Source of the DNA: Vulcanimicrobiota bacterium
GTDB lineage: Bacteria; Vulcanimicrobiota; Vulcanimicrobiia; Vulcanimicrobiales; Vulcanimicrobiaceae
Assembly: GCA_003168375.1 (NCBI GenBank)
Contig: PMSI01000001.1
Span: 1,302,001 to 1,366,000, forward strand
Direction of reading: 5' to 3'
Length of the DNA stretch: 64,000 nucleotides
Within the stretch, counting starts at the first letter, position 1. The number at the start of each line of letters is the position of its first letter. Below, one piece after another: positions 1 through 64,000 of this stretch. The notes under the pieces are model-generated. The model made no database searches. It saw only the letters and a program-made list of their open reading frames with translations, and was not told where the DNA came from. The position numbers were made by a program, and so were the translations under genes.

Positions 1-119
1 ACGACCTCAAGTCGCGTAGGCTCGATGCGATCGACGCTCTCCGGCCGGTCGTTGGCCGATTTAGCTAAGTCCATTATCCTTGATATTACGGGTCAAAATC
101 GGTCGTGTCCAGCAATTTT

Positions 120-147
120 GGCCGATCCTGTGGCCGATCCTGTGGCC
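120..147. repeat. 12-bp tandem repeat, 2.3 copies
   Basis: The unit GGCCGATCCTGT occurs twice in direct succession and is followed by a partial third unit (GGCC). It sits in the gene-poor leader region. Nothing indicates a function. Confidence 0.7.
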
Positions 148-335
148 TGCGATGCCGCTTCCATGGCAGCAACCGCTCGCTCGCCTAGGACAAACATCCC
201 GCTGCGAACGTACCTCGAAGGACACGTCTTAGGGAGCAGTCTGACGTTCGCGCGTCGCGCGTATGAGTTGCGTTCTGGAGTGCACACCATGGGGAAGTTG
301 AAAGCCGGCGCGAGCGAACCCGGCCGGCATGCAAT

Positions 336-428
336 GAGCGGTATCGCCTCACGCCAAAGGGCGACCCCGGGGACATGCATCGCGCGCGATGCAGAGGTTA
401 CGCCCGGGGTCTACGCGCTCAGTATACC
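336..428 (+). ncRNA. Structured element, copy 1 (candidate RNA)
   Basis: A 9-bp helix GACCCCGGG/CCCGGGGTC (363-371 with 403-411) encloses a 7-bp helix TGCATCG/CGATGCA (376-382 with 387-393) capped by a 4-nt loop. The internal loop carries GACA on the 5' side and GAGGTTACG on the 3' side. A small hairpin precedes it (336-340 with 345-350, one bulge) and CAGTATACC follows. Copy 2 lies 341 bp downstream with identical helix spacing and four compensatory base-pair changes. The strand is not certain. No known RNA family was recognised. Confidence 0.45.
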
Positions 429-668
429 GTACCGCCGGTCATCGCGACAACCTATGGATGCTCCAATCAGTGGGCACGCGGCACCGTTGCCCCCAGCGCT
501 CCGCGTACGCTCGTTCGGCGACCCTGTCAAGTCAGTCAAAATCCGTCTGAGCTGTCAAAGCTGCCAAAACCTGCGCATAGTGGGCCATGGATTCTGCGGG
601 TCTACCGCACGTCTATTCGGATCATGTCGATCTTGAGTGACCCCTGTCGCCGCACGGTGAACAAAAAA

Positions 669-770
669 GAGGGGGCGTTCATCGCCTCCCTCTCCAAACC
701 ATCGACTCCGGGGACTTTCATGCCGTCGCATGAAGAGGTTGATCCCGGAGTCTGCTCGGGTCAGTGTACC
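669..770 (+). ncRNA. Structured element, copy 2 (candidate RNA)
   Basis: The same fold as copy 1: outer helix GACTCCGGG/CCCGGAGTC (704-712 with 744-752) and inner helix TTCATGC/GCATGAA (717-723 with 728-734) with loop CGTC. The internal loop strands are GACT and GAGGTTGAT, so GAC and GAGGTT are shared with copy 1. The preceding hairpin is stronger here (669-677 with 683-692, one bulged T), and CAGTGTACC follows. Relative to copy 1, one outer pair changes C-G to T-A and three inner pairs change on both strands. The strand is not certain. Confidence 0.45.
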
Positions 771-877
771 TCACGCGCGATCATGTAGCAAGCGACTTCG
801 TGGCGCTAAGAAAGATCCTGCGCTCCGTCCGTACACCGGCAAACTTGCCGTTTCATGAATTACGCGAAGGGCCGAGG

Positions 878-1348
878 CTAGGCGATCTTTCGGTCGACGG
901 ACTTCGTGTGGTTCGACCTGGATCGCACGACCAAGCCGGTTCGGGATTTCACGGGTGCGCTGGCCTTCGCTGGCACGTTCGGAATTAATCCGCGGTACGC
1001 CTCAATGAACTTCTCTCGCCTTCGATCCTTGGTGCGCGGGACGAACGCCGGCATGAAGTCGTAGCCTAGGGCTTCAGCGATCATCACGAGCCGACTGAGG
1101 GTCGCCCGGCTCAGGCCTCCGTGAAGATCGCGCGAGATCTGTGGCGGCTTCGCGTTCATTCGGCGGGCCAATTCGGCGGCGGTCACATGCTCGAGTTCCA
1201 TGATTCGCTGCAGCAGCTGCTCGACCGATGCCTCGGCGACGATGGCATTGATTTGTGCCGCACGCACGGGATCGCGTTTGGTCCGTTCGACGAGGGTCGT
1301 TCCACCTCGCCGTTTTCTTGCTTCATCCGCGGTCATAATACGTGCCAT
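878..1348 (-). CDS. XRE-family antitoxin (HigA-like)
   Basis: A 156-residue helix-turn-helix protein. The XRE-type domain lies around residues 55-95 (TAAELARRMNAKPPQISRDL, then a second helix ending in ALGYDF). The N-terminus is basic and the C-terminal tail is long and charged. It starts 26 bp inside the end of the upstream toxin-like gene, so the two are probably co-translated in the toxin-first order typical of HigBA modules. Such antitoxins bind the toxin and repress their own promoter. That role is inferred from family and arrangement, not from a specific match. Confidence 0.65.
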   Translation of the reverse strand: MARIMTADEARKRRGGTTLVERTKRDPVRAAQINAIVAEASVEQLLQRIMELEHVTAAELARRMNAKPPQISRDLHGGLSRATLSRLVMIAEALGYDFMPAFVPRTKDRRREKFIEAYRGLIPNVPAKASAPVKSRTGLVVRSRSNHTKSVDRKIA

Positions 1349-1751
1349 TATTCACTCGCTTGAAATAGTTGTGCCGTGCTAACAATGTTCGCGCCACGAC
1401 GCGATCGCCGGTCTTATCGCGCTTCTCGCCTTCTTTGAGGTAGTGGCCGAAGACGATCCATGTGTGCCCGCGCGGTTCGCGGAATGCAGTAAAGCGATGC
1501 TTGCCGGCCTTCATTGCGAGCACGAGCGGCTTCTCATGCTCTGCGTTGACCCGCGACTGTGCCGGTCTCTGTCCCGGCTCGACGTTGCCCCAATGGTCCA
1601 GACTGCCTTCGAAGTCGTTTTGCTCGCGAGGACGGAGCGATTCGAATGCGTCGAATCCCGGCATCGAACCGTCATCGGCCCAGAACCATTCGAAGCTTCG
1701 GTGCATCCCGTTATGAATCGTTAGGTCAGAAGCAGATCGTCGCTTTCCCAT
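1323..1751 (-). CDS. RelE/HigB-like toxin
   Basis: A 142-residue protein. Its C-terminal half (KHRFTAFREPRGHTWIVFGH, then a basic stretch KEGEKRDKTGDRVVARTLL) resembles the RelE/HigB or Gp49-like mRNA-interferase fold, in which a hydrophobic strand is followed by a K/R-rich helix. It precedes and overlaps the XRE antitoxin gene, which supports a HigBA-type type II toxin-antitoxin module. The N-terminal 60 residues are less recognisable. The upstream region is AT-rich (AACATAAAGGTTACC), consistent with an autoregulated promoter. The toxin assignment rests on context and weak motif similarity. Confidence 0.55.
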   Translation of the reverse strand: MGKRRSASDLTIHNGMHRSFEWFWADDGSMPGFDAFESLRPREQNDFEGSLDHWGNVEPGQRPAQSRVNAEHEKPLVLAMKAGKHRFTAFREPRGHTWIVFGHYLKEGEKRDKTGDRVVARTLLARHNYFKRVNNGTYYDRG

Positions 1752-1895
1752 ACCCGCGTGAAAATGATAACATAAAGGTTACCGTAGAAGCAAGTTGACC
1801 GGCAACGTTTAAGTGCCGTCCTAGCGTGCCGATAACGGTACCAAGGCATCCGCGCCGGCCCGCGAGGAGAATTCCTCGCCGCCAAGGTTCGCGCA

Positions 1896-2543
1896 TTGCG
1901 GCACGAGGTCGGCGGCTTCTACGCCCCCGACGGCATCATCGACGCTCCGCTCGGCCCGCTTGCCTATCGCGCCGTCCTCGAATGCAAGAGCGCGCCGAAC
2001 GTCAAGTTCGTCTCCCAACCCCGGCCCGAAGAAGCCGCTAAGTTTCGCGACTCGAGCAAAGCCGACTTCGCGGTCTTGATCGGCCCGGATTTCCACGCCG
2101 GCGAATCGTTCGCGCAAGAGATCGAGGCGCACGCGATCTCCGTCTGGACCGTCGAAGACGTCGTCACCGCGCTGCGCATCGACGTCGACACCTACGAATG
2201 CCGCGCCCTCTTCGCACCCGGTTTCGTCTACGACCGCCTCGCCGAGCTCGAGTGGAACCGCACGCATGGCGACGAGAAGCGCGCTGCGATCGTGCGCCAA
2301 ATCCTGCGCCGCGAAGGCTACGCCGCTCAGTCTACGATCGTCGGCCACGTCGCCCCGTCCGACGCTCCGGTCCTCACGCTCGATGCCGCCATGCTCCTCG
2401 TCGAAACGGCGCTCACCCACGCCGGCGCCACCGTCTGCGCCACCCGCGAGGAAATCCACGCCGGCATGGAAGACCTCACCCGCGCGGGCGAAGCGATCCG
2501 CATCCCCGACCGCGACGGCATCATCATCCGCCGCGGCCTGTGA
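1896..2543 (+). CDS. Restriction-endonuclease-like protein, 5' end uncertain
   Basis: A 215-residue soluble protein. The first half looks like a PD-(D/E)xK nuclease fold: an acidic DGIIDAPLG stretch, then AVLECKSAP with the E-x-K signature, and later an AVLIGPDF strand. The C-terminal 60 residues look like a small winged-helix domain (EEIHAGMEDLTRAGEAIRI). The TTG start used here is the only near-canonical one. The frame stays open back to about 1836 and encodes plausible extra N-terminal sequence (GEFLAAKVRAL) with no start codon, so the gene may be 5'-truncated. No methylase or specificity gene lies nearby. Substrate unknown. Confidence 0.5.
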   Translation: MRHEVGGFYAPDGIIDAPLGPLAYRAVLECKSAPNVKFVSQPRPEEAAKFRDSSKADFAVLIGPDFHAGESFAQEIEAHAISVWTVEDVVTALRIDVDTYECRALFAPGFVYDRLAELEWNRTHGDEKRAAIVRQILRREGYAAQSTIVGHVAPSDAPVLTLDAAMLLVETALTHAGATVCATREEIHAGMEDLTRAGEAIRIPDRDGIIIRRGL

Positions 2544-2571
2544 TTGGTTCCGGTGCGGCGAGGGATTCTAC

Positions 2572-3054
2572 GTGAAGAAGCGGATGATGGTAATGCTGGG
2601 TGCCGTGGCGATCTCGGCCTGCGGCGTTTCGCCGGTTTCAACCGAGACAGCGCCGACAAACGAGACCTCGACGCGACCGCGCGCCATTCAGGGGTCCGCG
2701 AGAGAACGTCCACCGCTGTTTCGAATCGACCGTGGCTTGCCGGCCAGCCTCAAGCTCACGGCCGCCGAACGCCGAGCAATCCGGCTCGTCCAGGCTGGAC
2801 TCCGTGATTCAGCGCGCCGCGATCTCGCCGTGGCGTTCGTGCCGTCGGACGGCGCCCGACGAATCGTCGTGTTCGTCGCGCCCCGTTCGAACTTTCCATA
2901 TTGGGCCGGTGCGCGATCGCTGACGGACTGCACGTCCCGACCGGGCGGCAAGCACTACTGCGCGTGGTACTACGTCCAGAGCCCGGACCTCGTCCTCAGC
3001 ACGATGGAACAAAACCGCTGCGCCGACGGTGAACCAATTTGGCGTCGTAGCTGA
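2572..3054 (+). CDS. Small putative lipoprotein
   Basis: A 160-residue protein starting with GTG. It has a short lipoprotein signal (KKRMMVMLGAVAISAC, lipobox-like ISAC) and then a polar low-complexity linker. The mature part contains a region reminiscent of secreted anti-sigma or adhesion accessory proteins (FVAPRSNFPYWAGARSLTDC) with three cysteines (about residues 127-149) that could form disulphides. No family was recognised. It follows the nuclease-like gene by 28 bp on the same strand and may be its own unit. Confidence 0.55.
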   Translation: MKKRMMVMLGAVAISACGVSPVSTETAPTNETSTRPRAIQGSARERPPLFRIDRGLPASLKLTAAERRAIRLVQAGLRDSARRDLAVAFVPSDGARRIVVFVAPRSNFPYWAGARSLTDCTSRPGGKHYCAWYYVQSPDLVLSTMEQNRCADGEPIWRRS

Positions 3055-3090
3055 AACCCCGCCGATGCAGGCTCGGGTCTCAACCCCGTC

Positions 3091-4080
<990 letters not shown>

Positions 4081-4103
4081 GCGTCGTCACGGCAGCGCGA
4101 CGG

Positions 4104-4211
4104 GTGGCGGACAACAACCACAACAACTTCGATTTCACGCAGCTCGGGATTCGCGTGCCCGCCGTCGTGATCTCGCCGCTGATCCCCGCCAACCTCATCG
4201 ATCACCGCGTC
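4104..4211 (+). pseudogene. C-terminal remnant of a phospholipase C/phosphoesterase
   Basis: About 36 codons of one frame read DNNHNNFDFTQLGIRVPAVV and then ISPLIPANLIDHRV. This is the region around the conserved GIRVPAVVISP-IP...IDH motif near the C-terminus of the phospholipase C/acid phosphatase (phosphoesterase) family. There is no start, no upstream catalytic domain, and the homology stops abruptly after DHRV. It lies in a 253-bp gap between the aldo/keto reductase and the next gene, so it is best read as a decayed fragment. Confidence 0.6.
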
Positions 4212-4333
4212 TGCGGGCCCAGCGACTCCCGCCGAAGCGAAAGTCCATCAGAGCACGCAAGGTCGCGGCGCAAAGAGCTCGAGCCGGCTAGCGTCGAACC
4301 CAGCCTGTCCGGGGTTACACCAGGGAGGCTGCG

Positions 4334-7171
4334 ATGGCGTGGATCGCTCGACTGATTGTTCTTGCGCTCGTCGCCGCCTTGGCGGACGCGGCGTACGCGA
4401 CCGGGCACGGGCCGACGATCTCGCTCGCCGCGGTCGGGACCGGCGCCGTCCTGGCCCTGGTCGCCCTCGTGCTCTTTTGGGCGCGTCCCTGGATCGCGGT
4501 CGCGTTCGGCGCCTTGATGCTCGCTTGCGCGTTCGCCGCCGGCACGCTGGCTGGCGTCGGCAGCGGTCCGTCATTCACAGGCGTCGCAGCCACGGATGCC
4601 GCGGCGCTCGTGTTCGCAGCCGCGATTCTCATCGCCGCGATCGCGACGTGCGTCGCCCTGCGCAACATCATCGTACGCGTGCTGGTGCTGATCGTCGCAG
4701 CGTACCCACTGGTCACGACGCTCGCGTCCGTCCAACACGGCGGACTCGCGGCCGCTTTCGGGTCCGCACCGCTGGCGTGGACGCGCGGACCCTATGTTGC
4801 CGCGGAGATTCTGCTGCCGCTCTTCGCCGCCGGCGCAGTGATCTACGCGCTGATCCAACTCTTTCGCAAGCGCGGCGCGCAGGCCGCCACGGCATTCGTG
4901 CTCGCGGTGGCGTTTGCCGCCGCAACGCAACTGGGCGCGCTCGCGGCAGGCGCCGCCGGCTTACCGACGATCGTCGCCTTCGAGGGGACGTCGGCGTTCG
5001 GGAGCGCGACCGCGCCGATCGGCGCCGGAGCGAAGCCGTCGAACGCAACCGGCGCGAGCGATGCGATCGCGCCGGAAACCGGTCCGCTCTTCACGCCCAA
5101 GGGCAGCGGCGACGTGCCGGCCGAAGTCGCCGCCGCCGCCGCGACCATCCCGAAAGACCCGCAGCACGCGCTCGAAGCCGTCGCCGGCCTCGCCGACGAC
5201 CTCTACTCAGGCGCGCTCGGCGGATCGGTCGAGGCACTCCGCAGCGGCAGCGCGAACAGCGTCGACAAAGCGCTGCTGCTGCGCGATCTCGTGCGCGCCG
5301 GCTCGCCCACCATCGAGACGGCGTTTGCGCGGTGCACCCTCTCGGTCTCGGATTCGGATGCGCTGATCGCGCAAGCGCGTGCCGGGCGCACTCCGCATCC
5401 GAAGATCGTCATGCAGGCGGCCGACGCTGCAGCCTCGACCACCGGCAATTCCGCAGCGCGAGCGACGCTGCAGCGCTGGGCGAAAGCGTGGAAAGCGCTC
5501 GTCGCCCAGACGCAAGACGAAGGCAAGAAACTCGCGGGCCAATTGCAGACCGCGGGCCTCACGCTTCCGACCGGCCAACCGGCGCCCGATCGTCTGCGTG
5601 CCCTCGCGGCGCAGCACGTCTGGGTGCGTGCGCGGGTGAACGGAAACTGGACTGACCTCGACCCGACGATCGAGCCTTCCGTGCCCGGCAAGACGCGCTG
5701 CGCGTCGCAGTCCCAAACGCCGGCGCTCCCCGACGACCTCTACGACGTTCTCGGCGTGCGCATCGCCGTCGAAGTGCAGGCCGGCGGTGGAGCGCACCGC
5801 ACGATCGTCCTCGATCGCACGATGCGCACCGCCGACCTCGGCGACCGCGACGTCTCGTTCATGTTCGCCGAGCCCGTCGGCGTGGTCAGCGGATCGGCTC
5901 CGGCGACACCGCCGCCGGCCGGTATGTTGACTTTCACGCCGCTGCTCCGCGTCGGCGATGAGAACGTCGCGGGAACGCCGATCGTCCTGCCCGTTCCACC
6001 GCTGACCACCAACGCAGTCGCCAAGAGCGTGAACGCCGCCACCGGTGCACTCGATCGAATGGGAGCATCGCCGAGTCCCACCGCCGCAGCCGCGCCCGCG
6101 ACGGGATTGCCGGTCGTCACCGGCGTGTGGATGGAACTCTCGGTCACTGCGCCGGGCAGCGCCGCGACCACCGTGCAAAGCCCGATCTTCGACCGCATCG
6201 GCTACGTGGCGCGCGCTGCGCACGCAGCACCTCCCACGCTCGGCGCGCAACCCGACGGCGCCTCCTATCGCGCGATGCAAACGATGTGGAACATCGCCGT
6301 TTCGGCGGGCCACACGGCGAGCGCCGGCGGCCCCGCGAGCATCGCGCGCGGCATCGACGTGCCTGCGGTCAGCGGCGCGCTCGCGCGGCTGCACGGCGCC
6401 TACTATGCGGTGCGCCGCGCGCTGATCGATGATGTGCGCAGCGCGAACGTCGGCGTCGCCGCCGCGCGGCCCGGAATCAGCCTGCTCGCCCTGACGAACG
6501 GCGGCCTGACGATGGACGTCGCGAGCGACGACGCGCTCCCGCTCGCGAGCGACGAAGCGCGCCCGGCGTGGGCCGCGGCTTCCGTTCTTGCCGAGCGTCA
6601 GCTCGTCAACGGGGACACGCTGCTCACCACCGGCAACCCCGCCGCGATCCCCGGCACCGACGCGCTGACCGCATTCGATCGCGCGACGCTGGACGGCACC
6701 CGTATCGTCGCGCTCCGTCCGTCCGACGGCGCACCGCCGCAATCCGCCGCCGTCCCCGCCGAAGCACGCGCGCGCATGTCGGCGCACCTTGCACAAGGCG
6801 CGTCGCTGCTGGCGCTCGCGCCCGCCACCGCGCAATCCGGCGCACCGCCGTACGCGTACTGGATCGTCGATCCAGCGACCGGAACGCTGCGCGACGAAAA
6901 CGCTATCGGCCGTCATCAGGAGGCTGCCGAAGAGACCGTCGTCCAGGAAGAAGTCGCGATCAAGAACATCTCGACGTGGCGCAAGTTCACGTGCAAGATC
7001 CTGCCCGTGATTCGCGTGGTGGCCTTCACGCTGAGCGTCGCGCACGGGAGCCTCCCGTTCTCGCCGGCGGGCGCCGGTGGGCTCGCGGGAGTGAACAAGG
7101 CCGCGACCGACGAGGCCGTCCGACAAGCACAAGAGGGACTCGACCAGCCCGTCGCGTGCGGAGGCCCGTAA
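4334..7171 (+). CDS. Large membrane protein with a transglutaminase-like domain
   Basis: A 945-residue protein starting at an ATG preceded by GGGAGG. The first 220 residues hold about six hydrophobic segments. The remainder is Ala/Pro/Thr-rich and probably extracytoplasmic. Around residues 305-320 the sequence KALLLRDLVRAG, and around 428-445 HVWVRARVNGNWTDLDPT, match the two halves of a transglutaminase-like core (the latter with its His and Asp). The catalytic cysteine expected just before KALLL is absent (NSVDKALLL). A further hydrophobic segment lies near the C-terminus. It may be a degenerate or structural transglutaminase-fold protein of envelope assembly. The function is unknown. Confidence 0.75.
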   Translation: MAWIARLIVLALVAALADAAYATGHGPTISLAAVGTGAVLALVALVLFWARPWIAVAFGALMLACAFAAGTLAGVGSGPSFTGVAATDAAALVFAAAILIAAIATCVALRNIIVRVLVLIVAAYPLVTTLASVQHGGLAAAFGSAPLAWTRGPYVAAEILLPLFAAGAVIYALIQLFRKRGAQAATAFVLAVAFAAATQLGALAAGAAGLPTIVAFEGTSAFGSATAPIGAGAKPSNATGASDAIAPETGPLFTPKGSGDVPAEVAAAAATIPKDPQHALEAVAGLADDLYSGALGGSVEALRSGSANSVDKALLLRDLVRAGSPTIETAFARCTLSVSDSDALIAQARAGRTPHPKIVMQAADAAASTTGNSAARATLQRWAKAWKALVAQTQDEGKKLAGQLQTAGLTLPTGQPAPDRLRALAAQHVWVRARVNGNWTDLDPTIEPSVPGKTRCASQSQTPALPDDLYDVLGVRIAVEVQAGGGAHRTIVLDRTMRTADLGDRDVSFMFAEPVGVVSGSAPATPPPAGMLTFTPLLRVGDENVAGTPIVLPVPPLTTNAVAKSVNAATGALDRMGASPSPTAAAAPATGLPVVTGVWMELSVTAPGSAATTVQSPIFDRIGYVARAAHAAPPTLGAQPDGASYRAMQTMWNIAVSAGHTASAGGPASIARGIDVPAVSGALARLHGAYYAVRRALIDDVRSANVGVAAARPGISLLALTNGGLTMDVASDDALPLASDEARPAWAAASVLAERQLVNGDTLLTTGNPAAIPGTDALTAFDRATLDGTRIVALRPSDGAPPQSAAVPAEARARMSAHLAQGASLLALAPATAQSGAPPYAYWIVDPATGTLRDENAIGRHQEAAEETVVQEEVAIKNISTWRKFTCKILPVIRVVAFTLSVAHGSLPFSPAGAGGLAGVNKAATDEAVRQAQEGLDQPVACGGP

Positions 7172-7400
7172 CGGAAGGACGCGCGGTACGCATCGCGTAC
7201 GCGGATGCTGTCGTATTCAGCGTGCGTCAGATAGTCCACTTCGCGGCCTCTGCGATCCGGTAATTCTCACAATGGGAACCAGGTGTCAAGCGCTGTCGAT
7301 TGGTCGAAGCGGTATGACGGGCATCGGCGGGCTCATCCACGAAAGGCCTACGGGAGCGGCGGGCCCGCACGGCAGCCCCAACCATATCCGAGGGATTACA

Positions 7401-8135
7401 ATGAGTCACAACGATTTCTCGAGACGAGCATTTGTCGTCGCTGCGGCAACCGCCGCTGCCGCCGTGGTTCCAACCGCAACACCGGCCGCGACCCCTACCA
7501 TGCTAACGCCCGCGCAAGTTGCTGAACTCCGTCGACTTGCCGCCAAGGTGCCGTTCCACTTCGATTTGGCCGGGTTCAATGCCGTCCTCAGCCGACCGTT
7601 CGATCATCGACAGGTTGTCGCTGCAACGACATTCGAGAGCGCGGGTTACGCTCTGAGTCACATACGAAACTCGATTGAATCGTACGCCGACCCGGCCGGT
7701 TTCGCCGGAGGGCCCAATGCGCTGCACGTCGCTTGCGTCATGTACGCGGGAGACTCGCCGCTCATCGCGCTCGACGACGCGATGTATGCCAAATACCCGA
7801 TTGGCGTCATTCTCGAAAAAGAAATGAATCCCGGAAACCCCGTGTACGCGGAGCGGGCGAAGAGCATGCACACGAATCTGGACGGATCGTTCTACCGGAA
7901 ACTCGTTGCGGATCATGGCGCGTCGTTCTTCGTGTGCAATAATGCGTTGAGCGGCCTCGCGTACGACGTCGCGCGGGAGGTGACGCCACCTGGCACCGCA
8001 ATCACGCGCGAGCACGTCGTTGCGATCCACGATGAGCTGGTCGAGCACTTCTTACCCGGAACGATGCTCGTGCCTACCGGTGTGGGCGCGCTAAACGCGA
8101 TTCAAGAGCAGCGTTTCACGTTTCTCCCGGGATAG
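7401..8135 (+). CDS. Tat-exported DsrE/DsrF-like protein
   Basis: A 244-residue protein with a twin-arginine signal (FSRRAFVVAAATAAAA) directly after the start. The mature part resembles the DsrE/F-like sulfur-relay fold: an alpha/beta pattern with ALHVACVMYAGDSPLIALDD, a strand ASFFVCNNAL carrying one cysteine, and a C-terminal TMLVPTGVGALNAIQEQRF that matches the 'VP-GV-A---Q--G' ending of this family. The start was chosen because the longer upstream frame is not protein-like and the Tat motif sits at the right distance. Base composition is less GC-rich than its neighbours, suggesting acquisition. The physiological role is unknown. Confidence 0.75.
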   Translation: MSHNDFSRRAFVVAAATAAAAVVPTATPAATPTMLTPAQVAELRRLAAKVPFHFDLAGFNAVLSRPFDHRQVVAATTFESAGYALSHIRNSIESYADPAGFAGGPNALHVACVMYAGDSPLIALDDAMYAKYPIGVILEKEMNPGNPVYAERAKSMHTNLDGSFYRKLVADHGASFFVCNNALSGLAYDVAREVTPPGTAITREHVVAIHDELVEHFLPGTMLVPTGVGALNAIQEQRFTFLPG

Positions 8136-8155
8136 CGCTTCCACATCTCGGCGTC

Positions 8156-10849
8156 TCAGCTCTTCGGACCGGTGCGGACCTCGACGAGGTTGTCGGGGTG
8201 GAAGTAGGTCTTCGCAGCGCGCTGCACGTCGGCCGGCGTGATCTTCGCGTAGCGCTGCGCGAGCATCGCGTAGTATGACGGCGTCAGGTCGTCAAGCCCG
8301 ATCAGCATCAGATCGCCGGCGATCGCGCTCGTCGCCTGCTCGGCGTCGATCGCCGCCGCCACGACGCGCGTCTTCGCCTTCGCCAGCTCGTCGGCGGTGA
8401 CCGGCTCGGTCTGCATGCGCTTGAGCTCGGCGCGCACGACGGCGTCGGCCGCATCGACCTTCGAGGGCACCGCGCGGAACGAGATGCGGACGGTGCCGCG
8501 GTCGCGTCCGGCCTGCAGCGCGCTGAACGCGAAGTAGACCAGGCCGCGCTTCTCGCGCACCTCGTGCAAGAGGCGCGCGTCGAACGAGCCGCCGCCGTAG
8601 ATCGCGTTCGCGAGCACCAGCGCGTCGTAGTCCGGCGAGCTGCGCGCCAGCGCCGGCGCGCCGAGCTCGACCGAGATATCCTGCGCGGCCGTCTCGACGT
8701 TCTGGCGCTTCGGTTCCGGCAGCGGGATCGCGGGCAGGTGGGGATCGGGTTTCGGCCCGGTCCCCGTCCAGTCGCCAAAGCGCGCCGTGACCTCGCGCGC
8801 GACGGCGGCCGGGTCGACGTCACCGACGACGACGAGCGTCGTCATGTCCGGGCGGACGTACTGCGCGTGATACGACTTCACGTCGTCGAGCGTGATCGCG
8901 GCGAGCGACGCCGGCGAGTCCTCGCGCAGCTCCGGATCGCCGGCGGGGAAGAGCGCCTCGCGGAACGCGCGCTGCGCGCGGTAGTCGGGCTGCAGCGAGC
9001 GCCGCGAGGCGACCGCGGTCTGCTGCTGCTTCACGAGCGTGAACTTGTCGGCCGGGAAGAGCGGGTGGCGCACGTCGTCGGCGAGCGCGTCGAGCAGCGT
9101 CGGGAAGTCCTCGGCGCGGCCGTGCGCGGAGAACGACGTCCCGAACGAGAGCGACGCCGCGCGGTCGTCGGCGAGCTTGCGCTGCGCCGCGTAGTCGTAC
9201 TTCGCGCTGCCCCAGCCCATCAGCGCCGCCGTTGCCGCGCCCAAGCCTTCTTTGCCGGTGGGATCGTATATCGGTGACGTGCGCACGACGCCGCGCACGA
9301 ACACCGTCGGGTTCGAGCTGACGCGTTGAACGAGCAGCTTGAGCCCGTTGGGCAGCGTCGTCACGACGGGATCGACCGCGCTGTGCAGCGCGAGCGGCTT
9401 GGCGAGCTGCGCCTTGAGCCACGCCGGCTGCACGATCGGGCCGTTCGGCACGCGCGAGCCGAAGCTGTCGGTGACCGACGACGCGAGGTTCGAGGGCGGT
9501 TTGAACTTCGTCGGATCGGTCGTCGTCGGCTCGAGCACGCCGACGATGCTGGGCTTGGCGTAGATCGAGCGCGCGACGGCGTTGACTTCATCGGGCGTGA
9601 TCGCGGCGATCATCGCCGGGTAGCGCGTCGGATCGGTGTCGCCCGGGAACACGTACGCGGCGCCGATGCCGTCACCGAGCCCGACGATCGAGTCACGCGC
9701 GTAGGTGAGCCTCGAGATCGAAGAGCGCTTCGCCGCGTCGATGAACTCCGGGTTGATCCCCTTGGCGAGAATGTCGGCGGTCGTCTTGTCGTACACGGCG
9801 CGCACTTCGTCGGCGGTGTGGCCGGGTGCGACGATGAGCAGCACGTGGACGACCGATGCCCGCCGGTCTTCGAGCGGGAGCGGAACCAGCCCGAGCGTGA
9901 GCCCGCTCTCGACCAGCGCCGCGCGGTACGGACCGCGTGGATTCGACATCGCCGCGACGGCGATGTCGTTGCGGATCTGGTCGTGCTCGGTCGCCGGCGC
10001 GTCACCGGGCGCGGCGTACGCCTCGTCGACGAGGGTGAACGGGAACTCCGCCTTCTGCGAGACGGTCGCGCCGGTCGCCGCTACGGCGGTATACTGCTTG
10101 CGCGCGGGGAGCGCGTGCGCGGGGATCGGACCGAACCACTTCTGCGCGGACGCGAACACGTCGGCCGCCTTGACGTCGCCGGTCACGACGAGCGTGGCGT
10201 TGTTGGGCCGGTACCAGGCGTCGTAGTAGCGCTTCAGATCGGCGACCGTCGCCTTCTCGATGTCGGCTTTCGCGCCGAGCGCGGTCTCGCCGAGCCGCGA
10301 TCCGGGATAGACCTTCTCGGCGACCGAGCCGAAGATGAACGAGAAGATCGGGTTGCTGTGATCCTGCGCCCACTCTTGCAGGACTGCGCCCCTCTCGAGC
10401 GTCCAGTCCTTCGGGTCGAGCTTGAGGTTGCGCATGCGGTCCGCTTCGACGTGCAGGAGCGTGTCGACGCGGTCGGCGGGCACGACGAAGTAGTAGTGCG
10501 TCACTTCGTTCTGCGTTTGCGCGTTCAAATCGGCGCCGAGGCGCGAGTTCATGTCGTCGAGGCCCGCGCTGGAGATCGCGTGCGTTCCGCGGAACATCAT
10601 GTGCTCGAGCGCGTGCGCCAGCCCCGTCTTCCCCGGCGTCTCGTCGAGCGCTCCGAACCGGTACCAGGTGTGCACCTGGACGACCGGCGCGGCGTGATCC
10701 TCGAGGACGACGACGCGCATCCCGTTGGCAAGCGTGCGAAGCTGCGCACTCGGCGGCGCGCTCTGCGCGTCTGCGGGAAGCAGGCGAGCCGACGCAAGCA
10801 ACAACGCCGCGGCACCAAGGGCGGCAGCGATTCGGCGGATCAGCATCAT
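8156..10849 (-). CDS. Secreted M16-family zinc peptidase
   Basis: An 897-residue protein with a signal peptide and two tandem M16 units. The first carries the inverted zinc motif H79-A-L-E-H83 in GLAHALEHMMF, and a downstream helix (ERGAVLQEW) supplies the distal Glu. The second unit lacks the motif but keeps the binding-type ending (EVREKRGLVYFAFSALQAG). This is the usual pitrilysin-like two-domain architecture of periplasmic zinc proteases. An AAGGA ribosome site precedes the first ATG. It degrades or processes peptides in the envelope; the substrate is unknown. It sits alone between convergent and unrelated genes. Confidence 0.92.
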   Translation of the reverse strand: MMLIRRIAAALGAAALLLASARLLPADAQSAPPSAQLRTLANGMRVVVLEDHAAPVVQVHTWYRFGALDETPGKTGLAHALEHMMFRGTHAISSAGLDDMNSRLGADLNAQTQNEVTHYYFVVPADRVDTLLHVEADRMRNLKLDPKDWTLERGAVLQEWAQDHSNPIFSFIFGSVAEKVYPGSRLGETALGAKADIEKATVADLKRYYDAWYRPNNATLVVTGDVKAADVFASAQKWFGPIPAHALPARKQYTAVAATGATVSQKAEFPFTLVDEAYAAPGDAPATEHDQIRNDIAVAAMSNPRGPYRAALVESGLTLGLVPLPLEDRRASVVHVLLIVAPGHTADEVRAVYDKTTADILAKGINPEFIDAAKRSSISRLTYARDSIVGLGDGIGAAYVFPGDTDPTRYPAMIAAITPDEVNAVARSIYAKPSIVGVLEPTTTDPTKFKPPSNLASSVTDSFGSRVPNGPIVQPAWLKAQLAKPLALHSAVDPVVTTLPNGLKLLVQRVSSNPTVFVRGVVRTSPIYDPTGKEGLGAATAALMGWGSAKYDYAAQRKLADDRAASLSFGTSFSAHGRAEDFPTLLDALADDVRHPLFPADKFTLVKQQQTAVASRRSLQPDYRAQRAFREALFPAGDPELREDSPASLAAITLDDVKSYHAQYVRPDMTTLVVVGDVDPAAVAREVTARFGDWTGTGPKPDPHLPAIPLPEPKRQNVETAAQDISVELGAPALARSSPDYDALVLANAIYGGGSFDARLLHEVREKRGLVYFAFSALQAGRDRGTVRISFRAVPSKVDAADAVVRAELKRMQTEPVTADELAKAKTRVVAAAIDAEQATSAIAGDLMLIGLDDLTPSYYAMLAQRYAKITPADVQRAAKTYFHPDNLVEVRTGPKS

Positions 10850-10883
10850 TGGGCGTCCTTCAATCCGCGGTCGCCGGTTTCAG

Positions 10884-11459
10884 CTATGGCGTCGGGATTG
10901 GCGGGATTGCCTCTGACTCCAGCCACACGACCGTCGCCGCGTACGATAGCGAGAGCACGTACGGTACCTGATAGATCTCCGACCACAACCGGACGAGCTG
11001 TTCCTGGTCGAGCGTGAGCGGAGCGAGACGGATCGGCTCCGGCGCGCGGTCGAGATCGGAGCCGTCGAGCGCCGGCGCTTTGCTCCCGATCGTCGCGCGG
11101 ATGCGTTCCACGGTGAGAACCGGCTCGCTGATGAGCGCGGTGATGACGCGGCCCATCAGGAGCTGCGCTTCGTACCCGGTATCCGCCCCGCCGAAGAAGC
11201 TCAGCAAATATTCCAGGTCGGCGGGATAGCGCGCGCGTTGTATGAGGCGTCCGCCCGGATCGCGCGTCGGGAGATTGTCATTGCGCACCGACCCGTTTGG
11301 CACGACGCGGTAGAGAAAAAGCCGCGCTCCGACGAAGGCTGGATCGACCTCCGTCCGCGTGCTCCTCACCTCCGCATTCGGCAGCACCGTCTGCATCGCT
11401 TCACGCACGACCGCCTCGAACGTCGCGGTGACCGTCGCGATCGCAAGGTGGTTGCTCAC
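10884..11459 (-). CDS. DUF4255 protein (contractile injection system cap-type)
   Basis: A 191-residue protein. It begins MSNHLAIATVTATFEAVVRE, then has GARLFLYRVVPNGSVRNDNL, PADLEYLLSFFGG and YEAQLLMGRVITAL. These are the hallmarks of DUF4255 (Pvc16-type), which in phage-tail-like contractile injection systems and related particles caps or terminates the tail tube. It normally sits in clusters with sheath, tube and baseplate genes, none of which is present here. A collapsed second copy lies at 13225-13337 beyond the next gene. It is either an orphan or part of a dispersed system. Family assignment is firm; the role is inferred. Confidence 0.8.
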   Translation of the reverse strand: MSNHLAIATVTATFEAVVREAMQTVLPNAEVRSTRTEVDPAFVGARLFLYRVVPNGSVRNDNLPTRDPGGRLIQRARYPADLEYLLSFFGGADTGYEAQLLMGRVITALISEPVLTVERIRATIGSKAPALDGSDLDRAPEPIRLAPLTLDQEQLVRLWSEIYQVPYVLSLSYAATVVWLESEAIPPIPTP

Positions 11460-11536
11460 AGGTCCCCACGAGATGCCATCGGCCGCTCATTTGTCGTCAG
11501 GCGCGGATCATCCCGCGTCGAGCGAGTCCCGCTGTT

Positions 11537-13132
11537 TTACGGAGACGGCACGACCACGGTATTGCTGTCCAGCGTCACGGCACCCGTTTGGGTCAGCGCT
11601 CTGCCGTTGAGCGTGGCGCCGGTTGCCAGGGTGATCGATTGGGACACGAGCAGATTACCGTAAAAGACGGAGTTCGTTCCCAACGTTGCCGAGCTGCCGA
11701 CGGACCAATAGATGTTGTTCGCTTTCGCGCCGCCGCTCAAGATCACCGCGCGACCCGTTGTCACGGTGAGCGTGGACGCCATCTGGAAGACGAAAACGCC
11801 GTTTGGGTTCCCGCGCGCGTCGAGCGTCAGATCCCCCGACGATATGGCGAGCGAAGAATTCGAGTTGTAGAGTCCCGGCACGAGCGTTTGGCCGCCGATA
11901 TTTCCGGCCACCGAAATAGGAGCACCGGCGAACACCATGGCGTCGTTGAATCCCTGGGTCAAATCCAGCTCCGCTTGGTGCGCGACCGGATCCGCGACGT
12001 GCAAGTTTCCGTTCAGATTTCCGGGCGGAAAACCGGTTATTGCGCTGCCGGGGGAGATTCCTATATCACCGGTGATGTTGGTGGGTCCGGTGCTCGTCAC
12101 GGTTGAGCCGGCGAGAATTGCGAAGTTCGCAGCACAGCCGAGGTTGACGCCCAGCACCGTCACGGGCGCCTGATAGATTCCGCCCGCGGCCCCGATGACG
12201 TAGAGGTTCGAGCTGTTCGTCGCGATGCTGATGCCCGCACCCGCTTGCTGCGTCCACGTACCGGAGACGAGGTCGTCGTAGTAGATCGGATTGCCGAGCG
12301 AACCGGCCGGCACGCCGAGCACGAAGAGCCCGCCGTTGGCCGTCGGCGCGACTTGGATGCCCGCGCCGGGTACTTGCGTGAACCCGAGCTGCGGGTTGAA
12401 CGCGAAGAGCGAGAGTTGCGCGTTGACGATGTAGAAGCTGCCAGGCGCGACGTTGTATTTATTGCAGCTCGCGGTGTCCCAGGACGCGGCGATCCGCGTG
12501 CCGGCTCCCGGCAGCTGCGTCCACACGCCGTTGACGTAGTGCCAGATCCCGTTACCGTACTGACCGCCGGAAATGCTCGAGATCACGTAGACCGAGCCGT
12601 CCGACCCGACGGTGATATCGCTCGCGCCGCCCGCGATCGTGCTCCATGCGCCGTTCTTGTAGTTGTAGATACCGCCCGACGAATTCACCGCCCACAGGGT
12701 GTTGTCGGGCCCGACTGCGAGGCGCATCGCGGCGCCGGGAATGTTCGTCCACGTTCCGTTCGCGTAATGATAGATGTCTTTGTCGACCGGGCCGCCTTGC
12801 GTCGAGAGAACCCAAATCGAGCCATCCGGACTGGCCGCCACGAACACGCCGGCCCCGGGGAGCTGCATGAAGCCCACCGGAGTGATAATGCTCGCCGGAC
12901 GGCGCAGCGACGTCATCGCCGACGCCGGCCGAGGTGCTGTCTGCGCCATCGGCGGCGCTGCGACGAGCGCGGGCGAGATCGACTTCGGCATCGTCGTCAT
13001 CGCGGACGAGACCGTGTTCCCAGCGCTTGACGGAACCGCAGACGCGCCCATCGTTCGCCCGCCGCACGATTCGAGCAGCAACATCGCCATCAGCAGCGAG
13101 AGGGAACCGAACCGAGCCGTTATCTTTTGCAC
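11537..13132 (-). CDS. Lipoprotein: beta-propeller fused to a DUF3494 (ice-binding-like) domain
   Basis: A 531-residue exported lipoprotein (lipobox ending LLLESC). After a Ser/Thr/Ala/Pro-rich linker, residues about 88-330 form repeated units of 40-45 residues with W-x-x-I/L-P-G-A (FMQLPGAGVFVAASPDGSIW, then WTNIPGAAMRLAVGPDNTLW), typical of a tectonin-like beta-propeller. From about residue 333 the sequence ANFAILAGSTVTSTGPTNIT, then GDIGISPG, and later VFVFQMAS and AVILSGGAKANNIYW, match the DUF3494/ice-binding beta-solenoid. Such domains act in surface adhesion, ice binding or cell-envelope interaction. It lies between an intact and a broken DUF4255 gene. Confidence 0.8.
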   Translation of the reverse strand: MQKITARFGSLSLLMAMLLLESCGGRTMGASAVPSSAGNTVSSAMTTMPKSISPALVAAPPMAQTAPRPASAMTSLRRPASIITPVGFMQLPGAGVFVAASPDGSIWVLSTQGGPVDKDIYHYANGTWTNIPGAAMRLAVGPDNTLWAVNSSGGIYNYKNGAWSTIAGGASDITVGSDGSVYVISSISGGQYGNGIWHYVNGVWTQLPGAGTRIAASWDTASCNKYNVAPGSFYIVNAQLSLFAFNPQLGFTQVPGAGIQVAPTANGGLFVLGVPAGSLGNPIYYDDLVSGTWTQQAGAGISIATNSSNLYVIGAAGGIYQAPVTVLGVNLGCAANFAILAGSTVTSTGPTNITGDIGISPGSAITGFPPGNLNGNLHVADPVAHQAELDLTQGFNDAMVFAGAPISVAGNIGGQTLVPGLYNSNSSLAISSGDLTLDARGNPNGVFVFQMASTLTVTTGRAVILSGGAKANNIYWSVGSSATLGTNSVFYGNLLVSQSITLATGATLNGRALTQTGAVTLDSNTVVVPSP

Positions 13133-13496
13133 GCAAAACTCTCCGCAAACCCGAAGCGGAACATCCCGCAGATGGCGTGGAGCCTTTCACTAATCTTGCC
13201 CAAATGGCGAAACCTTGAATCCGCTAGCGTCGCCGCGTACGGTAGCGAGAGCACGTACGGCACTTGATACATCGCGGCGAGAGACCGCGATTCAGGCGCG
13301 TCGCGGCTACCGTCGCGATCGCTAGGGCGTTGCTCATATTGAGAGTTAGATCAAGCAAGCTGAAGTTCGCAAGTAGGCGAGCCATAATAGGGCTAGTTCC
13401 GAGACGCGTCTGCCGGGAGCGTCCCGAACGATTCTCAGGGAACCGCCGGATACTGAGCAGACTTTTCCCGCCCGATGTTTTTTGACGGAGTCGTCC
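13133..13496. other. Intergenic region with a DUF4255 remnant
   Basis: This 364-bp gap lies upstream of both the propeller lipoprotein (leftward) and the Spy-like gene (rightward), so it should hold promoters for both. The only recognisable content is the collapsed DUF4255 copy, listed separately. The last 10 bases contain GGAG, the ribosome site of the Spy-like gene. Confidence 0.5.
13225..13337 (-). pseudogene. Collapsed second copy of the DUF4255 gene
   Basis: On the minus strand an ATG at 13337 opens MSNALAIATVAAT, almost identical to the start of the intact DUF4255 protein (MSNHLAIATVTAT). About 30 bp later, in a different frame, comes YQVPYVLSLPYAAT, matching its C-terminus (YQVPYVLSLSYAAT). 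At DNA level the block around 13227-13260 is nearly identical to 10936-10970. The roughly 150-codon middle has been deleted, so this is a dead paralogue. Confidence 0.75.
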
Positions 13497-13904
13497 ATGA
13501 AATCGCTCCTTCGCCTCGCCATCGTCTCGCTCTCCGCCCTCGCCGCCGCGTCACTGCTGTGGAGCGGCGTCGCGGTCACCAACGCCGCCCTCGGGCTGGT
13601 ACCGTCCGCATCCGCCCAAGCAACGGGCGGCAGTACCGACCGATCGGGCGGACGTCAGCGCTTCGCGAAGATGCTGATGAGCATCCGGCCGCCGCTGAGC
13701 GACGGGCAGAAGGCGCAGATCCGCAAACTGCGCGAGCAGATGCGCGCCCAGTACAAGAATCAGCCGGCCCCGCAGGATCCCGAGCAGCGCCGCGCGCGTT
13801 TCAACGGGTTCATGGACAAGATTCGCGGCGTCCTGACGCCTGCGCAGCGCACCGACTTCGACGCCAAGCGGGCGGCGATGCGCAACCGCACCGGCCAGCG
13901 CTGA
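13497..13904 (+). CDS. Spy/CpxP-like periplasmic LTxxQ protein
   Basis: A 135-residue protein with an N-terminal signal peptide cleaved after ASAQA. The mature part is helical and Arg/Gln-rich with two LTxxQ-type motifs (LSDGQKAQIRKLREQ and LTPAQRTDFDAKR), the signature of the Spy/CpxP family of periplasmic chaperones and stress sensors. The ATG was chosen because GGAG lies 6 nt upstream. It ends 4 bp before the RND adaptor gene, so it is probably the first gene of that efflux operon. In E. coli, spy and mdtABC are both in the BaeR regulon, so this linkage makes sense. Confidence 0.75.
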   Translation: MKSLLRLAIVSLSALAAASLLWSGVAVTNAALGLVPSASAQATGGSTDRSGGRQRFAKMLMSIRPPLSDGQKAQIRKLREQMRAQYKNQPAPQDPEQRRARFNGFMDKIRGVLTPAQRTDFDAKRAAMRNRTGQR

Positions 13905-13908
13905 TCGC

Positions 13909-15231
13909 GTGAGCCGCACAGCGGCGACGCTCGCGCTCGTCGTCGTCGCCCTGTTCGTCGCCGGGTGCGGTCCCCGCGGGGGCGGCGGCCGCGCGCGCTC
14001 GGCCTCCTCGCCGAACCCGGTCCCGACCGCGGCGGCGCGGGCGACGACCGTGCACGCGACGTCGTCGATCTCGGGCGTCATCGCGCCGCTGCAGAACGTC
14101 GCGATCACCAGCCAGCTCGCCGAGCCGGCCGACGACGTGCGGGTGAACGAAGGCGATCGCGTCCGCGCGGGCGAGGTGATCGCCGTGCTCGACACCGAGG
14201 ATCTGCGCGCGCAGCTCGCCCAGGCCCAGGCGACCGTCGAGACCGACATTCGTACCGCCGCTGCGGCGGACGCCAAGGTCACCCAGTCGCGCTACACGCA
14301 GCGGCTCAACATCGGCCAGAGCAGCGATCAGGTGCGGGCGGCGAGCGCGGCGCTCGCGCAGGCGCAGCAAACGCTGGCGAACGACGGTACGAACCTGACC
14401 CGCGATCGTCAATTGCTCGCCGACGGCTACATCGCGCAGAGTCAGTACGACCAGCAGGCGACCCAGGTCGCCAACGACCGGTCCGCGGTCCGCACCGCGC
14501 AGGCGAACCTGCAGTCGGCGCGCACGAACGAGCAGGTCAACGGAACGCAGACCGTCGGCCTCCAGGCCGCGAACGTACAGTCGACGTTGGCCGAAGCGAA
14601 CGCGGCGCACGCGACGATCGGTCAAGCCCGGGCGCAGGTCCGCCAATTGCAGGCGCAGATCGCGAAAGCGACGATCCACTCCCCGGTCGCCGGCGTCGTG
14701 GTCAACCGCAACTTGAACCCCGGCGAGTATCCGGGCGGACGGACGATCTTCACGGTCCAGCAGCTCGACCACGTCTACGCCGCGCTCAACGCGTCGAGCA
14801 CGGATACGTTCGCGATCCCGGTCGGCGCGCCGGTCACGCTCAGCGTCGCGGGGAGCGGTACGCGCACGTACTACGGTGCGGTCGTCGCCGTGCTCGGGCA
14901 GGTCACGCCCGGTTCGACGAACTTCACCGTGAAGGTGCTGGTCGCCAACGCGGACGGGAAGCTGCAGTCCGGGCTGCCGGTCACGGCGATCTTGTCGCTC
15001 CCGCCGGTGAGCGGCGTCGGCATTCCGACCACTTCCTTTCTCGACGAGACGCACACGACCGTGATGATCGCCGACGACCAGCTCGTCGACGTCGTCGCGA
15101 AGACCGTGCACGTGCACGAGCTCGCCTCCGACGGGACGACCTCGATCGTCAGCGGCCTCAAAGCCGGCCAGGTCGTCATCTCCAACGGCCAGCTCGGCAT
15201 CAGCGACGGACAATCGATCGCGCAGAACTGA
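13909..15231 (+). CDS. RND efflux periplasmic adaptor (HlyD/MFP family)
   Basis: A 440-residue membrane-fusion protein with a lipoprotein signal (ALFVAGC). The lipoyl half-motif ADDVRVNEGDRVRAGEVIAV is followed by a long alpha-hairpin rich in Ala/Gln (residues about 105-240), the second lipoyl half (KATIHSPVAGVVVNRNLNPG) and beta-barrel and membrane-proximal domains. It links an inner-membrane RND pump to an outer-membrane channel. It starts with GTG 4 bp after the Spy-like gene and overlaps the first pump gene by one base (TGATG). No outer-membrane factor is encoded in the window. Confidence 0.9.
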   Translation: MSRTAATLALVVVALFVAGCGPRGGGGRARSASSPNPVPTAAARATTVHATSSISGVIAPLQNVAITSQLAEPADDVRVNEGDRVRAGEVIAVLDTEDLRAQLAQAQATVETDIRTAAAADAKVTQSRYTQRLNIGQSSDQVRAASAALAQAQQTLANDGTNLTRDRQLLADGYIAQSQYDQQATQVANDRSAVRTAQANLQSARTNEQVNGTQTVGLQAANVQSTLAEANAAHATIGQARAQVRQLQAQIAKATIHSPVAGVVVNRNLNPGEYPGGRTIFTVQQLDHVYAALNASSTDTFAIPVGAPVTLSVAGSGTRTYYGAVVAVLGQVTPGSTNFTVKVLVANADGKLQSGLPVTAILSLPPVSGVGIPTTSFLDETHTTVMIADDQLVDVVAKTVHVHELASDGTTSIVSGLKAGQVVISNGQLGISDGQSIAQN

Positions 15232-18200
15232 TGCGCCTGACGCAGCTTTTCGTCAACCGGCCGCCGCTGGTCTTCGTGGCGATCGCGCTGGTGACGCTGA
15301 TCGGAATATTCTCGCTGTCGACGCTCGTCCAGCAGAACTTCCCCAACATCGACTTCCCGACGATCAACGTCAGCGTCGGCTATCCCGGCGCGCCGCCGTC
15401 GGAGCTGCGCGACGCCGTCGTGCGCCCGATCGAAGACGCGATCGCGGGCGCGCCGAACCTCGACCACATCAACACCTCGATCCAGCAGAACCAAGCCTCG
15501 ATCTCCGCGACGTTCACCCTCGACTCCGATCAGACCACCGATCTCGTGCAGGTGCAGAACCGCGTGCAGACGGCGCGCGCGGCACTGCCCGCCGACCTGC
15601 CGGCGCCGTCGATCCGCACCTTCGATCCTGCGCAGGCGACGGTCGTGACGCTCGCGCTCACCTCGAATACGCTGAGCAGCGCCGGGCTCTCCGCGATCGT
15701 CACCGACAAGATCATCCCGGCGCTCGAACAGGTCGGCGGCATCTCGAACGTCGGTGCGAGCGGGACGGTCACGCCGGCACTGGAGGTGACGGTCGATCCG
15801 AACGCGCTGGCCGCGTTCGGCTTCACCGCGAACGATGTCGTCAGCGCGATCCAGTCGAACAACGTGCGCGCGCCGGGCGGCATCGCGTACCTCGGCAACC
15901 GCGAGACGTCGATCGACGTGCGCGGCGACGTGCAGACGCCGCAGTCGGTCGCGAGCCTGCTGATCTCCGGTTCGACGTCGGTGCTGCGCGGCGTGACCTC
16001 TCCCTCGGGGACGGTCACCCAGAAGTACACCGGAACGAACGGAACCACGAACCAGGCGCTCGCGTTATCGGCGGGCGCGACGTCGGGCGCCGGCGGCACG
16101 GCGACGAACCCGTTCTCGACCGCGCCGCGTTTGCCGCGCGTCGGCGACGTCGCGGCGGTGACCGATTGGTACCAGCCCAAGCGCACCGCCTCGTACGTCG
16201 ACGCGCGCCCGGCGATCACGCTCAACGTGCAGAAGGCGACCGGCGCGAGCGAAGTGACCGCCTCGCGGGCCGTGCTGGCCGCGCTCCCGGCGATCGAAGC
16301 GCAATTCCCCGACATCGCGTTCCGGGTGCTCAACGTGCAGGCGGACTTCACCGAGCAGCAGCTCTGGGGCGTCCTGCAGACGCTGATCGAGGGGATCGTC
16401 TTCACCGGTGTCGCGATGCTGTTCTTCTTGCGGTCGTGGCGCAACGCGCTGGTGGTGATGATCGCGATCCCCACCTCGCTGTTCGTGACGTTCTTCGTCA
16501 TGAAGCTGTTCAACTACACGATCGACACCGTCTCGCTGCTCGCGATGACGCTGATCATCGGGATCCTGGTCGACGACTCGATCGTCGTGCTGGAGAACAT
16601 CGGGCGGCACTTCGAGGACGGTGAGGCGCCGCGCACCGCGGCGATCCTGGGGCGCAGCGAGATCGGGGCCGCGGCGATCGTCATCACGCTGGTCGACGTC
16701 GTGGTGTTCTTGCCGATCGCGTTCCTGCCCGGGCAGACCGGCCGGTTCCTCAGCGAGTTCGGCGTGGTCGTCGTGATCGCGACGCTGACCTCGCTGGCGG
16801 TTTCGTTCACGATCACTCCGGCGCTCACCGGCAACTGGTCGCTGCTCTCACGCTGGCGTCCGCCGCGCTTCATCGACGCGTTCAGCCGCGGCTTCGCGCG
16901 GCTCCGCTCGTTTTACGCCGAGCGCGTCCTGGCCGCGGCGCTGCGTCATCGCGTGCTCGTGCTCGCGTTCGCAGCCGTGCTGACCGCCGGCGCGATCGCG
17001 CTGATCCCGCTGGGCTTCATCGGCTTCGAGTTCATCCCGGCCGTCGACCGCGGCGAACTCTTCGTGACGGTGCAGTTCCCGACCGGGACGCCGCTCACCA
17101 CCACCGACGCGGCGATCCGCACCGTCTCGAGCCGGTTCCTCGAGTTGCCCGACGTCCAGCGCATCACCTCGACCTCGGGGACGAGCCAGGCGGGCTTCGG
17201 CGGCGGCGTCGCGCTCGGCTCGACCGGCCAATTGCGCGTCTTCCTCGATCAGAACCGCAAGCACTCGACCGTCGAGATCGCGCGGATGATGACGGGCCTG
17301 GGGCACAAACTCGTCCCCGACGCCCGGGTCATCGCCGTCCCCGCTACCGGCACGCGCGGCGGCAATGCGCAGCCGATCGACGTGACGGTGACCTCGACCC
17401 GCGGTGAGCCGGATGCCTACGCCGGCGCGGTGCTGGGGGCGCTCGAGGATACGCCGGGTACCGCGAACGTCAACAGCTCGGCGCTGCAGTACTCGCCGCA
17501 GATCGACATTCAATTCGATCGCGATCGCGCGCGCGCGCTGAACGTCGACATCGGTTCGGCGTCACAAGCCGTTCGGGCGGCGTTCGGCGGGACGCTGGCG
17601 ACCCAGTTCGACACCAACAACGGCGCGAAGTACGTGCAAGTTCTCTATCCGCGCGCGGACCAGACCAGCCTGCGAACGCTGCGCGCGATCGCGCTGCGCT
17701 CGCGCAGGGGGACGATCGTCCACCTCGGCGACATCGCGGTGCTGCAGAACGCGCCCGCCCAAGCGCTGATCACGCGGGTCAACCGCCAGACGGTGATCCA
17801 CATCGGCGCGAACGTGCAGCCCGGCGTCGCGCAGACGAACGTGCAGCGCGCGTTCATGCAGCGCGTGAAAGCGCTCAACCTGCCGAACACGGTGGTCGTC
17901 GGCGCGGCGGCCGGCGGCAACCAGCAGAACATCGCGCAGACCGTCAACGGGCTGGGGACGGCCCTGATCCTCTCGTTCGCCCTGGTCTATCTGCTGATGG
18001 TGGCGCTCTATAACGCCTACCGCGCCCCGCTGGTGATCATGTTCTCGATCCCGGTCGCGGCGATCGGCGCGTTCGGCGCGCTGGCCCTCACCGGCCAGAC
18101 GCTCAACCTGTTCTCGCTCATCGGCGTCATCATGCTGGTCGGACTCGTCAGCAAGAACGGGATCCTGCTGGTCGACTTCGCGATCCTCAAAGTCGAGGCC

Positions 18201-18503
18201 GGACTCGACAAGCTCAGCGCGATTCAGCAATCCGCGCGCGAGCGCTTCCGCCCCATCGTGATGACCACGGTCTCGATGATCGCCGGGATGTCGCCCCTGG
18301 CGCTCGCCCTCGATCCGGGCTCGGCGGCGAAGCGTTCGCTCGGAACCGTCGTGATCGGCGGGCTCATCAGCTCGCTGCTGCTCACGCTCGTCGTCATTCC
18401 GATCGTCTATCTCTGGATCGCTCCGGGCCCGCCCAAGAAGGTCGAGCAGCATCGGCCGGCCGGCGACGGCGTCCCGGTCCCCGTCCCGGTGGAGTCGCAC
18501 TGA
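15231..18503 (+). CDS. RND efflux pump, HAE-1 type (first of tandem pair)
   Basis: A 1090-residue inner-membrane proton-driven pump with 12 transmembrane helices and two large periplasmic loops. The TM4 Asp-Asp pair (GILVDDSIVVLENIGRHFED) and the TM10 lysine (LVGLVSKNGILLVDFA) that form the proton relay are both present. Compared with the second pump it carries an extra low-complexity stretch of Gly/Thr/Ser at about residues 245-300 in the first periplasmic loop, making it longer than typical. The tandem arrangement mirrors mdtB-mdtC, whose products form a mixed trimer. Probable substrates are amphipathic drugs or lipids. Confidence 0.92.
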   Translation: MRLTQLFVNRPPLVFVAIALVTLIGIFSLSTLVQQNFPNIDFPTINVSVGYPGAPPSELRDAVVRPIEDAIAGAPNLDHINTSIQQNQASISATFTLDSDQTTDLVQVQNRVQTARAALPADLPAPSIRTFDPAQATVVTLALTSNTLSSAGLSAIVTDKIIPALEQVGGISNVGASGTVTPALEVTVDPNALAAFGFTANDVVSAIQSNNVRAPGGIAYLGNRETSIDVRGDVQTPQSVASLLISGSTSVLRGVTSPSGTVTQKYTGTNGTTNQALALSAGATSGAGGTATNPFSTAPRLPRVGDVAAVTDWYQPKRTASYVDARPAITLNVQKATGASEVTASRAVLAALPAIEAQFPDIAFRVLNVQADFTEQQLWGVLQTLIEGIVFTGVAMLFFLRSWRNALVVMIAIPTSLFVTFFVMKLFNYTIDTVSLLAMTLIIGILVDDSIVVLENIGRHFEDGEAPRTAAILGRSEIGAAAIVITLVDVVVFLPIAFLPGQTGRFLSEFGVVVVIATLTSLAVSFTITPALTGNWSLLSRWRPPRFIDAFSRGFARLRSFYAERVLAAALRHRVLVLAFAAVLTAGAIALIPLGFIGFEFIPAVDRGELFVTVQFPTGTPLTTTDAAIRTVSSRFLELPDVQRITSTSGTSQAGFGGGVALGSTGQLRVFLDQNRKHSTVEIARMMTGLGHKLVPDARVIAVPATGTRGGNAQPIDVTVTSTRGEPDAYAGAVLGALEDTPGTANVNSSALQYSPQIDIQFDRDRARALNVDIGSASQAVRAAFGGTLATQFDTNNGAKYVQVLYPRADQTSLRTLRAIALRSRRGTIVHLGDIAVLQNAPAQALITRVNRQTVIHIGANVQPGVAQTNVQRAFMQRVKALNLPNTVVVGAAAGGNQQNIAQTVNGLGTALILSFALVYLLMVALYNAYRAPLVIMFSIPVAAIGAFGALALTGQTLNLFSLIGVIMLVGLVSKNGILLVDFAILKVEAGLDKLSAIQQSARERFRPIVMTTVSMIAGMSPLALALDPGSAAKRSLGTVVIGGLISSLLLTLVVIPIVYLWIAPGPPKKVEQHRPAGDGVPVPVPVESH

Positions 18504-21500
18504 TGTCGCTCACGCGATTGTTCGTGGAGCGGCCGACGCTGGTGACGGTCTTTCTCGCGTTGGTCCTGCTGGCCGGTGCGATCGCCGGTTCGACGCTGGT
18601 GCAGCAGCAGTTTCCGAACGCCGACGTGCCGTCGATTCAGGTGCTGGTCAGCTATCCGGGCGCGTCGACCACCGAGATGCGCGACGCGATCGTACGCCCG
18701 CTCGAAGACCAGCTTGCCGGATCGCCCGACCTCGACCATCTCGAGACGTCGATCCAACCCGGCCAAGCCTCGGTCGTGGCCGTCTTCGCGCTGACGTCAA
18801 ACCAGAACAACGACTTGGTGCAGGTACAAGGGCGCGTGCAGAACGCGCAGCGTTCGCTGCCCAACGACGTCACGACGCCGCAGATCGCGATCTACAATCC
18901 GAGCCAGGCCGTCGTCGTCTCGCTGGTGCTGCGCTCGCGCGGCCTCTCGGTCGGCGACCTCTCGTCGCTGACGATCAACAAGATCGTTCCCCAGCTCGAT
19001 CAGGTCGCGGGCGTCTCGTTCGTTCAGGAGAACGGAACGGTGACGCCGTCGATCCAGGTGAACGTCGACCCGCGGCAGCTCACCGCCTCGGGCTTCACCT
19101 TGACCGACGTCATCAGCACGATCACCAGCAACAACGTTCGCTCGCCGGGCGGGATTCTCTACTCGCCCAATCGCGAGACGAACCTCGACGTGCGCGGCGA
19201 CATCCAAAACGTTGCCACCGTCGCCGGCTTGCTGCTCAGCAGCGGCGGCGCGGCCACGTCGACGGCGACGAATCCGTGGACGACCCAGCCGCGCTTGTTC
19301 CGGATCGCCGACGTCGCGAACGTCCGCGACACCTTCGAGACGCAGCGCGTCTACGCGTACTCCAACGGCGAACCGTGCATCACGCTCGACGTCCAGAAGT
19401 CGGCCGGTACCAGCGAGGTCGAAACCTCGCGCAACGTGCTGGCCGCGCTCCCCGCGCTGCGCCGCACCTATCCCGACGTGCAGTTCGGCGTGCTCAACGT
19501 CCAGTCGACCTACACCGAGCAGCAGCTCGTCGGCGTCGTGCGGACGCTGATCGAGGCGATCGTCTTCACCGGGATCGTGATGCTGCTCTTCCTGCGGTCG
19601 TGGCGCAACGCGCTGGTCGTCATGATCGCGATCCCGTCCTCGCTGCTGGTGACTCTCGCCACGATGAAGCTCGCGCACTTCACCCTCGACACGGTCTCGC
19701 TGCTGGCGATGACGCTGATCATCGGGATCCTCGTCGACGACTCGATCGTCGTGCTGGAGAACGTCGAACGCCATTTCGAGCGTGGTGAGCCGCCGACCGA
19801 GGCCGCGGTCACCGGGCGCAGCGAGATCGGCGTCGCCGCGATCGTCATCACGCTCGTGGACGTCGTCGTGTTCTTGCCGATCTCGTTCCTGCCGGGTTCG
19901 GTCGGGCTGTTCATGCGCGAATTCGGGTTGGTCGTGACCGTCGCGACGCTGACCTCGCTGTTCGTCTCGTTCACGGTGACGCCGACGCTCGCCGGCCGCT
20001 GGGCGCTGCTTTCGCGCTGGCGGCCGTGGGGAATCATCGACGCGTTCACCGAGCGCTTCGAGGCGGTGCGTGAAGCGTACGTGGAGCGGCTGCTGACGTG
20101 GGGGCTCGATCACGGCCGCACCGTCGCTCTCGTCTCCGCGCTCTCGCTCGTCTTTGCGCTGGCGCTGATCCCGCTCGGACTGGTCGGCTTCGAGTACATC
20201 CCGCCGGTCGACCGCGGCGAGCTGTACCTGACCGTGACGTACCCTAGCGGCACGCCGCTCGAGACGACGCGCCGCGGAACCCTCGCGATCGAAGGGATCG
20301 TCGATCAGGTCGACGATCTGCGGTCCGAGTCGTCGACCGCAGGTGCGTACCTGGGACAGCTCTCCGGCTACATCAACAATCCCGCGGTCGGTCAGATCGA
20401 CGTGTATCTCAAGGACGGGCGCGCGCATTCGACGGCGTACTGGGTCGCGCAGCTGCAATCGCAGGCGCAGCGCGTGGTTCCGCTCGCGAAAGTGGTCGCG
20501 GTTCCGGCGACCGACATCTCGGGCGGAAACGCGCAGCCGATCGACGAGGTGATCTCGAGCGTCGACGGTCACCCGGAGCCGTACGCGCCGAAGATCGCTG
20601 CCGCACTCGCCGCGACGCCCGGCGCGATCGACGTCACGACCTCGGGCGTGGCCGACGCGCCGCAGGTGGCGGTGGAATTCAACCGCGAGCGCGCGCGCGC
20701 GCTCGATGCGAGCATCGGCACCGCCTCGACCGCGATCCGCGCCGCGTTCGCCGGCGACCTGGCAACGCAGTTCACCGGCCAAGACGGGCTCAAGAACGTC
20801 CTGGTGACGTATCCGCAAACCGCGCAGACCTCGCTCGCCGCGATCGAGGCGATCCCGATTCGTGCTGCAAACGGCTCGATCGTCCGCGTCGGCGACATCG
20901 CGCACCTCGTTCAGGCCCCGGCGCCGCCGATGATCGAGCGCATCAACCGGCAGAGCGTGATCTATGCCGGCGCAGACCTTGCACCGGGCGCGAAACTCTC
21001 GAACGTCCAGCGTGCCTTCGCGCAGCGGCTCGCCGCATTGCAGCTCCCGGCAACCGTCACGGTCGCGGCCGCGGCCGGCGGCAACGAACAGCAGGTCAGC
21101 GCCACCGTCAAAGGGATGACGATCGCGCTGCTGCTCTCGATCGTGCTGGTCTACCTGCTGATGGTCGCGCTCTACAACAGCTACCGGACGCCGTTCATCA
21201 TCATGTTCGCGGTGCCGGTCGCGGTCGTCGGAGCGCTGGGATCGCTCGCGCTCACCGGCCAGACGCTGAACCTGTTCTCCCTGATCGGGTCGGTGCTGTT
21301 GATCGGGCTCGTCACCAAGAACGGGATCCTGCTGGTCGACTTCGCGAACCGGCGCCGAAACGCAGGCCTCGATCGCATCGCCGCGATCCGCGACGCGGCG
21401 CACGAACGGTTCCGTCCGATCATCATGACGACGGCCGCGATGATCGCCGGGATGCTTCCGCTTGCGCTCGCGCTCGATCCCGGGGCGCAAGCGGAGCGTT

Positions 21501-21673
21501 CGCTCGGCACGGTCGTGATCGGCGGACTCGCCAGCTCGCTGCTGCTCACTCTGGTCCTGGTCCCGATCGTCTACGTCGCGCTCGCCCCGAAGCGAGAGCC
21601 GGCTCCCGTGCGCGGCGACGGCCCGTTCGCGCCCGTCACCGAACCGCCGCTCTTCGACGCGCCGACGCACTGA
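18503..21673 (+). CDS. RND efflux pump, HAE-1 type (second of tandem pair)
   Basis: A 1056-residue RND transporter whose start overlaps the previous stop by one base. The TM4 motif GILVDDSIVVLENVERHFER and the TM10 motif LIGLVTKNGILLVDFANRRR carry the proton-relay Asp and Lys residues. It is clearly paralogous to the preceding pump but differs through the periplasmic domains, as MdtB and MdtC do. Both appear active rather than one being degenerate. It shares the single adaptor encoded upstream. An acyltransferase gene follows 5 bp downstream. Confidence 0.92.
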   Translation: MSLTRLFVERPTLVTVFLALVLLAGAIAGSTLVQQQFPNADVPSIQVLVSYPGASTTEMRDAIVRPLEDQLAGSPDLDHLETSIQPGQASVVAVFALTSNQNNDLVQVQGRVQNAQRSLPNDVTTPQIAIYNPSQAVVVSLVLRSRGLSVGDLSSLTINKIVPQLDQVAGVSFVQENGTVTPSIQVNVDPRQLTASGFTLTDVISTITSNNVRSPGGILYSPNRETNLDVRGDIQNVATVAGLLLSSGGAATSTATNPWTTQPRLFRIADVANVRDTFETQRVYAYSNGEPCITLDVQKSAGTSEVETSRNVLAALPALRRTYPDVQFGVLNVQSTYTEQQLVGVVRTLIEAIVFTGIVMLLFLRSWRNALVVMIAIPSSLLVTLATMKLAHFTLDTVSLLAMTLIIGILVDDSIVVLENVERHFERGEPPTEAAVTGRSEIGVAAIVITLVDVVVFLPISFLPGSVGLFMREFGLVVTVATLTSLFVSFTVTPTLAGRWALLSRWRPWGIIDAFTERFEAVREAYVERLLTWGLDHGRTVALVSALSLVFALALIPLGLVGFEYIPPVDRGELYLTVTYPSGTPLETTRRGTLAIEGIVDQVDDLRSESSTAGAYLGQLSGYINNPAVGQIDVYLKDGRAHSTAYWVAQLQSQAQRVVPLAKVVAVPATDISGGNAQPIDEVISSVDGHPEPYAPKIAAALAATPGAIDVTTSGVADAPQVAVEFNRERARALDASIGTASTAIRAAFAGDLATQFTGQDGLKNVLVTYPQTAQTSLAAIEAIPIRAANGSIVRVGDIAHLVQAPAPPMIERINRQSVIYAGADLAPGAKLSNVQRAFAQRLAALQLPATVTVAAAAGGNEQQVSATVKGMTIALLLSIVLVYLLMVALYNSYRTPFIIMFAVPVAVVGALGSLALTGQTLNLFSLIGSVLLIGLVTKNGILLVDFANRRRNAGLDRIAAIRDAAHERFRPIIMTTAAMIAGMLPLALALDPGAQAERSLGTVVIGGLASSLLLTLVLVPIVYVALAPKREPAPVRGDGPFAPVTEPPLFDAPTH

Positions 21674-21678
21674 TCGCT

Positions 21679-22836
21679 GTGGTGTCGCGAACGGTTCGCA
21701 TCGCGTACGCGGACGCGCTTCGTGCGCTCGCGATCTTCGCCGTCTTCCTGCACCACATGTTCCAGCAGACGCGGCTGGCGGCGAAGGCGCCGGAGGCCGC
21801 GGTTTTCGGCTACTGGGGCGTCGACTGCTTCTTCGTACTGACGGGCTTCCTGCTCTGCGGTCCGTACCTGCGCGCGATCGCCGACGGCACGCCGTTGCCG
21901 GGCTGGCGGCAGTTCGCCGCGCGGCGTTTCTTGCGAATCTATCCGTTGTACTTCGTGTGCTTGGTTCTCAGCATCGCGGACCTTTCGGTGCACGCGCAGG
22001 CACCGTCGTTCCTCGACATCGGTGCGCACCTGACGATGCTGCACGGGTTTGTCGTGCCGTATGTCACGCAGATCAACGGTCCGCTGTGGACGATGGCGGT
22101 CGACGCGCAGTTTTATGTGCTCATGCCGATCGTGTTTTTCGGCTTGAGCGCGCTCGTCCGGACTCGGTCGGCTGCCGTGCGCGTCCGGTACATCTGGCTC
22201 TTCTTGGCGGTGATGTGCTGCGTGAGCGTGCTCGAACGGTTCGCATCGATCTCCGTCCTGACGAACACCGGAACGGCGACGTGGGACGCCGACGCGGTCT
22301 ATGCGCGAAACGTCGTCGGCATGGGCACCAACTTCGCGATCGGTGCGGCGCTTGCGTTTCTGTCGATCCGCCGCCCGAAGCCCGGGCGGCCGAAAGCGTG
22401 GTACGCGGCCGCTGTCGTCCTCGGCGTAGTTTTCATCGCTTTGCAAATGACGTCGCTCGGCGTTGACACGACACGCCCCGTGCTGAGCATCGGAACGTAC
22501 GGCCTGATCGACATTCTCGGCGCGTGCTCGGCGGGTTTGCTCTTGTACGGCCTGACGAGGGGTGGCTGGACGAAGCTCGATGCCGTGGTGAACACGCGAT
22601 TCGTGGCGGGGTTGGCCGCCCTCGCATACGCGGTCTACCTCTTTCAGGAGCCGCTCATCAACCACGTCGTATCGTTCTATTACGGGCCGCTCGGAAACCC
22701 GGTGGTGACGCTGGGCTTAGGCGTGGTCTCGCTCCTGGTCGTGTACTGTGTCGCCATTCCGATGCATCGCTTCGTCGAGCAGCCGTTCCTCGATATGCGC
22801 GAGCACCACCGCGACATCGTCCCGACCCTGCCCTGA
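21679..22836 (+). CDS. Acyltransferase 3 family membrane protein
   Basis: A 385-residue integral membrane protein of the OafA/YrhL acyltransferase-3 family. The N-terminal segment RIAYADALRALAIFAVFLHH carries the conserved R-A-x-A and His of the active site. WGVDCFFVLTGFLL and AARRFLRIYPLYF are the following family motifs. About ten hydrophobic helices follow, with no C-terminal SGNH domain. Such enzymes O-acylate sugars, peptidoglycan or other extracytoplasmic molecules. It starts with GTG 5 bp after the RND operon and may be co-transcribed with it. The acceptor is unknown. Confidence 0.88.
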   Translation: MVSRTVRIAYADALRALAIFAVFLHHMFQQTRLAAKAPEAAVFGYWGVDCFFVLTGFLLCGPYLRAIADGTPLPGWRQFAARRFLRIYPLYFVCLVLSIADLSVHAQAPSFLDIGAHLTMLHGFVVPYVTQINGPLWTMAVDAQFYVLMPIVFFGLSALVRTRSAAVRVRYIWLFLAVMCCVSVLERFASISVLTNTGTATWDADAVYARNVVGMGTNFAIGAALAFLSIRRPKPGRPKAWYAAAVVLGVVFIALQMTSLGVDTTRPVLSIGTYGLIDILGACSAGLLLYGLTRGGWTKLDAVVNTRFVAGLAALAYAVYLFQEPLINHVVSFYYGPLGNPVVTLGLGVVSLLVVYCVAIPMHRFVEQPFLDMREHHRDIVPTLP

Positions 22837-22843
22837 CGCGCGC

Positions 22844-23299
22844 TCAGGCCGGCTTGAAGACCATCAGCACGACGATCGCGAGGATGACGATTCCGAGGAT
22901 CGCCGAGAAAACGGCGCCGCGTTTCGCCGCCGCCGCTGCCTCGGGCGAATCCGGCCCGTGCGCCTCGATCGCCTGAATCTCTCGCGCGAGGCTCGGGGTG
23001 TATCCGAGATAACCCAGCAGCACCGCGAGCGCCCAGAGTGCCATCGCCCATGCAATCCAGCGCGTGCTGAAGCTATAACCGGCGATCCAAACCATCGCCG
23101 CCCCGGTGGGGAGCAGCAGCAAGTACGCGGGGTTTGCGATCCGGTCGTCGATGAGCTTCACGCCGCGCAGCGCAATCGGCGCGAACGCAGGGTACTTCCG
23201 CGCTCGGAAGATCCACACGCCATACGTGAAGTTCGCTCCGACCGCCGCGATCGCGAGCAGGATGTGGAGCAGCTTGAGCGCGAGGTAGGCGTAGCTCAT
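22844..23299 (-). CDS. DUF2269-type integral membrane protein
   Basis: A 151-residue protein with four hydrophobic helices. It begins YLALKLLHILLAIAAVGANF, followed by a conserved ANPAYLLLLPTGAAMVWIAGY segment. This is the layout of the DUF2269 family of small membrane proteins of unknown function. The start is well supported by AGGAG 6 nt upstream. It lies 35 bp downstream of the tartrate operon permease on the same strand and could be its last gene, although an independent promoter is equally possible. It converges on the acyltransferase gene with a 7-bp gap. Confidence 0.8.
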   Translation of the reverse strand: MSYAYLALKLLHILLAIAAVGANFTYGVWIFRARKYPAFAPIALRGVKLIDDRIANPAYLLLLPTGAAMVWIAGYSFSTRWIAWAMALWALAVLLGYLGYTPSLAREIQAIEAHGPDSPEAAAAAKRGAVFSAILGIVILAIVVLMVFKPA

Positions 23300-23334
23300 G
23301 GGAGGCTCCTTCGTCCCCGTATCCTACTCGGGGC

Positions 23335-24132
23335 CTAGCGCTTCATCCCCCAGCGGACGACGGTCCGGGATTCGACCGCGCTGAACAGCCCCTCGACGAG
23401 GATTCCGAGCACCGAGATCACCACCAGGCCGGCGAAGATCTGCGGCGTCTGCAGATAGTAGCGCGCGGTGTTGATGTACCAGCCCAGACCGCCTTGCGAG
23501 CCTGCTACGCCGAAGACGAGCTCGGCGGCGACGACGGTGCGCCAGCCGAACGCCCAGGCGGTCTTGAGGCCGGTGAGGATGTACGGCATCGCGGCGGGGA
23601 GCAGCACGTCGACGACCAGCCGCGGGCCGCGCAGGCCGAGATTTCGCGCGACCATCTGCGTCGTCGCGCTGATCGTGCGGAAGCCGGTGTCGGTGTTGAT
23701 CGCGACCGGCCAGATCGTCGCCAGCGTCACGATAAAGATGATCGAGCGATCGCTCAGCCCGAACCAGATGATCGCCAGCGGCAGGATCGCGATCGCCGGG
23801 AGCGGGTTGAGCACTGCCGTCAGCACCGCCAGCAGGTCGCGCCCGACCGAGGAGAACACTGCCAGCGACGCCAGCGCGAACCCGATCAGCGCGCCGATCA
23901 GCAGCCCGGTCAACAGCGTTTGCAGCGTGTGCAGCGTCGCGGCGGGGATCTTCCCGTTCGCCACGTCGGTCCACAGCTGGTTCGCGACATCGAGCGGTGA
24001 ACCGACGAGCAGCGCGGAGACGTGCGAGAACGACACGTACGCCTGCCAGATCGACAGCAGCACCACGATGACGATCGCGTACCGCAGCGGGGCCGGCAGC
24101 CGCAGCCAGGGATCGTGGACGCGAGCCCTCAT
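23335..24132 (-). CDS. ABC transporter permease, TauC/SsuC family
   Basis: A 265-residue inner-membrane permease with about six helices. The cytoplasmic EAA loop (ATTQMVARNLGLRGPRLVVD, followed by VLLPAAMPYILTGLKTAW) belongs to the nitrate/sulfonate/taurine ABC class. Its ATG overlaps the stop of the ATPase gene by 4 bp, which fixes the start. With the ATPase and the substrate-binding protein of the same operon it forms a complete importer. Because the operon also encodes two tartrate enzymes, the substrate is probably tartrate or a similar hydroxy-diacid rather than a sulfonate. The substrate is inferred from context only. Confidence 0.88.
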   Translation of the reverse strand: MRARVHDPWLRLPAPLRYAIVIVVLLSIWQAYVSFSHVSALLVGSPLDVANQLWTDVANGKIPAATLHTLQTLLTGLLIGALIGFALASLAVFSSVGRDLLAVLTAVLNPLPAIAILPLAIIWFGLSDRSIIFIVTLATIWPVAINTDTGFRTISATTQMVARNLGLRGPRLVVDVLLPAAMPYILTGLKTAWAFGWRTVVAAELVFGVAGSQGGLGWYINTARYYLQTPQIFAGLVVISVLGILVEGLFSAVESRTVVRWGMKR

Positions 24133-24920
24133 TCGACCGCCGTTTGGACCGAGCGGTGCGCGGAGTCGGGCGTGATCAGCAGCGAGCGCAAGTGGTGCGA
24201 GAGGCGCAGGAACTCCGGCGTGTCCATGTCCTGCGCGGCCGACGTGTCGACGGTCTCGACGATGCGGGCCGGCGTCGTCGACATCACCGCGACGTGATGG
24301 CCGAGAAACACGGCTTCTTGGATCGAGTGCGTCACCAGCACGATCGTCACGCCGGTCTCGCGCCAGATCGCGTTGAGGTCGAGCTGCAGTTGCGAGCGCG
24401 TGATCGCGTCGAGGGCGCCGAACGGCTCGTCCATCAGCAGGATGCGCGGTTCGAGCGCCAGCGCGCGTGCGATCGCGCCGCGTTGCTTCATCCCGCCCGA
24501 GAGCTGGTGCGGGTACTTGTCGCCCGCAGCCTCGATCCCCACCAGCCGCAGCATCGCACGCGCGCGTTCGCGCGCGGCCTCGCCGCGCATCTCCTTCGCG
24601 ACGCCGAGCGCGTAGACGACGTTGTCCAGCACCGTCCGCCACGCGAAGAGCTGATCGAAATCCTGGAACACGACGGTGCGATCCGGACCGGGTTCGCCGA
24701 TCGGCACGCCGTCGAGGCGAATGCTGCCGGCAGTCGGGTGCAGAAAACCAGCGATCGCTTTGAGCAGCGTCGTCTTGCCGCAGCCCGAAGGCCCGATCAG
24801 CACGAACTTCTCACCGCGCCGCACCACGAAGTCGGCGGAATCAACCGCGCGAAATCCGTCGTACTCGATCGCGACGCCCGCGCCGACGACCAGTGGCTCG
24901 CCGATCACGGGTTCCGTCAC
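24129..24920 (-). CDS. ABC transporter ATP-binding protein, TauB/SsuB family
   Basis: A 263-residue ATPase. Walker A is IGPSGCGKTTLLKAI, the signature is QLSGGMKQRGAIARAL, Walker B is RILLMDEPFGALD, and the switch His is in VTHSIQEAVFLG. These are characteristic of the nitrate/sulfonate importers. The chosen GTG gives a 4-bp GTGA overlap with the preceding dehydratase gene; an alternative GTG nine bases further upstream is possible. It energises the permease encoded next. It has no C-terminal regulatory domain. Confidence 0.9.
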   Translation of the reverse strand: MTEPVIGEPLVVGAGVAIEYDGFRAVDSADFVVRRGEKFVLIGPSGCGKTTLLKAIAGFLHPTAGSIRLDGVPIGEPGPDRTVVFQDFDQLFAWRTVLDNVVYALGVAKEMRGEAARERARAMLRLVGIEAAGDKYPHQLSGGMKQRGAIARALALEPRILLMDEPFGALDAITRSQLQLDLNAIWRETGVTIVLVTHSIQEAVFLGHHVAVMSTTPARIVETVDTSAAQDMDTPEFLRLSHHLRSLLITPDSAHRSVQTAVE

Positions 24921-26086
24921 GCGGCGCACTTCCGCAACAGATCGATCAGCGCCGGCTTCTCCTCGAAGCCGACGCCAGGCGCATCCGGCAGCCGCACGTA
25001 CGAGTCCTCGACCGGAATCGACTCGGCGAAGCCGCCGAACGGCTGGAACACGCCGGGATACGACTCGTTGCCGCCCAGACCCAGGCCGGCTGCGATGTTC
25101 AGCGACATCTGGTGTCCGCCGTGGGGGACGCAGCTGCGCGGCGACCAGCCGTGTTCACGCAGCATGTCGAGCGTGCGCAGGTACTCGACCAGCCCGTAGC
25201 TGAGCGCGCAGTCGAACTGCAGCACGTCGCGCCCGGCGCGCATCCCGCCGTAGCGGATCAGGTTGCGCGCGTCTTGCATCGAGAACAGGTTCTCGCCGGT
25301 CGCGGTCGAGTGCGGATAGCGCTCGCCCAGGCGCGCCTGGAGCTCGTAGTCGAGCGGATCGCCGGCTTCCTCGTACCAGCGCAGACCGTACGGTGCCAGC
25401 GCGTCCGCGTATGCGAGCGCCGTGTCGAGATCGAAGCGTCCGTTGGCGTCGACCGCGAGGCGCGAGCCGTCGCCGCCGAGCACCTCGATCACCGCTTCGA
25501 TCCGCCGCAGATCCTCGTCGAGCGGCGCGCCGCCGATCTTGATCTTCACCGTGCTGTAGCCGAGCGAGAGGTACCAGCGCATCTCGTCCTGCAGCGCCCG
25601 CACGTCCTTGCCCGGCTGATAGTACCCGCCGGCGGCGTAGACCCAGACGCGCTCGTCCGCCTCGCCGCCGCGATAGCGGTCGGCGAGCAGGCCGTACAGC
25701 GGCTTGCGTTCGATCTTGGCAACCGCGTCCCACAGCGCCATGTCGATCGTGCCGACCGCGACGGAGCGTTCACCGTGCCCGCCGGGCTTCTCGCCGCTCA
25801 TCATCAGCGCCCAGATGCGGTGCGGGTCGAAGTTCGTCTGCTCGTCGTTGAGCAGCGCCGCGGGCGGCGCGCCGAGGACGCGCGGCACGAAGCGCTCGCG
25901 CATCAGTCCGCCCGCCGCGTAGCGTCCGTTCGAATTGAAGCCGTAGCCGATGACGCGCTGACCGTCGCGCACGACGTCGGTGACGACCGCGACCGTCGAG
26001 GCGGTCATCTGGGAGAAGTCGATCCAGGCGTTGCGGATGTCGGAATCGATCCGCGCCGGCCGCTCGACGATCTCGACGATGCGCAC
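24917..26086 (-). CDS. tarD: D(-)-tartrate dehydratase (enolase superfamily)
   Basis: A 389-residue enzyme of the mandelate racemase branch of the enolase superfamily. Motifs such as VVGYGFNSNGRY-type (here VIGYGFNSNGRYAAGG), EKPGGHGERSVAVGTIDMAL, TVKIKIGGAP with the catalytic Lys, LAVDANGRF and YEEAGDPLDY for metal binding, and SCVPHGGHQMSLNIAAGLGL with the catalytic His, closely match the D-tartrate dehydratase described from Bradyrhizobium. It would dehydrate D-tartrate to oxaloacetate in the cytoplasm. It sits 4 bp after the substrate-binding protein gene and is flanked by importer genes and a tartrate dehydrogenase. No key residue is missing. Confidence 0.88.
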   Translation of the reverse strand: MRIVEIVERPARIDSDIRNAWIDFSQMTASTVAVVTDVVRDGQRVIGYGFNSNGRYAAGGLMRERFVPRVLGAPPAALLNDEQTNFDPHRIWALMMSGEKPGGHGERSVAVGTIDMALWDAVAKIERKPLYGLLADRYRGGEADERVWVYAAGGYYQPGKDVRALQDEMRWYLSLGYSTVKIKIGGAPLDEDLRRIEAVIEVLGGDGSRLAVDANGRFDLDTALAYADALAPYGLRWYEEAGDPLDYELQARLGERYPHSTATGENLFSMQDARNLIRYGGMRAGRDVLQFDCALSYGLVEYLRTLDMLREHGWSPRSCVPHGGHQMSLNIAAGLGLGGNESYPGVFQPFGGFAESIPVEDSYVRLPDAPGVGFEEKPALIDLLRKCAA

Positions 26087-26090
26087 CGTG

Positions 26091-27074
26091 CTAGTCGCCG
26101 ACCCCGCCCAGGGTGCCGGGATAATCGATCTCGTGCATCGACGCCGGGACTTTGCGCAGCGCGCCGATCGACTGCATGAACTTCGCCATGGCCAGAAAAC
26201 CGTGCGGCGTCGTGCTGAAGATGACGTCCTTGCGGCGCAGCCAGCCCTCGAAGTCGTGCGCCGAGATCTTGCCGCCCGAGTCCATCGAGAGGACCTCCGA
26301 GGCCTCGCGCGGGTGCGCCTTGAGGAATTGCGTCGCGTCGAGCAGATCGCGATAGAACGTCTTGACGAACTGCGGGTGCTCGTCGGCGAACTTCGGGTTC
26401 ACGTACACGCTGTTGAACGTGTGCGGGCCGAACACGTCGAAGCTGCGCGCGATGACGTGCCCGCCGGCCGCCACTTCTTGATACTGGAACGGCGGCGCCG
26501 AGAGGTGCGCGGTGAGCTGGCCGACCTGCAGCGCCTGCATCCCCGAGGGGTGGTCGATCGCGACGATCGTGGTGTCGAGCGCGTGCGCGTTGCCGAGCTC
26601 GTTGGCGGCCGCCTTTCGCAAGGTCAGCGACTGCAGCGAGTCCAGCGACGGCATCCCGATCTTCATGTCGGGCTTGAGGTCCTTGACGCTCTTGATCGCG
26701 TTGTCGCGGGTGACGAGCCAGACCGACATCTGGTTGAGCGACGCGAGCACTTTCCAGCCGACGCCGCGGTCCCAGCCGGTCAAAAACGGCGGGATGCTGC
26801 CCGCGCCGATCTGGATCTGGTTGGCGATGAACCCGTCGCGTACCGCGGCGGTGCTGCCGAGCACGATCCAGTTGACCTTCGTCTGAGGAAACTGCTTCTC
26901 GAGCGACCGCTGATCGCGCATCACGATCAGGTTGCTGTAGCTCAGTCCCGGCTGGTACGCGATCGTGATCTCCGCCGGTGCGTCGTTGGGCGGCGGCGCG
27001 CCGCTGCCGCTCAACGGCAGAGCGGCGAACGCGACGGCGAGGAACGCGACGGCGAGCGAGCGGGATAGGCGCAT
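26091..27074 (-). CDS. ABC transporter substrate-binding protein (TauA/NitT family)
   Basis: A 327-residue periplasmic protein with a Sec signal peptide (LSRSLAVAFLAVAFAALPLS). The fold is the NMT1/TauA type: ITIAYQPGLSYSNLIVMRD, PQTKVNWIVLGSTAAV, QIGAGSIPPFLTG and PDMKIGMPSLDSLQSLTL. The start was chosen because GGAG lies 6 nt upstream and the signal peptide begins there; a longer frame would add 14 non-signal residues. It belongs to the same operon as tartrate dehydrogenase (16 bp upstream) and tartrate dehydratase (4 bp downstream), so the ligand is probably tartrate. Confidence 0.87.
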   Translation of the reverse strand: MRLSRSLAVAFLAVAFAALPLSGSGAPPPNDAPAEITIAYQPGLSYSNLIVMRDQRSLEKQFPQTKVNWIVLGSTAAVRDGFIANQIQIGAGSIPPFLTGWDRGVGWKVLASLNQMSVWLVTRDNAIKSVKDLKPDMKIGMPSLDSLQSLTLRKAAANELGNAHALDTTIVAIDHPSGMQALQVGQLTAHLSAPPFQYQEVAAGGHVIARSFDVFGPHTFNSVYVNPKFADEHPQFVKTFYRDLLDATQFLKAHPREASEVLSMDSGGKISAHDFEGWLRRKDVIFSTTPHGFLAMAKFMQSIGALRKVPASMHEIDYPGTLGGVGD

Positions 27075-27090
27075 GCGGTCTCCTTCGGGA

Positions 27091-28164
27091 TCAGGCGTGG
27101 ACGGCGGCGAGCGCATCGCACACCGCGGCGGTAACGTCCGCCGTGCGTGCGGTCCCGCCGAGATCAGGAGTCCGCACCCCCGACGCGGTCACCTCCTCGA
27201 TCGCGCGCATCAAGCGCGCCGCGTTCTCGCGTTCGCCCAGGTGTTCGAGCATCATCACGGCGGTCCAGAACGCGCCGATCGGGTTCGCGATCCCTTTGCC
27301 GGCGATGTCGAACGCGGAGCCGTGGATCGGCTCGAACATCGAGGGGAAGCGGCGCGAGGGGTCGAGGTTCGAGGTCGGTGCGATCCCGATGCTTCCGGCG
27401 AGCACCGCGGCCAAGTCGCTCAGGATGTCGGCGTGCAGGTTCGTCGCGACGATCGTGTCGAGACTCTTCGGCTTGGCGACCATTCGCACGGTCATCGCGT
27501 CGACCAGCTCGCGGTCCCAGCTCACGTCGGGATAGTCGCGCGCGACCTCGACGGCGACTTCGTCCCACAGCACCATTCCGTGCCGCTGCGCGTTCGACTT
27601 CGTCACGACGGTCAGGTGCTTGCGCGGCCGCGTGCGCGCCAGCTCGAACGCGAACCGCTGGATCCGCTCGACGCCGGCGCGGGTGAAGACCGCGACCTCG
27701 GTGCCGACCTCGATCGCATGGCCGCGATGCGCGCGGCCGCCCATCCCGGCGTACTCGCCCTCGCTGTTCTCGCGCACGATCACCCAGTCGAGATCGCCGG
27801 GCTCGCAATCGCGCAGCGGGCTGGAGAGTCCCGGCAAGATCCGCGTCGGGCGGACGTTGGCGTACTGGTCGAACGGCTGGCAGATCGCCAGCCGCAAGCC
27901 CCACAGCGTCACGTGATCGGGGACGACCTGGTCGCCGACCGCGCCGAAGTAGATCGCGTCGAACGAACGCAGCGCGTCGAGCCCGTCGGCCGGCATCATG
28001 ACGCCGTGCTCGCGATAGTAGTCCGAGCCCCAAGGCAAGTGCGTGAACGCCAAGCGCAGGTTCGGGTCGAGCCGCTGCAGCGCCCCGAGCACCTCGATCC
28101 CCGCGTTGATGACCTCCGGGCCGATCCCGTCCGCCGGGATGGCCGCGATCCGATACGAGCCCAT
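27091..28164 (-). CDS. ttuC: Tartrate dehydrogenase/decarboxylase family enzyme
   Basis: A 357-residue NAD-dependent beta-decarboxylating dehydrogenase of the isopropylmalate/tartrate dehydrogenase family. Recognisable parts are IPADGIGPEVI at the N-terminus, QPFDQYANVRPTRILPG with the substrate arginines, the catalytic Lys in VTKSNAQRHGMVLWDEV, the Mn-binding Asp pair in NLHADILSDLAAVLAG, and FEPIHGSAFDIAGKGIANP. The absence of leucine-pathway partners and the D-tartrate dehydratase nearby favour tartrate or malate as substrate. It is the first gene of the operon. Upstream there is no good ribosome site, only a TATCCT-like -10 close to the ATG. Confidence 0.85.
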   Translation of the reverse strand: MGSYRIAAIPADGIGPEVINAGIEVLGALQRLDPNLRLAFTHLPWGSDYYREHGVMMPADGLDALRSFDAIYFGAVGDQVVPDHVTLWGLRLAICQPFDQYANVRPTRILPGLSSPLRDCEPGDLDWVIVRENSEGEYAGMGGRAHRGHAIEVGTEVAVFTRAGVERIQRFAFELARTRPRKHLTVVTKSNAQRHGMVLWDEVAVEVARDYPDVSWDRELVDAMTVRMVAKPKSLDTIVATNLHADILSDLAAVLAGSIGIAPTSNLDPSRRFPSMFEPIHGSAFDIAGKGIANPIGAFWTAVMMLEHLGERENAARLMRAIEEVTASGVRTPDLGGTARTADVTAAVCDALAAVHA

Positions 28165-28329
28165 AGGGCTGAGGATACCTCGGAAGGACGGCGGAAGTCC
28201 TCGGCCGCACCGCGTCCTCGATTCCAGCGGGTCGGCGAGCGCTGGAGCTCCGGCTTGGCGTGCCGCTGATCGAGCTCGACGGGCGACAGGTGACCTGGCC
28301 CGTCAAGGTGGGATGGGTTGGCGGTTTTC

Positions 28330-28357
28330 TTTACAAATAAAGTGGGGTCGCTAGGAC
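28330..28357 (+). promoter_or_regulatory. Possible promoter of the RHH/Doc module
   Basis: An AT-rich patch contains TTTACA (28330-28335) and TAGGAC (28352-28357) separated by 16 bp, a plausible sigma-70 pair. A competing -10 (TATATT, 28368-28373) lies inside the operator palindrome, so the exact promoter is uncertain. Confidence 0.3.
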
Positions 28358-28362
28358 CTCAC

Positions 28363-28382
28363 AATGATATATTGCTATCATT
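28363..28382. promoter_or_regulatory. Operator palindrome of the RHH/Doc module
   Basis: AATGATA and its exact inverse TATCATT flank a 6-bp centre (TATTGC), and the second arm touches the ATG of the antitoxin gene. This is the position and symmetry expected for autoregulation by a ribbon-helix-helix antitoxin. Binding at this site would also cover the translation start. Confidence 0.6.
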
Positions 28383-28601
28383 ATGGCTTTGAAGCAGATT
28401 GGGCTGCGCCTGGACGAGGCCACGGCCGAGCAGTTAAAGCTCCGGGCTACCCTCGAGCACCGGTCCGTCAACGACATCATCGGCGATGCGATCCGGGAAT
28501 ACTCGAAGTCCCACCCGGTCCCGCGCGAACGCATGCTTGAAATGGTTCGCGCGATCATGAAGGAAGATGCCTCGCTCCTCAAGGCGCTCGCTGACGTATA
28601 G
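28383..28601 (+). CDS. Ribbon-helix-helix antitoxin
   Basis: A 72-residue protein. Its N-terminal half (KQIGLRLDEATAEQLKLRA, then RSVNDIIGDAIREY) has the strand-helix-helix pattern of the MetJ/Arc DNA-binding fold. The C-terminal half is helical and would wrap the toxin. Its stop codon abuts the GTG of the downstream Doc gene, so translation is coupled. A perfect 7-bp inverted repeat lies directly upstream. Pairing an RHH antitoxin with Doc, instead of a Phd-type antitoxin, is less common. Base composition is lower in GC than the flanks, suggesting recent acquisition. Confidence 0.75.
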   Translation: MALKQIGLRLDEATAEQLKLRATLEHRSVNDIIGDAIREYSKSHPVPRERMLEMVRAIMKEDASLLKALADV

Positions 28602-29024
28602 GTGCAGTATCTCAGCGAAGATGACGTTAAGGCATTCTACAAAGAGGCCATCGGGAACCCGGTTCTGCGGTACCCCGATGGTCTCGCTCCGGCCGTTGGG
28701 CGCCCCCAACAGTCGGCCTTCGGTGAGGACGCATACCCGACCGTCACGCTGAAGGCGGCGGCCCTCATGCAGTCGCTAGCTGAGAATCAACCATTTATTG
28801 ATGGCAATAAGCGGATCGCTTGGATTTGCGGAAAAGTCTTCTTGCAGCTTCACGGCTTCACGATGCACGCGACCGACGAGGAGGGGCTCGATCTCTTTTG
28901 CAATCGCGTTGCGAACGGCATGACCATCGAGGAACTTGCCGAGTGGATCAGTCGCCATTTGTCGGCTAGTACGCTTGCGCCGATTTGCGAAGACATAACA
29001 GATGCGGACGCGACCCAGCGCTAA
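28602..29024 (+). CDS. doc: Doc/Fic-family toxin with substituted catalytic His
   Basis: A 140-residue death-on-curing (Doc) protein of normal length. The family motif H-x-F-x-D-x-N-K-R reads Q63-P-F-I-D-G-N-K-R here (codon CAA at 28788-28790). Everything except the catalytic histidine is retained. In Doc the motif phosphorylates elongation factor Tu. A His to Gln change is expected to inactivate or redirect it. Surrounding family features (SEDDVKAFYKEAIG at the start and LEN-type helices) are intact and there is no frameshift. It starts with GTG immediately after the antitoxin stop. Confidence 0.8.
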   Translation: MQYLSEDDVKAFYKEAIGNPVLRYPDGLAPAVGRPQQSAFGEDAYPTVTLKAAALMQSLAENQPFIDGNKRIAWICGKVFLQLHGFTMHATDEEGLDLFCNRVANGMTIEELAEWISRHLSASTLAPICEDITDADATQR

Positions 29025-29130
29025 TCTCTTTCGTTTGCGTACGATTTGCCGAGCCCTCCGCTCGTCGTGATCCCTTTGGATCTGCGGGGCCCGGGATGGA
29101 CGCTACGCCTTCGCTGAAACGGGAGGATCA

Positions 29131-29809
29131 GTGACGTTCGATTTGACGGGCCGTGTGGCGATCGTCACCGGCGGCAACGGCGGGATCGGGTTGGGAATCG
29201 CGCGCGGGCTCTGGCAGGCGGGGGCGGCGGTGGCGATCGTTGGGCGTGATGCCGGCAAGTCGGAGGCTGCCGTCGCGGAGCTGCGGGAGGCCGGCAGCGA
29301 CGCAGCGGCGTTCACTGCCGACTTGCTCGATCGGAGCGCCGTCGACGCGATGGTGCGTGCCGTTGTGGAGCGCTTCGGCGGCGTCGACGTCCTGGTCGCG
29401 AACGCGGGGACGAACACCCGCATGCGTCCCGAGGAGTACACGATAGAACTGTGGGACGCGATCGTCGACACCAACCTCGGTTCGGTGTTCGCGTGCTGTC
29501 AGGCGGTCTACCCGATGATGCAACAGCGTGGCGGCGGGAAGATCATCACGCCTCGCCGTGGCATGGGCCGCCGATAACATCCAGGTCAACTGCATCGTGC
29601 CGGGCTTCATCGACACGGCACTCACGGAAGCGGCGCGGCGCGACGTCGCCGGTCTCGAGCAGCGCGTCGTCGAGCGCACGCCGGCCGGCCGTTGGGGAAA
29701 GCCCGGCGACGTCGCGGGCGCAGCCGTGTTCTTCGCGAGCTCGGCGAGCGATTTCGTCACCGGCACGGCGCTGCCGGTCGACGGAGGCTACTCCAGCTTC
29801 ATGGCGTAG
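29131..29809 (+). pseudogene. SDR-family oxidoreductase with internal deletion and frameshift
   Basis: The first part encodes a normal short-chain dehydrogenase N-terminus: VAIVTGGNGGIGLGIARGLW (cofactor-binding TGxxxGIG), VLVANAGTN (NAG motif) and PMMQQRGGGKII. At about 29549 the frame breaks. The C-terminal half resumes in another frame as LAVAWAADNIQVNCIVPGFI and ends with VTGTALPVDGGYSSFMA. The roughly 30-35 residues with the catalytic Ser and the Tyr-x-x-x-Lys are missing between the halves, so no active enzyme can be made. GGAGG precedes the GTG start. It heads the organic-acid cluster. Confidence 0.8.
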
Positions 29810-29820
29810 CGGCGTATCGC

Positions 29821-30708
29821 ATGACGCGAACCGTCGGATTCATCGGCGCCGGCCGCATGGGCGGCGCGATCGCGCGGCGCATCGCCGACGATCCGGCGTG
29901 GGACGTGCTCGTCTACGATCCGTCCGCCGAAGCCGTGAGCCGCTTCGACGGCAGCCCCGCGCGCGCCGCCAGGTCGGAGCGCGAGATCGCCGAGCGCTGC
30001 GCGTTCGTCGTCAGCAGCTTGCCGTTGCCCGAGGACGTCGATCGTCTCTACTCGGCGGCCGGAATCGCCGGTGCCCTGCGCCCGGAAACCGTCGTGGTCG
30101 ACCTGAGCACGATCGACCCCTTCACCGGGCGGCGCGCTGCCGGCGCGGTCGAAGCGTGCGGTGCGGCGTTCGTTGCCTCGCCGCTCGGCATGGGGCCGCG
30201 CCAGGCCGCCGACGGGACGCTGCCGCTCTATCTCGGCGGCGAACCCGCTGCGCTCGAACGTGCCGCCCTGGTGCTCGACGCGATCTCGAAAACGCAGTAC
30301 GTCATCGGCGGCGTGGAACAGGCGTACGCCGCGAAGCTCGCGATCAACTACGTCAGCATGTCGAACCTGGCCGTCTTGCTCGAAGGCTTCGGGATCGGCG
30401 CCGCCGCGGGGGTCGATCCCGACCTGCTCTGCAAACTGATGCAAGACGGCGGTGCGCGCTCGTTTCAGTCGGACGTTCGGTTGCCGTGGATCCTCGCCGG
30501 CGACTTCACGCCGCGCTTCGGCATCGACCTCGCGCAGAAGGACATGCGCCTGGCGATCGATCTCGCCGCACGCTATCACGCCCCGGCCGCGACGGGTGCC
30601 GCGGCGCTCCAGCACTTCTCGAGCGCGCAGCGCAGCGGCCTCGGCAGCGCGGACATCGGCGCACTCTGGAACGTCGTCGGCGCGAACGAGCGCGCGGAGC
30701 GCGCGTGA
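29821..30708 (+). CDS. NAD(P)-dependent beta-hydroxyacid dehydrogenase (tartronate-semialdehyde reductase/HIBADH family)
   Basis: A 295-residue enzyme of the 3-hydroxyisobutyrate dehydrogenase family. The Rossmann start VGFIGAGRMGGAIARR, the DLSTIDP substrate motif, SPLGMGPRQAADGTLPLYLG with the conserved Gly-rich loop, and the catalytic Lys in AAKLAINYVSMSNL are all present. Members reduce tartronate semialdehyde to glycerate or oxidise 3-hydroxyisobutyrate. The gene overlaps the following pyruvate-aldolase gene by 4 bp, the same pairing as garR-garL, which favours tartronate semialdehyde reductase. It starts 11 bp after the broken SDR gene. Confidence 0.82.
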   Translation: MTRTVGFIGAGRMGGAIARRIADDPAWDVLVYDPSAEAVSRFDGSPARAARSEREIAERCAFVVSSLPLPEDVDRLYSAAGIAGALRPETVVVDLSTIDPFTGRRAAGAVEACGAAFVASPLGMGPRQAADGTLPLYLGGEPAALERAALVLDAISKTQYVIGGVEQAYAAKLAINYVSMSNLAVLLEGFGIGAAAGVDPDLLCKLMQDGGARSFQSDVRLPWILAGDFTPRFGIDLAQKDMRLAIDLAARYHAPAATGAAALQHFSSAQRSGLGSADIGALWNVVGANERAERA

Positions 30709-31469
30709 GCACGCTTCGCGAGCGACTGAACACCGGCGTCGCGGCGGGCGTCGGCCTCACGTTCGCGACGCCGCAGCTCGTCGAGCTGTGCGGCCGCGTC
30801 GGATTCCACTGGGCGTTGATCGACTGCGAGCACGGCGCCTTCTCCGCCGAGGGGATGGAGCACGCGATCGTTGCGGCCGACGCGGTAAATCTGCCCGTCA
30901 TGGTGCGGCCCGCGTCCGATCGCCCCGAAGCGATCCTCGCCGCGCTCGATCGCGGCGCCGCCGGTGTGCAGGTCCCGCACGTCGCGACCGCCGCGCAAGC
31001 CGACGCGATCGTCCGCGCGGTGAAGTACGAGCCGCGCGGCAACCGCGGGCTCGGGACCAGCGTGCGCGCCGCCGGGTACGGGATCGACCTCGACCTCGCC
31101 GCATACATGGCGGACGCGAACCGCGAGACGATCGTCTGCGTGCAGATCGAGGACCGCGAAGGCCTCGCGAACGTCGCCGAGATCGCAGCGGTCCCCGGCG
31201 TCGACATCGTGTTCGTCGGGCCGATGGACCTGTCGCAGGCGCTCGGCTATCCGGGTGAGCTCGCTCGCCCGGAGTTCCGCCGCGAAGTGGAGCGCGCGTT
31301 CGACGCGGCGCACGCGGCGGGCGTGATGACGGGGACGTCGGGCAACGCCGCTTGGGTGCGCTACGGCGTCGGACTCGGCGCGCGCTACGTGTACACGAGT
31401 CTCGGCGGCGTCCTCCAGCCCGGCGCGCGCGAGTTCATCGCGAGCACCCAAACGGCACCGTCGCGGTGA
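30705..31469 (+). CDS. HpcH/HpaI (GarL-type) class II pyruvate aldolase
   Basis: A 254-residue metal-dependent aldolase of the HpcH/HpaI family. WALIDCEHGAFSAEGMEHAI contains the conserved D-x-E-H, VPVMVRP-type (here LPVMVRPASD) and GAAGVQVPHV follow, CVQIEDREG binds the metal through Glu, and VFVGPMDLSQALG is the family signature. It cleaves 4-hydroxy-2-oxo or 2-keto-3-deoxy acids into pyruvate plus an aldehyde such as succinate semialdehyde or tartronate semialdehyde. Neighbouring reductase and semialdehyde dehydrogenase genes could handle either product. It has GTGA overlaps with both neighbours. Confidence 0.85.
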   Translation: MSTLRERLNTGVAAGVGLTFATPQLVELCGRVGFHWALIDCEHGAFSAEGMEHAIVAADAVNLPVMVRPASDRPEAILAALDRGAAGVQVPHVATAAQADAIVRAVKYEPRGNRGLGTSVRAAGYGIDLDLAAYMADANRETIVCVQIEDREGLANVAEIAAVPGVDIVFVGPMDLSQALGYPGELARPEFRREVERAFDAAHAAGVMTGTSGNAAWVRYGVGLGARYVYTSLGGVLQPGAREFIASTQTAPSR

Positions 31470-32890
31470 GCGCTCAGGCTTCGCCGACAGCTCCGCGTTC
31501 CGCTCGTGACGTCGACGTCGTCGTGTGCGGGGGCGGGAACGCGGCTCTGTGCGCGGCGATCGAGGCGCGCCGCGCCGGTGCGACCGTCATCCTGTTGGAG
31601 CGAGGGCCGCAGCACATGCGCGGGGGAAATACGCGCCACACGCGCGACATCAGGCTCGCGCACGATGCGCCCAATGCTGCGGCGGACGGAGCGTACGGCG
31701 AGGACGAGTTCTACGCCGATCTGCTCCGGGTCACCGGCGGTGAGACCAACGACGTGCTGGCGCGGCTGACGATCCGCGAGTCCGCCACGCTCGCGGACTG
31801 GATGGCCCGGCAAGGCGTCCGCTGGCAGAAGCCGCTCACCGGGACGCTGAGCCTGGCGCGAACGAACGGATTCTTTCTCGGCGGCGGCAAGCATCTCGTC
31901 AATACGTACTACGATACCGCACAGCGCCTGGGCGTCGAGGTTCGGTACGGCGCCACCGTTCGCGCGTTCGAGCTCGATGGGGATCGCGTCGCGTCCGTCA
32001 TCTACGAGCGTTTCGATCGTGAGCATCGGGTGGCGTGCGGCGCGGCGGTCATCGCCGCGGGCGGGTTCGAGGCCGACGTCGACTGGCTGCGCGAGTACTG
32101 GGGCGACGCCGCCGACCGGTTCACGATCCGCGGCACGCCCTACAACACCGGCGTCGCGCTCAAAGCGCTCTACGATGCGGGTGCGAAACGGGTCGGTGAT
32201 CCGCGCGGCTTGCATAGCGTCGCGGTCGATGCGCGTGCCCCGCGTTTCGACGGCGGCATCGTGACCCGCATCGACTCCATACCGTTCGGAATCGTCGTCA
32301 ACGCGGCCGGCGAACGCTTTTACGACGAGGGCGAGGATCTCTGGCCGAAGCGCTATGCGATCTGGGGGAAGCTGATCGCCGACCAGCCCGGCCAGGCGGC
32401 CTACGCGATCTTCGACGCAAAGGCGGCGGGGCGGTTCATCCCCTCGGCGTTCCGGCCTCTGTCGGCTGCGTCGATCGGAGAGCTCGCGCGGCAGCTCGAC
32501 CTCGATGCGAACGTCCTCACCGCGACGGTCGAGCGCTTCAACGCGTCGATCTCCGCCGGCGGCGAGGTCCGGATGGACCGGCTCGACGGCCGCAGCACCA
32601 GCGGGCTGATGCCGCCCAAGTCGAACTGGGCGCAGCGCATCGACTCCGCACCGTACTACGCGTACCCGCTGCGGCCCGGCGTGACGTTCACGTATCTCGG
32701 CGTCGAGGTCGACGCGGACGCGCGCGTGTCGACGAGCGAGGGTGGAGGCTTCGAGAACGTATTCGCGGCCGGCGAATGCATGGCGGGGAATATTCTCACG
32801 CGCGGATATCTGGCCGGTTTGGGTTTGACGATCGGCGCCACGTTCGGCCGGATCGCCGGTGTCGGGGCGGCGCAGTATGCTCGAGCTTGA
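31466..32890 (+). CDS. tcuA: FAD-dependent tricarballylate dehydrogenase-like protein (TcuA)
   Basis: A 474-residue flavoprotein of the fumarate-reductase/succinate-dehydrogenase flavoprotein superfamily, close in length to TcuA. The FAD-binding start is DVVVCGGGNAALCAAIEARR, then MRGGNTRHTRDIRLAH, a second binding segment AAVIAAGGFEADVDWLREYW, and an ending FAAGECMAGNILTRGYLAGL typical of TcuA/CobZ proteins. It would oxidise tricarballylate to cis-aconitate or dehydrogenate a related acid, passing electrons to TcuB, whose gene overlaps its end. The actual substrate may differ here because a TRAP importer replaces TcuC. Confidence 0.85.
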   Translation: MSAQASPTAPRSARDVDVVVCGGGNAALCAAIEARRAGATVILLERGPQHMRGGNTRHTRDIRLAHDAPNAAADGAYGEDEFYADLLRVTGGETNDVLARLTIRESATLADWMARQGVRWQKPLTGTLSLARTNGFFLGGGKHLVNTYYDTAQRLGVEVRYGATVRAFELDGDRVASVIYERFDREHRVACGAAVIAAGGFEADVDWLREYWGDAADRFTIRGTPYNTGVALKALYDAGAKRVGDPRGLHSVAVDARAPRFDGGIVTRIDSIPFGIVVNAAGERFYDEGEDLWPKRYAIWGKLIADQPGQAAYAIFDAKAAGRFIPSAFRPLSAASIGELARQLDLDANVLTATVERFNASISAGGEVRMDRLDGRSTSGLMPPKSNWAQRIDSAPYYAYPLRPGVTFTYLGVEVDADARVSTSEGGGFENVFAAGECMAGNILTRGYLAGLGLTIGATFGRIAGVGAAQYARA

Positions 32891-33962
32891 TCTCACGGCC
32901 GAGCTCGACCGCCAGCTCTCCGTGTGCAACGCCTGCCGCTACTGCGAGGGGTTCTGTGCTGTCTTCGGAGCGGCGCAGCTCCGCACCGCGATCGGATCGG
33001 GCGACGTCGCATACCTGGCCAACCTCTGCCACGATTGCCGCATGTGCTTCGACGCGTGCATGTTCACGCCGCCGCACGAGTTCGCGCTGAACATCCCCGC
33101 GGTGATGACGCAAGCGCGCGTCGAGACCTACGTCGAGTACGGCCGGCCCGCCGTGTTGGCCGCGATGTTCCGCCGGCCCGGACGCGCCGCCAAGCTCGCC
33201 GTCGCGGCGGCCGTCGTGCTCATCGCGCTGGCCGTCGCGCTCTTCGCCGGGCCCGAGGCAATCCGGCCGCAGCTCGGGCCCGGAGCGTTCTATCGCGTCA
33301 TCCCGTTCGCCGCAATGCTCGCCGTGGCGCTCGGGCTCGCACTCTACGGTGTCATTTCGATCGCGCTGAGCGCGCGCAGTTTCGCGCACGACATCGGCGG
33401 CGGCGTCCCGTTCGTAACGGCGGCGACGCTGCGCACCGCGCTGCACGAGGCGATCTCGCTCGTCTATCTCAAAGGCGGCGGCTCCGGTTGCTACGACGAA
33501 CACCGCGAATCGGGCCGGCGCCGGTTCTTCCACATGCTGGTATTCTGGGGATTCCTGGCGGACTTCGCGGCGACGATCAGCGCGGCCGTCCTCCAAGACT
33601 TCCTTCACGATCTTCCGCCGTATCCGCTCTGGAGCGTCCCCGTCGCGCTCGGCACGGGCGGAGGCCTAGCGATCGTCGCCGGCGCGGCGGGTCTGATCGC
33701 CGTCAAGAAGCGGAGCGACCCGCGGCCCATGTCGCCCCGGATGATCGCGCTGGACTATGCGTTCCTCGGCCTGCTCGAACTCGCCGCGATCACCGGGCTG
33801 GCGCTGCTGGCGTTTCGCTCGACCGGCGCCATGGGATCACTCTTGGTGCTGCACTTGGGCGCGGTGGCCGGGCTCTTCATCACCGCGCCGTACGGCAAGT
33901 TCGTCCACTTCGTCTATCGTTTCATCGCCCTGGTCAAGCACGCGCACGAGCAAAAGAACTAA
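32877..33962 (+). CDS. tcuB: TcuB-like iron-sulfur/membrane electron-transfer protein
   Basis: A 361-residue protein. The N-terminus has two cysteine clusters, CNACRYCEGFCAVF and CHDCRMCFDACMF, suited to two [4Fe-4S] centres. About six transmembrane helices with several histidines follow, the layout of TcuB/CitB, which reoxidises the TcuA flavin and feeds electrons to the membrane quinone pool. The ATG used lies 14 bp inside the end of tcuA; a GTG 18 bp upstream is an alternative. Its stop codon overlaps, tail to tail, that of the TRAP permease gene. Confidence 0.87.
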   Translation: MLELDLTAELDRQLSVCNACRYCEGFCAVFGAAQLRTAIGSGDVAYLANLCHDCRMCFDACMFTPPHEFALNIPAVMTQARVETYVEYGRPAVLAAMFRRPGRAAKLAVAAAVVLIALAVALFAGPEAIRPQLGPGAFYRVIPFAAMLAVALGLALYGVISIALSARSFAHDIGGGVPFVTAATLRTALHEAISLVYLKGGGSGCYDEHRESGRRRFFHMLVFWGFLADFAATISAAVLQDFLHDLPPYPLWSVPVALGTGGGLAIVAGAAGLIAVKKRSDPRPMSPRMIALDYAFLGLLELAAITGLALLAFRSTGAMGSLLVLHLGAVAGLFITAPYGKFVHFVYRFIALVKHAHEQKN

Positions 33963-35311
33963 CCCGGCGGACAGACCAGCACGTGCGTCACGGCGTTGGT
34001 GAAGCAGCCGAGCGACTGGGGGAACATCTGGCGCGGCAGCCACAGCGTCAGATCGGGGAACACGATGATCAGCGCGATCACCGTGAAGAAGATCACATAG
34101 AGCGGCAGGCACGCGACCAGTGCGCGCGACCACGCGACCTTCGCCAACGCCGAAGCGAGCAAGAGCTGCAGCCCGTACGGCGGGGTGATGTTGCCGAACG
34201 CAAGCGTCACGATGATCACCACGCCCATGTGGACCGGCTGAATGTGTCCGAGTTTGACGAGCCCGAGGATCAGCGGCATGAAGATGATGATCGCCGGGAT
34301 ACCTTCGAGAAAGTCTCCGACGATCACCAGGATGAGCACGATCAGGAACATGATCGCGACGCCGTTGTGCCCGGCGACCTGCTCGATCCAGCCGGCGACG
34401 ACGTCGGGGCCGCGCAGGTAGGCGAGCACCCAGCCGAACGCCGACGCCGACGCGACCGCCATGAGCGGCAGCGCGTACAGCGCGCCGGCGTGCATGAAGC
34501 TCTGCGGCAGGCGCCGCAGATGTCCGCGGCTGTACAGCGGCATTAGGATGACGATCACGTAGAGGATCGCCACCATGCCCGCTTCGACCGGCGTGAACTG
34601 TCCGGTGAGAATTCCGCCGACGATGATGAACGGGATCAGCAGCGGCAGCGCCGCGCTCTTGAACGTCCGGGCCAGGTCGACGAACGTTGCCCGCCCCTTG
34701 CGGATGCCGACCGGCCCGAAGTAGTAGCTGTAGACCATCAGCCCGATCGCGACCAGAACGCCGGGCGTCGCGCCGGCCAGAAACAATCCCGCGATCGAGA
34801 CGTTCCCGACCGAACCGTAGACCACGGCGAGGATGCTGGGCGGCACCATGTTCGCGATCGTCGACGCCGACGCGATGAGCGCGGCGGTAAAGGCGGGATC
34901 GTACCCCTCACGCTTCATCTCGGGCATGAGCACGGTGCTGATCGCGACGACGTCGGCCGTCGACGAGCCCGAGATCCCGGCGAAGAAGAGGCTGAACACG
35001 CTGACCACTTGCGCCAGGCCGCTGCGCAGATGGCCGACCAGCGCCTGCGCGAAATGAACGATGCGCACGGTGATGTCCGCCGAAACCATCAACTCGCCGA
35101 CCAGCAAGAAGAACGGCACGGCGAGCAGCGTGAGCGTGTTCACGCCGTTGAAGAGCTGGCCGACGATCGAGGCCAGTGAAAGATGCGTGAACAGCACGAC
35201 GACGACGAAGACGCTGGCCATCAGCGCGAACGTGACGGGGACGCCCAGATAGCCCAGCGCCACCGCGATCGCCGCCATGACGAGGATCGCGATGCCGGAG
35301 TTGGCCGTCAC
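33959..35311 (-). CDS. dctM: TRAP transporter large permease (DctM)
   Basis: A 450-residue integral membrane protein with about 12 helices. TRAP large-subunit motifs include VPFFLLVGELM, the conserved FAGISGSSTADVVAISTVLM, and NMVPPSILAVVYG. The start GTG overlaps the dctQ stop by 4 bp. With DctQ and DctP it forms a sodium-driven tripartite importer for carboxylates. Its genes lie tail to tail with tcuAB, so it probably supplies the di- or tricarboxylate oxidised by TcuA. Confidence 0.92.
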   Translation of the reverse strand: MTANSGIAILVMAAIAVALGYLGVPVTFALMASVFVVVVLFTHLSLASIVGQLFNGVNTLTLLAVPFFLLVGELMVSADITVRIVHFAQALVGHLRSGLAQVVSVFSLFFAGISGSSTADVVAISTVLMPEMKREGYDPAFTAALIASASTIANMVPPSILAVVYGSVGNVSIAGLFLAGATPGVLVAIGLMVYSYYFGPVGIRKGRATFVDLARTFKSAALPLLIPFIIVGGILTGQFTPVEAGMVAILYVIVILMPLYSRGHLRRLPQSFMHAGALYALPLMAVASASAFGWVLAYLRGPDVVAGWIEQVAGHNGVAIMFLIVLILVIVGDFLEGIPAIIIFMPLILGLVKLGHIQPVHMGVVIIVTLAFGNITPPYGLQLLLASALAKVAWSRALVACLPLYVIFFTVIALIIVFPDLTLWLPRQMFPQSLGCFTNAVTHVLVCPPG

Positions 35312-35880
35312 GGCCGGGGCTGGTCCATCGCCGTGCTCGCTGCGATCGCCCGCTCGACGTCGGTGAGCTCGACGGTGTCGAAGCCGTTGCGCAGACCGCA
35401 GAGCAGTCCTTCGACGACGAAGAGTCCGATCAAGAGGCCCGACACGGGGAGTGCCGCATAGAGCACGGCGATCGGCGTCTCCGACGGCGTCATGTAGCTG
35501 CCGAACCCGTGCAGGAAGTTGACGTAGCCGAACACGGTCAGCACGCCGGCGACGGCGAGCATGACGGCGCGCTTGACGAGTTCCGCGACCAGCCGCGGAG
35601 TGCCGGTCCATTTGTCGCTGATCGCGCCGATGCGGAAGTTGGTGTCGCGGCGAACCGCGACCGCGCCGCCCAGGAAAATGCCCCAGATGAAGAACCCGCT
35701 CGAGAACTCTTGCGCCGACGCCAGCGGATGGTGGAGAAAGCGAAAGAGCACGTCGGCGAACTCGGAGAGCGTGAAACCGAACAAGCAGAGCCCGCAGACC
35801 GCCATGAGCACGTGCTCGAGCCGGTCGAGGGCGCGCCATTTGAGATGGCGCTGCGTCTCGAAGACGATCGCGTCGGGCAC
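35308..35880 (-). CDS. dctQ: TRAP transporter small permease (DctQ)
   Basis: A 190-residue membrane protein with four helices. It shows the DctQ family pattern RLEHVLMAVCGLCLFGFTL, FADVLFRF, SSGFFIWGIFLGGAVAVRRD and a DFxIG-like RIGAI segment. It bridges DctM and the periplasmic solute-binding protein. It starts with GTG 4 bp after dctP and overlaps dctM by 4 bp, so the three genes form one transcription unit, probably with the aldehyde dehydrogenase gene upstream. The C-terminal tail is longer than usual and acidic. Confidence 0.88.
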   Translation of the reverse strand: MPDAIVFETQRHLKWRALDRLEHVLMAVCGLCLFGFTLSEFADVLFRFLHHPLASAQEFSSGFFIWGIFLGGAVAVRRDTNFRIGAISDKWTGTPRLVAELVKRAVMLAVAGVLTVFGYVNFLHGFGSYMTPSETPIAVLYAALPVSGLLIGLFVVEGLLCGLRNGFDTVELTDVERAIAASTAMDQPRP

Positions 35881-35884
35881 GCGA

Positions 35885-36907
35885 TCAGCCCAAGGCGCGA
35901 ATCTGCTTGAGAATCTGCTCGGCGAACGGTCCGAGCGCCGTGGCTTCTTTGTCGATGATGGGGTGGGCCATGTTCGACAGGCTCTTCTTGTCGACGTTGA
36001 CGTTGACCGTGACGCTGAGCTTGCGGAGTTTGTCGAGGCTATCGCGATCGATCTCGAGCGACTTCGGCACCTCGTAGTGCTGCGCGAACGCGAATGCCTG
36101 CTCGACCCAGCGCTGCTGGTTCTTGTCGAAACTGTTCCAGGTCTTCTCGCTCACCAAGATGACGTTGTTGTTGGCCTCGTGCTGCGTCAGCGAAAGCACG
36201 GGCGCCACTTCGTAGTGCTTGTTGGCGAGATAGGTCCCGATCCCGTTCTCCGCGACCTCGACGACCCCGGTTTGCAGCGCAGTGTAGACCTGTCCGAACG
36301 GCATGTGCGTCGGGAGCGCGCCGTAGGCGTTCATGAACGCGTCTTCCGTCTTGGTCGCCTGCACGCGGACTTTCTTGCCCTTGATGTCGTTGACGCTTGC
36401 GATCGGGAACTTCGCGTACATGTTGCGCAAGCCGGTCTGCATGATCATGCCGAGCGCGATCGCGCCCGTCGCCGTCGAACGGAACAGTTTGCGCACCGTG
36501 TCGTTGATGCCGGGATCGAGCACCGACTTCTCGAGCAGCTTCTCGTCGGCGTAGAGATATTCCAGCGAGAAGACCGCGATCTGCGGGGCGATCGTCGACG
36601 CGTTCGCCGCGGCGTTGACGGTGAAGTCGACGTCGCCCGAGCGCACCTTCTGCGCGGCCTCGGGCTCGCTGCCGAGCTGTCCGCTCGGGTATCCTTGAAC
36701 TTTGAGCGCGCCTTTGCTGAGTTCGCCCAGCTTATCAGCGAATTTGTCGGCGAAGATCCCGTAGGCCGTCTCGCGCGGCTGATCGTAGGCAAAGCTGAGC
36801 GTGCGCGGCTCGGCGCCGAGCGCGATGGCAGGGAAGGCGAGGCCCGCGGCCGCCGCGGCCGAGGCACCGACGAAGCTGCGTCGCGTGAGCGAAAGACGAT
36901 CGGTCAT
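35885..36907 (-). CDS. dctP: TRAP transporter solute-binding protein (DctP)
   Basis: A 340-residue periplasmic binding protein exported with a Tat signal (LTRRSFVGASAAAAAGLAFP). The TRAP-type ligand residues lie in the region IASVNDIKGKKVRVQATKTE, with the conserved Arg, and in PFGQVYTALQTGVVEVAENG. The ATG has GGAG at a proper distance. Proteins of this type bind organic acids such as C4-dicarboxylates or aldarates. The cluster context suggests tricarballylate-, tartrate- or glucarate-like acids. It lies 8 bp downstream of the aldehyde dehydrogenase gene. Confidence 0.9.
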   Translation of the reverse strand: MTDRLSLTRRSFVGASAAAAAGLAFPAIALGAEPRTLSFAYDQPRETAYGIFADKFADKLGELSKGALKVQGYPSGQLGSEPEAAQKVRSGDVDFTVNAAANASTIAPQIAVFSLEYLYADEKLLEKSVLDPGINDTVRKLFRSTATGAIALGMIMQTGLRNMYAKFPIASVNDIKGKKVRVQATKTEDAFMNAYGALPTHMPFGQVYTALQTGVVEVAENGIGTYLANKHYEVAPVLSLTQHEANNNVILVSEKTWNSFDKNQQRWVEQAFAFAQHYEVPKSLEIDRDSLDKLRKLSVTVNVNVDKKSLSNMAHPIIDKEATALGPFAEQILKQIRALG

Positions 36908-36915
36908 GATTGCTC

Positions 36916-38388
36916 CTATTTGTCCACGCCGCCGAAGCACATGTACTTGATCTCGACCCACTCGTCGATCCCGTACCGCGAGCCTTCGCGGCCGATCCCG
37001 GACTCTTTGATGCCACCGAACGGGATCGACTCGTTGGCGATCATCGGTGTGTTGATCCCGACCATTCCGCTCTCGATCGCCTCGGCGACGCGCCACGTCC
37101 GGCCGACGTCGCGGCTGTAGAAGTACGCCGCGAGGCCGAACGGCGTGTCGTTGGCCATCGCGATCACGTCGGCTTCAGTCTTGAACGACGCGATCGCCGC
37201 AACCGGTCCGAACGTCTCCTCATTGCTCAGCCGCATCGCCGCGGTGACGCCGGTGAGGATCGTCGGCTCGTAGAACGTGCCGCCCAGCTCGTGCTGCTTC
37301 CCACCGTGCACGACCGTCGCTCCGCGCGCGCAGGCGTCCTCGACGTGTTCGGCGACCTTGGCGAAGCCTTGCTCCTCGATCAGCGGCCCCAGCGTCACGC
37401 CCTCGTCGAAGCCACGGCCCGGGCGCAGCTTGCGCACGCGCTCGGCGAGCTTCTCGACGAACGCGTCGTGCACGCCCTCCTGCACGAACAGCCGGTTCGG
37501 GCTGACGCAGACCTGGCCCGCGTTGCGAAACTTCGCGCTCATCGCGCCGGAGACCGCGGCGTCGAGGTCGGCGTCGTCGAAAACGATGAACGGCGCGTTG
37601 CCGCCCAGCTCGAGCGAGACTTTCTTCACCGTCTGCGCGCACTGCGCCATCAGCAGCTTCCCGACCGCGGTCGAACCGGTGAAGCCCAGTTTCCGCACGA
37701 TCGGGTTGGACGTCATCTCGCCGCCGATGATCGGCGCGTCCTCGGCGTCACCGGTCAGGACGTTGAACACGCCCGCCGGCATCCCGGCCTGTTCCGCGAG
37801 CGCCGCGACCGCGAGCGCGGAGAGCGGCGTCTGCTCGGCGGGCTTGAGGACGAACGTGCAGCCCGCCGCGATCGCCGGCGACGCCTTGCGCACGATCATC
37901 GCGTGGGGGAAGTTCCACGGCGTGATTCCGACGCACACGCCGATCGGCTGCTTCACGACGACCATGCGCCGGTCGTTCGCGAGCGTCGGGATCGTGTCGC
38001 CGTAGACGCGCTTCGCTTCCTCGGCGTTCCACTCCACGTACGCTGCGCCCATCGCGATCTCGCCACGCGACTCGGCGAGCGGCTTCCCTTGTTCGAGCGT
38101 CATGATGTGCGCCAGCTCGTCGGTGTGCTCGACGATCAGCTCGAACCAGCGCCGCAGGATCTTCGAGCGTTCCTTGGCGGTCGTCGCGCGCCAGCCGGGC
38201 AGCGCGGCGTTCGCCGCCTCGATCGCGCGCCGCGTCTCGGCCGTCCCGAGCCGCGCCACGTCCGCGATCCGTTCCCCGTTCGAAGGGTCGTAGACCGGGA
38301 AGGTCGCGCCGGAGTCGGCCCCGATCCAGCGTCCGCCCACATACGCGAGCGTCTTCATCAGCGTCGAGCGTTCCAGCACCGAGGTCAT
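36916..38388 (-). CDS. gabD: Succinate-semialdehyde dehydrogenase family (GabD)
   Basis: A 490-residue NAD(P)-dependent aldehyde dehydrogenase. GITPWNFPHAMIVRKASPAI, the cofactor loop GFTGSTAVGKLL, the catalytic Glu in SLELGGNAPFIVFDDADLD and the catalytic Cys in FRNAGQVCVSPNR are all present. The overall sequence is of the GabD type. It would oxidise succinate or malonate semialdehyde to the acid. Linked to an HpcH-type aldolase, it can convert the semialdehyde product to succinate. It is the first gene of the leftward TRAP operon; a hairpin and repeat-like DNA lie upstream. Confidence 0.88.
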   Translation of the reverse strand: MTSVLERSTLMKTLAYVGGRWIGADSGATFPVYDPSNGERIADVARLGTAETRRAIEAANAALPGWRATTAKERSKILRRWFELIVEHTDELAHIMTLEQGKPLAESRGEIAMGAAYVEWNAEEAKRVYGDTIPTLANDRRMVVVKQPIGVCVGITPWNFPHAMIVRKASPAIAAGCTFVLKPAEQTPLSALAVAALAEQAGMPAGVFNVLTGDAEDAPIIGGEMTSNPIVRKLGFTGSTAVGKLLMAQCAQTVKKVSLELGGNAPFIVFDDADLDAAVSGAMSAKFRNAGQVCVSPNRLFVQEGVHDAFVEKLAERVRKLRPGRGFDEGVTLGPLIEEQGFAKVAEHVEDACARGATVVHGGKQHELGGTFYEPTILTGVTAAMRLSNEETFGPVAAIASFKTEADVIAMANDTPFGLAAYFYSRDVGRTWRVAEAIESGMVGINTPMIANESIPFGGIKESGIGREGSRYGIDEWVEIKYMCFGGVDK

Positions 38389-38464
38389 GGCGGCGGCTTC
38401 CTTTCAGGGCGTCAGGCGGACCTGAACGCTTCGCGCTCCGCTCCCGGACGCCTCGGAGAAGGTT

Positions 38465-38482
38465 GGGCGGCTAACGCCGCCC
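38465..38482 (+). terminator. GC-rich hairpin
   Basis: GGGCGGC and GCCGCCC form a perfect 7-bp stem around TAAC. On the plus strand TTCCGTTT follows, so termination is plausible in that direction, but no plus-strand gene ends just before it. On the minus strand it follows the papain-like protease gene without a T run. Confidence 0.3.
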
Positions 38483-38513
38483 TTCCGTTTCATGCCGGCG
38501 CGGCACGAACTCC

Positions 38514-38580
38514 AATGTCACCCGAGCTCATGTCGACGCGCCACCAACCCAAATGTCACCCTGAGCCTGTCGAAGGGCGA
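38514..38580 (+). repeat. Two copies of a short REP-like motif
   Basis: AATGTCACCCTGAGCCTGTC followed by GAAGGG ends near 38577, and a degenerate relative (AATGTCACCCGAGCTCATGT) lies 39 bp upstream. The intact copy has CCCT/AGGG inverted ends. It resembles a short interspersed extragenic repeat often seen between genes. It sits in the gap between the gabD start and the protease gene. Confidence 0.45.
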
Positions 38581-38657
38581 ACGATCGCGCCAAACGCCGG
38601 ATCTCAACGTTCATTCCACCGTGTCACGCGTCGGGGCTTGAGCGGACGCCTCGGCGC

Positions 38658-39134
38658 CTACGTCCGCGCGTGGACCCGCCACGCGGCAGTGAGCGAGCCC
38701 TGTCCGTAGCCGGATGAGAGATCGCTCCACGACGCCGGAAACGCTCCGTAGCGCGGGTCGACGACGGCGTAACTGTCGCTCGTCACGCCGGTGAGCAAGG
38801 CGTAGTGGAACGTGCTCGAGAGGTCGAGCAGCAGCTGCACGAGCGGACCGGCTTGCAGCGCCTGACGCAGGATCGGCTCCGTCACGTTTCCCGCGGATGC
38901 CAATGGGACGGCGACCATCTTGAAGGCGCTGTAGAGCTGTGGGATGAGGCGTGCGTCAAGGGGCTTGTTGCACGCCTCGCTAGCGCCGTTCACGCAGCAG
39001 CCGGCAGCATTCAGGAACTGTCCCACGATTTCGCACTGCTCCGGCGGCGCGGAGCCGGCGCCTCGCGCGACCATGCGCGCGCAGGTCGCCCAGCACCAAT
39101 TCGTCTGCAGCTGCGTTTCGGGGACGATCGTCAC
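38658..39134 (-). CDS. Papain-like (C39/C70-type) cysteine peptidase domain protein
   Basis: A 158-residue protein. The nucleophile motif Q-x-x-N-W-C-W-A (QTNWCWATCARMV), the His in STFHYALLTGV and the Asp in YAVVDPRYG give the papain-like triad of the AvrRpt2/C39-like family. Several extra cysteines (CCVNGASEACN) suggest disulphides and export, yet no signal peptide is present in this frame. It begins with GTG 6 bp after the alpha/beta hydrolase gene, so the two are co-transcribed and perhaps co-function. The substrate is unknown. Confidence 0.7.
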   Translation of the reverse strand: MTIVPETQLQTNWCWATCARMVARGAGSAPPEQCEIVGQFLNAAGCCVNGASEACNKPLDARLIPQLYSAFKMVAVPLASAGNVTEPILRQALQAGPLVQLLLDLSSTFHYALLTGVTSDSYAVVDPRYGAFPASWSDLSSGYGQGSLTAAWRVHART

Positions 39135-39140
39135 GGGTGC

Positions 39141-40583
39141 TCAGTCGCGGGGTTCGGCGGCGCAGCCGCTGTCGCCGGTCGTCGCTGAACCGAACCGGAA
39201 GCGATTGGATCCTTGCGCTACGATATTTGGGCGTAACGCCGTATCCGACATCACGCCGCTTTTCATCATTTGCGTGATATCAGCGACGATCGTCGTACTC
39301 GCCGACCAGTAGCCGTGGCCGAGGATATCGCAACGAAAGAACGACGAATCGACGGCATTCACATTAGAGGGTAGCAGGAAAGCATCGTTGCACCCGGTGA
39401 GTCCGGCGCGGCAGTGTCCGTGCAGCAGCCGTGAAAGCTGCAGCGCCTCGTCGTGGGCGCTCGAATAGACCGTGACGCCGCGCGCAACCGACGACATCGC
39501 CGGAACGCCTTCCCAAAACGTCGTAGCATCGATGTCGGGCGCTGCGAAGACGACCTGCCCGATGCGGCCACTCAACGCCGGTTTCGCGTTGCCCAGATAC
39601 TGCAGCCCGGCGAGGACGACCCGGCTCCCCATGCTATGCGCGATGATGTGGACGGTCTTCGGTGCGTCCGGAGCACTGAGCAGGCCGACGAGGAAGTCGC
39701 GGAAATGTTCGGCGTCCCACTGGTTGTTCGACTCGTCATCGATGTAGCGGGCGGTTGCGTGTTTCGAAGGCCAGCTGTATACGATCGGCACGGCGTCGGG
39801 GGCGAGAGATGCAACGACACCGGCAGTGAGCCGCGCCGGACCACCGAAGTCGTTGTTGAACCCGTGCACGAAGACGATCGCGGTGTCGGCGGTCGGATAC
39901 GCGGTCCGCATTGCGGCGACAAAGCCGTTGAGGTCGGCGAGCGCCGCCGGCGCGGCGAGGATCGGTCCGGTCGCCGATACGAATGCGAAGTGCATGCACG
40001 CAGCTGAAACCTGACAGGCAGCGATCGGGCGGTCGTTCGTGAACGCGTTGTCGACGCTGGTGCCAGCTGCGTTTACCGTGCGGTCGGTAACGAGGAACGT
40101 CGTCCTGGGCGGCGGCGGCGCCGCGCCGCCCAGCCGAACGATGTCGCCCAACTCGATGTTGCGCTGCTGCGTGCGACCTGGCTGCAGCGACACCGTGCCC
40201 GCCGCGCGCGTGTTCGCGCGATACTGTGCCTCCAACGAATAGACGCCGGCCGAGATCGTCGGTGGTACGCCCGAGCCCGGCGCCGCATCCGCGAAGCGGT
40301 AGCTGCCGTCGGAACCGGTCAGCGTGTTCGCCACGACGTTTCCGCCACGCACGAGCCGCACGTTCGCGTGCGTTACCGGCTTGCCGCGGGCCGTGACGCG
40401 CCCCGTTACGAGCACGGTTTCGCGGATCGGCGGCGCGAGCGGGTTCACGTCTTGCACCACCTGCGGCGTCGCCGTGGGCTTCGGTCCCGGTCGAGCCGGT
40501 GTCGCTCCCATGAGCGCCAGACCGAGCACGATCGAGCCGGCGATCGTAACCGTCGCGTTCGTGCCGCGTTTGCCAAGCGTCAT
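39141..40583 (-). CDS. Secreted alpha/beta hydrolase (DUF900-type) with carboxypeptidase-regulatory-like domain
   Basis: A 480-residue exported protein. After a signal peptide, residues about 58-140 form a CarboxypepD-regulatory-like beta-sandwich (VTGRVTARGKPVTHANVRLV, SDGSYRFADA). From about residue 165 comes a DUF900-type alpha/beta hydrolase: TAIVFVHGFNNDFGG for the oxyanion hole, SWPSKH, and HIIAHSMGSRVVLAGLQYLG with the nucleophile Ser. Histidines near the C-terminus can complete the triad. The ATG was chosen because AGGGGG lies 6 nt upstream. It is followed by the papain-like protease gene. Confidence 0.78.
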   Translation of the reverse strand: MTLGKRGTNATVTIAGSIVLGLALMGATPARPGPKPTATPQVVQDVNPLAPPIRETVLVTGRVTARGKPVTHANVRLVRGGNVVANTLTGSDGSYRFADAAPGSGVPPTISAGVYSLEAQYRANTRAAGTVSLQPGRTQQRNIELGDIVRLGGAAPPPPRTTFLVTDRTVNAAGTSVDNAFTNDRPIAACQVSAACMHFAFVSATGPILAAPAALADLNGFVAAMRTAYPTADTAIVFVHGFNNDFGGPARLTAGVVASLAPDAVPIVYSWPSKHATARYIDDESNNQWDAEHFRDFLVGLLSAPDAPKTVHIIAHSMGSRVVLAGLQYLGNAKPALSGRIGQVVFAAPDIDATTFWEGVPAMSSVARGVTVYSSAHDEALQLSRLLHGHCRAGLTGCNDAFLLPSNVNAVDSSFFRCDILGHGYWSASTTIVADITQMMKSGVMSDTALRPNIVAQGSNRFRFGSATTGDSGCAAEPRD

Positions 40584-40652
40584 ATGCACCCCCTGTGTCA
40601 GAGGATCGTAGCGAGCGGAGCAACGTTCCTCCTGCCTCCGTGCCGCCCGCGG

Positions 40653-42890
40653 TTACGTCCCGGGCAGCGGACCGACGTGGAACACGTACTTCACGATCGC
40701 GCGGTCGAGCGTCGAGGTCGCGGCGGGCGTGCCGAAGTCCAGGTAGAGCTCGTTGCCGTTCGCCCAATGCCGGTGGAACGTCGCGGCGAGGTTGGTGCCG
40801 GGCGTCGCGAAGCCGCCGTTGCCGTTGATCGAGCGCAGCGAGATCGAGAAGTTCGCGTCTCGTCCCAGCGAGGCACCGAGCCCGACACGGCGCAGGAACT
40901 GCGAGTCGAGCCGACCGGTCGCGAACGAGCGCTCCCACGTCCCGTCGTACTCGAGCGTCAGTGCCAAGTGCCCGGCGAGCGGCCGCGAGGTCGTCGCGTT
41001 GAACTGGTGCAGCATCACCCCGCCGAACGGTCCCCACGCGTAGCTCCAGTCGACCGGCGCCGGCGTTCCGTCGCGATATCCGAACCCGGCGTTGAAGAAG
41101 TTGAAGCGATCGGTGCGGCCGTTGAGATAGCACGGCGCGCCGGTGAAGAAGCTGCGGAACACGACGGCTCCGCCGCAGCCCGGCCCGGCGGTCACGTCGT
41201 AGCTGCGCAGCACGCCGGTCTGCGGGCCGAAGCCGTTCAGGCTGAATCCGTTCTTGAACGTCGCGCTGAGCGTCAGCGACGTATCCGCCTGATGCACGGC
41301 ACCCGAACGGTCGGCGAAGCGGTCGTCGTAGAGCGCCAGCACCCAGTTCTTCACGCGCGTGCCGTTGCCGAGCAGAAAGATCGTTCCGGTCGGCCCGCGG
41401 ATGTCGGAGTTCGCGGTGAACCCGTCGAGCGGGTTGTAGTTCGGGCTCACGTCGACGTAGCCGGCGTTCACCTCGTAGTTCGGCTTGTGGACGTCGAGAA
41501 ACGCGTTGGTGCTGTGCGCGACGTCGCTGCGTACGCCGCCGCCGAGCGCTGTCCCCTGCTCGACCGCGTGGTCCGCCATCCAGATGAACCCGCTTTTGAG
41601 GTTGCGCCCCTCGACGCCGAACTCAGAGGTCGCATCGCTGCCGATGCCGCTGTGATGGGCCAGCACGCCGTCCGCCCAGTACAGGAACGTGCGGTCGGGC
41701 AACGCGTGCTTGAACCCGTACGCGACGTCGTCGAACAGCGAACCGGTGGTGAGATCGTAGCCGCGCGCGCTCAGCACGCCGAAGCTGTCGTTCTTGCGCG
41801 TCCCTTCGATCTTGGCGCCGCGATCGAACGGGCCGATGCTCGGCGAGTAGAAGATCAAGTTCTGCGGCGCGACGAAGCCGCCGACCGGCGCCGGATTGGG
41901 ATTGAGGAACGACGCGCCTTGCGCGAAGAACGGGCGGAACTCCGCGAGCGCGCGCCGGAACTCTTGCGGCGCGATCGTTTCCTGATCGATCTCGACGTTC
42001 GAGAAATCCGGCGCGAGCGTGCCGACGAACGTGATCGTGTCGGTCAGCGGCGCCGCGACGTCGATCCCCACCGTACGCGCGCGCTCTTCGCGAAACGATC
42101 CGTCGGCCTGGCGGAACAGCGCGCGATCGCGGCCGGCGCTGCCCAGGGCGTACAGATCCGCGCGCGGCACCCGCGTCGCCCGCGCCGTCGTCAACGTGAA
42201 CGGAGCGAGCGACGGCCAGAAGCGCACGTCGTTGAAGTTCGGCCAGCCTTGGCCGATCGGGCCGTCGTTCATGATCCCGTCGAACGCCCACGTCAGGTGA
42301 TCGCCGGTCGCGGCCAGGCCGCGCACGAAGTTGATGCGCCAGTGCTGCGGTCCGGCGTGCAGGCGCAACGCGTCAAGCGGGATCACCAGCACGGCGTCCC
42401 ACCCGTCACCCGCGATCCGAGCCGCGGCGTTCCAGGCCGGTGCGTAGCGCGCGTTTTCGCTCGCCTGCTGGTAGCGTATCCCGCGCGGCGTCGTCTCGAA
42501 GTAGTAGACCTGCGATCCGCCGCCGCTCGGATCGATCCCGATCCCGACGAAGTCGTCGATCCCGAAGCCGACGCCGTTGGTCGTCTGACTCGCCGCGATC
42601 GGGATCCCCGCCTGGACGGCATGAAAGGCGACGTACAGCGCGCGGTCGTCGTACAGCAGGTACGCGGTCGTTCCGACCGGAGCGGCGCGCCGCGTCGTGA
42701 GGTCCGCGAACCCCGAGCCCGCGGCGATCTTGCCGGCCTGCCAAGCGGGATCGGCGAGCGTCGGATCGAGCGGAAGCGGCTGCGCCGCCCGCGCAACGGC
42801 GACGGTGTCGGCGGCCGTCGTCGACGCGCCCGCGGCAGCGGCGCAGCAGAGTGCCAAGGCGGCGGCGAAGAGGGCGGCTGTGGCTCGCAT
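40653..42890 (-). CDS. Outer-membrane protein with CBM9-like and DUF5916-like domains
   Basis: A 745-residue exported protein. After a signal peptide (RATAALFAAALALCCAAAAG) comes a CBM9-like beta-sandwich of about 190 residues (LDPTLADPAWQAGKIAAG, TAYLLYDDRALYVAFHA, WDAVLVIPLDAL). The remainder is a run of amphipathic strands with aromatic ends, such as ERSFATGRLDSQFLRRVGLG, ending in an aromatic-rich strand KYVFHVGP. This is the layout of DUF5916 beta-barrel proteins. The role is unknown, possibly substrate binding at the surface. Its 5' end overlaps that of the divergent regulator gene; starts at 42890 or 42899 are both possible. Confidence 0.78.
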   Translation of the reverse strand: MRATAALFAAALALCCAAAAGASTTAADTVAVARAAQPLPLDPTLADPAWQAGKIAAGSGFADLTTRRAAPVGTTAYLLYDDRALYVAFHAVQAGIPIAASQTTNGVGFGIDDFVGIGIDPSGGGSQVYYFETTPRGIRYQQASENARYAPAWNAAARIAGDGWDAVLVIPLDALRLHAGPQHWRINFVRGLAATGDHLTWAFDGIMNDGPIGQGWPNFNDVRFWPSLAPFTLTTARATRVPRADLYALGSAGRDRALFRQADGSFREERARTVGIDVAAPLTDTITFVGTLAPDFSNVEIDQETIAPQEFRRALAEFRPFFAQGASFLNPNPAPVGGFVAPQNLIFYSPSIGPFDRGAKIEGTRKNDSFGVLSARGYDLTTGSLFDDVAYGFKHALPDRTFLYWADGVLAHHSGIGSDATSEFGVEGRNLKSGFIWMADHAVEQGTALGGGVRSDVAHSTNAFLDVHKPNYEVNAGYVDVSPNYNPLDGFTANSDIRGPTGTIFLLGNGTRVKNWVLALYDDRFADRSGAVHQADTSLTLSATFKNGFSLNGFGPQTGVLRSYDVTAGPGCGGAVVFRSFFTGAPCYLNGRTDRFNFFNAGFGYRDGTPAPVDWSYAWGPFGGVMLHQFNATTSRPLAGHLALTLEYDGTWERSFATGRLDSQFLRRVGLGASLGRDANFSISLRSINGNGGFATPGTNLAATFHRHWANGNELYLDFGTPAATSTLDRAIVKYVFHVGPLPGT

Positions 42891-44340
42891 CGGCGCCATC
42901 GTCGCAGACGACACGCGCCCGAATCTTCAAGAAGTCGTCAAACGGTACGCAATCGGCCCGTTCGAGCTCGACGCGGCTCGCGGCGTGCTCAGCCTCGACG
43001 GTGAGCCGCTCGCGCTGGGCCCGCGCGTCGTCGCGACGCTGACCGCGCTGGTCGAGCGCGCGGGCGACGTCGTCACCAAGGACGAGATCCTCGACCGCGT
43101 CTGGACCGGCCAGGACGTCTGCGAGAGCAACGTCTCGCAGAGCGTCTACACGCTGCGCAAGGTGCTGCGCGACCACGGCCTCGGCACCGCGATCGTGACC
43201 ATGCCGCGCCGCGGCTACCGTTTCACCGCGCCCGTCGAGCTTCTCGCCGAGGCGCGGCTTCCGCCGATCTTCGTGCGGCGGCAGAGCGTCGCGCCACCGC
43301 GTGGCCTCGCCGGGCGCCTGCTAACCGCGGCGTTCTCGCTCGCGCTCGTGGTGCTCGCGGCGGTCCCCGCGGCGCGGGCGGTCCCCCATGCGCCGCAACT
43401 GAGCGCTCACGGTGCGGAACTGTACCGACTAGGGCGCTACTACTGGAACCTGCGCACGCCCGCGGGCCTCGCGAAGAGCACACAGCTGTTCGCCGCGGTC
43501 GTCGCGAGCGATCCGCGCAGTCCCCTCGGTTACGCGGGCCTCGCCGACGCCGACCTCATGATCGCCGACTACCAGCACGAGCACGTCAAACCCGCCCGTT
43601 ATTTCGCACGAGCCCGCACGGAGATTCGCACCGCGCTCGCACTCGACCGCGACTCGGCGGTCGCGCACGCGTCGCTCGGGATGCTGCGCTACGCCGCCGA
43701 TCGCGACGTGCGCGGCTCCGCGGCAGAGTTCCAGCGCGCGATCGCGCTCGATCCCGGGTATGCGGTCGCGCACCACTGGTACGGAACGACGCTGTTCGAA
43801 CAGGGACGGCTCGCCGACGCGTCACGCGAGCTGCGCGCGGCGATAACGCTCGAGCCCGTCTCCGCCGCGACCGGTGCGTGGCTCGCGGAAGCCTCCTACT
43901 ATGGCGGCCGCTACGCCGACGCGATCGTCTACTCGCGCCGCGCGCTCGACCTCGATCCTCATCGCGGCGGCGCGCTGCGACGGCTGGGACTCGCATACGA
44001 GCTGGCGGGCGACCTTCCGCGAGCGATCGCGGCTTTCGAGCGTCTGCGGCGTATCGGCCCCGACGCGTCGGCCGCGCCGGCACTCCTCGCCGAGGCCTAC
44101 GCGCGAAGCGGGCGCCGCCAGGCTGCCCGTGCGGCGTTGCGCGACGCGCTGCGCCTCCATCCGCGCGACGGTGATACCGCATTCGCGATGCTCGCGCTGG
44201 GAGAGCGCAAGCGCGGCCTAGCGATTCTCGCCAGGATGCCGACCACGATGTACAAGACGCCGACACTGACCGACCCGCGTCTCGAGCCATTCCGCAGCGC
44301 GCTCCACCTGGTCAGCCGCCTCCCCGAAACGTCGAGTTAG
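42880..44340 (+). CDS. CadC-like transcriptional regulator with TPR repeats
   Basis: A 486-residue one-component regulator. The N-terminal 100 residues are an OmpR-type winged helix (YAIGPFELDAARGVLSLDGE, then VVTKDEILDRVWTGQDVCES, RRGYRFTAPVEL). One hydrophobic helix near residues 150-170 would place the rest outside the cytoplasm. It is followed by at least five TPR-like repeats of 34 residues. The only usable start in frame is the GTG used, which overlaps the divergent outer-membrane gene by about 11 bp. The regulator may control that neighbour. Confidence 0.8.
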   Translation: MARIGAIVADDTRPNLQEVVKRYAIGPFELDAARGVLSLDGEPLALGPRVVATLTALVERAGDVVTKDEILDRVWTGQDVCESNVSQSVYTLRKVLRDHGLGTAIVTMPRRGYRFTAPVELLAEARLPPIFVRRQSVAPPRGLAGRLLTAAFSLALVVLAAVPAARAVPHAPQLSAHGAELYRLGRYYWNLRTPAGLAKSTQLFAAVVASDPRSPLGYAGLADADLMIADYQHEHVKPARYFARARTEIRTALALDRDSAVAHASLGMLRYAADRDVRGSAAEFQRAIALDPGYAVAHHWYGTTLFEQGRLADASRELRAAITLEPVSAATGAWLAEASYYGGRYADAIVYSRRALDLDPHRGGALRRLGLAYELAGDLPRAIAAFERLRRIGPDASAAPALLAEAYARSGRRQAARAALRDALRLHPRDGDTAFAMLALGERKRGLAILARMPTTMYKTPTLTDPRLEPFRSALHLVSRLPETSS

Positions 44341-44540
44341 CGCGCGGCGGTACAGTCGGGGCAGCGGGCGCCTTGCAAGTACGTGCCGGTATTCTCGTAT
44401 TTCAGGCCGCACTGGCGGCACACGAGCGTCGGTTTCGGGCGCGCGGCGTCGCCGTCGTCGAGCGCTTGGAACATCGAGTCGATGGCGCGCTTTTCGCCGC
44501 TGCCCTTCGAACGGCCGAGGCGGCCGAGCAGATTCCACAT
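44337..44540 (-). CDS. Small zinc-ribbon protein
   Basis: A 67-residue protein. Four cysteines in two pairs (LVCRQCGLKYENTGTYLQGARC followed by PDC, shortened here to CRQCG and CPDC) form a zinc ribbon at the C-terminus. The N-terminus is basic and amphipathic (WNLLGRLGRSKGSGEKRA). The ATG has an excellent AGGAG site 4 nt upstream. The stop overlaps tail to tail with the TPR regulator's stop. The function is unknown; it may be a nucleic-acid- or protein-binding accessory. Confidence 0.75.
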   Translation of the reverse strand: MWNLLGRLGRSKGSGEKRAIDSMFQALDDGDAARPKPTLVCRQCGLKYENTGTYLQGARCPDCTAAR

Positions 44541-44599
44541 TCTCCTGAGTTGTCGACCGTCGTCGGCCCGAGCTTGAGCCGGGACGCTCCCGGCGCGCG

Positions 44600-45040
44600 C
44601 TAGGCTCGCGTCAGGGCTGCGTGCATGCCGGCCCAATCGTCGAGATCGTTGAGCGCGACGGCTTTCGTGTAGCCCGGTTCGTCGAATCCGAGCTGGGCGC
44701 GGCGATCGGCGAGCATCGTGTCCGGGAGATCGGCGTTTGCCACGCGCGCATTGATCGCCGCGATCGCCTCGGCCGTCAGCGCCGTCGCGTTCGCGCGCAC
44801 CCACGCCTCGAGCGTGAGATAGTCCGGTTTCTCTGTCTCGATGTACGATACGAAGGCGTCCCGGTCGATGCCGAGCGTCGTCGTGAGAAACTCGTCGAAA
44901 CCGCCGACGCCGTGCCGGTACCCCTCCGGCAACCTCCCGCAGCCGTGCAGGAGAATCTTCAGCCACACGCGCGGCAGGTGCTTCACTCCGAGCGGGCCCA
45001 TGACGGACGAGCTCAAGACGGGGACGATCGGTGCAGTCAT
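44600..45040 (-). CDS. DUF5069-like protein
   Basis: A 146-residue soluble protein. The segment [20 protein letters not shown] followed by [20 protein letters not shown] and [15 protein letters not shown] matches the DUF5069 layout, a small helical family of unknown function that often begins R-S-P-...-L-P-R-x-x-D-K. The ATG was chosen because the longer frame adds 21 residues that are not conserved-looking and overlap the divergent region. It is divergent from the amino-acid ABC operon, 68 bp away. Confidence 0.65.
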
Positions 45041-45108
45041 CTCGAAACGCCACTTCGCAGCTCGGCGCCAGGTATCCGGCGGACGGTCGGCGAGAAATTG
45101 CACATCTG

Positions 45109-45852
45109 ATGCCGACCCCCGCCGCCATCGAGTTCTCGGGCGTCCAAAAGTGGTTCGGAACCAACCACGTCCTGATCGACATCGACCTCACGATCGCGAC
45201 CGGCGAGGTGCTCGTCGTCATCGGCCCGTCCGGTTCCGGCAAGAGCACGCTGATCCGCTGCATCAACGGCCTCGAAGCCGTTCAGCAAGGCACCGTCGTC
45301 GTCGGCGGCAAGCAGCTCACTGCGAAGGGTGGCGAGCTCGCGGCGATACGGCGTGAGGTCGGGATGGTCTTTCAGGCCTTCCACCTCTATCCGCACAAGA
45401 CGGTGCTGGAGAACATCACGCTGGCGCCGATCACCGTCAAGCGCGTACCGCGCGAGCAGGCCGAGCGCGAAGCGCGTGCGCTGCTCGAGCGCGTCGACCT
45501 GCCGGAAAAGGCCGACGCCTACCCCGCGCAGCTCTCGGGCGGACAGCAGCAGCGCGTCGCGATCGCACGCGCGCTCGCGATGCAGCCCAAGGTGCTGCTC
45601 TTCGACGAGCCGACCAGCGCGCTCGATCCGGAGATGATCGCCGAGGTGCTCGACGTCATGAAGGCGCTGGCGCACACCGGGATCACGATGGTCGTCGTCA
45701 CCCACGAGATGGGGTTTGCGCGCGAGGTCGGCGACCGCGTCGTCTTCATGGATGACGGCCGCATCGTGGCACAAGCCCCGCCCGAACAATTCTTCTCCGC
45801 GCCCGGCAACCCGCGCGCGCAGCTCTTCCTCTCGAAGATCCTCGCCCACTAA
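45109..45852 (+). CDS. Polar amino-acid ABC transporter ATP-binding protein
   Basis: A 247-residue ATPase of the GlnQ/GltL class. Walker A is [19 protein letters not shown], the signature is [16 protein letters not shown], Walker B is [16 protein letters not shown], and the switch His is in [16 protein letters not shown]. It is the first gene of a four-gene import operon, 11 bp upstream of the binding protein. The order ATPase, binding protein, permease, permease is typical of glutamate/aspartate importers. Confidence 0.93.
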
Positions 45853-45863
45853 AGGAGTCCACC

Positions 45864-46742
45864 ATGACACTCGCTCGACGCGCCGTTCTCGCGGCGACCT
45901 GCTCCCTGGCGGCGACGCTCGTGCTGGGCGCCTCGGTTCCGTCCCGCGCCGCCGACGACAACTCGCTCGACGCGATCAAGAAGCGCGGCACGATCAAGAT
46001 CGGCGTGAAGTACGATGCCCCGCCGTTCGGCTCCCTGAGCCCGCAAACGAATCAGGTGACCGGGTTCGACGTCGACATCGCGCGCGCGATCGCCAAGAAG
46101 ATCTTCGGCTCGCCTGACAAGGTCGAGCTCGTGCAGGTGAAGAGCGACAACCGCATCCCGCTGGTGCAGAACGGCGACATCGACGCGTTCGTCGCGACCG
46201 CGACGATCACGCCCGCGCGCATGAAGACGATCGACTTCTCCAACGTGTACTACCGCGCGGGGCAGTCGCTGCTGGTCAAGAAGAACTCGACGATCAAGAG
46301 CTATAAGGACCTCGACGGCAAAGGCGTGTGCTCTGTTCAGGGCTCGACGCCCGAGCAGACGATCCGACGGCTCGTCCCCAAAGCCAACGTCGTCGTGTTC
46401 GAAACCTACCCCGAGTGCCTGACGGCGCTGCGCGGCGGCCGCGTCGACGCGGTAACGACCGACAACGTCATCCTGGGCGGCTACGAAGCGCAGGACCCGA
46501 ACAACCTCGAGCTCGTCGGCGGACTGTTCACCTTCGAGCCGTACGGCATCGGGATCCGCAAGGGCAACACGTCGCTCACGAAGGCCGTCAACGACACGCT
46601 GGCCGATCTCAAAAAGAGCGGCGAATACGCCAAGCTGCACCAGCAGTGGCTCAAGAAGCCCCTGCCGGCCGACTTCAACCAGTGGTACGACATGCCGGCG
46701 GCGACCGCGGCCGACCAGTTCGCGAACCAGAAGCCCGGCTAG
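45864..46742 (+). CDS. Polar amino-acid ABC transporter substrate-binding protein
   Basis: A 292-residue periplasmic protein with a signal peptide ending near SRAAD. The family-3 binding fold is clear: IKKRGTIKIGVKYDAPPFGS, TGFDVDIARAIAKKIFG, KVELVQVKSDNRIPLVQNGD, and FSNVYYRAGQSLLVKKN. The Arg in SDNRIP and the Asp in VDAVTTDN suit alpha-amino-acid binding, as in glutamate/aspartate binding proteins. AAGGAG lies 8 nt before the ATG. The ligand is probably glutamate, aspartate or glutamine. Confidence 0.92.
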   Translation: MTLARRAVLAATCSLAATLVLGASVPSRAADDNSLDAIKKRGTIKIGVKYDAPPFGSLSPQTNQVTGFDVDIARAIAKKIFGSPDKVELVQVKSDNRIPLVQNGDIDAFVATATITPARMKTIDFSNVYYRAGQSLLVKKNSTIKSYKDLDGKGVCSVQGSTPEQTIRRLVPKANVVVFETYPECLTALRGGRVDAVTTDNVILGGYEAQDPNNLELVGGLFTFEPYGIGIRKGNTSLTKAVNDTLADLKKSGEYAKLHQQWLKKPLPADFNQWYDMPAATAADQFANQKPG

Positions 46743-46748
46743 GCGCCG

Positions 46749-47393
46749 ATGGATTGGTCGGTCCTGGGCGAGAACGCCGGTGCGCTCGCCCAAGGGCTGC
46801 TGATCACGCTCGAGGTCTCGGCGCTCGCGCTGCTCCTGGCGCTGGTGCTCGGCGTGATCGTCGCGACGCTGCGCGTGGCGCCCTCGCCGGTGCTGCGCCG
46901 GATCGGCACGGCGTACGTCGAGTTCCTGCGCAACATCCCGCTGCTGGTGCAGCTGTTCTTCCTGTTCTTCGCGCTGCCGAGCATCGGGATCCGGCTCGAC
47001 GCGTTCGTCTGCGGCGTGCTCGCGCTCGGCGTCTACACCTCGGCGTTCGTCGCCGAAGCGATCCGCAGCGGGATCGCCGCGGTTCCCACGGGCCAGCTCG
47101 AAGCGGGCTTGTCGAGCGGGATGGGCTACGCGACCGCGATGCGGCTGATCGTGCTCCCGCAGGCGATCGCCAAGACGATCCCGCCGCTCGGCAACACCAC
47201 GCTGAACCTGATCAAGAACTCCTCGCTGGTCAGCACGGTCTCGGTGCTCGACATCCTCGGCACGGCGAACCTGCTCGGCGCGCGCTCGTTCCAGTACGTG
47301 CCGATGTTCGTCGGCGCGGCGATCTGCTATTTGATCCTGACGCTGCCGACGGCGTTCGCGGTGAACCTGCTCGAGAAGCGGTACGCGCGATGA
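46749..47393 (+). CDS. Polar amino-acid ABC transporter permease 1
   Basis: A 214-residue inner-membrane protein with about five helices and the HisM/GltK-type EAA loop (GQLEAGLSSGMGYATAMRLI, then VLPQAIAKTIPPLGNTTLNL). It ends by overlapping the second permease by 4 bp. Two permeases of this type usually form a heterodimer. It is 6 bp downstream of the binding protein gene. Confidence 0.92.
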   Translation: MDWSVLGENAGALAQGLLITLEVSALALLLALVLGVIVATLRVAPSPVLRRIGTAYVEFLRNIPLLVQLFFLFFALPSIGIRLDAFVCGVLALGVYTSAFVAEAIRSGIAAVPTGQLEAGLSSGMGYATAMRLIVLPQAIAKTIPPLGNTTLNLIKNSSLVSTVSVLDILGTANLLGARSFQYVPMFVGAAICYLILTLPTAFAVNLLEKRYAR

Positions 47394-48046
47394 CCGATCT
47401 CGGCTGGCTCTTCAATCGCGGCACGCTGACGTTCCTCGCCGGCGGGCTCGGCGTCACCCTGGAGCTCGCCGCGATCGCGATCGCCGTCTCGTTCGTCGCC
47501 GGGATCGTGCTCGCGCTCGGGCGGCTGTCGCGCTTCCGCCCGCTCAGCGTCGCCGCGACGATCTACATCGAGGGGATGCGCGCGCTGCCGGTGCTGCTCG
47601 TCATCTTCTTTTCGTATTTCGCGCTGCCGCGCATCATCGGCGTGAAGCTCGATCCGTTCGCCGCCGGCGCGATCGCGATGTCGGCGTTCACCGCCGCGCT
47701 GGTCGCGGAGATCGTACGCGCCGGGATCCTCGCCGTCCCCAAGGGCTTGGTCGAGGCCGCGCAGTCGCAGGGCCTCTCGGCAGCGCAGATCCTGCGGATC
47801 GTCACGCTGCCGATCGCAGTCCGGCAGATGATGCCGGCGCTGGTCGCGCAGTTCGTGACGCTGCTGAAGGACACGTCGCTCACCGCGGTCATCGGGATCC
47901 TCGAACTCACCCGCCGCGGCCAGATCGTCTTCGCGCAGCCGCCGTTCCAGCCGATCCCCGTCTTCGCCCTGATCGCGCTCGTCTATTTCACGGCGAACTT
48001 CGGTCTCGCGCAGATCGGCCGCCGGCTCGAAGCCCGCACCCTCTGA
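47390..48046 (+). CDS. Polar amino-acid ABC transporter permease 2
   Basis: A 218-residue permease paralogous to the previous one, with the EAA loop GLVEAAQSQGLSAAQILRIV followed by TLPIAVRQMMPALVAQF. EGMRALPVLLVIFFSYFALP is the typical first-half motif of GltK/GltJ proteins. The ATGA overlap fixes the start. It completes the amino-acid importer. The formate dehydrogenase maturation gene follows after 36 bp and is unrelated in function. Confidence 0.92.
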   Translation: MTDLGWLFNRGTLTFLAGGLGVTLELAAIAIAVSFVAGIVLALGRLSRFRPLSVAATIYIEGMRALPVLLVIFFSYFALPRIIGVKLDPFAAGAIAMSAFTAALVAEIVRAGILAVPKGLVEAAQSQGLSAAQILRIVTLPIAVRQMMPALVAQFVTLLKDTSLTAVIGILELTRRGQIVFAQPPFQPIPVFALIALVYFTANFGLAQIGRRLEARTL

Positions 48047-48082
48047 AGCGGCCGCTGCCGGCGATAGGGAATACGGGGTGAC

Positions 48083-48946
48083 ATGAGCGATCAACCAGGC
48101 GGCGTTCGGCCGACGCTCGACACGGCGCATCCGCTCTTCGGCCTGGGCTACGCGGAGCCGCTCGTCCGCCGCTCGTTCCTGCGCGTCTCGGACGACGGGG
48201 CGGCCGAGGACTCGGCGACGGTCGCCGAGGAGACGCCGGTGGCGCTGGTCTACAACGGCTGGCCGCACGTCGTGATGATGTGCACGCCGGCCGACGTCGA
48301 GGATTTCGCGTTCGGGTTCACGGTGACCGAAGAGATCGTCTCCGCGCTCGGCGAGATCGAGCGCGTTGTGGCCGTCCGGAGCAGCCAAGGGATCGAAGTC
48401 GAGATCGTGGTCCCCGAGGCCGCCGCCGACGCGCTGCGTGGCCGCGGCCGCGCGCTGGTCGGCCGGACCGGCTGCGGTCTCTGCGGGGTCACCACGATCG
48501 ACGACGCGCTGCGCCCCGGCAAGTCCGTCACGCCGCGCGCGACGATCGCGCCGGCCGCGCTGTTCCGGGCCGGCGACGAGTTGCCGAGCTGGCAGCACTA
48601 CAACGAAGGGACGGGCGCCGTCCACGCCGCCGGCTGGGCGACCGGGGAGGGCCGAATCGTGCTCGCCCGCGAGGACGTCGGCCGCCACAACGCGCTCGAC
48701 AAGCTGATCGGCGCGATGCTGCGGTCCGGCCTCGATCCGGCCGACGGGTTCGCGATGGTGACCAGCCGCGCCAGCTACGAGCTGGTCCAGAAGTGCGCCG
48801 TTGCCGGGATCTCGCTGCTGGCGGCGATCTCGCGCCCGACCGGTCTGGCGATTCGCATGGCGGACTCAGCCGGCATCACCCTGGCGGCGCTGCTTCGCGG
48901 CCACAGCGTCAACGTCTACAGCCACGCCGAGCGACTGGAGCGCTAA
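48083..48946 (+). CDS. fdhD: Formate dehydrogenase accessory sulfurtransferase FdhD
   Basis: A 287-residue protein that transfers sulfur to the molybdenum/tungsten bis-MGD cofactor of formate dehydrogenase. The catalytic cysteine loop GRTGCGLCGVTT and the C-terminal motifs REDVGRHNALDKLIGA, VTSRASYELVQKCAVAGI and SRPTGLAIRMADSAG are all intact. It is the first gene of the formate dehydrogenase cluster, 88 bp upstream of the catalytic subunit, and acts in the cytoplasm before the enzyme is exported. Confidence 0.95.
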   Translation: MSDQPGGVRPTLDTAHPLFGLGYAEPLVRRSFLRVSDDGAAEDSATVAEETPVALVYNGWPHVVMMCTPADVEDFAFGFTVTEEIVSALGEIERVVAVRSSQGIEVEIVVPEAAADALRGRGRALVGRTGCGLCGVTTIDDALRPGKSVTPRATIAPAALFRAGDELPSWQHYNEGTGAVHAAGWATGEGRIVLAREDVGRHNALDKLIGAMLRSGLDPADGFAMVTSRASYELVQKCAVAGISLLAAISRPTGLAIRMADSAGITLAALLRGHSVNVYSHAERLER

Positions 48947-49034
48947 CTCGGACAAGGGAACCCACGGTCGATCCGGAAGCCGCTCGGCTGGACGGTTAAG
49001 CTCCACAGACGGCTGCTCGAGAGGTTGTTCGCTG

Positions 49035-52000
49035 ATGGCGACGGTTACACGTCGAGGGTTTCTCAGCTTGGCGGGAATTGGCACCGCCGGCGTCCTTGTC
49101 GGTTCTGAACTGGGTTTCGACCTTGCGCAGGCGACGCAGATCAAACAGCAGCTCCGCATAGCTGGAGCGACGGAAGCGCACTCGGTGTGCCCGTATTGCG
49201 CGGTCGGTTGCTCGATCATCGCGTACACGCGCAAAGCAGCCGACGGCAGCGTCAAAGTGCTGCAGATCGAGGGCGACCCCGACAGTCCGGTCAACGAAGG
49301 CCGGCTCTGTCCCAAGGGCGCGACCGCGATGCAGCTCGCGACGTCGGACCGGCGCGTCGAGCAGCCGCTCTATCGCGCGCCCGGCGCGACCGCGTGGCAG
49401 AAGATGTCGTGGGACGACATGCTCGACAAGCTCGCGCACCGCATCAAGGATTCGCGCGACCGCACCTTTGTCGCGACCGACAAGAAGGGCAACCTCGTCA
49501 ACCGCACCGACGGCATCGCATTCGCCGGCGGCGCGACCTTCAGCAACGAGGAAGGCTACCTCGCCGCGAAGGTGATGCGCAGTCTCGGCCTCGTCTATTT
49601 GGAGCAGCAGGCCAGGGTTTGACACGGTCCGACGGTCGTCAGTTTGGCGGCCACCTTCGGACGCGGCGCGATGACGAACCACTGGCGCGATATCAAGAAC
49701 GCCGACGTCATCATGATCAACGGAGCGAATCCTGCCGAGGCGCATCCGGTCGGGTTCCAGTGGTTCATGAAAGCCAAGCTCGACCCGACCAAGGGCCCGG
49801 GCAGCGGCGGCGGCGCCAAGCTGATCCACGCCGATCCGCGCTTCTCGCGGACCTCGGCCGTCTCCGACATGTACCTGCGGATCCGCACCGGAACGGACGT
49901 CGCGTACTTCGGCGGCCTGATCAACTACGTGATCCAGAACAACAAGTACCACGACGAGTACGTGAAGAACTACACCAACGCCTCGTTCATCATCAACAAG
50001 GATTACAAGTTCAAGGACGGCCTGTTCTCCGGTTACGATGCGAAGAAGCGCACCTACGCGGTCGAGACCTGGGCGTACGACAACGAACCCGGCCCCGACA
50101 AGTACGCGAAGCGCGACGAGTCGCTGAAGGATCCGCACTGCGTCTTCCAGCTCATCAAGAACCACTACTCGCGCTATACGCCCGAGATGGTCCAAACGAT
50201 CACCGGGATCCCGAAGGAAGATTTCCTGAAGGTCGCCCAGATCGTCGGCGAGATGGGCCGGCCCGACAAGGTGATGACGATCGTCTACGCGGTCGGCCTC
50301 ACCCACCACACCACCGGCTCGCAGCTCATACGCTCGGCGGCCGTGCTGCAGCTGCTGCTCGGCAACATCGGCCGGCCCGGCGGCGGAATGAACGCCGAGC
50401 GCGGCCACGCCAACATCCAAGGCAACACCGACAACGCGATCTCGTGGGAGATTCTTCCCGGCTACCTGAAGGTGCCGCTGCCGGGTCAGAAGACAATCGA
50501 AGACTACGTGAAAGTCAGCGCGTCGAAGCGGCTGCTGGGGATCTCGTGGAACTTCTTCGGCACGAACTACAAGAAGTTCATCGTCAGCCTGCTCAAGACG
50601 TGGTACGGTGATTCCGCGAACAAGAGCAACGATTTCGCGTTCAGCTATCTGCCGAAGCCGGCCGGCAACTCGTCGTGGATGACGATCTACGATCAGGCGC
50701 TGCAGGGCAAGATGGAGGGCGTGATGCTCTCCGGGATGACTGCGGCGAGCATCGGCCCCGACAGCAACCAAGTGCTGACGGCGCTCTCGAAGCTGAAGTG
50801 GCTGGCCGTCATGGACCCGTTCCCGACGACGAGCTCCGAGTTCTGGCACGCGTCGGGGCTGAACCCGGCCGACGTCCAGACCGAAGTCTTCATGCTGCCG
50901 ACGACGCACTGGATCGAGAAAGACGGTTCGTTCGTCAACAGCGGCCGCTGGATGCAGTGGAAAGACCAAGTGATCCCGCCGGTCGGCGACTCCCGTCACG
51001 ACCACTGGATCGTCGCCGAGCTGTTCCACCGCGTGAAGGCGCTCTATCAGAAGGACGGCGGCAAGTTCCCCGATCCGATCGTGCACCTCACGATGGACTA
51101 CAAGGATCCACTGAAGCCGAGTCTCGACGAGATCGCGCGCGAGGTCAACGGCAAGGACCTCAAGACCGGCAAGCGCCTCGCGACGTTCGCGAAGCTGATG
51201 GATGACGGCACGACGACCTCCGGCAACTGGATCTACGTTGGCAGCTATCCCGAAAAAGGGAACATGGCCAAACGCCGTAAGGGCGTGCAAGATCCGGCCA
51301 AGAACGATCCGACCGGGATGGGCTTCTATCCCGAATGGGCGTGGACGTGGCCGCTCAACCGGCGCATCCTCTACAACCGTGCCTCCGCGGACATGAGCGG
51401 CAAGCCGTGGGATCCGAAGCGCGCCGGGATCGCGTGGAACGGTTCCAAATGGGTCGGCGACGTCCCTGACTACCCGCCGAAGATGAACCCCAAAGACCCC
51501 AAAGCCTGGCTGCCGTTCACGATGAACGGCGAAGGCGTGGCGCGGCTGTTCGCGTCCTCGATGCTCGACGGCCCGATACCGGAGCACTACGAGCCCGTCG
51601 AATCGCCGGTGAAGAACGCGCTGCACCCCGACATGTCCGCCTCGCCGACGGCATTCCTCTACGACAAGGCGGCGAAACGCGAGAATCGCTTCGGGACCCC
51701 CGATGAGTATCCGATCATCGCCACGACGTACCGGCTGACCGAGCACGAGCACTACGTCACCCAGCAGGTTCCGCACCTCGTGCAGCTACAGCCGGAGCCG
51801 TTCGTCGAAATCCCGACGGCGCTGGCGAACGAGCGCGGCGTCAAGACGGGCGACATGGTTCGCGTGCGCTCCAAACGCGGCAAGATCGAAGTGCGCGCGG
51901 TTGTGACCAACCGCGTGGGCCAACTCGACCTTGGCGGCAAGAAGGTGTACCAAGTCGGAATTCCGATCCATTGGGGCTACGTCGGCATCGCCGCCGAGAT

Positions 52001-52118
52001 GCACCCCGAAAAGTCGAAGTTCTGGATGGCGAACAATCTGACGCCGTTCGTCGGCGACGCCAACTCGCGCACGCCGGAGTTCAAAGCCTTCCTGGTGCAG
52101 ATCGAGAAGCTCGCGTGA
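49035..52118 (+). CDS. fdnG: Formate dehydrogenase major subunit, selenocysteine-containing
   Basis: A 1027-residue catalytic subunit when the in-frame TGA at 49620-49622 is read as selenocysteine 196, the same position as in E. coli FdnG. The context is EQQARV-Sec-HGPTV with SLAATFGRGAMTNHW following. A Tat signal (VTRRGFLSLAG) sends it to the periplasm. C52, C55, C59 and C92 bind a [4Fe-4S] cluster. HTTGSQLIRSAAVLQLLLGN and NIGRPGGGMNAERGHANIQG belong to the bis-MGD domains, and the C-terminal DUF-type cofactor domain is complete. The start has a good signal peptide. A SECIS-like hairpin lies just after the TGA. It oxidises formate to CO2. Confidence 0.93.
49620..49652 (+). promoter_or_regulatory. 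UGA selenocysteine codon and bacterial SECIS-like hairpin
   Basis: Downstream of the UGA, GGTCGTC (49634-49640) and GGCGGCC (49646-49652) can form a 7-bp stem with two G-U pairs, capped by the loop AGTTT. The exposed GU lies 20 nt after the UGA, in the range seen for SelB-binding hairpins of E. coli formate dehydrogenase genes. The CACGG sequence right after UGA and the loop sequence AGTTTGGC are also shared with E. coli fdnG as I remember it. Confidence 0.8.
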
Positions 52119-52984
52119 CCGCGGTGCTCCTCGAGACCGGCGAATGGTCGAAGCGCCGCCACCGGGCCGAGGACCTGAAAGCGCGGTGGCCGTTCTCGAC
52201 CGACGTGCTGACGTTCTACGCGGCGCTCCTGGAGGTCCAGGAGCGCGCGTTCCTCGGCGCGCTCGAGGACGCGCCGCGACCGGCAGCGGTCGCGGCGTAC
52301 GCGGCGGAGCGCGTGATGCCGCGAATCATCGAGCTCAGCGCCGCGAGCGGGCCGCCGGCACTGGTCACCGCCGTGCTCGGGCGTTTCGACGAACTCGACT
52401 TCGCAGCGACGATCGCCGGGTGGCTGCGCAGCGATGAGCTCCCGGCGATCGAGCGCTATCTGGCTCGCGCCGCGGCGGGTCCGGTCCTCGAAGCGCTCGG
52501 CGACGCCGCCGGTGCGGCCTGCGATGGACCGCGCGACGACCGCATGCACTGCCCGACCTGCGGCGGCCGCCCGCAGGTCGGCTACTTCGCGCCGTCGCCG
52601 GAAGATCTCGTGACCGCGCACCGCTATCTGGTGTGTTCGCGCTGCTCGGCGTCGTGGGCGTACGCGCGCCTGACGTGCGGAGTCTGCGGCGAGAACGACA
52701 CCGACAAGCTCGTCGTGTGCGGCGAGGTCGGCACCTCGCAGGCCGAGCTTTCCTCCACCCTCGTGAAACCGGGCGCGCCGCGCGCGGTGGTGCCGCCGGA
52801 TGCGCGCTTCCCGCACCTGCGCATCGACGGTTGCCGCACCTGCTCGCACTATCTGTTGACCGTCGACGTCGAGCGCGACCCGTACGCGGTCCCGCTCGTC
52901 GACGAGATCGGCGCGATCCCGCTCGACCTGTATGCCAGAGACCTTGGTCTCACGAAACTCGTGCCCAATCTCATGGGGATTTGA
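52115..52984 (+). CDS. fdhE: Formate dehydrogenase accessory protein FdhE
   Basis: A 289-residue cytoplasmic maturation factor. The C-terminal half contains rubredoxin-like metal knuckles: MHCPTCGGRPQVG, LVCSRCSASWAYARLTCGVC, and CRTCSHYLLTVDVERDP, the last being a family signature. The N-terminal half is helical and interacts with the catalytic subunit in known systems. It starts with a GTGA overlap on fdnG and ends 3 bp before fdnH. Placement of fdhE between the catalytic and iron-sulfur subunits is unusual. Confidence 0.92.
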   Translation: MTAVLLETGEWSKRRHRAEDLKARWPFSTDVLTFYAALLEVQERAFLGALEDAPRPAAVAAYAAERVMPRIIELSAASGPPALVTAVLGRFDELDFAATIAGWLRSDELPAIERYLARAAAGPVLEALGDAAGAACDGPRDDRMHCPTCGGRPQVGYFAPSPEDLVTAHRYLVCSRCSASWAYARLTCGVCGENDTDKLVVCGEVGTSQAELSSTLVKPGAPRAVVPPDARFPHLRIDGCRTCSHYLLTVDVERDPYAVPLVDEIGAIPLDLYARDLGLTKLVPNLMGI

Positions 52985-52987
52985 GTG

Positions 52988-53809
52988 ATGCCGGAACCAG
53001 TCGGATTCTTCACCGATACGAGCATCTGCATCGGTTGCAAGGCCTGCGAAGTCGCCTGTAAGGAGTGGAACCAGCTCCCGGGCAACACGCCGAAGTTCGG
53101 CGACGGCTTCGACAACACAGGCCAGCTCGATGCCGAGAACTACCGGCACGTCAAGTTCGTCGACCTCGTCGGCGACACGCCCATCGTGACCGGCAACGGC
53201 AACGCGTGGCTGATGATGTCGGACATCTGCAAGCACTGCACGAACGCCAGCTGTCTCGAGGTCTGCCCGACCAACGCGATCGTGCGTACCGAGTACAACA
53301 CGGTACTGATCCAGCAGGATGCCTGCAACGGCTGCCGTGATTGCATCTCGGCGTGCCCGTTCGGGGCGATCGGGTTCAGCGAGAGCAGCGGGACAGCGCG
53401 CAAGTGCACGATGTGCTACGACCGCCTGCAGGCCAACATGCAGCCGGCCTGCGCCAAGGCGTGCCCGACCCAGTCGATCCAGTACGGCACGCTCAGCCAG
53501 CTGCACCAGAAGGCCGACGCGCGTCTCGCGGCTCTCAAGAAGCAAGGCTATGACAACGCGCAACTCTACGGCCGCGACGATTCGATCTACGGCGGGCTCG
53601 GCGCGTTCTTCCTCCTGATGAACAAGCCCGAGGTCTACGGCCTGCCCAACAAGGACAACGCGGTCCTGCCGAGGCGCAACAACCGCATGGGCTATTTCGG
53701 AGGGTTCGTCACCGCCGCGATCGGGATCGTCGCCGGTTTGGTGGCGTTCCGCAGCCGCGCCGACGCACCGCCCGCGAAGGGCGCCGAACCTCCGGCGAGT
53801 GCACCGTGA
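52988..53809 (+). CDS. fdnH: Formate dehydrogenase iron-sulfur subunit
   Basis: A 273-residue beta subunit with four cysteine clusters for [4Fe-4S] centres: CIGCKACEVACKEW, CKHCTNASCLEVCP, CNGCRDCISACPFGAIGF and CTMCYDRLQANMQPACAKAC. After the ferredoxin part there is one hydrophobic helix near the C-terminus (GGFVTAAIGIVAGLVAF) that would anchor it to the membrane. It passes electrons from FdnG towards the NrfD-like subunit. ATG is used as start; GTG one codon upstream is possible. Confidence 0.93.
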   Translation: MPEPVGFFTDTSICIGCKACEVACKEWNQLPGNTPKFGDGFDNTGQLDAENYRHVKFVDLVGDTPIVTGNGNAWLMMSDICKHCTNASCLEVCPTNAIVRTEYNTVLIQQDACNGCRDCISACPFGAIGFSESSGTARKCTMCYDRLQANMQPACAKACPTQSIQYGTLSQLHQKADARLAALKKQGYDNAQLYGRDDSIYGGLGAFFLLMNKPEVYGLPNKDNAVLPRRNNRMGYFGGFVTAAIGIVAGLVAFRSRADAPPAKGAEPPASAP

Positions 53810-54642
53810 TGGCCGAGCATTTCGTGCAGCCACCGCACTGGGAGTGGTACATCGTCGGATATTTCTTCTGCGCCGGGCTCGCCGGCGGACTGTACGTGCT
53901 GGCCACGCTGTTGCGAATCACGGGAAGCCCCCGCAACGACGCGGTCGTGCGCGCGGCGTTCCTGGCGGCGTTTCCGCTCGTCGTCGCGTGCGGGATCCTA
54001 CTGACGATCGACCTCGGTCAGCCGCTGCGCTTTTGGCACATGATGATCAACACCACGCCCGGCGACGGCGGCCTGAACTTCAAGCCGTGGTCGCCGATCT
54101 CGCTCGGAACGTGGGCGCTGCTGGTCTTCGGGATCTTCTCGTTCGTCTCGTTCCTTCTGGCGCTGTGGCGGCGGGGCTCGTCGACGATCTTCGAGGTGAT
54201 CGGCTCGGTCGTCGCGCTTTTCCTCGCCTCGTACACCGGCGTCGTTCTCAGCGTCTCCAACCAGCCGGTGTGGAGCGATAGCTGGGCGATCGGCGGGCTG
54301 TTCGTCGCCTCGGCGCTCAGCGGCTCTGCCGCGCTCTTGGTCCTGCTCGCGCATTGGCGTGCGAATAGCAGCTGGAGCGAGCCGCGGCTGGATCGCGCCG
54401 ACCGCTACTTCGTGCTGCTCGAGGCGGCGTTGATCGTGGTCTTCTTCGTGACGCTCGCGCAAGCGGGGACGCTCGCCAAGACGTTCTCGGGCGTGTGGCT
54501 CGTGATGTGGATCCTGGTCTTCCTCAGCCTCATCCCGGCGCTGCTGGGGTCGGCCGGCAGCCGGCGGACGCTCTCGGCGGTCGCCGTGCTGGTCGGCGTC
54601 CTGCTGATGCGCTACGTGGTGATCTTCAGCGCGCAGTCGTAA
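53809..54642 (+). CDS. nrfD: NrfD/PsrC-like membrane subunit of formate dehydrogenase
   Basis: A 277-residue integral membrane protein with about eight helices. WEWYIVGYFFCAGLAGGLYV at the N-terminus and GILLTIDLGQPLRFWHMM are NrfD/PsrC signatures. It takes the place of the cytochrome b556 subunit FdnI found in E. coli and would pass electrons from FdnH to quinone without haem. The start overlaps fdnH by one base. It completes a three-subunit, quinone-reducing formate dehydrogenase. Confidence 0.9.
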   Translation: MAEHFVQPPHWEWYIVGYFFCAGLAGGLYVLATLLRITGSPRNDAVVRAAFLAAFPLVVACGILLTIDLGQPLRFWHMMINTTPGDGGLNFKPWSPISLGTWALLVFGIFSFVSFLLALWRRGSSTIFEVIGSVVALFLASYTGVVLSVSNQPVWSDSWAIGGLFVASALSGSAALLVLLAHWRANSSWSEPRLDRADRYFVLLEAALIVVFFVTLAQAGTLAKTFSGVWLVMWILVFLSLIPALLGSAGSRRTLSAVAVLVGVLLMRYVVIFSAQS

Positions 54643-54645
54643 CCG

Positions 54646-54849
54646 TCAGCGCTTGCGGATCAGGTCCTGAAGCTCGGCGTCCATCCGGTCGGGTGAGACG
54701 ACGCGCAGCGGCGTGACCTTCTTCGGTCGCGGAGCGCGCGGCGGGCGCGTGCGCGAGCGAACGAAACGGCCGCGCACCGCCGACTTCAGGACCAGGGTGA
54801 TGATGAGGGCCAGCAGCAGCAGCGGCAGCGCCGCGAGGATCGGACTCAC
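54646..54849 (-). CDS. Small single-helix membrane protein
   Basis: A 67-residue protein with one N-terminal hydrophobic helix (SPILAALPLLLLALIITLVL) followed by a very basic Arg/Pro-rich stretch and a charged C-terminal helix (DRMDAELQDLIRKR). It starts with GTG 1 bp after the stop of the gene upstream on the same strand, so the two are co-transcribed. No family was recognised. The last three codons converge on the formate dehydrogenase operon 3 bp away. Confidence 0.5.
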   Translation of the reverse strand: MSPILAALPLLLLALIITLVLKSAVRGRFVRSRTRPPRAPRPKKVTPLRVVSPDRMDAELQDLIRKR

Positions 54850-54850
54850 G

Positions 54851-55099
54851 CTAACGAGCCACCGGCGAGAGTTTGCTCGCGAGCTCGCGGTACAGGACGC
54901 GCGTCGCTTCGCTGAGCAGCCCGCTGATCCGGAACAGGCCGTCGCCCGAAAGCCGTAGTCCCGTCCACGGCATCCCGGCATGCCGCTGCACCAGCCAGAA
55001 CGTGTCGTCGCCGGCGGCGTAAATCGCGAACTGACCCGACTCCGCGACGAACTTCATCGCGGCCAAGTCTTTCTCGCCGATATCGGTGACGAAATCCAC
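54851..55099 (-). CDS. Small protein of unknown function
   Basis: An 82-residue protein (VDFVTDIGEKDLAAMKFVAE, then QFAIYAAGDDTFWLVQRHAG) with a mixed alpha/beta look and no signal peptide. The GTG start is uncertain; a TTG at 55177 gives 108 residues. A TATACT box at 55106-55111 lies only about 7 bp before the GTG, which would give an essentially leaderless transcript. It is followed at once by the small membrane protein gene. No family was recognised. Confidence 0.5.
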   Translation of the reverse strand: MDFVTDIGEKDLAAMKFVAESGQFAIYAAGDDTFWLVQRHAGMPWTGLRLSGDGLFRISGLLSEATRVLYRELASKLSPVAR

Positions 55100-55253
55100 C
55101 TTCCGAGTATACCACCGACTGTCCCCGGCCTTCGCGCGGAACGGGTATCCAATACCCAGAAGCGACAGAACGTCCAATTATTTCGCTAGGTAACAGAAGC
55201 GTCGCTGCGAACCCGTAGCGTCACTACCAGGCACCTTGGAAGGGCGGGATCTT

Positions 55254-55628
55254 ATGGCTTACGGTATGTTGAGAGCGTTGCGCCTCTGGGCGCACACGCG
55301 AACAGCGTTCTTGGTCGTCTTCGCCGCGATCGGTTTGATCGTCGCGGGAACCGTCGTCGTCATCGCGTGCTGCGACCCGCCCATCGTGGTTGACGGCATG
55401 CTGGGGGCGGACCATGGGCCCGGGGGTAAGCACATTCGCGCGATGACCGTTCCAGGTCCGCAAAAGCACGCGTACACCATCGATCCGAACATCAAGCCCT
55501 TCGTGGTGAAGCGCGACGGCGTTCCGTGGTTCACGATCTGGCCGACCTACGGAGGTGTCGTCGAGATCAGCGATCCGAACGGTACTCCCGGCGTGGTCGT
55601 GATCAAGGCCTCCGCGAGAGGACGCTGA
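55254..55628 (+). CDS. Putative single-span membrane protein
   Basis: A 124-residue protein with an N-terminal hydrophobic helix (TAFLVVFAAIGLIVAGTVVV) and a short extracytoplasmic part with little recognisable motif content (KPFVVKRDGVPWFTIWPTYG). The helix is followed by a CC pair. It runs head-on into the LAL regulator gene and overlaps its end by 26 bp. It has no recognised homologue. Its reality rests on the helix and codon choice. Confidence 0.5.
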   Translation: MAYGMLRALRLWAHTRTAFLVVFAAIGLIVAGTVVVIACCDPPIVVDGMLGADHGPGGKHIRAMTVPGPQKHAYTIDPNIKPFVVKRDGVPWFTIWPTYGGVVEISDPNGTPGVVVIKASARGR

Positions 55629-58344
55629 GCAGTTCGGCGCGAGAGCGAATGCCGAGCTTCCGGTATGCGGCGGCGAGGTGAGCTTCGACTGTCCTCTCGC
55701 TGAGCGAGAGGTCGGCCGCGATCGCGCTGTTCGTCATGCTGCACAGCGCGAGTTCGACGACCTCTCGCTCACGTGCGGTCAGCTGGGTCGCGGCCGCTCG
55801 CCGCCCGGATCGCGGTCCGAGCCGGCGCGGTAGGCGCAGCGCGCCGATCGTTTCGCACAGCGCGACCGATCGCGCCGGCTGTTCCGCGAGCTCGTAGGCC
55901 TCGGCCTCGAGCAGCGGCATGCCAAGCAGCTGAAACGACCTCGCGGCCGCGGTCGCATGGCCCAGCTTCGCGGCCCGGCTCGTGAACCGCGCCGCAGCGT
56001 AGGCATCGAAGAGCTCTCGGCATGCGTCGACGAACGGATTTTTCGCTGCCGCTCGCGCTCCGTCGAAGCGCGTACGCGCCCGTTCGACGTCCGCTCGCGC
56101 GCAGCACACCGCGACCGGAAGCAGCACCTCGTAGTCGTCCGAGCCGGCGGGCAGCACTGCGAGCATCCGTTCGAGCAGTGCCACCGCTGCGGTCTCGTCG
56201 CCTTCGGCAAGGTGGTGTTCCGCGATCGCCGCCGCAAGCGGGGCGTATTGGATCGCCTCGTTCGTCGAGAACGCGGCCTCGAGGGTCTCGGGCGCATAGG
56301 AGCGCCGGAAGAGCGTTTCATCGCGCAGCACGATCGAAAGCGCTGCGCCGAACTGCGCGACCAGGATTCGAATCGGCATCGACTCGTGGAGATCGGCGAG
56401 CACGTCCAGCATCTCGTCGCGGGACGCGCTCAAATCGCCGGCCAGATACGATACGTTGATATATCCGAGTCGCGCGATCGTCGCCACGTACAGCGGCCCG
56501 TAGGACCGACCCGCCTCGGCGGCCTCGCGAAACGATCTCGACGCGAGCTTCAGCTCTCCGAACTTGCGGGCGCCGATGCCGAAGTTCGTGAGCGCGAACG
56601 CGATCAGCGTCGGATCGCCGTGCGATCGCGCGATCGAGGCAGCCCGCTCGAAATCGTCGCGCCAGCGAGCGGTGTCGTGGTTCGCGAGGTAGAGCGAGCC
56701 GCGAGCAACGTGAAACCGCACGGCGTCGAGCGCATCGCCCTGAGCGATGTGAGGCTCGGCGTCGCGTACGTACGCCTGCACCTCGGACCACTCTTCGGCC
56801 AGCGCATGCAGCTGCGCGAGTTGAACCGCGCTCTTGAGCACGAGCTTCTCGTTGCCGGTGCTCTCGCTCAGGGCGGCCGACCGCCGCAAGACGTCGAACG
56901 CGCGCTCCGTCTGCGCCGTGCGGCGGTATGCGAGCGCGAGGTCGAGATACGTCTCGACGAGCCGCTCCGTCTCCCCCCGTGCCGAGTAGTACGCGACGGC
57001 GACGTCCAGGTGTTCGAGCACTCTTTGCGGGCTGCCGAGCAGCTTGTACGCAGCCGCCGCCTTCTCGTGCAGGGTGACGAGGCCGTGCTGATCGGCGACG
57101 CCGCACGCGAGCGCACGCTCGTAGAACTCGGCCGCTTCCGAGTAGGCGTGACGCGCCATAGCGAGATCACCCGCTTTCTCGGCGTAGCGCGCGCACTCCG
57201 CGAACGATGCGGCACGCCAGTAGTGGTCGGCGAGCTCGACGACGCGGGCGTCCGGGTCCGCTTCGTGCTCGATCGCCTCGGCGATGCGGACGTGCATTGC
57301 GCGTGCGTGCATCACGAGCACGCCGCTCAGGATCGTGTCGCGCGTCAGCGCATGACGAAACGCGAACCAGCCCGGCTCGGCGGCATCTTCGACGAGAAAG
57401 TGCTCGTCGAGCGCGAGGCGCAGGAACCCGTCGATCGATTCGGCCCGGCGCCCGCCGATTCGCGCCAGGAACGACGCTGCGAACCGGCGGCCGATCAGCG
57501 CCGCGATCTCGAGCAGCCGCAGGTCGTCCGCGGCGAGCCGCTGCAGCCGTTCGAGCAGCAGGCTGCGCAGCGACGCGGGCAGCACCGAGCGAACGCCGCC
57601 GAAACGGAGATCGTCCACGACGGTCTTGAGGTACTCTTCGGCGAACAGCGGGTTCCCTTCGCTGCGGTCGCGGACGTCGCGCAGCGCTTCGGCCGGAAGG
57701 CTCAGGTCTTTCGGAACCGTGGCGTCGATCAACTCGCGAATGTGCGCGTGGCCGAACGGCTCGAGCTCGATGCGCTGCACGTGCGGAGCGCGCGCGGCGC
57801 GGGCGACGAGCGCGTGCAGCGGATGCGTCGGCGAGAGCTCGTCGGTCCGGTACACGACGAGGATGAAGATCCGGGACTCGCCGAGGGTCGCGAGCAGGTA
57901 CTGCAGCAGCTCCAGCGTGACCGTATCCGCCCAATGCACGTCGTCGAGGATCAGCATGAGCGGCTGCGCCGCCGCGGCGAACCTCAGCGCCTCGCCGACA
58001 CCTTCGAAGAGAAGTCGTTTGTCGACCGGATTTTCCCCGGCCGGCGTCAGCCCCGCGATCCTCGCCGGTGCTCCTCGCTCGGCGTCGAGCTCGGCCAGGA
58101 TCTCCAATACCGGCCCTAGCGGCGAGGGCGCATAGTCCAGGCATGCACCTTGAACGCTCCGCATCCCGCGCGGCAGGTGGCGGCGCAGCTCTTCCACCAG
58201 CCGCGTCTTCCCGACCCCGGCATCACCGCAGACGAAGGCGAAGCTGCGCGTGCCGCCGGCGGCCCGGCGCGCGCAGTCCAGCAAGGCTGAAAGCTCGCCG
58301 TCACGGCCGATGAAGCGCGGGCAATAGAGCGGCGTTCGGACCAC
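55603..58344 (-). CDS. Large ATP-binding LuxR-family regulator (LAL type)
   Basis: A 913-residue regulator. The N-terminal AAA-like ATPase has Walker A FVCGDAGVGKTRLVEELRR (G40-T47) and Walker B LMLILDDVHWADTVTLELLQ. A central helical region of TPR-like repeats spans about 450 residues, and a C-terminal LuxR helix-turn-helix ends it (LTAREREVVELALCSMTNSA, ERTVEAHLAAAYRKLGIRSR). LAL/MalT-type proteins integrate an inducer or protein signal with ATP to activate promoters. It is divergent from a SARP-like regulator gene with a 146-bp gap, which suggests a joint regulatory unit. Confidence 0.9.
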   Translation of the reverse strand: MVRTPLYCPRFIGRDGELSALLDCARRAAGGTRSFAFVCGDAGVGKTRLVEELRRHLPRGMRSVQGACLDYAPSPLGPVLEILAELDAERGAPARIAGLTPAGENPVDKRLLFEGVGEALRFAAAAQPLMLILDDVHWADTVTLELLQYLLATLGESRIFILVVYRTDELSPTHPLHALVARAARAPHVQRIELEPFGHAHIRELIDATVPKDLSLPAEALRDVRDRSEGNPLFAEEYLKTVVDDLRFGGVRSVLPASLRSLLLERLQRLAADDLRLLEIAALIGRRFAASFLARIGGRRAESIDGFLRLALDEHFLVEDAAEPGWFAFRHALTRDTILSGVLVMHARAMHVRIAEAIEHEADPDARVVELADHYWRAASFAECARYAEKAGDLAMARHAYSEAAEFYERALACGVADQHGLVTLHEKAAAAYKLLGSPQRVLEHLDVAVAYYSARGETERLVETYLDLALAYRRTAQTERAFDVLRRSAALSESTGNEKLVLKSAVQLAQLHALAEEWSEVQAYVRDAEPHIAQGDALDAVRFHVARGSLYLANHDTARWRDDFERAASIARSHGDPTLIAFALTNFGIGARKFGELKLASRSFREAAEAGRSYGPLYVATIARLGYINVSYLAGDLSASRDEMLDVLADLHESMPIRILVAQFGAALSIVLRDETLFRRSYAPETLEAAFSTNEAIQYAPLAAAIAEHHLAEGDETAAVALLERMLAVLPAGSDDYEVLLPVAVCCARADVERARTRFDGARAAAKNPFVDACRELFDAYAAARFTSRAAKLGHATAAARSFQLLGMPLLEAEAYELAEQPARSVALCETIGALRLPRRLGPRSGRRAAATQLTAREREVVELALCSMTNSAIAADLSLSERTVEAHLAAAYRKLGIRSRAELLSVLSRRP

Positions 58345-58490
58345 CTCGCGTTCTGAGCACGCGAAGAGGAGGACTCCTGCTCGGCCGCCCTTCGTCTAGG
58401 TACTGAAGACGGGTACCGCCCCGAATGGCCCGGCCTTCGCACGGAGGCTACGCTCCCCTCATCAAACCACGCGCCGCTTTCGCGGCAGAG

Positions 58491-59204
58491 ATGGGGCCGA
58501 CCGTGAACGCTGTCCAGATCGAGGTCCTGACCGGCAGAGCGCTGGTAGACGGCGCCGAGATCGTCCTGTGCCCGGCGCACAGGCTGCTCGTCTGCGCCCT
58601 GGCGCGCTGCCGCCACCCGGTTCCGCGCGAGCAGCTTCAGGCGGTTATCTGGCCCGACGACGATCCGGCTCGAGCTTCGAACCTGCTGAACATCGCGCTC
58701 CATCGGCTGCGCAAGCGCCTGGGCGATGGCGCAATCGTCCAGTCGCCGGATGGCTATCGCTTCGGGGACGCGGTCGTGCTCGATCTCTGGGAGGTCGAAG
58801 CGCTCGCGACGCAACTCCGCCGTGCGCGGACGCCGGACCTCGCAACCGCAGCACGATGGTTGCCGGTCGCGCGGCGCGTGTGCTGCGGCTGCGTGCGAAC
58901 CGCCGCGGATCCGGAGTTCGTCTGCGCTCTCGAGCGCCGCATGCAGGCCGCCGCGCGCGAGATCACGGCCCGATTGGCCGAACACGCGCTCGCGAAGCGG
59001 TGCGCCGAGATCGCGCTCGACCTCGTTCGCGTCACGCTCGACTTCGATGCCTGCGACGAGGACGCGCGAGAGATCGCGATCCGCGCGCACGTCGCACTCG
59101 GCGATCGCGCCGCAGCGATTCGCGAGTACCGCGACTACACGCGCGCACTGACCGAAGACCTCGGCCTGGCGCCGTCGTTCGCACTGCGCTCGCTCGTTGC
59201 CTGA
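58491..59204 (+). CDS. SARP-like transcriptional regulator (winged helix plus BTAD)
   Basis: A 237-residue protein. The first 95 residues form an OmpR-like winged helix (VEIVLCPAHRLL-type strand here as GAEIVLCPAHRLLVCALARC, then PREQLQAVIWPDDDPARASN, LNIALHRLRKRLG, SPDGYRFGD). The remainder is an all-helical bacterial transcriptional activation domain ending in AAAIREYRDYTRALTEDLGL, a BTAD hallmark. GTG at 58503 is an alternative start. It faces the LAL regulator and precedes a secreted protein gene on the same strand by 103 bp, which it may control. Confidence 0.8.
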   Translation: MGPTVNAVQIEVLTGRALVDGAEIVLCPAHRLLVCALARCRHPVPREQLQAVIWPDDDPARASNLLNIALHRLRKRLGDGAIVQSPDGYRFGDAVVLDLWEVEALATQLRRARTPDLATAARWLPVARRVCCGCVRTAADPEFVCALERRMQAAAREITARLAEHALAKRCAEIALDLVRVTLDFDACDEDAREIAIRAHVALGDRAAAIREYRDYTRALTEDLGLAPSFALRSLVA

Positions 59205-59307
59205 CGCGGTGAAAGCCGCGTGAAAGCCGCCCGGCTAGGATCGAGCTGCGGTGACTCGATCATCGCGACAACGCACCTCTTCCTTCACACAGATTCGGAG
59301 AACGAAC

Positions 59308-59931
59308 ATGAACAAGTCATTCGCAGGCTTCGTCGCCGCGATGTCCCTTCTGTCCACGCTGTCCTTCGGCTCGGCGCCTGCCGGCGCCCAGGGTGCAGAC
59401 GAACGCGGCCCCGCTACGGCGGGTATGCCCTGCCCGAACCCCATCGTCGTCACGCTCACCAGGGGCGGCTCGACGGCCGCGACGCCGAACATTGCCGATT
59501 TTCCGTCCGGCGCGCTGACCGGCTTCGCGTACAATCAAACCGCGGCGAACCACAACTTCCGCGACACGATCGCGTTCAAGAAGCCGGACTCGAAGTGCTG
59601 CCAGTTCCGGCCCGGCAAGCTGACCGTCGTCTACAAGGCGCTTCAAGGCGGCACCGTCAAGCCGCGCTCGGGAGGCGACGCCGGCAACGACTCCGGCGGC
59701 CTCGTGCACCACGGTGCGAGCGTCTCCGGGCAATCCGGATACATCTGGGCCTTGCCGCAGTTCACCGGTAACACCGTGCATCCCGGTGACACGGTGACGA
59801 TCTTCTACGCCGTTTCGCCGTCGATCATCGCGAGCGGCCAGGTCAGCTTCGCGGTTCAGGACGACACCGCCGTCGTGTCGGCAAAGCTGGAGATCTCCGG
59901 CTGCTGCCTCGAACCGACGCCGGCCAGCTGA
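59308..59931 (+). CDS. Secreted protein of unknown function
   Basis: A 207-residue protein with a clear Sec signal peptide (KSFAGFVAAMSLLSTLSFGS, cleavage near GAQG). The mature part is rich in Gly/Thr/Asn, with two CC pairs (SKCCQFRPGKLTVVYKALQG and ISGCCLEPTPAS) and predicted beta strands. No family was recognised. The start has CGGAG at proper spacing. It ends 18 bp before a perfect 15-bp hairpin, so it is a monocistronic unit, probably highly expressed or tightly insulated. Confidence 0.7.
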   Translation: MNKSFAGFVAAMSLLSTLSFGSAPAGAQGADERGPATAGMPCPNPIVVTLTRGGSTAATPNIADFPSGALTGFAYNQTAANHNFRDTIAFKKPDSKCCQFRPGKLTVVYKALQGGTVKPRSGGDAGNDSGGLVHHGASVSGQSGYIWALPQFTGNTVHPGDTVTIFYAVSPSIIASGQVSFAVQDDTAVVSAKLEISGCCLEPTPAS

Positions 59932-59949
59932 GGCGGGTCGCGTCCGACC

Positions 59950-59984
59950 GGAAAGGGACTCGGCATACCGCCGAGTCCCTTTCC
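59950..59984 (+). terminator. Strong rho-independent-type hairpin
   Basis: GGAAAGGGACTCGGC pairs perfectly with GCCGAGTCCCTTTCC (15 bp) around ATACC, 18 bp after the stop of the secreted protein gene. The 3' side ends in a short pyrimidine run (TTTCCTCGCTT). It would terminate in either direction but serves the plus-strand gene. Confidence 0.75.
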
Positions 59985-60029
59985 TCGCTTCCAGGGCGTT
60001 CGTTGCGGCGCCGACGAAACCGGGACGGC

Positions 60030-61682
60030 ATGGTGACGACGATCGTTCGTGCCCGGCGCATCGTCACTATGACCGGCGACGAGCCCGAAGCGTTCGCGGT
60101 GAGCGGCGAAACGATCGCAGCGACCGGATCGCTCGCCGAACTGCGCGAGCGCTTCGCCGGCGCCGAGGTGGTCGACCATCGCGACGGCGTCATCGTTCCC
60201 GGCTTCAACGACGCGCACGCGCATCTCGCCGTCGCCGCCGAGGACATGCTGCACCTCGACCTCTCGATCGACGCGGTGTCGTCGCTGGCCGAGATCGCGG
60301 CGAAGCTCCGCGCCGAGCTCGCGCACACGCCGCCCGGCGGCTGGCTTCGCGGCAGCCGCTACGACGATGCGAAGATGGCGGAAGGACGCGTGCTCACGCG
60401 CTGGGATCTCGACGAGATCAGCCGCGACCACCCGATCCTGGTGCTGCAGGTCGCCGGACACTGGGGCGTCGTCAACTCCAAGGCGCTCGAACTGGGCGGG
60501 ATCGACGAAACGACCGAGGCGCCGCCCGGCGGGAAGTTCGGTCGCGACGGCAGCGACCGTCTGAACGGCATCCTGTTCGAGATGGCGATCTTCGACTTCG
60601 CGTACCCGCAGGCGACGCATCGCGCGCAAACCGTTGCGCCGGCTGCGAGCGCGGAGGACCGTCAGCGGGGACTCGGGCTCGCGATGCGCGCCTTTCACGC
60701 GGCCGGGATCACCTCGCTGACCGACGCGATGATCGGCCCCGACGACATAACGCTGCTGCAAGAGGCGCGGCGCCGGGGCACGCTGACGATGCGGGTCAAC
60801 ATGCTCCTGCACTTCGAGCACTACGGGCTGCTCGCGCAGCGCGGGATCCGCACCGGCTCCGGCGACGGCCGCCTGCGCTTCGGCGGAATCAAGACCTTCG
60901 TCGACGGCGCGATCGGCGGGCGCACCTGTCTGATGGAAGAGCCGTTCGAGGGCACCACCGACGACTTCGGGATGCAGACGCTTTCCGACGGCGAGCTGCG
61001 CGACGTCGTGCGCATGGTCCACTTCGACGGCAACCGCGTCTGCACGCACGCCAACGGCGATCGCGCGATCGGCAAGCTCCTCGACCAACTCGAAGCCGCG
61101 CAGCGCGAGCGGCCTAAGCCGCATCTGCACCACCGCATCGAGCACTGCAGCATGGTCAACGACGAGATCCTGCGCCGGATGAAAGCGCTCGGTGCGATCG
61201 CCGCCCCGTTCGGCAGCTACGTCCACTACCACGGCGGCAAACTGCTGGACTGGTACGGCCCGAAGCGGATCGAGCGCATGTTCGCGCATCGCGCTTTTCT
61301 CGACCACGGCGTCGCGGTCGCGGGCTCCTCGGACTACCCGTGCGGGCCGTTCCAGCCGCTACTGGCGCTGCAGTCGTGCGTCACGCGCACCGGCTTCGAC
61401 GGGACGCCGCTCGGGCTCTCGCAGCGCATCACGCCGCAGGAAGCCCTTGCACTCTACACGACGAGCGCCGCCTACGCTTCCGACGAAGCGGGGACGAAAG
61501 GGATGCTCGCGCCCGGCTTCCTCGCCGACTTCGTCGTGCTCGACGACGACCCGCTGACGGTCGATCCGTCGACGCTCGGCACGCTGGGCGTTCGCGCCAC
61601 CTACGTCGGCGGCGCAAACGTGTGGCGACGGCTCGACAGCTACACCGGCCTCGCGGCCGGCATCGTCAAACCCGCCGGCTGA
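60030..61682 (+). CDS. Amidohydrolase of the YtcJ-like family
   Basis: A 550-residue metal-dependent hydrolase. The N-terminal beta-sandwich and first metal site are visible in VIVPGFNDAHAHLAVAAEDM (H-x-H). Later metal and catalytic residues are in FGGIKTFVDGAIGGRTCLM, VCTHANGDRAIGKL, LHHRIEHCSMVNDE and VAGSSDYPCGPF. It ends with the typical LAPGFLADFVVLDDDPL. Members hydrolyse C-N bonds in diverse small molecules; the substrate here is unknown. The ATG is used; a TTG 27 bp upstream is possible. It follows the terminator of the previous gene, so it has its own promoter. Confidence 0.85.
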   Translation: MVTTIVRARRIVTMTGDEPEAFAVSGETIAATGSLAELRERFAGAEVVDHRDGVIVPGFNDAHAHLAVAAEDMLHLDLSIDAVSSLAEIAAKLRAELAHTPPGGWLRGSRYDDAKMAEGRVLTRWDLDEISRDHPILVLQVAGHWGVVNSKALELGGIDETTEAPPGGKFGRDGSDRLNGILFEMAIFDFAYPQATHRAQTVAPAASAEDRQRGLGLAMRAFHAAGITSLTDAMIGPDDITLLQEARRRGTLTMRVNMLLHFEHYGLLAQRGIRTGSGDGRLRFGGIKTFVDGAIGGRTCLMEEPFEGTTDDFGMQTLSDGELRDVVRMVHFDGNRVCTHANGDRAIGKLLDQLEAAQRERPKPHLHHRIEHCSMVNDEILRRMKALGAIAAPFGSYVHYHGGKLLDWYGPKRIERMFAHRAFLDHGVAVAGSSDYPCGPFQPLLALQSCVTRTGFDGTPLGLSQRITPQEALALYTTSAAYASDEAGTKGMLAPGFLADFVVLDDDPLTVDPSTLGTLGVRATYVGGANVWRRLDSYTGLAAGIVKPAG

Positions 61683-61848
61683 GCCCGGCAGTTGCCACGC
61701 TGGGCAGCCATGCGGGCGCGTAGTCGTCCTTGAATTTCGCGATCTGTGCTACGATGACCGCGTCGAGGGGCATTCCTCTCGGTGCGGACACTCCGAGCTT
61801 CATGCCCGGGGTGCTGCGGTGCTTCAGCGGCGAGGGCGTGTCTTCCAT
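61666..61848 (-). CDS. Possible small protein (uncertain)
   Basis: A 60-residue frame on the strand opposite the gap between the amidohydrolase and the next gene. Its codons end mostly in G or C, and the sequence (GMPLDAVIVAQIAKFKDDYA) has protein-like composition. It overlaps the amidohydrolase stop by 17 bp and is divergent from the DUF2283-like gene. There is no recognised family. It could equally be a chance frame in GC-rich DNA. Confidence 0.3.
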   Translation of the reverse strand: MEDTPSPLKHRSTPGMKLGVSAPRGMPLDAVIVAQIAKFKDDYAPAWLPSVATAGLSRRV

Positions 61849-62149
61849 GACCCCGTTGTTTTCCGTCGATCTCGTATCGAACGCAGCGTATGTCAGCTAC
61901 CGTCCTTCGACGGAGATCGCCCGGCAGGTGAGGGTCGTGCGCGGCCGCACCGGTCGTCTGGGCGCGATCCCCTTCGGTCCTGCGCTCGACGGAACGCCGC
62001 ACGTCATCGCCGAGTTCGATGCCGCGGGCGACGTCGTCGGCGTGCAGATCGACGCGATCTCCGCCGAAACGCTCAGCCTCGCGGACGAGTTCCTCGGGTT
62101 GCTCGACCTCCCGCTGCCCGGCCCGCTGGCGCGCACGCTCCTCTCCTGA
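61847..62149 (+). CDS. Small protein, possibly DUF2283-like
   Basis: A 100-residue protein that begins with a beta-strand-rich stretch (LFSVDLVSNAAYVSYRPSTE) and later has VIAEFDAAGDVVGVQIDAIS. This alternation, with a D-x-x-G-x-x-x-G-x-x-I core, is typical of DUF2283, a small family of unknown function. The ATG was chosen because GAGGG lies about 9 nt upstream; a longer frame begins at 61730. The dehydratase gene follows 49 bp downstream. Confidence 0.55.
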   Translation: MTPLFSVDLVSNAAYVSYRPSTEIARQVRVVRGRTGRLGAIPFGPALDGTPHVIAEFDAAGDVVGVQIDAISAETLSLADEFLGLLDLPLPGPLARTLLS

Positions 62150-62198
62150 CCGCTCGCTCGAGCGAGGCGTCTCAACCGGCGACCCGAAGCAAGCGCGC

Positions 62199-63893
62199 AT
62201 GGAGATACGCGGCCTTGCGCGCGGGCTCACCAACTATGGCGACCGGGAGTTCTCGTTGTACCTGCGGCGCGCGTTCGCGAAGTCGATGGGCTTCTCCGAC
62301 GCGATGCTGGAGCGACCGATCGTCGGGATCGCCACCGCGGGCGGCGGCTTCAACAACTGCCACCGCACCACGCCCGAGCTGCTCACCGCAGTCTCGCGCG
62401 GCGTGCTGGCGGCGGGCGGTCTGCCGCTCGAGTTTCCGACCATCTCGCTCGGCGAGCCGTTCCTCTCGCCGACCAGCCTCGTCTTCCGCAACCTGATGGC
62501 GATGGACGTCGAGGAGATGATCCGCGCGCAGCCGATGGACAGCGTGGTGCTGATCGGCGGCTGCGACAAGACGCTCCCCGCCCAGCTGATGGGCGCGATC
62601 TCCGCCGGCAAACCCGCGATCTCGCTCGTCGTCGGGCCGATGATGACCGGCAGCTTCCAAGGGACGAGACTCGGCGCGTGTACCGATTGCCGCGCCTGGT
62701 GGGCGCGCTATCGCGCAGGCGAGCTCGACGATGCGCGCATTCGCGAGCTGGAGTCGAATCTCGCAACGACCGCCGGAACGTGCGCGGTGATGGGCACGGC
62801 GAGTACGATGGCCTGCGTCACCGAAGCGCTCGGCATGAGCCTGCCGGGCTCGGCGACGCCGCCGGCGGTGCACGCCGAACGCCTGCGCTTCGCCGAAGCG
62901 ACCGGAGCGCGCGCCGTTACGCTCGCGCACGAAGCTCTGACGCCCGATCGCATCGTCACCGAGCAGAGCGTCGACAACGCGCTACGCGTGCTGCTGGCGC
63001 TCGGCGGCTCGACGAACGGTGCGATCCATCTGACCGCGATCGCGGGCCGCGCCGGCATCCCCCTGACGCTCGAGCATTTCAACGAGATCAGCAGCGACAC
63101 GCCGGTGCTGGTGAACCTCAAGCCGGTCGGCGAGCACTACATGGAACAGTTCCACGCCGCCGGCGGCGTCGGTGCGCTGCTCCGCGAGCTCGCGCCGCTG
63201 CTGCACGCGGAGACGATCTCGGTCGCCGGCGAGACGCTGGGCGAGAGGCTCGCGCGGGTGCCGGCGTACGTCGACCGCGCGGTGATCCGCAGCGCCGGCG
63301 AGCCGATCGTGGCGCGCGAAGGGCTCGTCGCCCTGTTCGGCAACCTCGCGCCGAACGGCGCGATCCTCAAAGCTGCCGCGGCGGATGCGCGATTGCTGGA
63401 ACACGAGGGCCGAGCGGTCGTCTTCCGCGACCTCGCCGACATGGCGGCGCGAATCGATGCGCCGGATCTCGACGTCGAGCCCGACGACGTCCTGGTGCTG
63501 CAGAACGCCGGGCCGATCGGCGCCGGGATGCCCGAAGCCGGCTATCTCCCGATTCCGAAGAAGCTGCTCGCGCGCGGCGTGCGCGACATGCTGCGCATCA
63601 GCGATGCGCGCATGAGCGGCACGGCGTACGGCGCCGTCGTCCTCCACATCTCGCCCGAGTCGGCGGTCGGCGGGCCGCTTGCCGCGGTGCGTACCGGCGA
63701 CCGCATCCGCATCAGCCTGCGCGAGAAACGTCTCGAGGTCGCGCTCTCCGATGCCGAGATCGCAGCGCGGCTGGCCGAGTTCGTCCGCCCGGCGCCGCCG
63801 CGTCGAGGGTACGCGAAACTATACGCGGAGCACATTCTCGGCCCCGAACGCGGCTGCGACTTCGACTTCCTCACGGTCGAAGGGCAGGGATAG
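62199..63893 (+). CDS. IlvD/EDD-family dehydratase (sugar-acid type)
   Basis: A 564-residue Fe-S dehydratase. GGGFNNCHRTTPELLTAVSR, VVLIGGCDKTLPAQLMGAIS, TAGTCAVMGTASTMACVTEA with the third cluster Cys, and GGSTNGAIHLTAIAGRAGIP are family signatures. MSGTAYGAVVLHISPESAVG is the C-terminal active-site loop. The CDKTLPAQLM variant points to a sugar-acid or other hydroxy-acid dehydratase rather than the branched-chain amino-acid enzyme. The frame is open upstream and reads STGDPKQARM, which resembles the family N-terminus, so the ATG used may be slightly internal. It may be relevant to the aldarate-type catabolism in this region. Confidence 0.85.
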   Translation: MEIRGLARGLTNYGDREFSLYLRRAFAKSMGFSDAMLERPIVGIATAGGGFNNCHRTTPELLTAVSRGVLAAGGLPLEFPTISLGEPFLSPTSLVFRNLMAMDVEEMIRAQPMDSVVLIGGCDKTLPAQLMGAISAGKPAISLVVGPMMTGSFQGTRLGACTDCRAWWARYRAGELDDARIRELESNLATTAGTCAVMGTASTMACVTEALGMSLPGSATPPAVHAERLRFAEATGARAVTLAHEALTPDRIVTEQSVDNALRVLLALGGSTNGAIHLTAIAGRAGIPLTLEHFNEISSDTPVLVNLKPVGEHYMEQFHAAGGVGALLRELAPLLHAETISVAGETLGERLARVPAYVDRAVIRSAGEPIVAREGLVALFGNLAPNGAILKAAAADARLLEHEGRAVVFRDLADMAARIDAPDLDVEPDDVLVLQNAGPIGAGMPEAGYLPIPKKLLARGVRDMLRISDARMSGTAYGAVVLHISPESAVGGPLAAVRTGDRIRISLREKRLEVALSDAEIAARLAEFVRPAPPRRGYAKLYAEHILGPERGCDFDFLTVEGQG

Positions 63894-63946
63894 CGGCCGG
63901 ATGGCCAATACCTCTCACACTCGCGCGTGATTTTGAGAGGACGCCC

Positions 63947-64000
63947 ATGACCCATCCTGACCGACGCCGTTTTATAGAGCTGTCCGCCGCCGGGATCGGC
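63947..64000 (+). CDS. Start of a Tat-exported protein (partial)
   Basis: Eighteen codons at the window edge read THPDRRRFIELSAAGIG after the ATG, a twin-arginine signal start. GAGAGG lies 7 nt upstream. The rest lies outside the window, so the product cannot be named. It follows the dehydratase by 53 bp on the same strand. Confidence 0.7.
   Translation, partial: MTHPDRRRFIELSAAGIG

Follow-up and report, generated by a model that had tools for sequence, protein, structure and literature searches.

Two hairpins near the start of the analysed DNA (the window: 64,000 nucleotides of contig PMSI01000001.1 from a Vulcanimicrobiota bacterium) are, with a probability of about 80 %, copies of an AbiF-type RNA antitoxin that represents a new divergent subfamily and has outlived its lost toxin. 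We infer the antitoxin role from AbiF RNA, which neutralises its toxin via binding (PMC12373285). The class of system is already known; as far as the open literature shows, the divergent orientation, the spread, the orphan copies and the phage copies are new. The evidence comprises the RNA structure, promoter and terminator signals, a divergent linkage to HEPN genes and the synteny with a genome of the same genus.

Both hairpins are 49 nt long and their starts lie 341 nt apart (Table 1), in agreement with the preliminary description in position and spacing. All 17 pairs are formed in either copy. Four pairs are changed on both sides between the copies, one in the outer helix P1 (9 bp in both copies; C-G to T-A) and three in the inner helix, and no pair is broken; the compensatory changes claimed earlier, one outer and three inner, thus hold pair by pair. 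The segments GAC and GAGGTT, formerly described as unpaired, are not wholly so, they hold the 2-bp helix P2, which reads AC/GU on the RNA strand and GC/GC in most relatives. A degenerate pattern of the hairpin matched twice in the 64-kb window, with 0.00 matches expected in dinucleotide shuffles. Folding of the single sequences surpassed shuffles by a modest margin (z -1.5 to -2.7), so the case for a structured RNA rests on comparison. In the same part of the window, the 12-mer TGGCCGATCCTG is present as a perfect tandem duplication (119-142), and a 36-nt stretch (300-335) recurs about 19 kb upstream on the opposite strand with 94 % identity (G000:C4:1282727-1282762, G000 being the window genome).

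Table 1. Features at the hairpin locus, in window positions
Feature	Positions	Strand	Details
RNA copy 1	363..411	(-)	P1 GACCCCGGG/CCCGGGGTC, linker CGTA, P2 AC/GT, loop CTCT, P3 GCATCG-CGCG-CGATGC
Promoter-like sequence, copy 1	421..450	(-)	-10 TATACT (421-426), -35 TTGTCG (445-450), spacing 18; placed as in relatives
Intrinsic terminator, copy 2	662..694	(-)	GAGGGAGGCG-hairpin-CGCCCCCTC, then TTTTTT; counterpart in G004
RNA copy 2	704..752	(-)	P1 GACTCCGGG/CCCGGAGTC, linker ATCA, P2 AC/GT, loop CTCT, P3 TCATGC-GACG-GCATGA
Promoter-like sequence, copy 2	763..791	(-)	-10 TACACT (763-768), -35 TTGCTA (786-791), spacing 17
Helix-turn-helix gene and small partner ORF	878..1751	(-)	gene 878-1348, partner 1323-1751; probable type II toxin-antitoxin pair
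Restriction-like (Mrr_cat-like) ORF	1902..2546	(+)	syntenic anchor in common with G004, 92 % DNA identity

Judged by its signals, the hairpin RNA is transcribed from the minus strand, since promoter-like sequences and U-tracts, in copy 2 as part of an intrinsic terminator, are found on this strand; copy 1 is without a clear terminator equivalent. The promoters upstream of the hairpin copies are of a sigma-70-like type. In most copies, both window copies included, the -10 box lies 8-9 nt from P1, thus the transcript is expected to start at about P1. The plus-strand reading of the preliminary description was therefore dropped. The motif CAGTrTACC noted beside both copies is indeed conserved, but lies outside the RNA: read on the other strand, it gives the -10 region (TATACT/TACACT).

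A covariance model built from the two window copies (R1) had these copies as its only matches in the 4.43-Mb genome. Run on the genome and 59 relatives, as the preliminary description had proposed, the model found one further strong copy, in the same-genus genome G004 (54 bits, E 7e-12); weak matches in two other relatives (G003 and G048) are probably due to chance. A plasmid BLAST search with the hairpin element gave no match. The G004 copy carries the promoter-like sequence TTGCCA-18-TATACT and directly adjoins, in divergent orientation, an ORF of 258 amino acids with the HEPN motif RNRVMH and a match to the PADLOC profile PD-T4-5 (E 4e-19). The AlphaFold model of this protein (pLDDT 89) had its best match among solved folds in PDB 8vz6, the complex of PbAbiF with its ncRNA (Z 11.9 over 211 residues, rmsd 4.2, 12 % identity), the next-best entry scored Z 5.2. 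With Foldseek alone, no significant match to the model was obtained, hence the predicted AbiF-like fold is supportive rather than conclusive. A search of PDB sequences with the HEPN profile returned mostly designed ankyrin repeats and was discarded as an artefact. Every HEPN homologue found in the relatives has an opposite-strand hairpin directly upstream, with a 5' loop motif (AACCTCT, GCCTCT or GCCACT, for example) and in most cases a U-rich stretch behind it, and the promoter of the RNA reaches up to or into the start of the HEPN gene. Among the aligned HEPN proteins, 38 of 38 matched PD-T4-5 in PADLOC and 34 of 38 matched Pfam Abi_2. The genome G007 has two truncated HEPN genes (L026:5106 and L029:3792, both on the minus strand), the divergent RNAs beside them are still intact.

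The linkage was followed over larger distances with a second model, R2, made from 23 RNAs without any window sequence. Eighty-five HEPN homologue loci were available, 80 from a protein-alignment scan (one genome per species) and five from plasmids. R2 matched at 45 of them, with RNA and HEPN gene on opposite strands in every case; four shadow matches at the same places on the other strand had far lower scores. Nearly half of the matched loci (22) were absent from the training set of R2, and among these are loci of Alphaproteobacteria, Gammaproteobacteria, Actinomycetes and one cyanobacterium. At the 40 unmatched loci some looser hairpin variants were present, others showed nothing obvious. The search was also performed from the side of the RNA, ignoring the protein: R2 had 16 matches at E<=1e-6 in 289 alphaproteobacterial genomes; two of these matches (in G060 and apparently G341) were in R2 already. 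A divergent and adjacent HEPN ORF was present at 10 of the 14 remaining loci, all of which were inspected; L135, L139 and L140 were without a neighbouring HEPN gene, and L142 lies too near a contig end to tell. Three further RNAs, each a second copy in its genome (L125, L126 and L127), also adjoin a HEPN gene. Chance is the probable source of the R2 matches in L128 and L129. On the window itself, R2 gave 15 bits for copy 1 (E 0.056) and did not report copy 2. This model of distant copies barely scores the window, so the link between the window hairpins and the HEPN-linked RNAs runs through G004.

The consensus plan of the RNA consists of P1 (7-10 bp), a short linker, P2 (2-3 bp), the loop CUCU, the apical helix P3, P2' and P1'. 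In an alignment of 23 copies, 8 of 15 pairs showed two-sided changes, and the covariation score of 0.257 was above every slid control and above shuffles (0.155 +/- 0.014); kinship alone can exceed such shuffles, thus the score supports rather than proves an RNA structure. By parse of the structure, 52 copies have GC/GC as P2, and both window copies and the G004 copy have AC/GU; on this parse the exchange is a compensatory change. With many homologues and the covariation, the structured RNA proposed in the preliminary description is borne out.

The window and the G004 contig are syntenic: the block of terminator, RNA and promoter has 72 % DNA identity, the restriction-like ORF 92 % and an aldo/keto reductase gene 90 %, and window copy 2 is the syntenic counterpart of the G004 copy. 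The homology stops 18 nt inside the HEPN reading frame, just beyond the -35 box. The place of the G004 HEPN gene is occupied in the window by the helix-turn-helix gene and its partner. The toxin-antitoxin neighbour noted earlier is thus a probable pair, but not the partner of the RNA, which across phyla tracks HEPN genes instead. A HEPN homologue is absent from the window, and protein, PADLOC profile and alignment searches found none in the genome, which is about 97 % complete; a HEPN gene may be hidden in a gap or have diverged too far to be recognised. Given the synteny and the searches, the simplest reading is that the HEPN toxin gene was lost from the window locus and the RNA retained; the opposite history, a toxin gained in G004, is possible but less simple. 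The uracil-DNA-glycosylase-like gene of the G004 locus is located about 12 kb away in G000 (G000:C4 about 1290007-1290771), upstream of the window, and a second fragment, 137 nt long, is present near the Fic gene (about 1300709-1300845): the locus has been rearranged.

The retained copies may also be dead relics of the same RNA family, functionless and not yet decayed after a recent loss of the toxin. We consider this a serious contender, at somewhat less than an even chance. It is in line with the missing HEPN gene at the syntenic locus and in the genome searches, with the G007 RNAs whose neighbouring HEPN genes are truncated and with the missing terminator of copy 1, which leans away from continuing use. 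Against it, four double changes have left every pair of either copy intact, both copies have kept promoter-like sequences, and orphan copies of other genomes are likewise intact. The intact pairing and the promoters let us lean towards a recent or continuing use of the window copies.

As an RNA antitoxin, the element would be a small RNA of about 50-100 nt on the minus strand, with a transcript starting at P1. In its usual setting it would stand head-to-head with a gene for a HEPN RNase of the Abi_2 / PD-T4-5 / AbiF-D family, its promoter at, or overlapping, the toxin gene start. The folded RNA (P1, P2, loop CUCU, P3) would, by analogy with AbiF, bind the HEPN protein and block the RNase site; phage infection or loss of the locus would free the toxin. 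In the window genome the HEPN gene would have gone from the syntenic locus, leaving two RNA copies with promoter-like sequences. Transcription, RNA-protein binding, neutralisation and a present use of the orphan copies are steps that we infer. An RNA of this family whose main role is to control the expression of the divergent toxin gene, by promoter interference or as antisense, instead of protein binding seems improbable. The overlap of the RNA promoter with the HEPN gene start, or its position next to it, would suit such a control, and the C. difficile RNA also acts in cis on transcription (PMC12373285), but the conserved loop and the covarying helices point to a trans-acting product, as do orphans, tandem arrays and phage-borne copies. 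It is very unlikely that the hairpins are a repeat or mark one end of a mobile element, be it an insertion sequence, a MITE or an integron attC, and have no RNA function. An imperfect palindrome that is present twice, with toxin-antitoxin and restriction-like genes nearby, would fit, but the genome holds two copies only, position and orientation to HEPN genes are fixed across phyla together with promoter and U-tract, and a transposase was not seen adjacent, hence the attC and IS-end readings were dropped.

At L143 (1795-3511), five RNA units about 200 nt apart form two groups flanking a HEPN gene. Every unit has a promoter-like sequence of its own and a second hairpin with a T-run; this array recalls the tandem pair of the window. 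Orphan copies were found at L139:2064-2104 and L140:2066-2107 in G256, a 2.2-Mb alphaproteobacterial genome, where they lie amid housekeeping-looking genes and retain promoter and loops. In viral contigs, a pattern search found 12 matches, a number near the rough chance estimate for the pattern alone; nine of these had 38-59 bits with R2 and a matching P1. A further viral scan added L160. The accepted viral copies represent five lineages (L148/L149, L150/L154, L151/L155, L147/L152/L156 and L160), whereas L145, L146, L153, L157, L158, L159 and L161 were rejected for a P1 mismatch, a low model score or an unrelated palindrome. The phage copies are located inside structural operons, among genes for the head-tail connector, head assembly or the tail, or else close to phage tRNA genes. 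No HEPN match was obtained in the viral records with the RNA, which reach 59 kb and are in part fragments, and no named phage with the L150 or L152 element was found. In those compared phage pairs that are not near-identical over their whole length, the element has 88-98 % identity against 49-82 % for most flanks. This better conservation of the element suggests, as a lead, that the solitary phage copies are under selection, as expected of an RNA decoy. A wider reading takes the widespread RNA as the antitoxin of PD-T4-5-type defence genes, the chromosomal orphans as trans immunity to incoming toxin loci, and the solitary phage copies, in at least five lineages, as toxin-disarming decoys; in this full form it is tentative and more probably wrong than right. 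Uses of the RNA in toxin immunity or counter-defence are directly testable with the orphan and phage-borne copies, with ToxI mimics and Racrs as precedents. If a divergent RNA for PD-T4-5/Abi_2 proves true, many 'single-gene' defence proteins become RNA-controlled toxin systems, and a covariance model of the RNA family would reveal in annotation the missing partner beside many 'Abi family protein' genes.

The RNA family spans several phyla, yet is invisible to Rfam: at gathering score as well as at permissive E-values, no family matched the window, G004 or the RNA of the relatives, while the abiF RNA of phage phiC2 was matched by RF03085 as positive control. The earlier statement that no known RNA corresponds to the hairpins is correct for Rfam families, but they are not an isolated unknown, they form a divergent subfamily of AbiF-type toxin-associated RNA. 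The abiF RNA RF03085 (RCd22 of C. difficile, with a copy in phage phiC2) has the consensus CCCGCC-A-AGC-CUCUCA...GCU-CAAAUC-GGCGGG. Window, G004 and relatives stay below its gathering score and share with it a GC-rich outer helix, a short RGC helix (AC/GU for GC/GC in the window), the CUCU loop, an apical part and the order of helices. Both RNAs adjoin a gene for a HEPN protein of the Abi_2/AbiF fold, here in the relatives and at the syntenic site in G004, though not at the window's own locus. The RNAs differ in the 3' loop and P3, and abiF RNA precedes its toxin gene in the same orientation, as in phiC2, whereas the RNA here is on the opposite strand at all R2 loci and in G004. AbiF with its RNA antitoxin is thought to be ancestral to Cas13 (Zilberzwige-Tal et al., as quoted in PMC12373285 and PMC12737573). 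Type III toxin-antitoxin systems (ToxIN) share the idea of an RNA antitoxin, the RNA here being of AbiF type. The same difference applies to the ToxI-like RNAs and the Racrs, phage RNA mimics of defence RNAs (PMC10651486), which are alike in presenting the solitary RNA half of a defence system in phages; counter-defence is a candidate role for the phage hairpins here. With PbAbiF-ncRNA (8vz6), the G004 protein has the predicted fold and the ncRNA linkage in common at low sequence identity; the complex is known for PbAbiF, the linkage here from the genes. PD-T4-5, a phage-defence gene and distant relative of AbiF/D (PMC9519451), matches all aligned HEPN proteins by profile. It was described as a single gene, and the literature searched names no RNA partner for it, whereas many of the HEPN homologue loci found here carry a divergent RNA.
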